Shown piece after piece: positions 1 to 42,944 of a stretch of DNA of 42,944 nucleotides; positions within the stretch are counted from its first letter, which is position 1, and each line of letters starts with the position of its first letter. Origin of the DNA: Vicinamibacteria bacterium (GTDB lineage Bacteria > Acidobacteriota > Vicinamibacteria > Fen-336); NCBI GenBank assembly GCA_023701125.1, contig JAMPXO010000031.1:1-42944 (forward strand), read 5' to 3'. A model generated the notes under the pieces. The model was not told the DNA's origin. It saw nothing but the letters and a program-made list of their open reading frames with translations, and did not search any database. A program made the position numbers and the translations under genes.

Positions 1-38
1 CAGCCCGGTCCAGGGCTGCCGGCGCGCGAGGGGGTCTC

Positions 39-2807
39 CTACGGGGTGGGCTTGGCCGCCGGGGCCGTGGCCGGCTTGCCGTCGGCGTCGATCAGCCTGA
101 GTTCGCCGAGGTTCAGCGCGCGCAGCGGAGCCTCGATCTTCTCGCGGTCGCCGACGACGACGTAGACGACGCGCTCGGGCGTGACGATCTTCTTCGCCAC
201 CGCGTTGACGGCCGCGAGCTGCTGGGCGCGGACCCGGGCGGGGTAGGTGTCGAAGTGGTCGGCCGGCAGGCCGAACTGGGCGATTTCGGCGAGCGTGGCC
301 GCGACCGCACGGTTCGTCTCCCAGGTCCCGGGCAGGGTCAGCGTCAGGTTGCCCTGGGCCTTCGCCAGCTCGTCCGCAGTCAGCGGCTTGTCGCCGACGA
401 TCGCGCGCAGCTCCTTCGCCACCTCGGCGACGGACTCCGCGGTCTTGTCCGACTGGACCGGGGCGGCCACGAAGTACGGCCGCTGGCCGCGGGCGTCGGG
501 CAAGGCCATCCGCGCGCCGTAGGACCAGTGCTTGTCCTCGCGCAGGTTCATGTTGATGCGCGACGTGAACGAGCCGCCCAGCGCCTCCTGCATCAGCTCG
601 AACGGGATCTCGTCCGGGTTGTTCTTGGGCGGCGCCAGCAGGCCCGCGAAGATCAGCGACTGTTGAGAACCGGGACGATCGATGACGTAGAGCTCGCTCT
701 TTGCCTTCGGCGCCACGGTGGCGATCGCCTTCTTCGGCACGTCGCCGGCCTTCCACGCCGCGAACAGCGCCTCCAGCTTCGGCCGGATCTCGGCCATCGA
801 GGTGGCGCCGACCACGATCAGCGTCGTGTTGTTGGGCTTGAACCAGGCGCGGTGGAAGGCCGCGAGCTGGTCGCGGGTCAGCGCGGCGACCGAGGCCTCG
901 GTGCCGGAGCCGCTGAACGGCGCGCCGTACGGGTGGCCGGCGCCGTAGAGCAGCGCGGGCATCACCCGCAAGCCGATCGCGTTGGGGGTCACCTTCTCGC
1001 GCTGGATGCCCGCGAGCTGCTGCTTCTGCAGCCGCTCGAAGTCCGCCTGCGGGAAGCTCGGGCTGAGCACGACCTCGGCCATCAGCGCGAGCGAGGCGTC
1101 GAGTTTCTCCTGGAGCGCCGAGAGCGAGACGCGGCAGGTGTCGAGCGTGGCCGCGGTCGTCAGGTTGGCGCCGAGCCGGTCGAGCTCGTCGCTGAGCTCG
1201 AGCGCGCCCTTCTTCGCGGTGCCCTCGTCGAGCAGGTTCATCGCCAGGCTGGCAGTACCGGGCGCGGCGCCGTCCGCGGCGTAGCCCGCGTCCACGAGCA
1301 GGTCGAAGTTGACGACCGGCACACCGTCGCGCCGGGCGACGACCAGTTGCAGGCCGTTGGACAGCTTCGCGCGTTCGGTCGCGGGCAACTTCGCGGTGGG
1401 CGGCGCGGCCAGCGTGGGCACCCTCGCGCGGTCGATCCCGGCGCCGGCCGCGGCCAGCTTGGGGAACGGCAGCACCTCGAGCACGTAGACGCCGTCCGAG
1501 AGCCAGGCCTGGGCGGCCTTCTTCACGTCCTCCGCAGTCGCGGCCTCCTCGCGGGCCAGGCGCGCCTTGTAGGCGCCGGCGTCGCCGCCGTAGATCATGT
1601 TGGTCGCCAGGATGTCGGACTTGCCGCCGAAGCCGCCGATGCGCTCGATGCCGCGCGCGAACTGGGCGCGGTACTGGGTCTTGACGCGGTCGAGCTCGTC
1701 CGCGGTCGGGCCCTCCTTCAGGAAGCGGTCGAGTTCCTCGCGGATCGCCTTCTCGACCTGGGCCAGGTCGCCGCCGGGCTTCGCGGTCGCCATCACCATG
1801 AACTGGCTGCCGATCTCGCCCGGGTTCAGCGAGGCGAAGACGCTGGTGGCGATCTGCTCGTCGTAGACGAGCCGCTTGTAGAGGCGCGAGGACTTGCCGC
1901 CGGACAGCACGTCGCTGGCCACGTCGAGCAGGGTCTCCTCGGGCGTGCCCCACTGCGGGACATTCCAGACCATCGTCAGCCGCGCCTGCGGCACGCGGTC
2001 CTGCAGGACGCCACGCTTGGTGCCGCTCATCTTCGCGACCCACGCCTCGTGCTTGGCGATCGGCGGCCCAGGCGGGATGTGGCCGAAGAACTTCTCGGCC
2101 CGCGCCCTGGCGTCGGCCACCGTGATGTCGCCGGCGATGGCGAGCACGGCGTTGTTGGGGCCGTAGTAGGTGCGGAACCATTCCTTGACGTCGTCCATCG
2201 AGGCCGCGCCGAGGTCGTCCATCGACCCGATCACCGACCACGAATAGGGGTGGCCCGCGGGGTAGGTGTTCTCGGAGATCAGGGTGAAGCTCTGGCCGTA
2301 GGGCTGGTTCTCCCCCTGGCGCTTCTCGTTCTGGACGACGCCTCGCTGCTCGTCCAGCTTGGCCTGGCTGACCGCGCCCATCAGGTGGCCCATCCGGTCC
2401 GACTCCATGAACAGCGCCAGGTCGAGGGCCGAGGTCGGCACGTTCTGGAAGTAGTTGGTCCGGTCCTTGTTGGTCGTGCCGTTGAGGTCGGTGGCGCCGG
2501 CCTTCTCGAGCGCCTTGAAGTAGTCGTCGTCGAAATGCTCGGTGCCGTTGAACATCAGGTGCTCGAACAGGTGCGCGAAGCCGGTCTTGCCGCGCTTCTC
2601 GTTCTTCGAGCCGACGTGGTACCAGACGTTGACGGCGACGATCGGGGCCTTGTGGTCCTCGTGCACGATCACGGTCAGGCCGTTGCCGAGCACGAAGGTC
2701 TCGAAGCGGATCTCGGGCGCGCCGGCGGCGGGCGCCATGGGCGCGAGGGCGAACGAGGACAGGGCGAGCGAGAGCAAAAAGGCGCGAGGGTGGGACTTCG
2801 ACTGCAT
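39..2807 (-). CDS. M16 family zinc metalloprotease, two-repeat, secreted
   Basis: 922-residue protein of the pitrilysin/insulinase (M16) family, which cleaves peptides in the periplasm or at the envelope. Residues 1-30 form a signal peptide ending in an Ala/Pro-rich stretch. The inverted zinc motif HLFEH is at 79-83 and the third ligand is probably Glu161 in a QNEKR context. A second M16 half (from about residue 500) lacks HxxEH and has FTSRINMNLRE, as in the inactive half of two-repeat members. The start is chosen at ATG 2807 because an AAGGAGG sequence lies just upstream and the signal peptide begins there; the frame stays open further upstream but overlaps the SulP gene. A TATGCT box at 2898-2903 may be the -10 element. 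Family assignment is firm; the substrate is unknown. Confidence 0.93.
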   Translation of the reverse strand: MQSKSHPRAFLLSLALSSFALAPMAPAAGAPEIRFETFVLGNGLTVIVHEDHKAPIVAVNVWYHVGSKNEKRGKTGFAHLFEHLMFNGTEHFDDDYFKALEKAGATDLNGTTNKDRTNYFQNVPTSALDLALFMESDRMGHLMGAVSQAKLDEQRGVVQNEKRQGENQPYGQSFTLISENTYPAGHPYSWSVIGSMDDLGAASMDDVKEWFRTYYGPNNAVLAIAGDITVADARARAEKFFGHIPPGPPIAKHEAWVAKMSGTKRGVLQDRVPQARLTMVWNVPQWGTPEETLLDVASDVLSGGKSSRLYKRLVYDEQIATSVFASLNPGEIGSQFMVMATAKPGGDLAQVEKAIREELDRFLKEGPTADELDRVKTQYRAQFARGIERIGGFGGKSDILATNMIYGGDAGAYKARLAREEAATAEDVKKAAQAWLSDGVYVLEVLPFPKLAAAGAGIDRARVPTLAAPPTAKLPATERAKLSNGLQLVVARRDGVPVVNFDLLVDAGYAADGAAPGTASLAMNLLDEGTAKKGALELSDELDRLGANLTTAATLDTCRVSLSALQEKLDASLALMAEVVLSPSFPQADFERLQKQQLAGIQREKVTPNAIGLRVMPALLYGAGHPYGAPFSGSGTEASVAALTRDQLAAFHRAWFKPNNTTLIVVGATSMAEIRPKLEALFAAWKAGDVPKKAIATVAPKAKSELYVIDRPGSQQSLIFAGLLAPPKNNPDEIPFELMQEALGGSFTSRINMNLREDKHWSYGARMALPDARGQRPYFVAAPVQSDKTAESVAEVAKELRAIVGDKPLTADELAKAQGNLTLTLPGTWETNRAVAATLAEIAQFGLPADHFDTYPARVRAQQLAAVNAVAKKIVTPERVVYVVVGDREKIEAPLRALNLGELRLIDADGKPATAPAAKPTP

Positions 2808-2897
2808 CGGCCCTCCTTGGGCGAGGCCGGGGCGCCCGCGGGCGCGGACGCGCCAGTCGTCAGCGGCCGCCTTCAGAGCGAAGCGCGGCTCGACCGG

Positions 2898-2903
2898 AGC
2901 ATA
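2898..2903 (-). promoter_or_regulatory. candidate -10 box for the M16 protease
   Basis: TATGCT on the minus strand in the 119-nt gap between the SulP stop and the M16 start. It would give a leader of roughly 85 nt carrying the AAGGAGG ribosome binding site. No good -35 is visible. Confidence 0.3.
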
Positions 2904-2926
2904 CGCCCGCGTCGGGCGGGCGGCGG

Positions 2927-4567
2927 CTAGGCCGTGGGCCCCTGGCGCAGCCGTTCCAGCGCGAGGCGCACGCTGAGGCCCGGCTCGTCCTCCGCGGGCA
3001 CGTACGGCAGCGTGCTGCCCGAGCGGTCGAGCAGCGCGCGAGTGCCCGGGTCGACTCCGGCGAGGATCAAGGCGGCCCCGTCGTGGCGCGCCGCCTGGGC
3101 GAGTTGCTCGAGCGCGGTCAGCGCCGTGAAGCGCAGCTCGTGGGCGTGGGAGAGGTCGATCACGACCTGGCGCGAGGTGTCGGGGATCAGGCGGTCGGCC
3201 TCGGTCAGGAACGGCGGCACCGCCGCGTAGTGGAGGTCGCCGCTGACCTCGAGCACGACCACCTCCGGCCGCTCGCCCGCCGCGACCGGCACCAGCCGGT
3301 CCGCCGCGGGCCGCAGCAGCCGAAGCCGCGGCGCGCTGGTGCGGGCGAGATGGATGACGAGGCCCGTGCCCGAGCCGAGCAGCACCGCCCACTCCAGCGG
3401 CAGCACGAGGGTCGCGACGAAGGTCAGCACCAGCAGCAACCGCGTTTCCGGCGTCGCCTTCCACAACCGGCGGATCGCGGTCCAGTCCGGCATCCGCCAG
3501 GCGGTGACGAACAGGATGGCGGCCAGGCTCGCCTGCGGGATCAGGCCCACGAGGTGGCCGCCGTACAGCAGCATCGGCAGCGTGAACGCCGCAGCGGCCA
3601 CCGCCGCCAGCCGCGTCTGCGCCCCGCCCAGCCGCAGCAGCGCCGAGCGGGTCAGGCTGGCCGAGGCGGGGAGCGCGGAGAAGAAGGACGCGACGGCGTT
3701 GGCCCAGCCCTGGGCCAGCATCTCGCGGCGCAGGTCGGGGCGGGCTCCGCCCGCGCGGGCACTGACGGCCAGTTCCAGCGTGCCGAGCAGGACGATCGCC
3801 GAGGCGGGCACCAGGAAGCTCTGCACGAGGCCCGCGTCGAAGTCGGGCAGCGCGCCGGCCGGCCAGCCGCCGGGCACGCTCGCCCGGTCCGCGACCAGTG
3901 GCAGCCCGCTCGCCGCGCCGAGGCCGAGCCCTCCGACCAGGCCCGCGGCCGTCACCACGGCCAGCAGCGCGAGTGGCCAGCGCGGGGCGTAGCGCTGCCC
4001 CAGGCCGAGCACCGCCACGGTCGTCAGCGTCATCAGCAGCGCCGGAAGCTCGATCGCGTGGAGTGACGTCGCGACCGCGCCGAGCTCCGAGGCCAGCCCG
4101 CTCGCCCGCACGGCGGTCAGGCCCAGCGCCTCGTCGAGCTGCATCGTGGCGATCAGCAGGCCGGCGCCCGCCGTGAAGCCGACCAGCACCGACTCCGGCA
4201 GGAAGCGGATCAGGTGGGCGCCGCCCATCGCCGCGGCCGCGAGACGGATCACCCCCGCGAGCAGGGTCAGCGTCGCCAGCGCCGGCAGCCCCTCGGGCCC
4301 GAGCAAACCGTTGGGGCCCAGGTACGGCAGCAGCGCGCCGAGCACCAGCAGCCCGGTCGTGTTGGTCGGGCCGGTGACCACGTGCGGAGAGCGCCCGAGC
4401 AGCGCGGCGACCAGCCCCGCCACGATCGCCGTCGACAAGCCGTAAGCCGGCGGCAGGCCCGACATCAGCGCGTAGGCGAGACACTGCGGCAGCCCCACGA
4501 GGGCGACCGTGAGCCCGGCCAAGGCGTCGGCGCGGACGGCGCTGCGGTCGATCACGCGAGACCACAC
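2927..4567 (-). CDS. SulP-family anion permease with C-terminal STAS domain
   Basis: 546-residue inner-membrane transporter of the SLC26/SulP family, which moves sulfate, bicarbonate, dicarboxylates or similar anions. The N-terminal SulP signature is seen at about 18-75 (GLTVALVGLPQ, GLPPAYGLSTAIVAGL, then VTGPTNTTGLL), followed by many hydrophobic helices up to about 415. A cytoplasmic STAS domain covers about 430-546, with VVVLEVSGDLHYA and VVIDLSHAHELRFTALTAL. The substrate cannot be read from the sequence. The listed start is GTG 4567. An alternative GTG at 4555 overlaps the stop of a 13-codon upstream ORF as GTGA, and I consider it at least as likely; it removes only four residues. The gene lies 119 nt upstream of the M16 protease on the same strand, with no functional link evident. 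Confidence 0.92.
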   Translation of the reverse strand: MWSRVIDRSAVRADALAGLTVALVGLPQCLAYALMSGLPPAYGLSTAIVAGLVAALLGRSPHVVTGPTNTTGLLVLGALLPYLGPNGLLGPEGLPALATLTLLAGVIRLAAAAMGGAHLIRFLPESVLVGFTAGAGLLIATMQLDEALGLTAVRASGLASELGAVATSLHAIELPALLMTLTTVAVLGLGQRYAPRWPLALLAVVTAAGLVGGLGLGAASGLPLVADRASVPGGWPAGALPDFDAGLVQSFLVPASAIVLLGTLELAVSARAGGARPDLRREMLAQGWANAVASFFSALPASASLTRSALLRLGGAQTRLAAVAAAAFTLPMLLYGGHLVGLIPQASLAAILFVTAWRMPDWTAIRRLWKATPETRLLLVLTFVATLVLPLEWAVLLGSGTGLVIHLARTSAPRLRLLRPAADRLVPVAAGERPEVVVLEVSGDLHYAAVPPFLTEADRLIPDTSRQVVIDLSHAHELRFTALTALEQLAQAARHDGAALILAGVDPGTRALLDRSGSTLPYVPAEDEPGLSVRLALERLRQGPTA

Positions 4568-4593
4568 GCGGCGCCGATCGGCATCAGGGGCAT
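4552..4593 (-). CDS. candidate 13-codon leader ORF upstream of SulP
   Basis: ATG at 4593 opens a 13-residue ORF (MPLMPIGAACGLA) ending in TGA at 4552-4554. That TGA overlaps an in-frame GTG (4555) of the SulP gene as GTGA, the same coupling seen between many gene pairs here. A TATCGT -10-like box ends 7 nt before the ATG, so the transcript could begin at or near the leader start codon. This may be a leader peptide coupling translation into sulP, or it may be chance. No homology is expected at this length. Confidence 0.3.
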   Translation of the reverse strand: MPLMPIGAACGLA

Positions 4594-4600
4594 GGCGCGA

Positions 4601-4606
4601 ACGATA
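4601..4606 (-). promoter_or_regulatory. candidate -10 box for the SulP transcript
   Basis: TATCGT on the minus strand, within a locally AT-richer patch (GTTTGTTATCG), 7 nt before ATG 4593. The spacing matches a leaderless or near-leaderless start, as at other genes of the window. Confidence 0.35.
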
Positions 4607-4658
4607 ACAAACGGGCGAGGCGTCCGAGCTCCAGGCCCGGCTGGCGTCGCCGCCGAGG

Positions 4659-5528
4659 TCAGTGGCCCGTGGTGATCGCGTCCTTGGCGGCGCCGCCGGC
4701 CTCGAGCTTGCCGTAGTCGAGCTGGCTGCCGCGCAGGCTGTGGGGCACGACGTAGACCGCGATCATCACGGCCGCGGCGACCACGGCCGTCGTGCGCGCC
4801 ACGCGGTCGGCCGGATCCGTGCGACGCCCGAGCACGAGCGCTGCGATCACCCACGCCAGCCACATCGCCAGCGTCTTGTTGTCGGTCAGGTCGGAGCCGA
4901 ACGGCCAGCCGGTCCAGTACGCGTCGAACGCGTACTTCTGCACGAGCGGGCCGAGCACCAGCCCGCCGAGGGTCAGGCCGACGACCACGACCCGCGCGTA
5001 GCGCGCCGCCTCGGGCCGCGCGAGCAGCGCGGCCAGTGCCGTGCGCACGCCGAGCATCATCGACAGGAACATGAACACGACGTGGGGAATCAGCACGCCC
5101 GCGGGCACGTCGCCCTTGAAGCGCATCACGATCGGGTCGCCCTCGGGGATGCGGACCGGTGAGGTCGCGGTCTCCAGCACGACGTAGTACTCGAGCTTGC
5201 CGGCGGGCGGCTGGCTCGGCAGCAGCGCGTCCAGGCTCTCGCCGTCGCGGGTCATCGGCACCGCCGTGTAGGGCTCGGCCAGCGGGTAGCGCCGGTAGTG
5301 GGCGGTGCCGGTCACGCCGGCCGGGGCCGGGATCGACACCAGCAGCGGCGCGCCGGAGACCGAGGAGCGGAGCAGCCGCCAGCGCACGTCCTGGCCCGCG
5401 ATCTCGCTGTGGCCGCGGCGGGGGTAGGTCGGGCCGGTCGTGCGCTGCCAGACGGCCGCGCCCACCATCAGGGCGAAGGCGGCGGCCCAGAGCAGCGCGG
5501 GATGGAGACGCGAGGAGGTCGAGGTCAC
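4659..5528 (-). CDS. uncharacterised membrane protein with extracytoplasmic domain
   Basis: 289-residue protein with one N-terminal hydrophobic helix (about 8-27), a soluble stretch (about 30-150) rich in alternating hydrophobic residues and so probably a beta-rich extracytoplasmic domain, then four hydrophobic segments between about 160 and 270. Between the second and third of these four segments lies WPFGSDLTDNKT, whose polar DLTDNK part is notable inside an otherwise hydrophobic region. I do not recognise a named family. The start is GTG 5528, overlapping the stop of the upstream LolA-like gene as GTGA, so the two are very probably translated together. The protein could act as a membrane partner of that secreted protein, but this is inference from coupling only. 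Confidence 0.75.
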   Translation of the reverse strand: MTSTSSRLHPALLWAAAFALMVGAAVWQRTTGPTYPRRGHSEIAGQDVRWRLLRSSVSGAPLLVSIPAPAGVTGTAHYRRYPLAEPYTAVPMTRDGESLDALLPSQPPAGKLEYYVVLETATSPVRIPEGDPIVMRFKGDVPAGVLIPHVVFMFLSMMLGVRTALAALLARPEAARYARVVVVGLTLGGLVLGPLVQKYAFDAYWTGWPFGSDLTDNKTLAMWLAWVIAALVLGRRTDPADRVARTTAVVAAAVMIAVYVVPHSLRGSQLDYGKLEAGGAAKDAITTGH

Positions 5529-6292
5529 TGCGCTGCGAACGTGCCCTCGGGCACGGCGTCCATCACTTCGAGCACGGGGAAGTGGATCTTGGCGCCGTCC
5601 TTGCCCAGCCGCTCGGGTGCCAGCTGGATGCGGCCGTGGGTCTTCCAACCCTTCCAGTCCCAGCCCGTCGGCGGCTCGTCGCGGCCGCCCAGCACGTACT
5701 CCCAGCGCTCGACCTGCTTGGTCGCGCGGTTGACGAACACCCAGTACTTGTCCTTCGGGGTCAGGCCGACGCCCGCGAACGTCAGCAGCAGCTTGTCGAG
5801 CGTCGCGCCGCCTTGGCCCGTGGCTTCGCCCGCGAGGGCGAGGGTGACGCCGGGATCGAGCAGCTTGAAGGGCATCAGCAACCAGTACGTGTCGTTGACC
5901 CACGCCGCGTGCGCGCCCTCGAGTCGCTTCTTCAGCTCCTCGCCCTCGAGCGCCTTGCCGTCGAGCCAGGCCTGGCCCTGCTTGTCGTTGAGGTTCATCA
6001 CGACGCGGAAGGCCTGGCCCTCGCGGGTCTTGCCCTCCAGCCGGTAGGCGCCGGTCCACTTGTCCCAGGTGTGGGCGCGCGAGAAGCCGGGGGCGCCGGG
6101 CCGCTCGACCGCGAAGTCGAAGCGCAGGAAGCGGGTCGCGTTCCACGCCTCGGCGCCGCCGAGCGCCGCGAGCACCTCCTGGGCGAGTGCAACGGCCTTA
6201 GGGTCCGACGCCGCCGCGGGCGGCGCCGCGGCGGGCTCCTGCGCACACAGCGGCCAGGCGGCCAGGGTCAGCACGGCAGCGACCAGACGCAT
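5525..6292 (-). CDS. secreted LolA-like (outer-membrane lipoprotein-sorting type) protein
   Basis: 255-residue protein with a cleavable signal peptide (MRLVAAVLTLAAWPLCAQ). The mature part has the alternating-strand pattern of LolA-like half-barrel proteins, with AYRLEGKTREGQAF, NDTYWLLMPFKLLDPGV and WVFVNRATKQVERWEY as recognisable blocks. It resembles single-domain proteins of this fold that bind a hydrophobic ligand in the periplasm, but it is not LolA itself by context. The start is ATG 6292, with GAGGTGA a few bases upstream. It overlaps the downstream membrane protein gene by 4 nt (GTGA), so the pair is probably a functional unit. It lies 52 nt downstream of the ABC binding-protein gene and could share its transcript. 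Ligand and role are unknown. Confidence 0.72.
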   Translation of the reverse strand: MRLVAAVLTLAAWPLCAQEPAAAPPAAASDPKAVALAQEVLAALGGAEAWNATRFLRFDFAVERPGAPGFSRAHTWDKWTGAYRLEGKTREGQAFRVVMNLNDKQGQAWLDGKALEGEELKKRLEGAHAAWVNDTYWLLMPFKLLDPGVTLALAGEATGQGGATLDKLLLTFAGVGLTPKDKYWVFVNRATKQVERWEYVLGGRDEPPTGWDWKGWKTHGRIQLAPERLGKDGAKIHFPVLEVMDAVPEGTFAAQ

Positions 6293-6344
6293 CTTCACCT
6301 CGACTCGTTCACGATGGACGATCTGGCCCCCGACTCGGGAAGGC

Positions 6345-7133
6345 TTACTTGCGGCCGAGCACCGCCAGCGCGGCCTCGCCGAAGTACTTGGCGACCAGCC
6401 GGCTCCAGGCGCCCGACTTGCGCGCGTTGTCGATGTACTCGTCGAGCGCCTTCTGCAACGCGGCATCGCCCTTGCGCACGGCCCACGCCGCCTTGGCGAC
6501 CGGGCCGACCACGACGCCCGCCTGGAGCTGGGCGTCCTTCTTGATCTGCAACGCCGCATCCGAGACCGACATCACGGTGGCCTCGATCGCGCCCGACTGC
6601 AGCGCCTGGATCATCTTGTCGCGGTCGTCGAAGCTGACCACGCTGGCGGCCGGCAGCCCCGCGTCCATCGCCGCGGCAGCCCAGGTCGTGCCCTTGAGCA
6701 GGCCGACCTTGCCGAGCGCCTTGAAGGCGTCGACCGTGGCGATGGCCGTCGCCGGCTTGCGGCTGACGACGACGTGGCGTGCCGGCAGCACTTCGGCGGT
6801 GAAGCCGACCTGCTTGCGCCGGGCGTCGGTCTCGATGATGCCGATGATCACGTCGCCGTCGCCGCGCTGGACCGCCGGGATGCGGTCGTCGTAGCTCTTC
6901 GCGGCGTAGGCCTCCAGCTTCAGCTTGTGCAGCGTCGCGAAGCCCTCGGCCAGCTCGCGTTCGAAGCCGGGGTTGGCGCCGGCCTGGTGCGAGAACATCA
7001 GGGCGTCTTCGTCCGCCGCGGCCACGAAGCGGATCGTGCCCCGCTTCTTGATCTCGTCGAGGTCGAGGGCCTGGACGCCCGTCGCGGGCAGCAGCAGGGC
7101 GAGAAGCAGGGGAAGGGGGCGGGCGAGTCGCAT
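6345..7133 (-). CDS. periplasmic amino-acid-type solute-binding protein
   Basis: 262-residue protein of the bacterial extracellular solute-binding protein family 3, which captures polar amino acids or similar solutes in the periplasm for an ABC importer. It has a signal peptide (1-22) and starts the mature domain with LDEIKKRGTIRFV, typical of the family. YDDRIPAVQRGDGDVIIG and VGLLKGTTWAAAAMD match the hinge and ligand-pocket regions. An AGGAGA ribosome binding site lies 7 nt before ATG 7133. No permease or ATPase gene is adjacent, so it is an orphan binding protein here; it may serve a transporter encoded elsewhere or have a sensory or enzymatic role, as some family-3 proteins do. Confidence 0.85.
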   Translation of the reverse strand: MRLARPLPLLLALLLPATGVQALDLDEIKKRGTIRFVAAADEDALMFSHQAGANPGFERELAEGFATLHKLKLEAYAAKSYDDRIPAVQRGDGDVIIGIIETDARRKQVGFTAEVLPARHVVVSRKPATAIATVDAFKALGKVGLLKGTTWAAAAMDAGLPAASVVSFDDRDKMIQALQSGAIEATVMSVSDAALQIKKDAQLQAGVVVGPVAKAAWAVRKGDAALQKALDEYIDNARKSGAWSRLVAKYFGEAALAVLGRK

Positions 7134-7172
7134 GGGCGGATCTCCTCTCGACGAGCGGGCTACGGCCCCGGA

Positions 7173-7178
7173 AGTCTA
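7173..7178 (-). promoter_or_regulatory. candidate -10 box for the solute-binding protein
   Basis: TAGACT on the minus strand, about 40 nt before ATG 7133, in the 101-nt divergent region shared with the S10 peptidase gene. The opposite-strand TACACT at 7196-7201 would make this a compact divergent promoter. Confidence 0.35.
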
Positions 7179-7195
7179 GCGCTTCCCGGGTTCGC

Positions 7196-7201
7196 TACAC
7201 T
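7196..7201 (+). promoter_or_regulatory. candidate -10 box for the S10 peptidase
   Basis: TACACT on the plus strand, 33 nt before ATG 7235. A strong ribosome binding site GAGGAGG follows at 7221-7227, so this transcript would have a short, conventional leader. Confidence 0.4.
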
Positions 7202-7234
7202 CCGCCATCGTCCGAATCCCGAGGAGGCCCGTCG

Positions 7235-8755
7235 ATGAGCCCTGTCGCCAGCCTGTTGCCGCTGTTGCTGTTGTTCGCGCCCGCTCCCCAGGCGCCCACC
7301 CCCGCGGCGACTCCTGCGGAGAAAGCCGAGCGGGCCTGGCGCGGGCCCGCGGAGCCGGTCGTGACCCGCCACGAGCTGAAGACGGGCGACAAGGTGTTGC
7401 GCTACAGCGTGACCACCGGGCTGATGCCGCTGCGCAACGAGCAGGGCGAGGTCGAGGCCGAGATCTTCTTCATGGCCTACGTCGCCGACCGTCCCGGTGG
7501 AGCCGCCCAGCGACCGCTGATGTTTTCGTTCAACGGTGGGCCGGGCTCGGCGTCGGTGTGGCTGCACCTCGGCGCACTGGGGCCGCGGCGGGTGAAGATG
7601 CAGCCCGATGGCGCGATGCCGGCGCCGCCCTACGAGCTGGTCGACAACCCGCACAACTGGCTCGAGTTCACCGACCTGGTCTTCATCGACCCCGTGGGCA
7701 CGGGCTACTCGCGGGCCACCCGGCCCGAGCTCGGCAAGAAGTTCTGGGGCCTGCAGGGCGACCTCGACTCGGTCGGCGAGTTCATCCGCCTCTACCTCGG
7801 CCGCCACGAGCGCTGGGCGTCGCCCTTGTTCCTGGTCGGCGAGAGCTACGGGACGACCCGGGCGGCCGGGCTGGCAGGCCACCTGGTGGAGCGCGGGATC
7901 GCGTTCAACGGCGTGCTGCTGGTGTCGTCGATCCTCAACTTCCAGACGGCCCGCTTCACCAAGGGCAACGACCTGCCGTACGTGCTGTTCCTGCCGACCT
8001 ACACGGCGACCGCGTGGTACCACAAGCAGCTCCCCGCCGACCTGCAGGCGAAGCCCGTGGCCGAGGTGCTGAAGGAAGTGCGCGCGTTCGCGGAAGGCGA
8101 CTACCAGGAGGCGCTGGCCCGCGGCGACCGCCTGCAGGGCGACGCGCGTGCCGCGATCCGCGCCCAGCTCGCGCGCTTCACGGGCCTGTCGCCCGCGTAC
8201 CTCGAGGAGACCGATCTCCGCATCCAGATCCAGCGCTTCTGCAAGGAGCTGATGCGCGACGAGAAGCGCACGGTGGGCCGGCTGGACTCGCGCTTCCAGG
8301 GCATCGACGCGCTGGCGGCGACCGATACGCCCGATTTCGACCCGTCGATGGCCGCGATCCGGCCGCCCTACACGGCCGCATTCAACGACTACGTGCGCCG
8401 CTCGCTCGGCTACAAGAGCGACCTGCACTACTACATCCTCGGCGGCGGCATCGGCCAGCCCTGGGACTTCGGCAACGCCTCGCAGGGTTTCCCCGACACC
8501 AGCGAGGCGCTGCGCTCCGCGTTCTCCAAGAACCCGTCGATGCGGGTGTTCGTCGCCTCGGGCTACTACGACCTGGCGACCCCGTTCTTCGCGACCGAGT
8601 ACACGCTGGCCCACATGGGCCTCGACCCGTCGCAGCGGGCGCGGATCGAGACCGCGGAGTACGAGTCGGGCCACATGATGTACATCCACGAGCAGGAGCT
8701 GGCCGACCTGCGCCGCGACGTCGAGGCGTTCGTGAAGAAGGCGCTCGCGAAGTGA
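7235..8755 (+). CDS. S10 family serine carboxypeptidase-like protein, secreted
   Basis: 506-residue protein of the serine carboxypeptidase (S10) family, alpha/beta-hydrolase fold, which removes C-terminal residues from peptides. It has a signal peptide (about 1-20). The oxyanion-hole motif NGGPGS is at 100-105, the nucleophile is Ser204 in GESYG, the acid is probably Asp446 in SGYYDLATP, and the histidine is His480 in ESGHMMY, so the triad is complete. Length fits bacterial S10 members, which are common in Acidobacteria and some proteobacteria. ATG 7235 is preceded by GAGGAGG. The stop overlaps the start of the acetyltransferase gene as GTGA, so the two are co-translated. Exported peptide degradation is the likely job. 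Confidence 0.93.
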   Translation: MSPVASLLPLLLLFAPAPQAPTPAATPAEKAERAWRGPAEPVVTRHELKTGDKVLRYSVTTGLMPLRNEQGEVEAEIFFMAYVADRPGGAAQRPLMFSFNGGPGSASVWLHLGALGPRRVKMQPDGAMPAPPYELVDNPHNWLEFTDLVFIDPVGTGYSRATRPELGKKFWGLQGDLDSVGEFIRLYLGRHERWASPLFLVGESYGTTRAAGLAGHLVERGIAFNGVLLVSSILNFQTARFTKGNDLPYVLFLPTYTATAWYHKQLPADLQAKPVAEVLKEVRAFAEGDYQEALARGDRLQGDARAAIRAQLARFTGLSPAYLEETDLRIQIQRFCKELMRDEKRTVGRLDSRFQGIDALAATDTPDFDPSMAAIRPPYTAAFNDYVRRSLGYKSDLHYYILGGGIGQPWDFGNASQGFPDTSEALRSAFSKNPSMRVFVASGYYDLATPFFATEYTLAHMGLDPSQRARIETAEYESGHMMYIHEQELADLRRDVEAFVKKALAK

Positions 8756-9225
8756 GCGCCGCGCCGCTCGAGATGAAGGCGCCCGCGGGGGCCCCCGACC
8801 TCGAGTGGGCAGCGGGGGAGATGGCGGCCTCGGAGCCGTGGATCACGCTGCGGCGCGGCTTCGAGGACGCCCTGCGCATCCTGTCGGACCCGACGAAGGA
8901 GGTGTGGGTCGGCTGGCAGGCGGGGCAGCGCACGGGCTTCCTGATCCTCAACATGCAGGGCGCCTTCACGCCCTACCTGCAGACGATCTGCGTGGCGCGG
9001 GCGGCCCGCGGTCGCGGCACCGGCAGCGCGATGCTCGACTGGCTGGAGCGACGCGCCTTCGCTGGCGCGAAGAACCTGTTCCTGTGCGTGTCGTCGTTCA
9101 ACCCGGGGGCGCGGCGACTCTACGAGCGGCGCGGGTTCGAGATGATCGGCACGTTGCGCGACTACGTCGTCGCGGGCCACGACGAGATCCTGATGCGCAA
9201 GACCACGGGGCCGCTGGTCGGCTGA
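8752..9225 (+). CDS. GNAT family N-acetyltransferase
   Basis: 157-residue single-domain GNAT protein that would transfer an acetyl group from acetyl-CoA to an amine. The acetyl-CoA loop is the Arg/Gly-rich RGRGTG after the strand TICVARAARG; the C-terminal part has NPGARRLYERRGFEMIGTLR, the usual motif B of the family. The start is taken at GTG 8752, which overlaps the S10 peptidase stop (GTGA). An ATG at 8773 would shorten it by seven residues. It is presumably cytoplasmic whereas its co-translated partner is exported, so the shared transcript does not reveal the substrate. Confidence 0.85.
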   Translation: MSAAPLEMKAPAGAPDLEWAAGEMAASEPWITLRRGFEDALRILSDPTKEVWVGWQAGQRTGFLILNMQGAFTPYLQTICVARAARGRGTGSAMLDWLERRAFAGAKNLFLCVSSFNPGARRLYERRGFEMIGTLRDYVVAGHDEILMRKTTGPLVG

Positions 9226-9305
9226 CCAGGCCCCGGGCCATCGGCGCTAACATTCACGCATTCGCCGGGCGCCTCCGCCCGCACGACGCCAGGAGCACCG
9301 AAATC

Positions 9306-9773
9306 ATGAAGACGTTCCGCAACGTTCTCGCCGTCGCCGCCCTCGTCGTCCTCGCCGCCGCCCCCGCCTTCGCCGGTACCAAGCACGGCAAGGGCGTTTC
9401 CGACGCCGCCACCGTCAAGATCTCCGAGCTGATGGCCGCACCCGACTCCTACGTCGGCAAGGTGGTCAAGGTCGAGGGACTGATCACCGAGGTCTGCCCG
9501 ATGCGGGGCTGCTGGATCGAGGTCGCCGGCGACAAGGAGTTCCAGACCCTGCGCGTCAAGGTCGAGGACGGCGTGATCGTGTTCCCGATGACCGACAAGG
9601 GCAAGAAGGTCGTCGCCGAGGGCACGTTCAAGAAGACCGAGCTCACCAAGGAGCAGGCCATCGAGCGCGCGAAGCACGAGGCCGAGGAGAAGGGCAAGAC
9701 GTTCGACCCCGCCTCGATCCAGGGCCCCGTCACCGTCTACCAGTTGCAGGGCGTCGGCGCCGTCGTCGAGTAG
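9306..9773 (+). CDS. DUF4920 secreted OB-fold-like protein with CPMRGC motif
   Basis: 155-residue exported protein (signal peptide to about residue 23) matching the DUF4920 pattern: a small OB-like domain with GKVVKVEGLITEVCPMRGCWIEV. The two cysteines (64 and 69) in CPMRGCW are the family hallmark and could bind metal or form a redox pair. A Lys/Glu-rich helix lies at about 107-128. AGGAG at 9290-9294 precedes ATG 9306 and a TAACAT box is at 9248-9253. It sits 12 nt before a PepSY-TM gene, and the pair is probably an operon acting at the periplasmic face. The function is not established. Confidence 0.82.
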   Translation: MKTFRNVLAVAALVVLAAAPAFAGTKHGKGVSDAATVKISELMAAPDSYVGKVVKVEGLITEVCPMRGCWIEVAGDKEFQTLRVKVEDGVIVFPMTDKGKKVVAEGTFKKTELTKEQAIERAKHEAEEKGKTFDPASIQGPVTVYQLQGVGAVVE

Positions 9774-9785
9774 CCGCCTCCGCCA

Positions 9786-10427
9786 ATGAACTGGCGGAAG
9801 CTCAACAACGTCCTCCACCGCGACCTCGGGTACCTCGCCGTCGGGCTGACCCTCGCCTACGCGATCTCCGGGGTCGCGGTGAACCACCGCCACCAGTGGA
9901 ACCCGAGCTGGAAGCTGGACGTGGAGACGCGCACGTTCGCGCCGATCCCGGTCTCCGACAAGGAGACGATGACCGCGGCGCTGGTGGCCGCGCTCGCCCT
10001 GCCGGGGCCGCCGAAGGCCTCGTTCCGGCCCGCGCCCGAGAAAGTCGAGCTGTTCTACGAGGGCTGGAGCCTGACCGCCGACGCGGCGGCGGGCACGGCC
10101 ACGATCGAGCGGCCGCGCAGCCGCCTCGGCCTGCGCGAGATGAACTTCCTCCACCTCAACGAGCCGAAAGGCTGGTGGACGTGGGCGGCCGACGCCTACG
10201 CCGTGGTGCTCGGCTTCCTCGCGATCAGCGGCCTGTTCGTGCTCAAGGGCCGCAACGGCCTGGCCGGCCGCGGCAAGTGGCTGGCGGGGCTGGGCGTGCT
10301 GCTGCCGATCGTCGCCCTGGCCTTCCTGCTCTGGTGGCCGGGCGACGCGGGCCCGCGCGAGGAGGGCGAGGGACGAGGGCGGCGCCCGGGCCAGCAGCGG
10401 GGCATGGGCCGCGGCCCCGGGGGCTGA
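9786..10427 (+). CDS. PepSY-associated transmembrane helix protein
   Basis: 213-residue membrane protein. It starts with WRKLNNVLHRDLGYLAVGLTLAYAISGVAVNH, the hallmark of PepSY-TM proteins (RxxH.dlG...g....y..SG...NH), with a first membrane helix at about 14-32. A periplasmic segment follows, then two helices at about 136-154 and 167-185, separated by KGRNGLAGRGKW. The tail is short, very Gly/Arg-rich and basic. PepSY-TM proteins are often linked to iron or redox reactions at the membrane; His11, His33 and His35 near the first helix would suit haem or metal binding, which is inference. It probably works with the DUF4920 protein 12 nt upstream. The stop is only 10 nt from the convergent DUF4143 gene. 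Confidence 0.83.
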   Translation: MNWRKLNNVLHRDLGYLAVGLTLAYAISGVAVNHRHQWNPSWKLDVETRTFAPIPVSDKETMTAALVAALALPGPPKASFRPAPEKVELFYEGWSLTADAAAGTATIERPRSRLGLREMNFLHLNEPKGWWTWAADAYAVVLGFLAISGLFVLKGRNGLAGRGKWLAGLGVLLPIVALAFLLWWPGDAGPREEGEGRGRRPGQQRGMGRGPGG

Positions 10428-10437
10428 CGGGCCGCGC

Positions 10438-11607
10438 TCAGCGGCCCCCGCGGAACTCCCCGCTCCAGAGAGCGTCGAGGAAGTCCGCCCACGGCAGCAG
10501 CGTGACGCGTCCGACCTGCCGGCGCCGCGGCTCCATCGTCACGCACACCAGGCGCCGGATCACCTTCTCCTCGCCCAGCGCCAGCAGCGAGTTCAGCTCG
10601 CGAGCGGGCACGTTGTCCTTGGCCTTGACCTCGATCGCGGTGTGGTCGCCGAGCACGAAGTCGACCTCGTAGCCCGACGCGGAGCGCCAGTGGCTGACGG
10701 GCTCGCCGCCCGCGTAATCGCGGTGGCAGACCAGCTCGTGCAGCATCCAGGTCTCGAACGCCGGCCCGAACTCGGGCGTGCCACGGCGCACGGCGCGGCC
10801 CTGGAGGGCGCCGACGACGCCCACGTCGAAGAAGTAGTACTTCGACGAGACCAGCGGCTTGCGGGTCCGGGCCTGGCGGAACGCGGGCACCTCGTGCAGG
10901 ACGAGGGTGTCCTTCAGCACCTCGAAGTACTCGTAGACCGTCGTCCGCGCGACCTGGGCGTCGCTCGCCAGCGCGGTGAAGTTGACGACGGTCGCGTTGG
11001 ACAGGGCCGCGGCATGCAGCAGGCGGCTGAAAGCCGGCGCGTTGCGGGTGGCGCCCTCCGCCACGATCTCCTGTTGCAGGTAGCTGCCCGTGTAGGCGTC
11101 CAGGTCGGCGCTCGGGTCGTCGGAGAAGTAGATCGCCGGCAGCAGCCCGCGGGCGACGGCGCGCGAGAGATCGAAATGCGAGCCGAGCTCCTTGCGGCAC
11201 AACGGGTGGAGCCGCCGCAGGCGGGCCCGTCCGCCGAGCAGGTTGACGCCGCCGCGCCGCAGCTTGCGGGCCGAGGAGCCGGTCAGCAGGAAGCGGGTCC
11301 GGCGCTGCTCGATCAGTCGGTGTACTTCGTTCAGGAGCTCCGGCAGGCGCTGGATCTCGTCGATCACGACCACGCGGTCACCAGGCCCGAGTTCTTCCCC
11401 AAGTCGGCCCGGCCGCTGGCTCAAGGCCAGGAACGTCGCGCTGTCGAGCAGGTCGTAGCGGCGGGCCTCGGGCAGGGCCCGCTCCGCCAGCCAGGTCTTG
11501 CCGACCAGTCGCGGGCCGAGCAGGAAGTGGGACTTGCGCGCCAGGTCCGCGGCGAGGTCCGGCAGCCGCGGGAGGTCGGGTGGCGCCGGCTCGGGCGTCG
11601 GGCTCAT
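10438..11607 (-). CDS. AAA ATPase with C-terminal DUF4143 domain
   Basis: 389-residue orphan ATPase of the large, horizontally mobile AAA_14/DUF4143 family, whose role is still unclear. Walker A is GPRLVGKT (31-38) and Walker B is VVVIDEIQRLP with Asp83-Glu84. The sensor-like strand LLTGSSARKLRRGGVNLLGGR follows. The C-terminal DUF4143 part has a winged-helix-like segment and ends with YEVDFVLG...AIEVKA, resembling the core of PD-(D/E)XK nuclease folds. The start is taken as ATG 11607; a TTG at 11625 in the same frame lies inside the palindromic region and is less likely. The ATG overlaps an inverted repeat (11607-11632) that could be an autoregulatory operator. The gene lies alone between convergent and divergent neighbours, which suits a mobile passenger gene. 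Confidence 0.9.
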   Translation of the reverse strand: MSPTPEPAPPDLPRLPDLAADLARKSHFLLGPRLVGKTWLAERALPEARRYDLLDSATFLALSQRPGRLGEELGPGDRVVVIDEIQRLPELLNEVHRLIEQRRTRFLLTGSSARKLRRGGVNLLGGRARLRRLHPLCRKELGSHFDLSRAVARGLLPAIYFSDDPSADLDAYTGSYLQQEIVAEGATRNAPAFSRLLHAAALSNATVVNFTALASDAQVARTTVYEYFEVLKDTLVLHEVPAFRQARTRKPLVSSKYYFFDVGVVGALQGRAVRRGTPEFGPAFETWMLHELVCHRDYAGGEPVSHWRSASGYEVDFVLGDHTAIEVKAKDNVPARELNSLLALGEEKVIRRLVCVTMEPRRRQVGRVTLLPWADFLDALWSGEFRGGR

Positions 11608-11632
11608 CGTCAAAAATCCTGCCAAATGACGA
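11607..11632. promoter_or_regulatory. inverted repeat over the DUF4143 gene start (candidate operator)
   Basis: TCGTCA (11607-11612) and TGACGA (11627-11632) form a perfect 6-bp inverted repeat with a 14-nt AT-rich spacer, and a further CCGTCA half-site follows at 11639-11644. On the minus strand TTGACG (11645-11640) followed 17 nt later by CAGGAT could act as -35 and -10 elements, so the repeat would lie across the core promoter and start codon. This is an inference from sequence symmetry. Confidence 0.4.
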
Positions 11633-11695
11633 CAGATCCGTCAACTGCGCGGGAGGCGAGCGTCATAGCGGCTCCGGCCGCGCGGGCGAGGGCGA

Positions 11696-11701
11696 TAGAC
11701 T
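11696..11701 (+). promoter_or_regulatory. candidate -10 box for the HMT-MTHFR fusion gene
   Basis: TAGACT ending 9 nt before ATG 11711, with no Shine-Dalgarno sequence between. A very short leader or leaderless transcript is implied if this is the promoter. Confidence 0.35.
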
Positions 11702-11710
11702 GGTCCCCAC

Positions 11711-13570
11711 ATGTCCGAGAGCGCTGCCACCTCCCCCGTGAAGTCCTTCGCCGAGCGGCTGGCCCGGGGCGTCGTCGTGTTCGACGGCGCGATGGGCACC
11801 ATGCTCTACCAGCGCGGCGTGTTCGTGAACCGCTGCTTCGACGAGCTCAACCTGTCGAACGCCGCGCTCGTGTCCGCCATCCACGCCGAGTACGTCGAGG
11901 CCGGCGCCGACGTGATCGAGACCAACACCTTCGGCGCCCACCGCATGAAGCTGGCGCCTCACGGCTTCGACGCCCACGTGGCGAAGATCAACCGCCGCGG
12001 TGCCGAGATCGCGCGCGAGGCGGCGGGCGTGCGGGCGCTGGTGGCCGGCTCGGTCGGGCCGCTGGGCAAGCCGCTGGAGCCGGTCGGCAGCGTGGCGCGC
12101 GCCGACGCGGTCGCCGTCTACCGCGAGCAGGCCGAGGGTCTGGTGGAGGGCGGCGTCGACCTGTTCGTGCTGGAGACCATGCCGTCGCTGGCCAACGCGC
12201 TGGCGGCGCTCGAGGGCGTGCGGGCGGCGGCGGGCGAGCGGCCCGTGATCGTGTCGCTGACCTTCAACGACGAGGGCACGACCTTCTACGGCGAGCGGCC
12301 GGAGGACCTGGTCGCCGCGCTGGAGAAGGAAGGCGTCGCCGTGATCGGCGCCAACTGCTCGCAGGGCCCGGCCCCGATGCTCGAGACCGTGACCCGGATG
12401 GCCGCCGCGGCGCACGTGGCGAAGATCGCGGCGATGCCCAACGCCGGCTCGCCGACGATGGTCGACGGCCGCTACGTCTACTTGTGCACGCCCGAGTACA
12501 TGGCCAGCTTCTCGCGGCGCTTCCTGGCCGCGGGCGTGTCCGTGGTCGGCGGCTGTTGCGGCACCACGCCGGCCCACATCAAGAACCTGGTGCGCTCCGT
12601 GCGCATGGTGCAGCCGGCGCGCGAGGTGCGCGTGGAGCTGCCGCCCGCTCGCGTCAAGGAGCAGCAGCCGCTGGTGCCGCGCGAGGAGAAGAGCCCGCTC
12701 GGCCGCCACATCGGCCGCAAGTTCGTGGTCTCGGTCGAGCTCGACCCGCCGCGCGGCGCCGACCCCTCGCGCATCCTCGACCGCGCTCAGTACTGCAAGG
12801 AGAACGAGATCGACGCCATCAACGTCGCCGACGGCCCGCGGGCCTCGGCGCGGATGAGCGCGCAGTCGTTGTGCCTGCTGTTCCAGACCAAGGTGGGGAT
12901 CGACACCATCCTCCACTACACCTGCCGCGACCGGAACCTGCTCGGCATCCAGTCCGACCTGCTCGGCGCTCACGCGCTGGGCCTGCGCAACGTGCTGGCG
13001 ATCACGGGCGACCCGCCCAAGCTGGGCGACTACCCCGACGCGACCGCCGTCTACGACGTCGACTCGATCGGCCTGATCCGCATCCTCTCGAATCTCAACC
13101 GCGGCTGCGACCTGGCCGGCAACCCGATCGGCCCGCCGCTCGCCATCCACATCGGCTGCGGCGCCGACCCCTCCAAGCCGGACATGGAGCGCGAGGTGCG
13201 GCGGCTGGAGCAGAAGGTCGCGGCGGGCGCCGAGTACGTGATGACGCAGCCGGTGTACGACCCGAAGACGGTCGAGCGCTTCCTGGCCATGATCGCGCAC
13301 CTGAAGATCCCGGTGCTGATCGGCATCCTGCCGCTGTACTCGCACAAGAACGCGGAGTTCCTGCACAACGAGGTGCCGGGGATGGTGATCCCCGAGGACA
13401 TCCGCGAGCGGATGCGAGTCGCGGGCTCGGGCGAAGAGGCGCAACTCGTCGGCGTGCGGATCGCCCAGGAGGCGCTGCTGGCCGCCCGCGAGCAGGCCGC
13501 CGGCGCCTACATCATGCCGCCCTTCAACAAGGTCGAGCTGGCGGTGCGAGTGGTCGAAGCCCTGCGCTAG
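11711..13570 (+). CDS. bifunctional homocysteine S-methyltransferase / 5,10-methylenetetrahydrofolate reductase
   Basis: 619-residue cytoplasmic fusion enzyme of one-carbon and methionine metabolism. Residues 15-295 form a Pfam S-methyl_trans (homocysteine methyltransferase) domain: DGAMGTMLYQRG at 25-36, and the zinc-binding cysteines Cys216 (GANCSQGP) and Cys282-Cys283 (GGCCGTTP). Residues about 335-619 form a methylenetetrahydrofolate reductase domain, with SVELDPPRGADPS, NVADGPR, YTCRDRN and AITGDPPKLGDYP marking the FAD and folate sites. Such fusions are known from Firmicutes, Acidobacteria and others; which methyl donor the first half uses is not settled from sequence, since no cobalamin domain is present. 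No ribosome binding site is visible before ATG 11711. Confidence 0.93.
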   Translation: MSESAATSPVKSFAERLARGVVVFDGAMGTMLYQRGVFVNRCFDELNLSNAALVSAIHAEYVEAGADVIETNTFGAHRMKLAPHGFDAHVAKINRRGAEIAREAAGVRALVAGSVGPLGKPLEPVGSVARADAVAVYREQAEGLVEGGVDLFVLETMPSLANALAALEGVRAAAGERPVIVSLTFNDEGTTFYGERPEDLVAALEKEGVAVIGANCSQGPAPMLETVTRMAAAAHVAKIAAMPNAGSPTMVDGRYVYLCTPEYMASFSRRFLAAGVSVVGGCCGTTPAHIKNLVRSVRMVQPAREVRVELPPARVKEQQPLVPREEKSPLGRHIGRKFVVSVELDPPRGADPSRILDRAQYCKENEIDAINVADGPRASARMSAQSLCLLFQTKVGIDTILHYTCRDRNLLGIQSDLLGAHALGLRNVLAITGDPPKLGDYPDATAVYDVDSIGLIRILSNLNRGCDLAGNPIGPPLAIHIGCGADPSKPDMEREVRRLEQKVAAGAEYVMTQPVYDPKTVERFLAMIAHLKIPVLIGILPLYSHKNAEFLHNEVPGMVIPEDIRERMRVAGSGEEAQLVGVRIAQEALLAAREQAAGAYIMPPFNKVELAVRVVEALR

Positions 13571-13574
13571 GGTC

Positions 13575-15116
13575 TCAGGCGTCCGCGTCCGGCCCCAGGT
13601 GGAGCCGGCGCTGCATCTGGTCGAAGCGGGTCGCCGCGTCGGGTTCCGGCGTCAGCAGCGAGACCACGACGCCGACGGCGAACGCGAGCGGGATGGTGAC
13701 CAGGCCCGGGTTCTTCAGCGGGAACGGCGCCGTGGCCTGGCCCAGCAGGCCGACCTGGATCGTCGGCGACAGGAAGATCAGCAACAGCGCCGACAGCGTG
13801 CCGACGATCATGCTGGCCTGGGCGCCGCGGGTCGTGAACGGGCGCCAGAAGATCGACATCACGAGCGCCGGGAAGTTGGCGCTGGCGGCGATCGCGAACG
13901 CCAGGCCGACCATGTAGGCGACGTTCTCGCCCTTGAACACGATGCCGAGCGCGACGGACGACAGCGCGCCCAGCACCGTCGCCACCCGGGCGACCAGGAA
14001 CTGCTCGCGCTCGGGCGCGTGCCCCCCGCGCACCACGTTGACCCAGATGTCGTGCGAGATCGCCGCGGCCCCGGACAGGGTCAGGCCGGCGACCACCGCG
14101 AGGATGGTGGCGAACGCCACCGCCGCGATGAAGCCGAGGAAGCCGGTGCCGCCCACGGCCTCGGCCAGCAGCGGCGCCGCCATGTTGCCGCCCTTGTCGA
14201 CCGCCTTGATCGCGTCCGGGCCGACGATCACCATCGCGCCGAAGCCGAGCACGAAGGTCAGCAGGTAGAAGAAGCCGATGAAGCCGGTCGCCCACGCGAC
14301 CGACGTGCGCGCGGTCTTCGCGTCGGGCACCGTGTAGAAGCGCATCAGGATGTGGGGCAGGCCCGCGGTGCCGAGCATCAGCGCGAGGCCCAGCGAGAGC
14401 GCGTCGAGCGGATCGGCGACCAGTTGTCCCGGGCCCAGCACCTGCCCGCCGTGCGCCTCGGCGGCGGCGGCGAACAGCGCCAGCGGGTTGCCGCCGAAGC
14501 GGGCGAGCACCAGCCCGGCCAGCAGGAAGGCGCCGCCGATCAGCAGCACGGCCTTGACGATCTGCACCCAGGTCGTGGCCAGCATGCCGCCGAACAGCAC
14601 GTAGGCCGTCATCACCACGCCGACGATCACGATCGCGGTCTCGTAGGGGATGCCGAACAGCAGCTTGATCAGGTTGCCCGCGCCGACCATCTGCGCGATC
14701 AGGTAGAACGTGACCACGGCGAGGGTGCCGAACGCGGCCGCGATCCGCACCGGCACCTGCTGCAGGCGATAGGCGACGACGTCCGCGAACGTGAAGCGGC
14801 CGAGGTTGCGCAGCGGCTCCGCGATCAGGAAGGTCACCACCGGCCAGCCGACCAGGAAGCCGATCGAGTAGATCAGGCCGTCGAAGCCGGAGACCGCGAC
14901 CAGCCCGGCGATGCCCAGGAAACTGGCGGCGCTCATGTAGTCGCCGGCCAGCGCCAGGCCGTTCTGCAGCCCGGTGACGCTGCGGCCGGCGGCGTAGAAG
15001 TGCTCGGTGCTGCGGGTGCGGCGGGCGGCCCAGAACGTGATGGCGAGGGTCGCCGCGACGAACAGGAAGAACCAGAAGATCGCCGCCGCGTGCGGCTGGC
15101 CGAGGCTCGTGGTCAT
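13575..15116 (-). CDS. solute:sodium symporter, acetate/monocarboxylate (ActP-like) type
   Basis: 513-residue inner-membrane protein of the SSS family with about 13 hydrophobic helices. The order of blocks AARRTRSTEHFYAAGRSVTGLQNGLALAGDYMSAASFLGI at the N-terminus is typical of the acetate permease branch (ActP), and GTAGLPHILMRFYTVPDAKTAR in the middle is also characteristic. It would import acetate or short monocarboxylates with sodium. A DUF485 protein gene ends 4 nt before this ATG (15116); DUF485 and ActP-type symporters form a standard pair. It converges with the HMT-MTHFR fusion with only 4 nt between stops. Assignment to the ActP-like group is firm; the exact substrate is not. Confidence 0.92.
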   Translation of the reverse strand: MTTSLGQPHAAAIFWFFLFVAATLAITFWAARRTRSTEHFYAAGRSVTGLQNGLALAGDYMSAASFLGIAGLVAVSGFDGLIYSIGFLVGWPVVTFLIAEPLRNLGRFTFADVVAYRLQQVPVRIAAAFGTLAVVTFYLIAQMVGAGNLIKLLFGIPYETAIVIVGVVMTAYVLFGGMLATTWVQIVKAVLLIGGAFLLAGLVLARFGGNPLALFAAAAEAHGGQVLGPGQLVADPLDALSLGLALMLGTAGLPHILMRFYTVPDAKTARTSVAWATGFIGFFYLLTFVLGFGAMVIVGPDAIKAVDKGGNMAAPLLAEAVGGTGFLGFIAAVAFATILAVVAGLTLSGAAAISHDIWVNVVRGGHAPEREQFLVARVATVLGALSSVALGIVFKGENVAYMVGLAFAIAASANFPALVMSIFWRPFTTRGAQASMIVGTLSALLLIFLSPTIQVGLLGQATAPFPLKNPGLVTIPLAFAVGVVVSLLTPEPDAATRFDQMQRRLHLGPDADA

Positions 15117-15120
15117 CGCG

Positions 15121-15420
15121 TCAGCCCTTGCGCAGCGCGGCGACGGTGCGGTCGTAGTGGCCGTTGGCCCAGCGCACGTAGATCCAGATCAGGACCCAGG
15201 CGGTGACGATCACCAGCACCCCGAGTGCGATGCCGATGCTGAGCCCGGGCACGATCGGCGTGGCCAGCAGCGGCTTGGCCCAGGCCACGAGCAGGGTGAA
15301 GCCGGCGTAGACGGAGAGCATCGCCACGGTCAGCCGCAGCGCGAGGCGCCACTGCGCCAGCGCCAGGGCCTCGAGCGCGCGCCGCGGGGCGGAGCCTTCC
15401 GGCTCGGGGTCGGGGGACAA
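15121..15420 (-). CDS. DUF485 small membrane protein, partner of the SSS symporter
   Basis: About 99 residues with two hydrophobic helices (VAMLSVYAGFTLLVAWAKPLL, and a longer one in GIALGVLVIVTAWVLIWIYV) followed by RWANGHYDRTVAALRK, the usual end of DUF485 proteins that accompany acetate permeases. No ATG is available. Two in-frame TTG codons exist, at 15429 and 15420. The first overlaps the predicted -10 box TAGCCT (15434-15429), so the second, 8 nt after that box, is chosen; the message would then be essentially leaderless. The gene sits 4 nt upstream of the symporter gene and the two are surely co-transcribed. Confidence 0.82.
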   Translation of the reverse strand: MSPDPEPEGSAPRRALEALALAQWRLALRLTVAMLSVYAGFTLLVAWAKPLLATPIVPGLSIGIALGVLVIVTAWVLIWIYVRWANGHYDRTVAALRKG

Positions 15421-15428
15421 GGTCCGCA

Positions 15429-15457
15429 AGGCTAAGCACTCGCCCGCGGCTCGTCAA
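15429..15457 (-). promoter_or_regulatory. promoter of the DUF485-symporter operon
   Basis: On the minus strand TTGACG (15457-15452), a 17-nt spacer, then TAGCCT (15434-15429). This is the clearest sigma-70-type promoter in the window. The predicted transcription start falls at about 15422, almost on the TTG start codon at 15420. Confidence 0.55.
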
Positions 15458-15495
15458 CGCGCTGGACGCGCGCCAGGGCGATGCGCCCGTGGGCC

Positions 15496-15501
15496 TAGAA
15501 T
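15496..15501 (+). promoter_or_regulatory. candidate -10 box for the VWA protein gene
   Basis: TAGAAT ending 6 nt before ATG 15508, with no ribosome binding site possible in between. If real, transcription starts at the A of the start codon. Confidence 0.45.
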
Positions 15502-15507
15502 CGGCCG

Positions 15508-16485
15508 ATGGCCCCCCGCCGCCTGGTCGTCGCGCTCCTGCTGGCCGCCGCGGTCGCGACGGTCGCCTCGGCCTCCGACCCGCAGCAGGAAGGCCAGTCG
15601 CGGCCGACCTTCCCCTCCGAGTCCGAGCTCGTCAACGTCAACGTGGTCGTGCTCGACGCCAAGGGCAAGCTGGTCACCGGACTGACCCGCGACGACTTCG
15701 TCGTCTACGAGGACGACCAGCGCATGGCCCTGACGCTCTTCGGTCGGGCGTTCACCGACCAGGCGGAAGCCGGCACCGACGACGACGTCGCGCTCGACCT
15801 GGGCCTGATGCTCGACACCAGCGAGAGCATGATCAAGCCGCTCAAGCTGTCGCAGCAGGCGGCCAGCCGCTTCCTGGAGTCGATCCCGCGCGCGCGCGAG
15901 CTGTACACGATCTTCTTCTCCGAGGAGATCCGCGTCTCGCGCTACGACAGCGAGAGCCAGCAGGGCCTGTACGACCGCATCCACGGCCTGCGCGGCGGCG
16001 GCAACACGGCGCTGTACGACGCGGTGGCCGTGTACCTGTCGCGGGTCCAGGGCCAGAGCGGGCGCAAGGTGCTGGTGATCTTCAGCGACGGCGAGGACTC
16101 GATCAGCGAGCTCACCTTCGGCGAGCTGCTGCGGCTGGTCCGCTCCAGCCCCGTGACGATCTACCCGATCGCGTTCATGGAGGGCCTGCGCCCGGGCAGC
16201 GGCCGCGCGGGCCGCGGCATGGCCGTGCTGCGCGAGCTGGCCGCGCTGACCGGCGGCCAGGTCTTCTCCCCCAACGTGTCGCGCGACCTGGCGGACATCT
16301 ACAAGAAGTTGCTGGAGGAGCTGGGCGCCCAGTACGTGCTCGGCTACACCTCGCCCGACCAGGCCCGGGACGGCCGCTACCGGCGGCTGCGGGTCGAGCT
16401 GAAGGCGAAGCGGAAGGACCTCCGGCTGCGTTACCGGCCCGGCTACCTCGTGCCGCAGGACGAGCCGGCCGAGGAGGACAAGTGA
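15508..16485 (+). CDS. secreted VWA-domain protein of the acidobacterial type (TIGR03436-like)
   Basis: 325-residue exported protein (signal peptide to about residue 22). The N-terminal block VNVNVVVLDAKGKLVTGLTRDDFVVYEDD is characteristic of the VWFA-related proteins found in many copies in Acidobacteria genomes. The von Willebrand A domain begins at about 95 and carries the MIDAS motif DTSES (103-107) for a divalent metal, with GGGNTALYDAV and VIFSDGEDS as the other conserved loops. The C-terminal YVLGYTSPDQARDGRYRRLRVELK is also typical. It likely mediates protein-protein contacts in the periplasm; the partner is unknown. The stop overlaps the start of the next gene as GTGA. Confidence 0.9.
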   Translation: MAPRRLVVALLLAAAVATVASASDPQQEGQSRPTFPSESELVNVNVVVLDAKGKLVTGLTRDDFVVYEDDQRMALTLFGRAFTDQAEAGTDDDVALDLGLMLDTSESMIKPLKLSQQAASRFLESIPRARELYTIFFSEEIRVSRYDSESQQGLYDRIHGLRGGGNTALYDAVAVYLSRVQGQSGRKVLVIFSDGEDSISELTFGELLRLVRSSPVTIYPIAFMEGLRPGSGRAGRGMAVLRELAALTGGQVFSPNVSRDLADIYKKLLEELGAQYVLGYTSPDQARDGRYRRLRVELKAKRKDLRLRYRPGYLVPQDEPAEEDK

Positions 16486-17189
16486 GCGCGCCCGCGACGC
16501 TGCGTTTCGTCTACCACTTCACGTTCGAGGACGGCGCCCAGCGCGACTTCGAGGTGACGCTCGACGCGGCCACGCTGGCGCTGAAGGGGCCGGCCCCGGT
16601 GCCGCTGCCGGAGTGGGCCCGGCTCGACCACGAGCGCTGCTCCAACTGTCCGCTCCACGTGGACTGGCACCCGCACTGCCCGATTGCGGCCCGCATCCAC
16701 CCGCTGGTGACCTTCTTCGCGGACCGCGTGTCCTACGAGCGGGTCGAGGTCCTGGTGGAGACGGCCGGCCGCACCTACTCGAAGCGCGGGGCGCTGCAGG
16801 AGTGCCTGGGCTCGCTGTTCGGCATCTACATGGTCGCCTCGGGCTGCCCGATCCTGAACCGGCTGCGGCCGATGGTCGCCACCCACCTGCCGTTCATGAG
16901 CCCCGAGGAGTCGACCTACCGCACCGTCTCCTCGTTCCTGCTCGCCCAGTACTTCCTGGCCGAGGCCGGCGAGGCGGCCGACTTCTCGCTGGCCAGCCTG
17001 GGCCGCTTCCTCGAGGAACTGCGCGTCGCCAACGCCGGCTTCAGCAAGCGGCTGTCGACGATCGGCATCCGCGACGCGCCGATCAACGCCCTCTACACGC
17101 TCAACGCGCTGGGCGAGATCACCAGCCTGGAGCTGCAGACGGACGCGCTGGCCGCATGGCGGGCGCGCTTTCTCCCGCACTGGAGCTGA
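16482..17189 (+). CDS. uncharacterised cysteine-bearing protein coupled to the VWA gene
   Basis: 235-residue protein without a signal peptide. It opens with a strand-rich part (TLRFVYHFTFEDGAQRDFEVTLD), then a cysteine/histidine cluster CSNCPLHVDWHPHCPIA (Cys53, Cys56, Cys66, with three nearby His), which could bind a metal. A helical C-terminal part contains QECLGSLFGIYMVASGCPILN with two more cysteines. It resembles a family of unknown-function proteins with the same CxxCPL...CPIA pattern (possibly DUF6901, from memory). The start is GTG 16482, overlapping the VWA stop as GTGA, so the two proteins are made together; but one is exported and the other looks cytoplasmic. No function can be assigned. 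Confidence 0.75.
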   Translation: MSAPATLRFVYHFTFEDGAQRDFEVTLDAATLALKGPAPVPLPEWARLDHERCSNCPLHVDWHPHCPIAARIHPLVTFFADRVSYERVEVLVETAGRTYSKRGALQECLGSLFGIYMVASGCPILNRLRPMVATHLPFMSPEESTYRTVSSFLLAQYFLAEAGEAADFSLASLGRFLEELRVANAGFSKRLSTIGIRDAPINALYTLNALGEITSLELQTDALAAWRARFLPHWS

Positions 17190-17326
17190 CGCGACGTAGC
17201 CCCCACCGGCGGCTCGCGCCGTGAGTGAATCCCGGCGCTCGGGCCGCTGGGCTCCGTCGCTCCGCTCCTCCGCCCAGACCCGCGGGACCGGCGACGGGTT
17301 CACCCCGGCGCCGGAACCCGACTCCT

Positions 17327-18331
17327 TCAGGCGCCGAGCTTCTTCTCGACCGCCCGCAGCCGCGAGACCAGCTCGGGCAGCCGCGCGAACAGCAGCGACG
17401 AGCGCAGCCAGTCGCGGTTCTTCTGCATCGGCGTGCCGGAGACCACGGCGCCGGCCTCGGGCGAGGACGTGATTCCCGTCTGGCCGGTGGCGGTCACGCC
17501 GTCGCCGATCGTCAGGTGGCCGCCGACCCCGACCTGGCCCGCCAGCCGGACCCGGCTGCCGACCTTCGTCGAGCCCGCGATGCCGACCTGGGCGGCCATC
17601 ACGGTGTCTTCGCCGACGGTGACCGAGTGGCCGATCTGGATCAGGTTGTCGAGCTTGCTGCCGCGGCCGATCCGGGTCTCGGACAGCGCGGCGCGATCGA
17701 CGGCGGTCAGCGCCCCGATCTCGACGTCGTCCTCGAGCACGACGATGCCGACCTGCGGGATCTTCTGGTAGCGGCCGCCGCCGTCAGGGGCGAAGCCGAA
17801 GCCGTCGGCGCCGATCACGGCGTTGTTCTGCAGCACCACCCGGTCGCCGAGCCGGCAGCGCTCGCGGACCTGGGCGCCCGAGTGGAGCACGCAGTCGGCG
17901 CCGACCGTCACCCCCGCGTACAGCACGACGTGGGGGTGGATCACCGAGCGCGGCCCGACCGAGCAGCCCGCGCCGATCACCGCCAGCGGTCCCACGTGGA
18001 CGTCGGCGCCGAGCGTCGCGGTCGGGTCGACGCAGGCCGCGGGGTGCACGCCGGGCGCCGGCCGCGGCTGCGGGTGCAGCACCTCGAGCGCCTGCGCGAA
18101 GGAGAGGTAGGGGTTGTCCGAGAGCAGCGCGGGCAGCGCCGTCGCCACCTCGGCGCGCACGATCACCGCGGAGGCGCGGGTGGCGTCGAGCTTGTCCGCG
18201 TAACGCGGGTTGGCGAGGAAGGTGATGTCGCCCGGTCCCGCCTGGTCGAGGCCGGCCACGCGCGCGACGTCGACACTGCCGTCGCCGCGCAGCGCGCAAC
18301 CGAGGCGCGCCGCCAGCGCGTCGAGCCTCAC
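17327..18331 (-). CDS. lpxD: UDP-3-O-acylglucosamine N-acyltransferase (LpxD)
   Basis: 334-residue cytoplasmic enzyme of lipid A synthesis that transfers an R-3-hydroxyacyl chain from acyl carrier protein to the amine of UDP-3-O-acylglucosamine. The N-terminal uridine-binding domain holds GPGDITFLANPRY and ASAVIV. The central left-handed beta helix is built of hexapeptide repeats, and the catalytic base is His235 in NLIQIGHSV. GFGFAPDGGGRYQKIPQ is the usual acyl-pocket loop. A helical C-terminal extension (SSLLFARLPELVSRLRAVEKKL) completes it. The start is GTG 18331, overlapping the bactofilin stop as GTGA. No lpxA or fabZ is adjacent. The gene indicates an outer membrane with lipid A. Confidence 0.95.
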   Translation of the reverse strand: MRLDALAARLGCALRGDGSVDVARVAGLDQAGPGDITFLANPRYADKLDATRASAVIVRAEVATALPALLSDNPYLSFAQALEVLHPQPRPAPGVHPAACVDPTATLGADVHVGPLAVIGAGCSVGPRSVIHPHVVLYAGVTVGADCVLHSGAQVRERCRLGDRVVLQNNAVIGADGFGFAPDGGGRYQKIPQVGIVVLEDDVEIGALTAVDRAALSETRIGRGSKLDNLIQIGHSVTVGEDTVMAAQVGIAGSTKVGSRVRLAGQVGVGGHLTIGDGVTATGQTGITSSPEAGAVVSGTPMQKNRDWLRSSLLFARLPELVSRLRAVEKKLGA

Positions 18332-18648
18332 TTGCCGGGCGCGGCCGTCTCGACGGCGGCGTTGACGACGGCGCCGTCGCGGATCGCGAGCACCTCGGCC
18401 ACCACCGTGCCGGTGACCCGCGCCTTCTCCGTCAGCGTCGCCTTGCGCGCGCGCAGTTCGCCCGTGAACTCGCCGGCGACCTCGGCGCTGTCGCAGCGCA
18501 CCTTGGCCTCGACCCGCGCGCCTTCGCCGAGGGTCAGCCGGCCCTTGAGCTCGATGTCGCCCTTGAAGCGGCCGTGGATGCGGGCGTCCTGGCCCTGGAT
18601 GCGGCCTTCCACGTCGGCCGCGGCGTCGATGAGGGTGGCGTCGTCCAT
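18328..18648 (-). CDS. bactofilin
   Basis: 106-residue bactofilin (DUF583): a short polar N-terminus, then a right-handed beta-helix core with repeats such as IHGRFKGDIELKGRLTLGEGARVEAKVRCDSA, and a short Ala/Pro tail. These proteins polymerise into non-polar cytoskeletal filaments, often at the inner membrane, and help shape or localise envelope machinery. It overlaps lpxD by 4 nt (GTGA). ATG 18648 is preceded by a GA-rich but weak ribosome binding site. uvrB is divergent from it, with 74 nt between start codons. Confidence 0.9.
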   Translation of the reverse strand: MDDATLIDAAADVEGRIQGQDARIHGRFKGDIELKGRLTLGEGARVEAKVRCDSAEVAGEFTGELRARKATLTEKARVTGTVVAEVLAIRDGAVVNAAVETAAPGK

Positions 18649-18710
18649 TTCGAGGGCGATTGTAGCTGGGTGCCCCGGTTCCGGTGGAACTGGCAGGGCA
18701 GTGCCACGAC

Positions 18711-18716
18711 TATCAT
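18711..18716 (+). promoter_or_regulatory. candidate -10 box for uvrB
   Basis: TATCAT ending 6 nt before ATG 18723; no Shine-Dalgarno can fit, so a leaderless message is implied. A possible CTGGCA at 18690-18695 is 15 nt upstream, too close for a good -35. No LexA-like palindrome is seen. Confidence 0.4.
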
Positions 18717-18722
18717 CGGACG

Positions 18723-20762
<2,040 letters not shown>

Positions 20763-20817
20763 GCCCCGTGCCGCGGTCCCCTGGCGGCCGGCCGCGACCT
20801 GTGTTCAAGTTGCGCTC

Positions 20818-23499
<2,682 letters not shown>

Positions 23500-23527
23500 C
23501 CGCGGGGGCCGGGGCGCCGGAGTCCGG

Positions 23528-24097
23528 CTACAGCACCGAGCCGGGCCGCTTCTTGATCAGCGACAGGAACTCGTTGCGGGTGGCGCGGTCCTCGCGGAAC
23601 ACGCCGCGCATGCACGAGGTGACGGCGACGGAGTTCTGCTTCTCCACTCCGCGCATCAGCATGCAGAAGTGCATCGCCTCGATCACGACCGCCACGCCCC
23701 TGGGCTTGATCACCTCCTCGATCGTCTCGGCGATCTGGACGGTGAGTCGCTCCTGGACCTGCAACCGGCGGGCGAACATGTCGACCAGGCGCGGCACCTT
23801 CGACAGCCCGATCACCTTGCCGTCCGGGATGTAGGCGACGTGGGCCTTGCCGAAGAACGGCAGCATGTGGTGCTCGCACATGCTGTACACGTCGATCTCC
23901 TTGACCAGCACCATCTCGTCGTAGGGGACGGTGAACAGCGCCTCGTTGAGCAGCGCCAGCGGATCCTCGCCGTAGCCGCGGGTCAGGAAACGCAGCGACT
24001 TCTCGACCCGCTCGGGCGTCTTCAGCAGGCCCTCGCGCTCCGGGTCCTCGCCGAGCCCGGCCAGCATCGCCCTGACGTGGTCGCGGATCGGGTCCAT
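23528..24097 (-). CDS. folE: GTP cyclohydrolase I (FolE, type IA)
   Basis: 189-residue zinc enzyme that converts GTP to 7,8-dihydroneopterin triphosphate, the entry to folate and pterin synthesis. Zinc ligands are Cys74 and His77 (CEHH) and Cys145, with the same spacing as in the E. coli enzyme. [24 protein letters not shown] and [11 protein letters not shown] are conserved signature blocks. GGGAGG precedes ATG 24097. It begins 10 nt after the stop of a radical SAM gene and is surely co-transcribed with it, which raises the question whether the pair makes a modified pterin or deazapurine; FolE also supplies ordinary folate. Confidence 0.96.
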
Positions 24098-24107
24098 CGC
24101 GCCTCCC

Positions 24108-25229
24108 TCAGCCCTTGACGGGCAGCGGCACCTGCTTGCCGCTGACCCGGATCGGGGTCGGCTGCTTGGTCACCGCGCAGTGCTGGCAGATCGCCTCGCC
24201 CGCGGCCGGGTCGTCCCAGCTCCGGTTGCGCTGCGCCGCCCGCAGGCGGTCGAAGTTGGCGCTCTTCCAGACGTCGCTGATCGAGCGCATCGGCGCCCGC
24301 GCGCCACCCACGACCGGGCCGCCGTCGATCTCCATCGTGAAGCCCTGGCAGCACGGCATCGTGTGGCGGCCGTCCCAGGTCACCACCATGCGCCGGAACG
24401 GGTCGGGGCACTGGAACTCGGCGGCGCTCATCTGCCGCCAGTGGGCGGCCTGCCACGAGTGCTGGGTGCCGGCGGGGAAGTAGCACTCCGAGATCGACAT
24501 CCAGTCGACGCCCAGCTTGCCCTTCCAGAACTCCTCCATCCGCCCGCTGTCGACGGCCTCGGCATTCAGGTGGGTGCGCACCACGGACGCGCGGATCTTG
24601 AGGTCGGGGGCGCCCTTGCCGTCGTCACGCGCGCGCACGGCCTGGCGCACGGAGTTGAGCAGCACTTCCCAGTTGCCGCCGACGCGCTGGCGGTGGTAGC
24701 TGTCGGGGTCGCAGGCGTCGACCGAGAACATCAGGTCGGTGATGCCGGCCTCGACCACCTTGTAGAACAGGTCCTGCTGCTTGCGCGCCAGCCCGTTGCC
24801 GTTGGTGTTCATCATGATGTCGGGGAAGCCGAGGGTCGCGGCCTCGCGCACGAAGCTGACGATCCGCGGGTGCAGCGACGGCTCGCCCCGGTAGTTGAGC
24901 TTGATCGAGCTGACGCCGATGTCCGCGCACTGCTGGATCAGCCGGCCGTACAGCACCGGGTCCATGTAGCCGCGCTGGTACGTGTGCTCGTCGAAGCCCT
25001 GGGTGCGGATGTGCTCGTGGGTCCAGATCTGGCAGAAGCCCTGCGGGTCGTCCTCGGAGCTGCCGCAGCGCAGGTCGCAGACCGCCACCGACTCGAGGTC
25101 GACGTGGACGGGGTGGGTCGACGGGTCCATCTCCGCCTCGCGGCGGTCCCACTCGCGGCGATAGGCCTCGTAGCGCTGCGAACGCTGCGGCGCCTCCACC
25201 AGCACGCGGAACGTCGGGTCCTTGCTCAT
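24108..25229 (-). CDS. radical SAM enzyme with SPASM-like C-terminus and unusual cysteine spacing
   Basis: 373-residue radical SAM protein. The iron-sulfur cysteines are Cys51, Cys55 and Cys66 (CDLRC, then GFCQIW), a CX3CX10C spacing instead of the usual CX3CX2C; the DNA reads cleanly through the 10-residue gap. The barrel continues with [13 protein letters not shown] (the GEP that binds S-adenosylmethionine), MNTNGNGL and [13 protein letters not shown], as in peptide- or sugar-modifying SPASM enzymes. The C-terminus has MPCCQGFT and CQHC, likely ligands for an auxiliary cluster. ATG 25229 is 8 nt after a TACACT box. It lies 10 nt upstream of folE. The substrate is unknown; it is not QueE, which has a different motif and is shorter. 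Confidence 0.87.
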
Positions 25230-25237
25230 CGCTGGCC

Positions 25238-25243
25238 AGTGTA
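25238..25243 (-). promoter_or_regulatory. candidate -10 box for the radical SAM-folE operon
   Basis: TACACT on the minus strand ending 8 nt before ATG 25229. No ribosome binding site is visible in the 8 nt. Confidence 0.4.
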
Positions 25244-25311
25244 GCCCACGGGTCCTTTTCGCCCGAAGCGCCGGCGTGGGCTCGCGCACGACGCGCGCGG
25301 GCGGGCTGCGG

Positions 25312-25317
25312 GATACT
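25312..25317 (+). promoter_or_regulatory. candidate -10 box for the alpha/beta hydrolase
   Basis: GATACT ending 6 nt before ATG 25324, the same spacing as the VWA and uvrB boxes. Confidence 0.4.
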
Positions 25318-25323
25318 CCGCGC

Positions 25324-26163
25324 ATGGCTTTCCCCGAGCGGCTGCCGGCGGCGGACGGCATCGAACTCGAGGCCTGGCATCGGGCGCCCGCGGGCCCGCG
25401 GCGGGCCGCGGTGGTGCTGATGCACGGCCTCAACGACCACTCGCGGGCGCTGCCCTACGAACGGCTGACGGCGCTGCTGCTCGCGCGCGGCATCGCGGTC
25501 TACGGCTTCGACCTGCGTGGCCACGGCCGCTCCGGCGGACCGCGCATGTACACGCCGTCGTGGGCGGCGCTGCGCGACGACCTGCTGCTCGTGGCGCGGG
25601 CGGCGGCCCGCGACCACGGGGCACGGCCCGCGCTGGTCGGCCTCAGCCTCGGCGGCCTGCTGTGCCTGAGCGCCGCGCTCGCCGAGCCGCTGGCGGTGCC
25701 AGCCGTGGTGGCGATGGCGCCGGCTCTCGACCGCTCCGGCACCTCGGCCCTGCTGCGCGCGCTGCTGCCGCTGGTCGTCCGCATCGCCCCGCGGCTGCGG
25801 CTCGATCCCGGGCTCGACGTCACCGGCGTGACGAGCGACGCCGCCGCCCGCGCGGAGTACGTGGCCGACCCGCTGTGGGAGTCGAAGGTGACGCCGGCAC
25901 TCGGCGCCGCCGTGGTCGCCGGCATGGAGGAACTGCTCACCCGCGCGGGCGAGTTCAGCGTGCCGCTGCTCGCCTTTCACGGGACCGCCGACCGGCTGGT
26001 GCCGATCGCGGGCACCCGCGCCGCCTTCCCGCGCTTCGGCAGCGCGGACAAGCGGCTGGTCGAACTGGAAGGCGCGTGGCACGCCCTGCCGCTCGAGCCA
26101 CAGGCCGCTGCGATGGCTGACGAGATCGCCGAATTCGTGATGGCGAAGGCCGGCCTGGGGTAG
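25324..26163 (+). CDS. alpha/beta hydrolase, monoacylglycerol-lipase-like (S33/Hydrolase_4)
   Basis: 279-residue cytoplasmic hydrolase. HGLNDHS at 34-40 forms the oxyanion region, YGFDLRGHGRSGG is the typical Hydrolase_4 strand-loop, the nucleophile is Ser108 in GLSLGG, the acid Asp223 in HGTADRLVP and the base His253 in GAWHAL. The pattern is that of monoacylglycerol lipases and lysophospholipases, which cleave acyl esters; the true substrate is open. ATG 25324 follows a GATACT box. The gene ends directly against the convergent serine hydrolase gene (no bases between stop codons). Confidence 0.9.
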   Translation: MAFPERLPAADGIELEAWHRAPAGPRRAAVVLMHGLNDHSRALPYERLTALLLARGIAVYGFDLRGHGRSGGPRMYTPSWAALRDDLLLVARAAARDHGARPALVGLSLGGLLCLSAALAEPLAVPAVVAMAPALDRSGTSALLRALLPLVVRIAPRLRLDPGLDVTGVTSDAAARAEYVADPLWESKVTPALGAAVVAGMEELLTRAGEFSVPLLAFHGTADRLVPIAGTRAAFPRFGSADKRLVELEGAWHALPLEPQAAAMADEIAEFVMAKAGLG

Positions 26164-27666
26164 TCAGTCCCGGCGAGAGTACACGTTGTAGTGGCGGCGG
26201 AAGCTCTTCGCGCGGCCGTCCTTGCCGACCTCGAAGGCGATCTCCTCGCCCAGCTTCTCGTCGGAGCGCAGCCGGCGGAAGGTGTGCTCGCCGGTCGCCT
26301 TCAGCCTGGTGATGCCCTTGGCGGGCTCGGGGTTCGGCAGCGAGATCATGCCGAGGCCGTCCTCCCACGGGAACACCGCGACTTCCCCCGCGAAGCCGGA
26401 GGCGTACACGCCGCGGTAGCGCTCGAGCCCTGCGTCGGGGGCCTTGGGCGCCGTCGTCTCCTTCGCGGCCGCCTTGACCGCGGGCGCGACCAGGTCGTGC
26501 ATCTGCTGGGTGAAGCGGTTGGCGTTGACGCCCTGGGCGTTGGCCATGAACACCGTCGCCAGTTGCTGGTCGTTGTTCATCAGCAGCGCCGTGCGGAAGC
26601 CGGGGCAACTGCCGTCGTGGCCGACGAAAGACTGCTTGTCGCTGCGCCAGAGCACGTAGCCGAGGCCCCAGGTGTTCTCGAGGTCAGGGTCGGTCCAGTG
26701 GACGCGTTGCATCTCGCGCAGCGTCGTCGCCTTCACGACCTCGGTGCCGCCGTTCGCGCGCAGCCGGAAGTGCCACGACGCGAAGCGCGCCAGGTCGAGC
26801 GCGGTCGAGGCGTAGCCCGCCGCCGGCGCGATGCCGCGGGCCTGGAAGAACGCCACCGGCAAACGGCGACCCTCGCGGTCGAGCGACGAGTAGCCGACGG
26901 CGAGCCGCTTGCCGCGCTCGTCCGACGGCATCTCGGGGAAGGTCGAGGTCAGGCCCAGCGGGTCGAGGATCGAGCGCCGGACGTAGCGGTCGTAGGGCTC
27001 GCCCGCGGCCGCGCCGACGACCTCGCCCAGCAGCGACATGCCGAGGTTCGAGTACTGGAAGTAGGTCTCCGGCGCATACAGCGCGGATTGCCCGGCCAGC
27101 CGCTCGCGGATCTCCTCGCGGGTCGGGAACGTGAAGCCCGGCCCCGTCCAGTACGCGTGGTCCGACTCGCGCGGCAGTCCCGACGCGTGGGTCAGCAGGC
27201 CCTCGATGGTGACCTCGCCCTCGCCCTCGGTCTTCGCCAGCGCGAACCACGGCAGGTGGCGCACCAGCGGATCGTCCAGCCGCAGTGCCCCGGCGTCGCG
27301 CTGCTGCATCGTCGCCAGGCTGGTGAACAGCTTCGAGATCGAGCAGATCGAGTAGATCGTGTCGACCGTGGCGGGCCGGTTCTTCTCGCGCTCGGAGGCA
27401 CCCCAGGCGCCGCTCCACAACACCTGCTGGTCCTGCACGATGGCCGCGGATACGCCGGGGATCTGCTCGTACGCCCGCTGCGCCTCGAGCCAGGTGGCGG
27501 CCGCGGCCAGCGCCTGCTTCACCCGCGGGTGCTCCGCGATGGCGAGCTTCGCGGCGGGCGCCGGCGTGGCGGCGGCCTGCGGCGCGGTGTCCTGCGCGGA
27601 CACGGGCACGGCGAGCGCGAGGAGCAGGCTGCCTCGCAGGGCGACGGTGGCGGGACGCGAGCGCAT
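26164..27666 (-). CDS. secreted serine hydrolase, class C beta-lactamase/DD-peptidase fold
   Basis: 500-residue exported protein (signal peptide MRSRPATVALRGSLLLALAV, cut after about Ala24). The beta-lactamase-related domain spans about 60-400: SxxK is Ser109-Ile-Ser-Lys112, the YxN motif is in YFQYSNLG, and HDGSCPG stands in for the KTG/HxG box. An extra C-terminal domain of about 90 residues (from about 410, ERYRGVYASGFAGEVAVFPWEDGLGMISL) resembles the lipocalin-like DUF3471 tail seen in related esterases and peptidases. Likely an esterase or peptidase in the periplasm; resistance to beta-lactams is not implied. A divergent gene starts 80 nt away. Confidence 0.9.
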   Translation of the reverse strand: MRSRPATVALRGSLLLALAVPVSAQDTAPQAAATPAPAAKLAIAEHPRVKQALAAAATWLEAQRAYEQIPGVSAAIVQDQQVLWSGAWGASEREKNRPATVDTIYSICSISKLFTSLATMQQRDAGALRLDDPLVRHLPWFALAKTEGEGEVTIEGLLTHASGLPRESDHAYWTGPGFTFPTREEIRERLAGQSALYAPETYFQYSNLGMSLLGEVVGAAAGEPYDRYVRRSILDPLGLTSTFPEMPSDERGKRLAVGYSSLDREGRRLPVAFFQARGIAPAAGYASTALDLARFASWHFRLRANGGTEVVKATTLREMQRVHWTDPDLENTWGLGYVLWRSDKQSFVGHDGSCPGFRTALLMNNDQQLATVFMANAQGVNANRFTQQMHDLVAPAVKAAAKETTAPKAPDAGLERYRGVYASGFAGEVAVFPWEDGLGMISLPNPEPAKGITRLKATGEHTFRRLRSDEKLGEEIAFEVGKDGRAKSFRRHYNVYSRRD

Positions 27667-27716
27667 CAGGGCCTCCAGTTCGGGATCGCGACATTTTGCG
27701 CCCTTCCGAGGGCGGG

Positions 27717-27722
27717 TATGCT
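27717..27722 (+). promoter_or_regulatory. candidate -10 box for the charged secreted protein
   Basis: TATGCT 23 nt before ATG 27746, with a CGGAGG ribosome binding site in between. The divergent serine hydrolase gene shares this 79-nt region. Confidence 0.35.
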
Positions 27723-27745
27723 CGTCTCATCCTCACGGAGGTCCC

Positions 27746-28705
27746 ATGTCCCGTCCGCTCGCCGTCCTGGCCGCGTTGCTCCTCACCTCGCCCGCATCGG
27801 CGGCGAACCCGCAGGAGGACGCGCTCAAGCGCGCCTTCGAGGGCAAGTGGGTCACGGTCAAGATCGACCTGCCCGCCACCCACAAGGGGCTCGACCTGCG
27901 CTTCGACCGCGAGCAGCCGGTCGACGTCGCGGAGCACAGCGATCGCCTGCGCGACTACGACGTGGCGATCGAGGAGGGCAGCCGCCAGCGGGTGACGCGG
28001 ATCAAGCTCAAGGGCGACATGATCGAGTTCCACCTCGCGGGCGGCGGCTTCAACTGGGGCAGCGACACCACCACCCGGACCTTCAGCGCGACCTCGAAGT
28101 CGAGCCGCGAGAACGAGCTCGAGAAGGAGATCAAGGTCGAGACGGACCGCGACCGCAAGCGGCGGCTGGAGCGCGAGCGGGACGACCTGCGCTACGAGCG
28201 CGAGCGCCGCGACGACCGCGAGCGGCGCGAGATCGAGGAGTGGAACCGCGATGCGCGCGAGCGCGACCGCGACCGCTCGCTGCGCTCGGGCTCGCGCATC
28301 AACCTGCGCTTCAAGAAGCGGGTGCCGGCGGACGTGGTGACGGCCGAGGGCCTCGAGCGCACGCTCGCGCCGTGGGTGCAGGTGGGCTACGGGCCGGCCT
28401 CCGGCGCGGATGCCGAGGTCGAGCGCGAGCTGGAGGAAGACGAGCGCGACGCCGAGCGCGACCGGGATCGCGCGGACGAGCAGGACGCGCCCGCCGACGA
28501 GCCGAAGGGCGAGCTGCGCAAGGGCCTGCTGTACGACGAGGTCGAGGCGCTGCTGGGCCGCCCGCGCACCCGCGCGCGCTGCACCGTGGGCGAGAACCTG
28601 ACCTGCCTGTTCGCCGTGTTCGCGCCGCCCGGCATCGGGGGCGAGGTGGAGGCCCTCTTCATCCAGGACGTCCTGGTCCGCTTCGGTCCCCCCGCCAAGC
28701 CCTGA
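27746..28705 (+). CDS. secreted protein with a long Arg/Glu/Asp-rich helix and BamE-like tail
   Basis: 319-residue exported protein (signal peptide to about residue 20). Residues 28-115 look beta-rich (KWVTVKIDLPATHKGLDLRF, then GDMIEFHLAGGGFNWG). Residues 120-180 are almost entirely Arg, Glu and Asp and probably form a single charged alpha helix or coiled coil. A second acidic-basic run lies at 222-252. The C-terminal 60 residues (KGLLYDEVEALLGRPRTR...LFIQDVLVRF) resemble the BamE/SmpA fold, with the D-E-V-x-x-L-L-G-x-P signature and two cysteines (279, 287). I know no named family for the whole. ATG 27746 is preceded by CGGAGG. Confidence 0.78.
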   Translation: MSRPLAVLAALLLTSPASAANPQEDALKRAFEGKWVTVKIDLPATHKGLDLRFDREQPVDVAEHSDRLRDYDVAIEEGSRQRVTRIKLKGDMIEFHLAGGGFNWGSDTTTRTFSATSKSSRENELEKEIKVETDRDRKRRLERERDDLRYERERRDDRERREIEEWNRDARERDRDRSLRSGSRINLRFKKRVPADVVTAEGLERTLAPWVQVGYGPASGADAEVERELEEDERDAERDRDRADEQDAPADEPKGELRKGLLYDEVEALLGRPRTRARCTVGENLTCLFAVFAPPGIGGEVEALFIQDVLVRFGPPAKP

Positions 28706-28725
28706 TCGGCGCCCGCCCAGGAGCC

Positions 28726-28731
28726 TAGAAT
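28726..28731 (+). promoter_or_regulatory. candidate -10 box for the MNT/HEPN operon
   Basis: TAGAAT ending 10 nt before ATG 28742, identical to the hexamer upstream of the VWA gene (15496-15501). Confidence 0.4.
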
Positions 28732-28741
28732 CGAGGCTGCC

Positions 28742-29146
28742 ATGGATCGCGAGCGTGCCCTGCGAGCGTGCCTCGAGGCCTTCCCGGAGGTGCGCCTCGC
28801 CGTCCTCTTCGGATCCGAGGCCACGGGAGCGGCGCACGCGCTCAGCGACGTGGATGTGGGTCTGCGGCTGGCCGGCGCCCCATCGCCGACCGCGGCGCTC
28901 GAAGCGGCGCTCGCGCGCGCCGCGGGGCGCGCGGTCGACCTCGTCGTGCTCGACGCGGCGCCTCCGCTGCTGAGGTTCGAGATCGCACGCGACGGACACC
29001 TGCTGGCCGAGCGCGACCCGCATGCCTGGGCGGATTTCAAGGCGCGAGCCATGGTCGACTGGTGGGACTGGGCGCCGACAGCACACAGCCTGAACGCACT
29101 CGCGGCCCGCCGGCTGCGAGAGGAAATCGCACGTGGTCCGGCCTGA
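28742..29146 (+). CDS. mntA: MNT-type minimal nucleotidyltransferase (MntA-like antitoxin)
   Basis: 134-residue protein of the minimal nucleotidyltransferase fold. FGSEATG...SDVDVGL gives the GSX10DXD active site (Gly24, Ser25, Asp36, Asp38) with a third acidic residue at Asp66 (AVDLVVLD). In characterised MntA-HepT pairs this enzyme inactivates the HEPN toxin by adding AMP units to a tyrosine. It overlaps the HEPN gene by 14 nt, the usual arrangement. The active site is intact. Note that the long residue tail after 85 (HAWADFKARAMVDWWDW) is also typical of MntA proteins. Confidence 0.85.
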   Translation: MDRERALRACLEAFPEVRLAVLFGSEATGAAHALSDVDVGLRLAGAPSPTAALEAALARAAGRAVDLVVLDAAPPLLRFEIARDGHLLAERDPHAWADFKARAMVDWWDWAPTAHSLNALAARRLREEIARGPA

Positions 29147-29552
29147 GATCGCCGGCGTGCGCGTCGCCCGCGCGCGAGGCTGGCTGAACGATGCCGAGGC
29201 CCTGCTCGATCGCGACCTCGAGGCCTTTCTCGCGGACCGCCAGGGACGCGACCTCGCGCTGTTCTACCTGTTCCTCGCCATCCAGGAGGCGATCGATCTC
29301 GCGGCGCACTGGGTGGCGGATGCCGGCTGGGCCGCGCCGGACGACGCCGGGTCCTCGTTCGACCTGCTCGCGGAGCGGGGAATCCTCGATCGCGGGACCG
29401 CCGACACGCTGCGAGCGGCCGCCGGCCTCCGCAACCGGATCGCCCACGGCTACGCGCTGCTCGACTACGCCCGCGTGCAGCGCGAGGCCCGCGCCGGCCT
29501 GCCGGCCCTGCGCCTGCTGCTCGAGAAAGTCGCCACCGAAGCCGGCCTCTGA
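29133..29552 (+). CDS. hepT: HEPN-domain ribonuclease toxin (HepT-like)
   Basis: 139-residue helical protein of the HepT/DUF86 family. The RX4HXY motif is Arg100-NRIA-His105-Gly-Tyr107: Arg and His are the catalytic residues for RNA cleavage and the Tyr is the site that MntA AMPylates in studied systems. The start is GTG 29133, with GAGAGGA just upstream inside the mntA gene. Both genes look intact, so this is probably a functional type VII toxin-antitoxin pair; defence or stress roles are inferred from the family only. Confidence 0.87.
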   Translation: MVRPEIAGVRVARARGWLNDAEALLDRDLEAFLADRQGRDLALFYLFLAIQEAIDLAAHWVADAGWAAPDDAGSSFDLLAERGILDRGTADTLRAAAGLRNRIAHGYALLDYARVQREARAGLPALRLLLEKVATEAGL

Positions 29553-29560
29553 GGCGACGC

Positions 29561-30613
29561 ATGTTCGGAACCGCCGCCTACGATCGGGCCGCGCGCGAGC
29601 TGCGGCGGCCCGTGCTCGAGGACACCACGAGCCCGCTGGACCGGGGCGAGCTGCTGCGCCTCGCCACCCTCGCCGCGTCCAGCCACAACACCCAGCCCTG
29701 GAAGTTCGAGCACGAGCCGATGGCGATGCGCGTGCAGCCCGACTTCACGCGACGCTGCCCGATCGTCGACCCCGACGACGGCCACCTCTGGAAGAGCCTC
29801 GGCTGCGCGGCCGAGAACCTCGTCCACGCCGCGGCCGCCCAGGGGCACCGCGCCCGTGTCAGCCTCGACCCGCGTCGAGGCGACGTCGTCGTGGCCTTCG
29901 AGCGCTCGCCGGGCCTCCATGCCACGGAACTCTCGCGCGCGATCCCGCACCGCCAGTGCACGCGCCAGCCGTACGAGACGGGCCGCCTGGAGGCGGACGA
30001 GCTGCGCCAGCTCGAGCAGGTCGGGCGCGGCGAGGGCGTGCGCGTCGCGCTGTTCACCGCGGCCCGCGAGTGCGAGCAGGTGCTCGAATACCTTGCTGCC
30101 GCCAACCAGGCCCAGCTCTCCGATCGCGCTCTCCGCGCAGAGCTGACGGCGTGGATTCGTTTCAACCCGCGCGCGGCGCTGGCGACGGGCGACGGCCTCT
30201 GCGGCCACACCAGCGGCCGGCCGGCGCTGCCCACCGCGCTCGGCCGCCGCCTCGCCCGCTTCGTGCTGACGCCCGCTGCCCAGACGGCGATCGACGCGAG
30301 CCACGTGCGGGCGAGCGCGGGGCTGGCGGTGTTCCTCGCGGCCCGCGATGCGCTGCCGTCGTGGGTCGAGGTCGGCCGCGCCGCCGAGCGCTTCGCGCTG
30401 TGCGCGACGACGCTCGGCATCCGCACCGCGTTCCTGAACCCGGTGATCGAGGTGCGCCCGCTGCGCGCCCAACTCGAGTCGTGGCTCGGCGCTCGCGGCG
30501 AGCACGCGCTGCTGCTGATGCGCTTCGGCTACGGCCGCCCCGCGCCGTTCAGCCTGCGCCGGCCGCTCGCCGCCGTCGTGGTCCGACCCGACGGAGGCCA
30601 CCCGGCGACCTGA
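29561..30613 (+). CDS. Acg-type nitroreductase-family flavoprotein
   Basis: 350-residue protein of the Acg/nitroreductase-like group, flavin-binding proteins whose physiological role is unclear; the mycobacterial Acg protein is thought to sequester FMN. The N-terminus has LATLAASSHNTQPWKFEHEPM, the typical FMN-phosphate and ring-contact block. SLGCAAENLVHAAAAQGH and GRAAERFALCATTLGIRTAFLNPVIEV are the repeated half-domain cores. It begins 8 nt after hepT and may share its transcript, although no functional link is expected. It ends 4 nt from the convergent MMPL gene. Confidence 0.85.
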   Translation: MFGTAAYDRAARELRRPVLEDTTSPLDRGELLRLATLAASSHNTQPWKFEHEPMAMRVQPDFTRRCPIVDPDDGHLWKSLGCAAENLVHAAAAQGHRARVSLDPRRGDVVVAFERSPGLHATELSRAIPHRQCTRQPYETGRLEADELRQLEQVGRGEGVRVALFTAARECEQVLEYLAAANQAQLSDRALRAELTAWIRFNPRAALATGDGLCGHTSGRPALPTALGRRLARFVLTPAAQTAIDASHVRASAGLAVFLAARDALPSWVEVGRAAERFALCATTLGIRTAFLNPVIEVRPLRAQLESWLGARGEHALLLMRFGYGRPAPFSLRRPLAAVVVRPDGGHPAT

Positions 30614-30617
30614 CGAG

Positions 30618-32978
30618 TCAGTCCTCGAGCCGGCGTCTTTCGGCCGGCGTCAGGGCGTCGGCGAGCGTCGGACGCCTTTCGACGAGGTCCAGCGCGTCTG
30701 CCTGGCCGGGCCACCAGTTGTAGCGGCCGGCGAGGACGAGGAGGGCGGGGCCGAGGGCGAGCCGGATCACCGTCGCATCGAGCGCCACCGCCACCGCCAG
30801 GGCGAAGCCGAGCATCTGCACGAGCAGCAGGTCGCCGGCCGCGAAGGCGCCGAAGACCGCCACCATGATCGCGGCGGCGCTGGTGATCACGCCGCCGGTG
30901 TGGGCGAGGCCTTCGACCACGGCCGCCTCGTCGCCGAGCCCGGCGCGCCGCGCCTCGAGCACGCGGGCCACCAGGAACACCTCGTAATCCATGCTGAGCC
31001 CGAACACGATCGCGAACACCAACACGGGCACGGCGGGGAACACGCTGCCGGTGCCGGCGGCGAGTCCGAACAGCCCCGCTCCCGTCCCGTCCTGGAACAC
31101 GATCACCAGCGCCCCGACGGCCGCCGCCACCGAGAGCAGGTTGAGCGCCACGGCCTTGAGCGGCAGCAGGACCGAACGGAACGCGAGTCCCAGCGCCAGC
31201 AGCGTCGCCAGCACCACGCTCGCCACGACCATGGCGAGGCGGCCCGACAGCGCGTCCTCGTAGTCGGCGTTGAAGGCGGCGAGCCCGCCGACCCGCAGCC
31301 GCGCGCCCGCCACGCCCGTGACCCGGGCAGCGTCGAGCCGGCGGAGCTCGCGGACCAGGCGTCCGACTTCGCCGGGGCTGGCGTCCTCACGCGGCACGAG
31401 CCCGAGCAGCATCGCGTCGCCCTCGCTGGCGACGAAGCACTGCTTCACGAACCCCGGCAGCAGGCTCACGTAGGTCGAGTCGGCACCGCGCGGGCCCGCG
31501 ACCGCCCGCAGCGAGCGCACGGCCGCCACTCGCGGTTCGGCGCGGAACTGCCGCTCGAGCCGGCCTGCCGCCGCCCACCCCTCGGCGCCGAGGGCGGTGA
31601 CGGCCTCCGGCAGCTCGAGGACCACCCGCACTTCCTGGACGACAGCCCCGCGCCCGAGCGCCCGCAGGTCGGCGATGCCGGCGGCCGACTCGAGCCTCGC
31701 GGGCAGCCAGTCGCCGCGCGGCAGCTCGACCTCGAGGCGGCGAGCCTGGAGTGCCAGCAGCAGCAACGGCGCTCCCGCCGCCAGCAGCACCCAGCCCGGC
31801 CGGCGCGTCACCGCCCTGCCGTACCGGTGCCACAGCGAATCCCGGCGCTCGTCGCCACGTCCAGGCCCGGTCGCGCGCGACCACGGCGCCGGGCGCAGGC
31901 GGCCGGCGTCGATGCCGGGGCCCACCCAGGCGAGGACGCCCGGCAGCACGACGACGGCCACCACCACCGACACCGAGACCACCAGCAGGCCGCCGACGCC
32001 GAGCGAGCGCAACTCCGCGACCGGGACCAGCAGCAGCCCCACGAAGCCGATGGCGACGGCCGCGCCCGAAATCGCGATCGTCGCGCCCCCGCGGCGGCAG
32101 GCCTGATCCGCGGCCTGGACGCGGTCGAGGCCGGCGGCCTGCGCCTCGCGGAAGCGGCTCACGGTCAGCAGCGCGTAGTCGATGCCGAGGCCCAGGCCGA
32201 GCATCGACACCACGCTCTGCAAGCTCGCAGCGAGCGGCCAGCGGGCGCTGACCAGGACCGCGAGGCCCAGCGCCGCCGTCACCGCCAGACCGCCCGACAG
32301 CAACGGCAGCAGCGCGGCGGCGACGGTGCCGAACCCGGCGAGCAGCAGGAGCAACGTCAGCGGCACCGCGCGGGCCTCTCCTTCGGCCACGGACTCGGCG
32401 CTCGCCTGCCGCAGGTCCAGGTTCAGCGCGGGCTCTCCGGTCACGCGCAGCGTGGCTTGCGGGTGGCGAGCTCGAAGTCGCTCGGCGGCAAGGCCCGTCG
32501 CCGCGCGGAGTCGCGGCACGAGCCGGTCCGCGGGCGTGGCGTCGAGGCCGACGACCACGAAGGTGCCGGGGACGCCTCCCGTGGGGAGGAACAGCGCGTC
32601 GCCGCCGTCGAGATGGGAGTAGGTGCGAGTCACGCCGGGCACCGCGCGCAGGTCGCGCACGAGTTGGACCAGGGCCTCGCGGCCGGCCGCCGTGTCGGGC
32701 CGGGCGACGTCGCGGACGACCACGAGCGCGCTGCGCGCGAAGGGCGACTCGAAGCGGCTCGCGAGCAGGTGATCCACGGCGGCCGACTCGGATCCCTCGA
32801 GGCGCGCCGCAACCTCGAGCGCGCTCTCCGCACGCCGCGCAACTGGCCACAGCGCGAGGCCGCCCACGAGCGCCGCCGGAACCAGCCACCCACGCGCGGC
32901 CACGAGGCGCCCGGCCCAGCCCCTCCGGCGTTCGCCGACGCGCGCCGAGCCTGCGGCGTCGCGGGCCAGCGACTTCAT
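30618..32978 (-). CDS. MMPL/RND-family lipid exporter
   Basis: 786-residue inner-membrane transporter with the two-fold RND layout: one helix, an extracytoplasmic loop (about 55-200), a helix bundle, then the same again. The proton-relay Asp-Tyr pairs are Asp267-Tyr268 (GIDYALL) and Asp664-Tyr665 (SMDYEVFL). The end of the second bundle reads DATVIRLALGPALL...RYNWWPG, the MMPL signature. MMPL proteins typically export lipids or lipid-linked molecules using the proton gradient. It is the last gene of a six-gene operon; its ATG (32978) overlaps the GNAT-like gene stop as ATGA. It is the probable exporter of the product of that pathway. Confidence 0.92.
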   Translation of the reverse strand: MKSLARDAAGSARVGERRRGWAGRLVAARGWLVPAALVGGLALWPVARRAESALEVAARLEGSESAAVDHLLASRFESPFARSALVVVRDVARPDTAAGREALVQLVRDLRAVPGVTRTYSHLDGGDALFLPTGGVPGTFVVVGLDATPADRLVPRLRAATGLAAERLRARHPQATLRVTGEPALNLDLRQASAESVAEGEARAVPLTLLLLLAGFGTVAAALLPLLSGGLAVTAALGLAVLVSARWPLAASLQSVVSMLGLGLGIDYALLTVSRFREAQAAGLDRVQAADQACRRGGATIAISGAAVAIGFVGLLLVPVAELRSLGVGGLLVVSVSVVVAVVVLPGVLAWVGPGIDAGRLRPAPWSRATGPGRGDERRDSLWHRYGRAVTRRPGWVLLAAGAPLLLLALQARRLEVELPRGDWLPARLESAAGIADLRALGRGAVVQEVRVVLELPEAVTALGAEGWAAAGRLERQFRAEPRVAAVRSLRAVAGPRGADSTYVSLLPGFVKQCFVASEGDAMLLGLVPREDASPGEVGRLVRELRRLDAARVTGVAGARLRVGGLAAFNADYEDALSGRLAMVVASVVLATLLALGLAFRSVLLPLKAVALNLLSVAAAVGALVIVFQDGTGAGLFGLAAGTGSVFPAVPVLVFAIVFGLSMDYEVFLVARVLEARRAGLGDEAAVVEGLAHTGGVITSAAAIMVAVFGAFAAGDLLLVQMLGFALAVAVALDATVIRLALGPALLVLAGRYNWWPGQADALDLVERRPTLADALTPAERRRLED

Positions 32979-34096
32979 GCCCGCCACTCGAGGAGCGCGT
33001 ACTCGCGGCGCCGGTCTTCCGCACACGCGCCGTAGTGCCGGCGCATCGGGCTGCCGGCCGCGATCAGCGTCGCCAGGACCGCGGGGTAGCCGCAGCCGGC
33101 CGCGTTGCGCAGCGTGTGGTGGAACAGCGCGCGGGCGACGCCGCTCCGGCGCGCGGCCTCGAAGGGGGTGACGCCGCCCAGGTGCAGCATCAGCCTCCGC
33201 GCGCGCCGTCGCTCGTCGAAGAATCGCAGCCAGGCCCACGGCGAAGTCCGGCCCCGCATCGCGCGCACCGCCGGCGCCAGGTCGGCGAACGCCACCGCGA
33301 AGGCGGCGACGCGGCCGGCTTCGTCGCGGACCAGCGTCGAGCAGCGCGGCTCCAGGGCGCGGCGGGCCGGGCCGAAGAGGGCGCCGAACTCGTCGCGGCC
33401 GATCGGCGTGAAGCCGACGAAACCGGAGAACGAGGCCACGAGTGCGGCGTGCAGGCCGTCCAGGGCCGTCTCGAACGGCTCTTGGTCGAACGGCTCGAAG
33501 CGGTAGCCCCGCGCCAGCAGCGCCCGGAACGCCTCCGCCCCGGGAAGCGACAGTTGCGCGAGGGTCTCGCGGCCCGGCAGCTCGAACGAGTTCCAGGTCT
33601 GGCAGGGGCGGAAGCCGGCGCTCTCCCACAGCTCCGGGTAGTAGGGCTTGTTGTAAGGCTCGCCGGAGAAGGGCTCCCGTTCGAAACCCCGCGTCATCAG
33701 CCGATAGCCGTGCCAGATGTCGAACTGCAGCGGACCCCAGACGCGGGTCAGGCCCTGATCCCGGAGCCACGCGACCGCGGCCGCCAGCACGTCGTTCGCC
33801 GCGGCGGCGTCCGGCGTCGACTCGAACAGGCCGATCGCGCCGACCGGCGTTCCGTCGCGAGCCCGCAGGCCGGGGTGGACCGTGGCCAGGGCGCGGGCCA
33901 CCGCGCGCCCGTTGGCGACGGCGAGGAACCGGCGGTGACGGTGGCCGGGGCGCCCGTAGAACGGGAACGACGGCGCGAGCCACCGGCGCAACTCGCGCTC
34001 GAGTGGCGGGACGAAGGCGCGGTCGCCGCGGTAGATCTCGTACCCGAGGCGCACGAAGGCGTCGGTCGATTCCGGCTCGAAGCCGAAGGCCCTCAC
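32975..34096 (-). CDS. GNAT-like acyltransferase in the lipid operon
   Basis: 373-residue two-part acyltransferase-like protein of the GNAT superfamily. The N-terminal half has FLAVANGRAVARALATVHPG, then the loop AIGLFESTPDAAAANDVLAAAVAWLRDQGLTRVWGPLQFDIWHGYRL; the C-terminal half ends with GVTPFEAARRSGVARALFHHTLRNAAGCGYPAVLATLIAAGSPMRRHYGA. These are family-like strands, but no textbook acetyl-CoA loop is obvious. The start is taken at GTG 34096, which overlaps the dikinase stop as GTGA like the other junctions; an ATG six bases upstream (34102), with GAGAGG before it, is equally possible. In this operon it may acylate the lipid headgroup, as an inference. Confidence 0.82.
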   Translation of the reverse strand: MRAFGFEPESTDAFVRLGYEIYRGDRAFVPPLERELRRWLAPSFPFYGRPGHRHRRFLAVANGRAVARALATVHPGLRARDGTPVGAIGLFESTPDAAAANDVLAAAVAWLRDQGLTRVWGPLQFDIWHGYRLMTRGFEREPFSGEPYNKPYYPELWESAGFRPCQTWNSFELPGRETLAQLSLPGAEAFRALLARGYRFEPFDQEPFETALDGLHAALVASFSGFVGFTPIGRDEFGALFGPARRALEPRCSTLVRDEAGRVAAFAVAFADLAPAVRAMRGRTSPWAWLRFFDERRRARRLMLHLGGVTPFEAARRSGVARALFHHTLRNAAGCGYPAVLATLIAAGSPMRRHYGACAEDRRREYALLEWRA

Positions 34097-36627
34097 GCCC
34101 ATCGGACCTCTCCGCTGCGGCCGTCGAGCGTGAGCCGCGCACCCTCGGGGATCCGCGCGCAGGCGTCGGCAACGCCCACGACGGTCGGTATCCCCAGCTC
34201 GCGCCCGAGGATCGCGGTGTGCGAGAGCAGGCTGCCCCGCTCGGCGACCAGCCCGCCGGCCTGCATCATCAGGAACACCCAGCCCGGGTCGGTCGAGCGG
34301 GCGACCAGCACCTCGCCCGGCGCGACGCGAGCCGTGCGCGGGTCCGCGACGATGCGGGCGACCCCGCTGCCGACGCCCGTCGAGCAGCCGATCCCGCACA
34401 GCGCACCCCGGGGTTCGACCGCCGCGCCGGCGGCCGGCGTCGGTGCCCGCCTGGGGAGACCCGAGGTCTCGATCCGGTCGCCGACCTCCCGCGTCGCGAA
34501 GGCCCGGTACTCGTCCTGTCGCAGCGCGACGAGGGCCGCCAGGCCGCGGGTCACGCCCGTTCCCTCCACGCAGCCGAGCACCTCGTCGACCGTGAGGTGG
34601 AAGACGTCGTGCGGATCGCGCAGCACGCCGCCCGCGTGCAGCTCCTCGCCGAGGCGCGTGAACACGGCGCGGACCAGCCCGTAGAGCCGGGCGCGAGCGA
34701 AGCGCATGTTCTCGCGGTTGCGGATCGCCCGCCGGGCCTGGCGCACGACGAACCCGAGCGCGAGCCGCGGCACCAGGCCGCAACCCGCCAGCGCAGCCTC
34801 GGCGTCGTGGCGGCGCTCGCTCGCCCCGCGTTCCGCGGAACAGGCGTCGCCCTGCTGGCGGCGCAGCAGCGCGACGAGCAGCGCGGGGTCCTGGCGCGGC
34901 GTGCGCGTCTCCAGCTTGAGCTCGAAGGCCCCGCGATCGCCGTAGAGGTCGAGATACGCCTCCAGCTCCAGGTGGAACGCCGCCCAGCGCGGATCGCTCT
35001 CCAGCGCGCGCCAGACGGCCGCGTCGCCGCCGCCGCGCGAGAACAGCGCCGACAGCGCCGGGTCGGCGGAGACCTGGCGGGCCAGGGCCGCGACCGCCCG
35101 CAGCGGCGCCACGCTCTCCATGTCGCCGGCGCCGCACAGCAGGTCGTTGGCCAGCGCGGGTCGGTCCGGGAGGAAGCGCCGGCACAGCGCGAGCAGCCAG
35201 GCGTGGTATCGGATCGCCGCCAGGTCGTTGAACAGGGTCAGGTGCCAGAAGCTGCCGGCCTCCGCCTCCAGGGCGCGGTAGCGCAGGGCGAGGGCCGCCG
35301 CGTCGCCGCCCGCCGGTGCCGCTCCGTGGCGGTCGAGGAAACGGCCGAAGCGCGCGAAGAATCGGCGGCCGAGGCGCCCGACGCCGAGCAGGATCGAGGC
35401 CGCGCGCAGCGCCGCCAGCAGGCGCAGCCCGATGCCGGCCCGCGCGCCCGAGGCCGGCTGCGGGCGCGTGACGCCGATCATCCGGTCCCACGCGCGCCGA
35501 TGGGCGTCGGGATCGGCGAGGTACGTGAACATCTCGTACCAGTCGAGCAGGTTGTAGTAGACGCGCCCTTCCACCAGGCCGATCAGGCTCTTGAAGAGGT
35601 GTGGCCGCCGGGCGAGCGGGTCCAGGAGCGGAAAGAAGTGGCGCGCCAGCTCGCGAAACGCGGTCTCGTACGCCTGTCGCGCGAAGCTGAACGTCAACGG
35701 CAGCGTCAGGCCGGGGTAGCTCTCGACGATGTTCGAGTTGTCCCACACCCGCTGGCTGCGGCCGGCCCCCGTCCCCGTGACGGGGCGCGCCTGCAGCACC
35801 CAGGTCTGCCCCGAGGCCTCGATCGCCCACTCGACGTCCTGCGGTTCGCCGAACGCCCGCTCGATCTTCAGGCCCAGGTCGCGCAGCGCGCGGGCTTGCG
35901 CTTCGCTCAAGGCCGGTGCGGCGAGGCCGGCCGCGGCGGTCACGGTGTCTCCGGAGCGCAAGACGCGGCAGGTGGCGGTCAGCGCATCGCCGCGCACGAC
36001 GCCGTCCCCGCGGCCGGGTGCGGAGACGATCAGCGAGTACGCGGGGTCGTCGAGGTCGCGGGTGAAGAGGACGCCGGCGATCGCGGCGGGCGCCATCTCC
36101 TGGATCACGACGGCCGCCTGCACCTCGCGGACGCCGAGGCCCTTGCGCAGGCGATAGCCGAGCGCCCGCGCCGAGAAGGCCGAGGCCCAGACCCGGGCGA
36201 CCGCGGGGCCGAGCGCGTCGCCGGGCACGTCGAGGGCTGTTTCCATCACGCCCGCGAACGAGTGCGCCGCGGCGTCTTCGCCGACGATCGACGAGCGGAC
36301 GGCGAACGGCCCGCGCAGCCCTGCCCGTTCCAGCGCGCCGCGCAACGCGCCCAGGGTCTCCGCCGGGCAGCCTTCGACGACGATGTGGCGCTCGATCGCC
36401 TCGGCGGCCGCGGCCACCGCCGGGAGGCCGTGGCGCTCGACGCGGCGCAGCGCCTGCCGGATCAGGGGCCGGTCGGCGATCCGCGCTTCGAGCGCCGCCG
36501 TGGTGAGCACGACGAAGCGCGGCACCGCGAAGCCCCACGCGTGGAGTCGGCACAGGTTGGCGCCCTTGCCTCCCAGCAGGCGGACGTCGACGCTGTCGTC
36601 GGGGGCGAGCACCGCCGTCCGCTTCAT
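34093..36627 (-). CDS. PEP synthase-like dikinase (PPDK_N plus swivelling His domain, no PEP barrel)
   Basis: 844-residue protein. Residues about 10-300 are an ATP-grasp domain of the PEP synthase/pyruvate phosphate dikinase type: GGKGANLCRL, PFAVRSSIVGEDAAAHSFAGVMET, QEMAPAAIAGVLFTRD and DVEWAIEASGQTWVLQARPVTG. A long middle region (about 315-730) starts with WDNSNIVESYPGLTLPLTFSF. The C-terminal 110 residues are the phosphohistidine domain, with probable catalytic His803 in LLSHTAILGRELGIPTVVG. There is no PEP/pyruvate barrel. The layout is that of rifampicin phosphotransferase and related enzymes, which pass the beta-phosphate of ATP via histidine to a hydroxyl. A substrate in the lipid pathway is inferred. 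ATG overlaps the UbiA stop. Confidence 0.88.
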   Translation of the reverse strand: MKRTAVLAPDDSVDVRLLGGKGANLCRLHAWGFAVPRFVVLTTAALEARIADRPLIRQALRRVERHGLPAVAAAAEAIERHIVVEGCPAETLGALRGALERAGLRGPFAVRSSIVGEDAAAHSFAGVMETALDVPGDALGPAVARVWASAFSARALGYRLRKGLGVREVQAAVVIQEMAPAAIAGVLFTRDLDDPAYSLIVSAPGRGDGVVRGDALTATCRVLRSGDTVTAAAGLAAPALSEAQARALRDLGLKIERAFGEPQDVEWAIEASGQTWVLQARPVTGTGAGRSQRVWDNSNIVESYPGLTLPLTFSFARQAYETAFRELARHFFPLLDPLARRPHLFKSLIGLVEGRVYYNLLDWYEMFTYLADPDAHRRAWDRMIGVTRPQPASGARAGIGLRLLAALRAASILLGVGRLGRRFFARFGRFLDRHGAAPAGGDAAALALRYRALEAEAGSFWHLTLFNDLAAIRYHAWLLALCRRFLPDRPALANDLLCGAGDMESVAPLRAVAALARQVSADPALSALFSRGGGDAAVWRALESDPRWAAFHLELEAYLDLYGDRGAFELKLETRTPRQDPALLVALLRRQQGDACSAERGASERRHDAEAALAGCGLVPRLALGFVVRQARRAIRNRENMRFARARLYGLVRAVFTRLGEELHAGGVLRDPHDVFHLTVDEVLGCVEGTGVTRGLAALVALRQDEYRAFATREVGDRIETSGLPRRAPTPAAGAAVEPRGALCGIGCSTGVGSGVARIVADPRTARVAPGEVLVARSTDPGWVFLMMQAGGLVAERGSLLSHTAILGRELGIPTVVGVADACARIPEGARLTLDGRSGEVRWA

Positions 36628-37520
36628 GCCAGCGCCCCGCCGACACAGGTGGCGAACACGTGCGCCTCGGCGAACGGCCGCAGGGTCGCGGTCTCGGGTG
36701 CGGGGTGGCGCAGGAAGCGGACGTGAGCGTAAAGCGCGGGGGCCAGGCCCGCGAGCAGCGCCAGCGGCAGGCCGGGACCCACCTCGCCGGCGAGCCACAG
36801 GCCGCACGCCACGGCAGCCGAGGCTCCCTGCACGCCGGCGGCCAGCAGCACGGCCCGCGCCCGGCCGAGGCGGCGCGAGTAGGTGACGTACGCGTCCTCC
36901 TGCTCCGGCGCCCGGATCTTGCGCGCGACCTCCCAGGCGAAGAGGCCGCACCAGAACAGCGCGACCGTCGTGGCCACGGCGGCGGGGCGCAGGGACGAGA
37001 TCCCGTGCTGCGCCGCCGCCAGCAGCGCCAGGTGGAACAGCACGAGGGGGACGAACGGCTGGTGCGTGAAGAGCGTCGTCAGCAGCCGCGGTCGCATGCG
37101 GTCCGGCACGAAGAACCAGCGGAACATCAGCCAGGCGTAGCCGAGCACCAGCGCGGACGAGGCGAGCGCGCCGGCCCACGCATGGGCGAGCAGGAACAGC
37201 GCACTGGTGACGACCAGCAGGCCCGCCACGTCGGCCGCGCGCACTCGACCACTCGGCAGCGGGCGCCCGGGGAAGAGGCGCCGGTCGGTGTCGACGTCCT
37301 TCAGCTCGTCCATCAGGCGCAGGATCAGCATGGCGGCGAAGGCGGCCCAGGCGCCGAGCGCGGTCCACAGTGGGCGCGTCAGCAGGTCGGCCGGATGGCC
37401 GTGAAGCCGGGCGAGCAGCGTGGCGAGGCCCGCGTAGAGCGCCAGCGCCGCCAGCAGCCGCTGCGGCAGCGGGTGCATCTCGGCGAGGTACACGAGCAGG
37501 CGCCCGATCGCCGCGCTCAT
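36624..37520 (-). CDS. UbiA-family intramembrane prenyltransferase
   Basis: 298-residue integral membrane protein of the UbiA superfamily, which transfers an isoprenoid chain from a diphosphate or phosphate to an acceptor. The first Asp-rich motif is DxxxDxxxD at Asp71, Asp75 and Asp79 (with FPGRPLPSGRV right after it); the second motif is the region ARKIRAPEQEDAYVTYSRRLG at about 197-217, where Asp and Glu would bind magnesium. Eight or nine hydrophobic helices are visible. ATG 37520 overlaps the kinase-like gene stop as ATGA, and its own stop overlaps the dikinase start. It is the likely lipid-joining enzyme of the operon; acceptor and prenyl donor are unknown. Confidence 0.9.
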   Translation of the reverse strand: MSAAIGRLLVYLAEMHPLPQRLLAALALYAGLATLLARLHGHPADLLTRPLWTALGAWAAFAAMLILRLMDELKDVDTDRRLFPGRPLPSGRVRAADVAGLLVVTSALFLLAHAWAGALASSALVLGYAWLMFRWFFVPDRMRPRLLTTLFTHQPFVPLVLFHLALLAAAQHGISSLRPAAVATTVALFWCGLFAWEVARKIRAPEQEDAYVTYSRRLGRARAVLLAAGVQGASAAVACGLWLAGEVGPGLPLALLAGLAPALYAHVRFLRHPAPETATLRPFAEAHVFATCVGGALA

Positions 37521-38296
37521 GGCTGTCGCGGGAGTGGCGCTCCGGCTCGATCCTCGCGGGTGTGACGGGTGTGGGCGAGGGCGAGCGCGGCCCCGAGCGT
37601 CAGCAGCCCGAGCGAGAGCGCCGCCGGCTCGGGCGGGCGTCGCCCGACGTCGAGCAGCAGCCCCGCGGTGACGACCGGAATCAGCAGGTTGTCGCTGCCG
37701 GCCGGCGCGACGGCCTCCACCAGGGTGGCCAGCACCGCCGCGTGCAGGGCCCAGAGCGCCGCGGTGAGCGGGTCGACCGCGGCCAACTGCACCAGCGCGG
37801 CGTGGACGCACGCGAAGACGACGAGCGCCATCGCCAGCGAGCCCTCCACGCTGCGGGTGGCGCCGAGAACGCGGTAGTGGAGCGAGCCGCAGGCCTGCCC
37901 GACCAGCGCGGCCGCGGCATCGCCGAGAGCGAGCGCCAGCAGGGCTGGCACGTAGGCCGCGGGATGATCGCCCGCGAAGGCGAACGTGAGCGCCACCGCG
38001 GGGGGGTAGAAGTACGCCCCGAGCCGGACCGGGCCGACGCCGTGCACCGAGCGCAGCCAGCCCCGGCCGCGGCTGACGGCCATCAGCGCGACGTAGCCGG
38101 CGGCCAGCGCGACCACGGGCCACGCGCTCGCGAAGATCCAGGGGAAGGCGGCGGCCAGCAGTCCCGATCCGGCATGGACCCACTTGCGAGTCCACTCGCA
38201 GGGCAGCGCCGAGCCGAGGCGCAGAGCTTCGGCGACGCCCAGGATGGCGGCCATTCCGGCAGCGACCAGCAGCAGGCCCGCCAGGTCACCACTCAT
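37517..38296 (-). CDS. CTP-dependent prenol/diacylglycerol kinase-like membrane protein (phytol kinase/dolichol kinase family)
   Basis: 259-residue integral membrane protein with about seven helices, matching the family of Dgk1, dolichol kinase and phytol kinases. Family marks are EWTRKWVHAGSG (Arg37-Lys38-His41), GDAAAALVGQ at 125-134, TRSVEGSLAM at 147-156 and VEAVAPAGSDNLLIPV at 193-208. Such enzymes phosphorylate a membrane alcohol (polyprenol, phytol or diacylglycerol) with CTP. ATG 38296 overlaps the DUF3419 stop as ATGA. A kinase next to UbiA would logically make the prenyl phosphate for it, as in plant tocopherol synthesis; alternatively it could phosphorylate diacylglycerol used by the BtaA-like enzyme. 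Confidence 0.85.
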   Translation of the reverse strand: MSGDLAGLLLVAAGMAAILGVAEALRLGSALPCEWTRKWVHAGSGLLAAAFPWIFASAWPVVALAAGYVALMAVSRGRGWLRSVHGVGPVRLGAYFYPPAVALTFAFAGDHPAAYVPALLALALGDAAAALVGQACGSLHYRVLGATRSVEGSLAMALVVFACVHAALVQLAAVDPLTAALWALHAAVLATLVEAVAPAGSDNLLIPVVTAGLLLDVGRRPPEPAALSLGLLTLGAALALAHTRHTREDRAGAPLPRQP

Positions 38297-39417
38297 CGCG
38301 CGACCTCGAGCACGAGGGCCCGGTAGAACGGCGCCTGGGCGCGCGCGTGGAGGGCTTGCGCCCGCTCCAGTCGTTCGTCGAGGCAGTGGCCCAGCGCGGC
38401 CGGCCGCCGTCGAGGCGCCAGCAGGTTCCAGTAGGCCACGCGCGCGCCGGGAGCCGCGCTGCGCGCTACCGCCTCGAGCAGCGCGTGGTAGGCCCCGAGG
38501 TCCATGTACTCGGGGACGTCCGACAGGTTGAAGGCGTCGAAGCGGTGCGCGGGCACGGTCGCGAGCACCGCCTCCAGCGAGGCGCGGCACACGCTCACGC
38601 GCCCGAGGCTGGCGCGGATCGCCTCGTGCCACTCCGGGCGCAGGTAGTCGGGCAGCGCCGCGCCGAAGCGCCCGGTGAGGATGTAGGAGAGGTAGGGGTT
38701 GTCGTGCGTCGGCAGCACCGCGAGAGCGTTTCGGGCGCGCTCGAGCAGCGGCCCGCCCACCGCACCGTCGACGTGGCGGAAGAACTCCGGGTCGCGGCCG
38801 AGCCGGCCCAGCGGCCCGCGCGCGAAGAACAGCCGGCACAGCATCCGCCAGGTCCAGGTGTCCCAGACCTCGCGGTGGAACTTCTCGCGGAGCACCGCAT
38901 CGCGGGGCGCGAGCAGCGCCGCGACGGTCGCGCGCGAGTGCGCCACCGGCAGCACCCAGCGCCGGAACAGCCGGAAGTACGCCTCGAGGCGCCCGGCGTG
39001 GAGCACGCCGGTGCGAATGGCCTGCGGGTGGGCGTCCCAGTACCTGCGAGCTTCTGGCCCGAGGCGGGGGCGGAGGGCCGCTGCGAAGCGGCGGGCGCGC
39101 TCGCCCGGCGATTGGTCGCGCGCGCCCAGGAACGCGAGCAGCTCGTCGTGGCCGAGCGCCGCGAAGGCCGCCATCTTCAGCTCGAGCAGTGCGAGCTGGG
39201 CCGGGCTCAGGTCCACGGCCAGGACCTCGGCCGCTCCCCGCGCCAGCAGCGAGAGCGTGTTGTCGCCGGCCGAGGCGATCGACAGGCAACGCGCCCCTCG
39301 CAGCGGCTCGAGCGCGGCGCAGACGACGGCCGCGTCTTCCCAGCAGTTCGTGTAGCGGAGGTGCCGGAAATTCGCACGCGCCTCGATCGGTTCGCCGCCG
39401 GCGGTGTCGCGTCTCAC
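38293..39417 (-). CDS. DUF3419/BtaA-like S-adenosylmethionine 3-amino-3-carboxypropyl transferase
   Basis: 374-residue SAM-dependent protein of the DUF3419 family, related to BtaA, which moves the 3-amino-3-carboxypropyl group of S-adenosylmethionine onto diacylglycerol in betaine-lipid synthesis. The nucleotide-binding loop is SIASAGDNTL at 46-55, followed by acidic Asp69 in LAVDLSPAQ. Further family blocks are YTNCWED near the N-terminus, DNPYLSYILTGRF, LPDYLRPE and FDAFNLSDVPEYM. The start is GTG 39417 with weak upstream signals; no promoter is clear, since the preceding region carries a vapC remnant. It is the first gene of the six-gene operon. No BtaB methyltransferase is present. I am confident of the family, less so of the acceptor. 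Confidence 0.85.
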   Translation of the reverse strand: MRRDTAGGEPIEARANFRHLRYTNCWEDAAVVCAALEPLRGARCLSIASAGDNTLSLLARGAAEVLAVDLSPAQLALLELKMAAFAALGHDELLAFLGARDQSPGERARRFAAALRPRLGPEARRYWDAHPQAIRTGVLHAGRLEAYFRLFRRWVLPVAHSRATVAALLAPRDAVLREKFHREVWDTWTWRMLCRLFFARGPLGRLGRDPEFFRHVDGAVGGPLLERARNALAVLPTHDNPYLSYILTGRFGAALPDYLRPEWHEAIRASLGRVSVCRASLEAVLATVPAHRFDAFNLSDVPEYMDLGAYHALLEAVARSAAPGARVAYWNLLAPRRRPAALGHCLDERLERAQALHARAQAPFYRALVLEVAR

Positions 39418-39505
39418 GACTCCAAGGTCGGCGGCGACACGCCCTCATGGGGGGCGCGGTGGGACGCTTTCCGGAACCGTCACAATCCGTCGACCTTCCC
39501 GGACC

Positions 39506-39613
39506 CGGCGCCTTCTGGACATCGACGACGAGGTCGCCGTGGAGTGGGGTCGGCTGACCGCGCGTGAACCCCTGCCGGTGGTCGATGGATTGCTGGTGGC
39601 CACGTCGGCGGTT
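39506..39613 (+). pseudogene. vapC-type PIN-domain fragment (left copy)
   Basis: A 36-codon fragment encoding LLDIDDEVAVEWGRL then PLPVVDGLLVATSAV, the second-half core of VapC toxins (EVAxxWGRL...LPVxDGLLAATA). There is no start codon of its own, no N-terminal half and no stretch after ATSAV. A similar fragment, in the same orientation, lies at 40978-41160. Positions 39545-39604 and 40990-41049 match at about 52 of 60 bases. The rest of 39418-39696 shows no other gene. Confidence 0.7.
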
Positions 39614-39646
39614 TCGAGGCGAACAGGCCGGGGAGCGCACAGGTGG

Positions 39647-39652
39647 TACGCT
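39647..39652 (+). promoter_or_regulatory. candidate -10 box for the OB/DUF3558-like gene
   Basis: TACGCT about 45 nt before ATG 39697; GGAGGGG at 39689-39695 follows as ribosome binding site. Weak evidence only. Confidence 0.25.
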
Positions 39653-39696
39653 GGGCGTCCGCGGGGAAGGCCAAGCGCCCGGCGCGGCGGAGGGGC

Positions 39697-40968
39697 ATGG
39701 GCATGACCTGCAGGGTTCATCAGTGGTTTCGTGCGAGCGCGCTGGCGCTGGTGCTGGTTCCTCCCGGCGCTCTCGCGGCTGCCGACTCGACGTGGCTCAG
39801 CGCCGACGCACTGCACGCCGAGTTCGAGAAGGACCCGGCAGCCACCGAGGCGAAGTACGCCGGACAGCGCGTGGTGGTGAGCGGTCGCTTCAACCCCACC
39901 TTCCCCAAGACCCAGTTCTCGATCGTCGGTGAGCAGGGCCTGAAGTTCGTGAACTGCGAGGATGCGCCCGCACCGTTGCTGGCCGCGAAGGCACGGATCG
40001 CCGAGGGCGCCCCGGTCGAGGTCGCCGGCACGCTGCGGTTCCGGACGCTGGGCACGCTGCACTTCTTCGACCTCCAGGGCTGCACCCTCGAGAAAGGCGA
40101 TTCCGCCGTCGCGCCCGCCGTCGCGCCCGCCGTCGCGACGACAGCCGTGCCCACGCCGAAAGCGTGCGAGCTCGTCACGCTCGAGGAGTTGCGCGCCAAC
40201 GTCGGCGCTGACGTCCAGCCCGTGGGCGCCAGGGCGCCTGATGGCACAGACGACGATCGCGGCTGTCAGTGGAAGGCGGGGAACGCGGCGTTCGAGCTCT
40301 ACCTGGTCGAGGACGCGGCGAACGTCCCGTCGCGCTTCGAAGCGATGAAGCGGTCGCCGGGAACCGTCCCGCTGTCAGGGATCGGCGACGACGCCTTCTG
40401 GGTCGCAGGCCCGCGCCTGTTGCAGGCCCGCGTGGGACCGTTCCTGATGATCAGCGGCGGATGGGCCGAGGGCATGCCAGGCATCATGGCCGCGCAGACC
40501 ACAGCCCAGGCTGCGGTGACGCGGCTGCAGGGCGTGCTCGCGCGTCGGGCGGGACAGCCGTGGCTCGACGCCTGCACGCTCCTCACGCAGGCGGAGGTGG
40601 ACACGGCGCTCGGCCGCGCCGCCCGAGCGGGCAGCCTCTCCGCCGCACCTGTGGCGGGCACCGCATGCTCGTTCGCGCTCACCGCCGCGGACGCCTCGCC
40701 CCTGGAACAGTTCGCGGCCGCCAGCGTGACGGCGTACCCCCTGCAGGACGGGCTGTTCCCGTCGGTGAAGAACTGGGGCGCCATGCTGGAGGCGGCGGCC
40801 GTCGCGGAGATGCCGGGGGCCCTCTTCTCCGATGCCGCAGGATCCGCGCAGCTCGCCTTCGAGAAGGGCGGCTTCCTCGTCGTCATCGGCACCGCGGCGC
40901 CGGATGCGGCAAAGGCACGGCTGCAGGCGATCGCGCTCGCGAAGCGGGCTGCGCCCCGGGTTCCCTGA
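39697..40968 (+). CDS. secreted protein: OB-fold-like domain plus two DUF3558-like modules
   Basis: 423-residue exported protein; signal peptide ends near residue 27 (GALAAADSTW). Residues about 30-130 look like an OB-fold domain of the tRNA_anti-like kind (YAGQRVVVSGRFNPTFPKTQFSIVGE, VEVAGTLRFRTLGTLHFFDLQGC). A PAVAPAVA linker follows. Then come two similar modules, from KACELVTLEELRANVG and from DACTLLTQAEVDTALG, each with a later Cys (CQWKAG; CSFALT) and a variable C-terminal half; this is the pattern of DUF3558-like lipoproteins. The start could also be ATG 39703. The gene lies between two vapC fragments in direct repeat and shows no link to the lipid operon upstream. Confidence 0.75.
   Translation: MGMTCRVHQWFRASALALVLVPPGALAAADSTWLSADALHAEFEKDPAATEAKYAGQRVVVSGRFNPTFPKTQFSIVGEQGLKFVNCEDAPAPLLAAKARIAEGAPVEVAGTLRFRTLGTLHFFDLQGCTLEKGDSAVAPAVAPAVATTAVPTPKACELVTLEELRANVGADVQPVGARAPDGTDDDRGCQWKAGNAAFELYLVEDAANVPSRFEAMKRSPGTVPLSGIGDDAFWVAGPRLLQARVGPFLMISGGWAEGMPGIMAAQTTAQAAVTRLQGVLARRAGQPWLDACTLLTQAEVDTALGRAARAGSLSAAPVAGTACSFALTAADASPLEQFAAASVTAYPLQDGLFPSVKNWGAMLEAAAVAEMPGALFSDAAGSAQLAFEKGGFLVVIGTAAPDAAKARLQAIALAKRAAPRVP
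40104..40138 (+). repeat. 12-bp tandem repeat in the linker of the OB/DUF3558-like protein
   Basis: GCCGTCGCGCCC repeated almost three times, coding for AVAPAVAPAVA in a low-complexity linker. It may change in copy number but is too short to be a mobile element. Confidence 0.6.
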
Positions 40969-40977
40969 ACCAGTTTC

Positions 40978-41160
40978 GGGGTCGCTCGATGGGGTCGGCT
41001 GAACGCCTGCGAACCCCTGCCGGTGGTCGACGGGTTGCTGGCGGCCACCGCGCTCGTCCACGGGCTGACGCTGGTCACGCGCAACGTAGTGGTAGCGCGG
41101 GCGCGTCATTGGGGCACGGGGCCGAAAGGGCTTGAATTCGTCGCCGTGCCGCCCCACCTT
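40978..41160 (+). pseudogene. vapC-type PIN-domain fragment (right copy)
   Basis: A 61-codon reading frame without a start codon at its left end: VARWGRLNACEPLPVVDGLL, then AATALVHGLTLVTRNV, the classical VapC C-terminal part, ending with a diverged tail (VARARHWG...FVAVPP) in place of the usual DF...NPF end. The N-terminal half with the first acidic residues is missing. The 441 bases from the stop at 40968 to the next gene (41411) hold only this remnant and a stretch (41161-41410) in which I see nothing. Confidence 0.75.
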
Positions 41161-41410
41161 GAGAGCGTCAGGCGAACGATGGTCGCGCTCGAAGGCCCGT
41201 TGCGCGCTGCGCTCTCGTGTGCTCGCAAGGCAGTGAGCCGGCGATCAGGCGCTCCGACCGAGCCTCCCGCACGAGCCTGCCCTGCCCGACGTCAACGCCT
41301 CAGATCAGATCTCGCGGCGGCGACGCCGGCTCGACGCGCTTCTGGGAGGAGATTGACCAAGCGAGAGTTGGAAGGCTGCCGAGGCAATGGGTCTTCCCTG
41401 GGAGGGCAAA

Positions 41411-42283
41411 GTGAGCCTGCTCGACGTCTTTCAGCCTCGGTGGAAGCACTCTGACCCCTCGGTACGCAAGGCTGCGCTGAGCAAGCTCACCGACCAGGCG
41501 CTGCTCGCCGACATTGCCCACACGGACGCGGACTGGGATGTGCGCAAGGCTGCGGTGGCGAGGCTCACGAACCCGGCACTGCTCGCCGACATCGCCAGGT
41601 GCAACAAGAGCGGACACGTGCGCCGGGCCGCGGTGGAGAAGCTCACGGACCAGGCGCTGCTCGCCGATATCGCCAACACGGACGCGGACTGGGATGTGGG
41701 CAAGGCCGCGGTGAAGCAGATCACCGACCAGGCTCAGCTCGCCGGCATCGCCAAGAGGAACAGGCACCCGCAATTGCGCGAGGCCGCGGTGGAGAAGGTC
41801 ACTGACCAGGCGCTGCTCGCCGACATCGCCAAGAGCGACGAGGACGGAGGCGTGCGCCGAGCTGCGGTAGAGAAGGTCACCGACCAAGCGTTGCTCGCCG
41901 ACATCATTGTGCGCTGGACCGTGGTGGAGAAGATCTCGGTCGCCGAAATCGCCGGTATCGCCAGGACGGACAACGACATCGGCGTGCGCTCGGCCGCGGT
42001 AAAGAAGATCACCGACCAGACGCTGCTCGCCGGAATCGCCAACGCAGCGGAGGACCCGGATGCACGCTATGTCGCTGTGAAGAAACTGAGCGACCAGGCT
42101 CTGCTCGCCGACATCGCCAGGACCGACGAGGACCGGGATGTGCGCAAGGCGGCGGTGGAGAAGCTCACCGACCGGGCGTTGCTCGCCGACATCGCCGCGA
42201 CAGACAAGGATGGACACGTGCGCCGGGCCGCGGCTCATTCCCTGGACGACGCGAACGCCGCGGCCCGGGGACGAGGACGGTGA
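41411..42283 (+). CDS. HEAT-like 26-residue repeat protein
   Basis: 290-residue soluble protein made almost entirely of about ten tandem repeats of 26 residues, with a consensus like VRKAAVEKLTDQALLADIA followed by x-T-D-x-D. Each repeat would form a helical hairpin in a superhelical solenoid of HEAT/LRV type. Repeats six and seven (around residues 155-178, IIVRWTVVEKISVAEIAGIA) are shortened and diverged. The start is GTG 41411, since GGGAGGG sits 5-8 nt upstream and VSLLDVFQPRWKHSDPSVR looks like a natural beginning for these proteins; an ATG at 41387 would add eight residues. A protein-binding scaffold is likely. The partner is unknown. Confidence 0.82.
   Translation: MSLLDVFQPRWKHSDPSVRKAALSKLTDQALLADIAHTDADWDVRKAAVARLTNPALLADIARCNKSGHVRRAAVEKLTDQALLADIANTDADWDVGKAAVKQITDQAQLAGIAKRNRHPQLREAAVEKVTDQALLADIAKSDEDGGVRRAAVEKVTDQALLADIIVRWTVVEKISVAEIAGIARTDNDIGVRSAAVKKITDQTLLAGIANAAEDPDARYVAVKKLSDQALLADIARTDEDRDVRKAAVEKLTDRALLADIAATDKDGHVRRAAAHSLDDANAAARGRGR
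41470..42235 (+). repeat. 78-bp tandem repeats within the HEAT-like gene
   Basis: Nucleotide-level tandem repetition with the recurring core CTGCTCGCCGACATCGCC, roughly every 78 bp. The conservation is high enough to allow copy-number change by slippage or recombination. Confidence 0.7.
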
Positions 42284-42389
42284 ACGTCTGGAAGGCAAGG
42301 AGAAAGCCGGGCGTGTGGGAGGGCCTCTTGCCTCACACCAGCCCAGCCGATGGACCTGCTGCGGCGCGGGTTCGTGCATGCTCCGGGGG

Positions 42390-42944
42390 ATGAGCCGAAG
42401 CCTGGTCTTGAAGCGCGACGCATCGCCCGACGCGCTCGTGTCCACCCTCAAGGCGCTGGAGCTGCAGAAGACGCTCGACAGCGAGCCGGTGCTGACCGCA
42501 CTGCGGCATTTTCCGGCACAGCCGGCGCGCCTTGTCGGGTTTCCCGACGCCTTGCACCCGCGGCTGTGCGAGGCACTGCGCGCGCGCGGCGTCGAACAGC
42601 TCTACAGCCACCAAGCGGCGGCCTACGAGACCGCGCGCGAGGGCAAGAACCTGGTCGTGGTCACGCCGACCGCCTCGGGCAAGACGCTCTGCTACAACCT
42701 GCCGGTCCTCGACCGCATCCTGAAGGACCCCGACGCCCGCGCGCTCTACCTGTTTCCCACCAAGGCGCTGGCCCAGGACCAGCTGGCCGAGCTGTACGCT
42801 GTGATCCAGGCGATCGGCGCCGACATCGGCACCTTCACCTACGACGGCGACACGCCGCAGGACGCGCGCAAGGCGATCCGCTCGAAGGCCCACGTCGTCG
42901 TCACCAACCCGGACATGCTCCACAAGGGGGTGCTGCCGCACCAC
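42390..42944 (+). CDS. DEAD/DEAH-box superfamily II helicase, 5' part (YprA/MrfA/Hrq1-like)
   Basis: The first 185 residues of a helicase cut off by the window end. LYSHQAAAYE (71-80) is the Q motif, TPTASGKT (92-99) is Walker A, LYLFPTKALAQDQ is motif Ia and VVVTNPDMLHKGVLPHH leads toward motif II. The order and spacing are those of the MrfA/YprA/Hrq1 group with a C-terminal DUF1998, DNA-repair helicases of about 750-800 residues; that C-terminus lies beyond the window. ATG 42390 is preceded by GGGGG. The 106 bases upstream hold nothing recognisable. Confidence 0.88.
   Translation, partial: MSRSLVLKRDASPDALVSTLKALELQKTLDSEPVLTALRHFPAQPARLVGFPDALHPRLCEALRARGVEQLYSHQAAAYETAREGKNLVVVTPTASGKTLCYNLPVLDRILKDPDARALYLFPTKALAQDQLAELYAVIQAIGADIGTFTYDGDTPQDARKAIRSKAHVVVTNPDMLHKGVLPHH

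Follow-up and report, generated by a model that had tools for sequence, protein, structure and literature searches.

HMG-CoA reductase (HMGR), the enzyme family targeted by statins, has relatives in the gene set described here. Other described systems that resemble parts of this set are the BtaA/BtaB route to the betaine lipid DGTS, olefin synthesis by OleABCD, the rifampin phosphotransferase, and the prodigiosin ligases RedH and PigC. The set also includes a kinase-like protein resembling VTE5 and, weakly in its long forms, VTE6, which are phytol/prenol salvage kinases (PMC9782597).

The window (the whole stretch of 42,944 nucleotides from a Vicinamibacteria bacterium that was analysed) carries a run of six genes at 30618-39417 on the minus strand. 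All six reading frames are open, with translations as described, and the six co-directional, overlapping genes of the initial annotation are borne out by the frames and by all five junction positions. Each junction is a 4-nt overlap, four of them ATGA (38293-38296, 37517-37520, 36624-36627 and 32975-32978) and one GTGA (34093-34096). In the direction of transcription, the genes are as follows:

38293..39417, minus strand: putative SAM-dependent aminocarboxypropyl transferase, DUF3419/BtaA-like, from a distinct clade linked to the operon (PF11899; GTG start)
37517..38296, minus strand: predicted VTE5 (phytol-kinase)-like CTP-dependent lipid kinase, short form (motif, profile relatives, AlphaFold)
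36624..37520, minus strand: UbiA-superfamily membrane transferase with an altered second Asp motif (PF01040; NCBIfam PRK13592)
34093..36627, minus strand: ATP-grasp and phosphohistidine dikinase with rifampin-phosphotransferase-like architecture (PPDK_N and PEP-utilizers domains only)
32975..34096, minus strand: tandem GNAT N-acyltransferase (GTG start; AlphaFold/Foldseek; PF00583 match in the L028 relative)
30618..32978, minus strand: MMPL/RND-type exporter, accessory in the window lineage (PF03176)

The kinase-like and GNAT proteins of the window have no Pfam match, and were identified via relatives, motifs and AlphaFold models. For four of the six proteins (UbiA, kinase, MMPL and DUF3419), the family is one whose members work on lipids or within membranes. 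A scan of 30300-39800 for sigma-70-like promoters returned none, which is uninformative as the host promoter type may differ, and no relative was found in the viral contigs searched.

The neighbourhoods surveyed were those of the best 80 relatives of the DUF3419/BtaA-like protein, which span about 22 phylum-level groups and include cultured strains; Methylomonas sp. SURF-1, Rubritalea profundi, Natronospirillum operosum and Alkalilimnicola ehrlichii AK92 are cultured carriers. Most of these loci contain a core operon encoding HMGR, UbiA, the dikinase, the BtaA-like protein, a phytol-kinase-like protein, a tandem GNAT and an acyl-CoA ligase. Among the 36 untruncated loci, all seven families are present in 25 and at least six in 30, and the exact order HMGR-UbiA-dikinase-BtaA-kinase-GNAT-ligase is found on a single strand in 24 loci. 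Pairwise distance matrices between the families correlate with rho values of 0.57-0.86, and for every pair none of 300 permutations was as high. Because the same families cluster in dozens of genomes, the arrangement is far beyond chance, and the gene set is kept far outside close relatives of the window genome, as the initial annotation had asked of a genuine pathway. The window operon, which has neither HMGR nor ligase and carries an added MMPL exporter, is a deep, reduced variant, or unusual branch, of this widespread gene set. The six families first proposed were thus partly the right ones: UbiA, dikinase, BtaA-like, kinase and GNAT recur, but MMPL is not core, and the HMGR-like reductase and OleC-like ligase, which are core elsewhere and shape the chemistry, are absent from the window. 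The accompanying statement that no pathway with such a set had been described still stands, in that none was matched and the gene combination is not described in the open literature searched; with most subscription journals and all preprints outside that scope, this is weak evidence. One DUF3419 locus on a Rhizobium plasmid (L012) is a different cluster.

The acyltransferase and exporter differ in how they relate to this core. The AlphaFold model of the GNAT protein (pLDDT 91.6) matches a tandem GNAT in Foldseek (7q3a, E 3e-11, probability 1.00), and its relative in L028 matches PF00583. Genes for BtaA-like and GNAT proteins are paired without the remaining families in two loci (L133 and L134), a pairing consistent with the transferred amino group being the one that is acylated. 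The exporter matches PF03176 with 209 bits and falls below the equivalog cut-offs for MmpL3 (233 of 1400 bits) and HpnN (49 of 752 bits). It was seen only in the window, in one close relative (L006/L014; 62% identity between the L014 and window proteins) and in one gammaproteobacterial locus (L042), where the MMPL-like reading frame was recognised by eye. Given this limited distribution, MMPL export lies outside the conserved system, and its earlier inclusion as a pathway component is dropped.

From these families we infer a set of reactions, their order and a product. We tentatively favour, at somewhat less than even confidence, a membrane-associated pathway leading to an amphiphile with a SAM-derived 3-amino-3-carboxypropyl (homoserine-type) group, the most likely product being an alkyl or isoprenoid amphiphile that is N-acylated and bears this group. 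With all seven genes present, a carboxylic acid would be activated by the OleC-like ligase, and the HMGR-like enzyme would carry out a four-electron reduction of a thioester, yielding an alcohol. The lipid alcohol would be phosphorylated by the VTE5-like kinase, a second phosphate perhaps being added by the DUF92-like C-terminal half of the long kinase forms, and the UbiA-like protein would attach the alkyl or prenyl chain to an acceptor. The aminocarboxypropyl group would be placed on a hydroxyl by the BtaA-like enzyme and acylated at its amino group by the tandem GNAT, and the dikinase may phosphorylate a hydroxyl or activate a hydroxyl for joining. The acid-to-alcohol arm (ligase and HMGR) would have been lost, or never gained, in the window lineage, so that the alcohol must come from elsewhere; the MMPL pump of this lineage probably serves export. 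A bolder proposal, which we consider rather unlikely, is that the operons of the roughly 22 phylum-level groups make an undescribed class of membrane lipid with an N-acylated SAM aminocarboxypropyl backbone, which a repurposed HMGR may in addition reduce to an amino alcohol of ceramide-like type.

The reductase of the full operons was assessed in 34 genomes for its genomic context and in 48 proteins for its residues. HMGR is present in one copy per genome in 33 of the 34; HMG-CoA synthase was found in one, mevalonate-diphosphate decarboxylase in none, and DXP reductoisomerase of the MEP pathway in 32. With its mevalonate partners missing and the MEP pathway present, the operon HMGR is an orphan that cannot serve normal isoprenoid synthesis, and a role in feeding that synthesis was rejected. 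The catalytic Glu, Lys and Asp are conserved in 48/48 proteins and the catalytic His in 47/48, and the substrate-site serine equivalent to Ser684 is Glu or Asp in all 48. In the window genome (95% completeness) no unlinked HMGR was found, and the best match to an unlinked operon-type ligase was rejected as an OleC within an OleABCD-like cluster. The substitution at the serine that in ordinary HMGR contacts the free carboxylate of HMG, as if an amine or positive charge were bound there, together with the core status of the reductase, ligase and GNAT, suggests a sphingolipid-like route. The ligase would activate the aminocarboxypropyl carboxylate, the HMGR-like enzyme would reduce it to an amino alcohol, and N-acylation by the GNAT and phosphorylation of the alcohol would yield a ceramide-like lipid derived from SAM and not from serine. 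Taken as a whole this route is unlikely: its basis is one substitution and homology, and both ligase and HMGR are missing from the window variant. No loss is claimed for the residue equivalent to Lys735, which we take to be the second carboxylate contact (human HMGR numbering), as the alignment at this point may be off by one position and an Arg or Lys adjoins.

The dikinase was initially described as PEP synthase-like, which is correct for its dikinase domains (PPDK_N, 170 bits; PEP-utilizers, 81 bits). It has no third domain, however, and ends just past PEP-utilizers (769-839 of 844), so that the PEP/pyruvate TIM barrel is absent and the protein is built like rifampin phosphotransferase. The catalytic His803 is present in 47/47 sequences. 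The best solved relatives are 5hv1, 5hv2 and 5fbs, the last two matching over both ends; these entries are deposited as PEP synthase, and we take them to be rifampin phosphotransferase. The protein is below every NCBIfam equivalog cut-off, including that of the rifampin phosphotransferase model (237 bits, cut-off 999). The RedH and PigC models score equally well, and the dikinase may therefore join two molecules and not phosphorylate one. On that basis the operon could make a soluble or pigment-like natural product, in which the dikinase joins a prenylated half to an aminocarboxypropyl-bearing half. The probability of this is low, since oxidative, NRPS and PKS families are not widely recurrent in the neighbourhoods, a spread across about 22 phylum-level groups is broad for a specialised metabolite, and the kinase, UbiA and MMPL indicate membranes.

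The favoured membrane-associated pathway draws on the kinase and UbiA-like protein for its lipid steps. The kinase has a CTP motif of the DxxAxxxGxxxGx8KKTxEG type, in which D126, G133, G137, E151 and G152 are invariant and position 148, Lys in most relatives, is Arg in the window protein. Its profile matches both a VTE5-like protein of cyanobacterial origin and a kinase-DUF92 fusion (hhalign probability 98.7, E about 1e-16), both references being assigned by homology. The best PDB match of the AlphaFold model (pLDDT 91) is a CDP-DAG synthase with a Z of 7.7, which is in the grey zone, and no Foldseek match reached E 0.001. The DUF92-like C-terminal half of the long forms, itself a weak match (hhalign E 6e-4, probability 28%; PF01940 E 0.008), is absent from the window protein. 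A separate kinase-DUF92 fusion adjoins a UbiA gene elsewhere in the window genome. The UbiA-like protein narrowly passes the PF01040 cut-off (34.5 against 34.2 bits; 47.5 bits for the L028 relative), with PRK13592 as best NCBIfam model. The first Asp motif is DExKDxxxD, and the usual second motif, DxxxD, is replaced by E197xxR200K201...E208 in 46/46 sequences. The protein first called a UbiA prenyltransferase thus meets the UbiA profile, but with its second Asp motif lost plain prenyl transfer is not assured, and its donor may be something other than an ordinary diphosphate. A VTE5-like kinase and a UbiA in one operon might also indicate prenol salvage with a quinone- or tocopherol-like side pathway, the BtaA-like gene being an incidental neighbour. 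This is quite improbable, as the BtaA-like and dikinase genes are co-inherited as tightly as the others (rho 0.79) and the genome carries the separate fusion beside UbiA.

The DUF3419 protein matches PF11899 (205 bits, E 2.4e-60), and its clade is provisionally placed in the BtaA family by homology, the profile having no match among solved structures. In a quick tree the operon clade is separated from canonical BtaA (L138-L144) by a long branch with support of 100, and its SAM-motif region reads SAGDN, not SGGCN. BtaB was found in none of the 80 operon loci, nor in the window, and the same queries were positive at 7/7 canonical BtaA loci (L138-L144). With BtaB missing throughout and the clade standing apart, betaine-lipid synthesis was rejected as the role of the operon, and the protein, a BtaA-like transferase by family as annotated, is not BtaA proper. 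A variant of DGTS synthesis, with diacylglycerol as the substrate of the BtaA-like enzyme and the other genes supplying or exporting the lipid, would account for PF11899 membership but is very improbable and largely refuted by the missing BtaB, the position of the clade, and the presence of UbiA, HMGR, ligase and dikinase, none of which is known to take part in making DGTS. What survives of the homoserine-type lipid headgroup proposed at the outset, with the betaine-lipid route rejected, is a homoserine-type group that comes from SAM and is carried by a lipid-like acceptor, which is the most reasonable reading.

If the favoured pathway is correct, a widespread biosynthetic route has been overlooked in cultured methanotrophs, verrucomicrobia, cyanobacteria and haloalkaliphiles, the operon provides a gene-level handle on a lipid or amphiphile lacking assignment, and the HMG-CoA reductase family is at work outside the mevalonate pathway. 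Carriers can be selected by genome sequence, and the proposal is therefore directly testable by lipidomics of existing strains.

Each of the known systems is matched in part. As in DGTS synthesis, the operon has a DUF3419 SAM-dependent enzyme, expected to release methylthioadenosine, but that enzyme lies in its own clade with six other conserved partners and no BtaB methyltransferase. The operon kinase has the VTE5-like profile and CTP motif, and its long forms a weakly DUF92/VTE6-like second half; unlike VTE5 and VTE6, it is linked to a BtaA-like protein, a dikinase and an orphan HMGR, and its lipid substrate is putative. Class I HMG-CoA reductases (6hr7, 1dq8) share catalytic residues and overall sequence with the operon HMGR, which differs in its Glu/Asp at the Ser684 equivalent and in its host genomes, which lack the mevalonate pathway. 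The operon ligase is OleC/PRK09274-like, yet OleA, OleB and OleD are absent from the operon, and the OleABCD-like cluster of the window genome is separate. With rifampin phosphotransferase (5hv1, 5fbs) and PigC/RedH, the dikinase shares an ATP-grasp domain, a large middle domain, a C-terminal swivelling His domain and the lack of a TIM barrel, whereas it forms a subfamily of its own.

The operon comprises six window genes on the minus strand (30618-39417) joined by five 4-nt overlaps, in the positions and orientation given by the initial annotation. Pfam matches in the window operon (DUF3419, UbiA, PPDK_N plus PEP-utilizers, and MMPL) bear out the DUF3419, UbiA and MMPL genes named there, and the window's kinase-like and GNAT-like proteins are without a Pfam match. 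The proposed GNAT-like acyltransferase is settled, as a predicted tandem GNAT enzyme, because its confident AlphaFold model resembles such enzymes. The assignment of a CTP-dependent prenol-kinase-like protein likewise holds, because the CTP-binding signature, of the dolichol/phytol kinase type, is invariant and the profile strongly matches both a VTE5-like cyanobacterial protein and a kinase-DUF92 fusion; the predicted fold match is no more than suggestive. Other features of the window are:

28742-29552, plus strand: adjacent genes for an MntA-like nucleotidyltransferase and a HepT-like ribonuclease, an ordinary toxin-antitoxin pair.
41387-42283, plus strand: HEAT-repeat protein gene with near-tandem 78-bp DNA repeats (41465-41905 and 41992-42210), which point to a recent expansion.
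39564-39620 and 41023-41090, found by eye: two short stretches with a similar 'VDGLL.AT' peptide, without a match in a Pfam search; the peptide resembles the end of a VapC/PIN-type gene, and the stretches are possibly decayed or duplicated fragments.

The nearest relative of the window genome that carries the BtaA-like gene (G013, Acidobacteria MAG ALSabin.143) has BtaA-kinase-UbiA-dikinase-GNAT in the window order, followed by phosphatidylserine-decarboxylase-like, MMPL and HMG-CoA-reductase-like (HMGR) genes. Its decarboxylase-like gene (L006, 3870-4775), within the operon between GNAT and MMPL, could encode a protein that decarboxylates the aminocarboxypropyl group. On a plasmid of the alphaproteobacterium Roseinatronobacter the order is UbiA-dikinase-BtaA-kinase-GNAT-acyl-CoA ligase.

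When GTDB species genomes were searched with the BtaA-like alignment, at least 551 relatives were confirmed, and neighbourhoods were taken for the best 80. Because these were selected for their resemblance to the window protein, the counts describe that clade and not DUF3419 overall. Their seven-family core is HMGR-UbiA-dikinase-BtaA-kinase-GNAT-ligase. All seven families occur in 35/80 loci. Contig ends truncate many of the 80; of the 36 left intact, 25 contain the complete set and 30 at least six families. Order and strand are identical in 24 of the best 80. In a control of 14 more distant DUF3419 loci from the same phylum, the set is complete only in the top-scoring one (L131). In a quick maximum-likelihood tree, operon-linked BtaA-like proteins cluster together, separate from canonical BtaA, with 22 phylum-level groups among their rows and many phyla interleaved, so the neighbourhood extends beyond close relatives. 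The window and G013 (L014) form a deep pair; two non-operon acidobacterial proteins (L132, L137) have very long branches and unsure positions. Family distance matrices correlate strongly (rho 0.57-0.86; 0/300 permutations as high), as expected of a gene set travelling together. A strong DUF3419 match occurs in only 16/297 sampled genomes of the window's phylum, and its distribution there is therefore patchy. All seven enzyme families are individually known; no description of the gene combination, its breadth or the orphan HMGR was found in the open literature, in line with the initial view that the exact set is undescribed.

HMGR was surveyed in 34 genomes (32 reached through operon loci, plus the window genome and G013). 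Exactly one HMGR is present in 33/34, HMG-CoA synthase in 1/34, mevalonate-diphosphate decarboxylase in 0/34 and DXP reductoisomerase in 32/34; isoprenoid synthesis by the known route is therefore not what the HMGR serves. The operon HMGR retains its catalytic residues, and Glu or Asp replaces, in 48/48 sequences, the serine that touches the HMG carboxylate in the human enzyme. The window genome (95% complete) lacks HMGR and its nearest ligase sits in an OleABCD-like cluster, so the window holds a reduced variant. That olefin synthesis cluster lies on contig C88 (L130, 4784-9231). Among the operon loci examined, just three have MMPL inside the operon: the window, G013/L014 and L042. Export is therefore an accessory trait.

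The preferred reading, though tentative, is that the operon is an amphiphile pathway, whose reactions and product we infer. A lipid alcohol would be made or taken up, phosphorylated and then transferred; the BtaA-like enzyme would attach an aminocarboxypropyl group, and the GNAT would acylate its amine. BtaA-GNAT pairs without other operon genes (L133, L134) support these last two steps. Aminocarboxypropyl transfer by BtaA is established in betaine-lipid synthesis (review PMC10491745), and the operon clade's enzyme is predicted from sequence to share it. On the boldest reading, the product may be a ceramide-like amino alcohol. The UbiA protein retains the first acidic motif, and the second is replaced by ExxRK...E in 46/46 sequences. 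In most loci the kinase is a long form whose second half weakly resembles DUF92/VTE6; VTE6 is the second prenol-salvage kinase (PMC9782597). A natural fusion of VTE5-like kinase and DUF92/VTE6-like domains elsewhere in the window genome (C24, L124, 3270-4634) adjoins a UbiA gene and is probably prenol salvage in a single protein.

Two other DUF3419 clusters were seen. At L134 (5555-9981; genes recognised by eye and tblastn), a BtaA-like domain fused behind a methyltransferase-like membrane domain is followed by GNAT and diaminopimelate-decarboxylase-like genes. On Rhizobium plasmid pMK-2 (L012, 1832-8170), a DUF3419 gene accompanies KAS III, an OleD-like reductase, a lactonase-like MBL protein and an F390-synthetase-related ligase, a system different from the operon.

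Betaine-lipid synthesis is rejected by comparison with the canonical system. BtaB adjoins BtaA in 7/7 canonical acidobacterial loci (L138-L144, pairs from several genomes), whereas queries that detect BtaB there found none in any operon locus or in the window. The proposed PEP-synthase-like dikinase keeps its ATP-grasp and His domains, and the PEP/pyruvate barrel was not found in it; it is instead rifampin-phosphotransferase-like, sharing both domains with that enzyme, and is about equally close to the prodigiosin ligases RedH and PigC.
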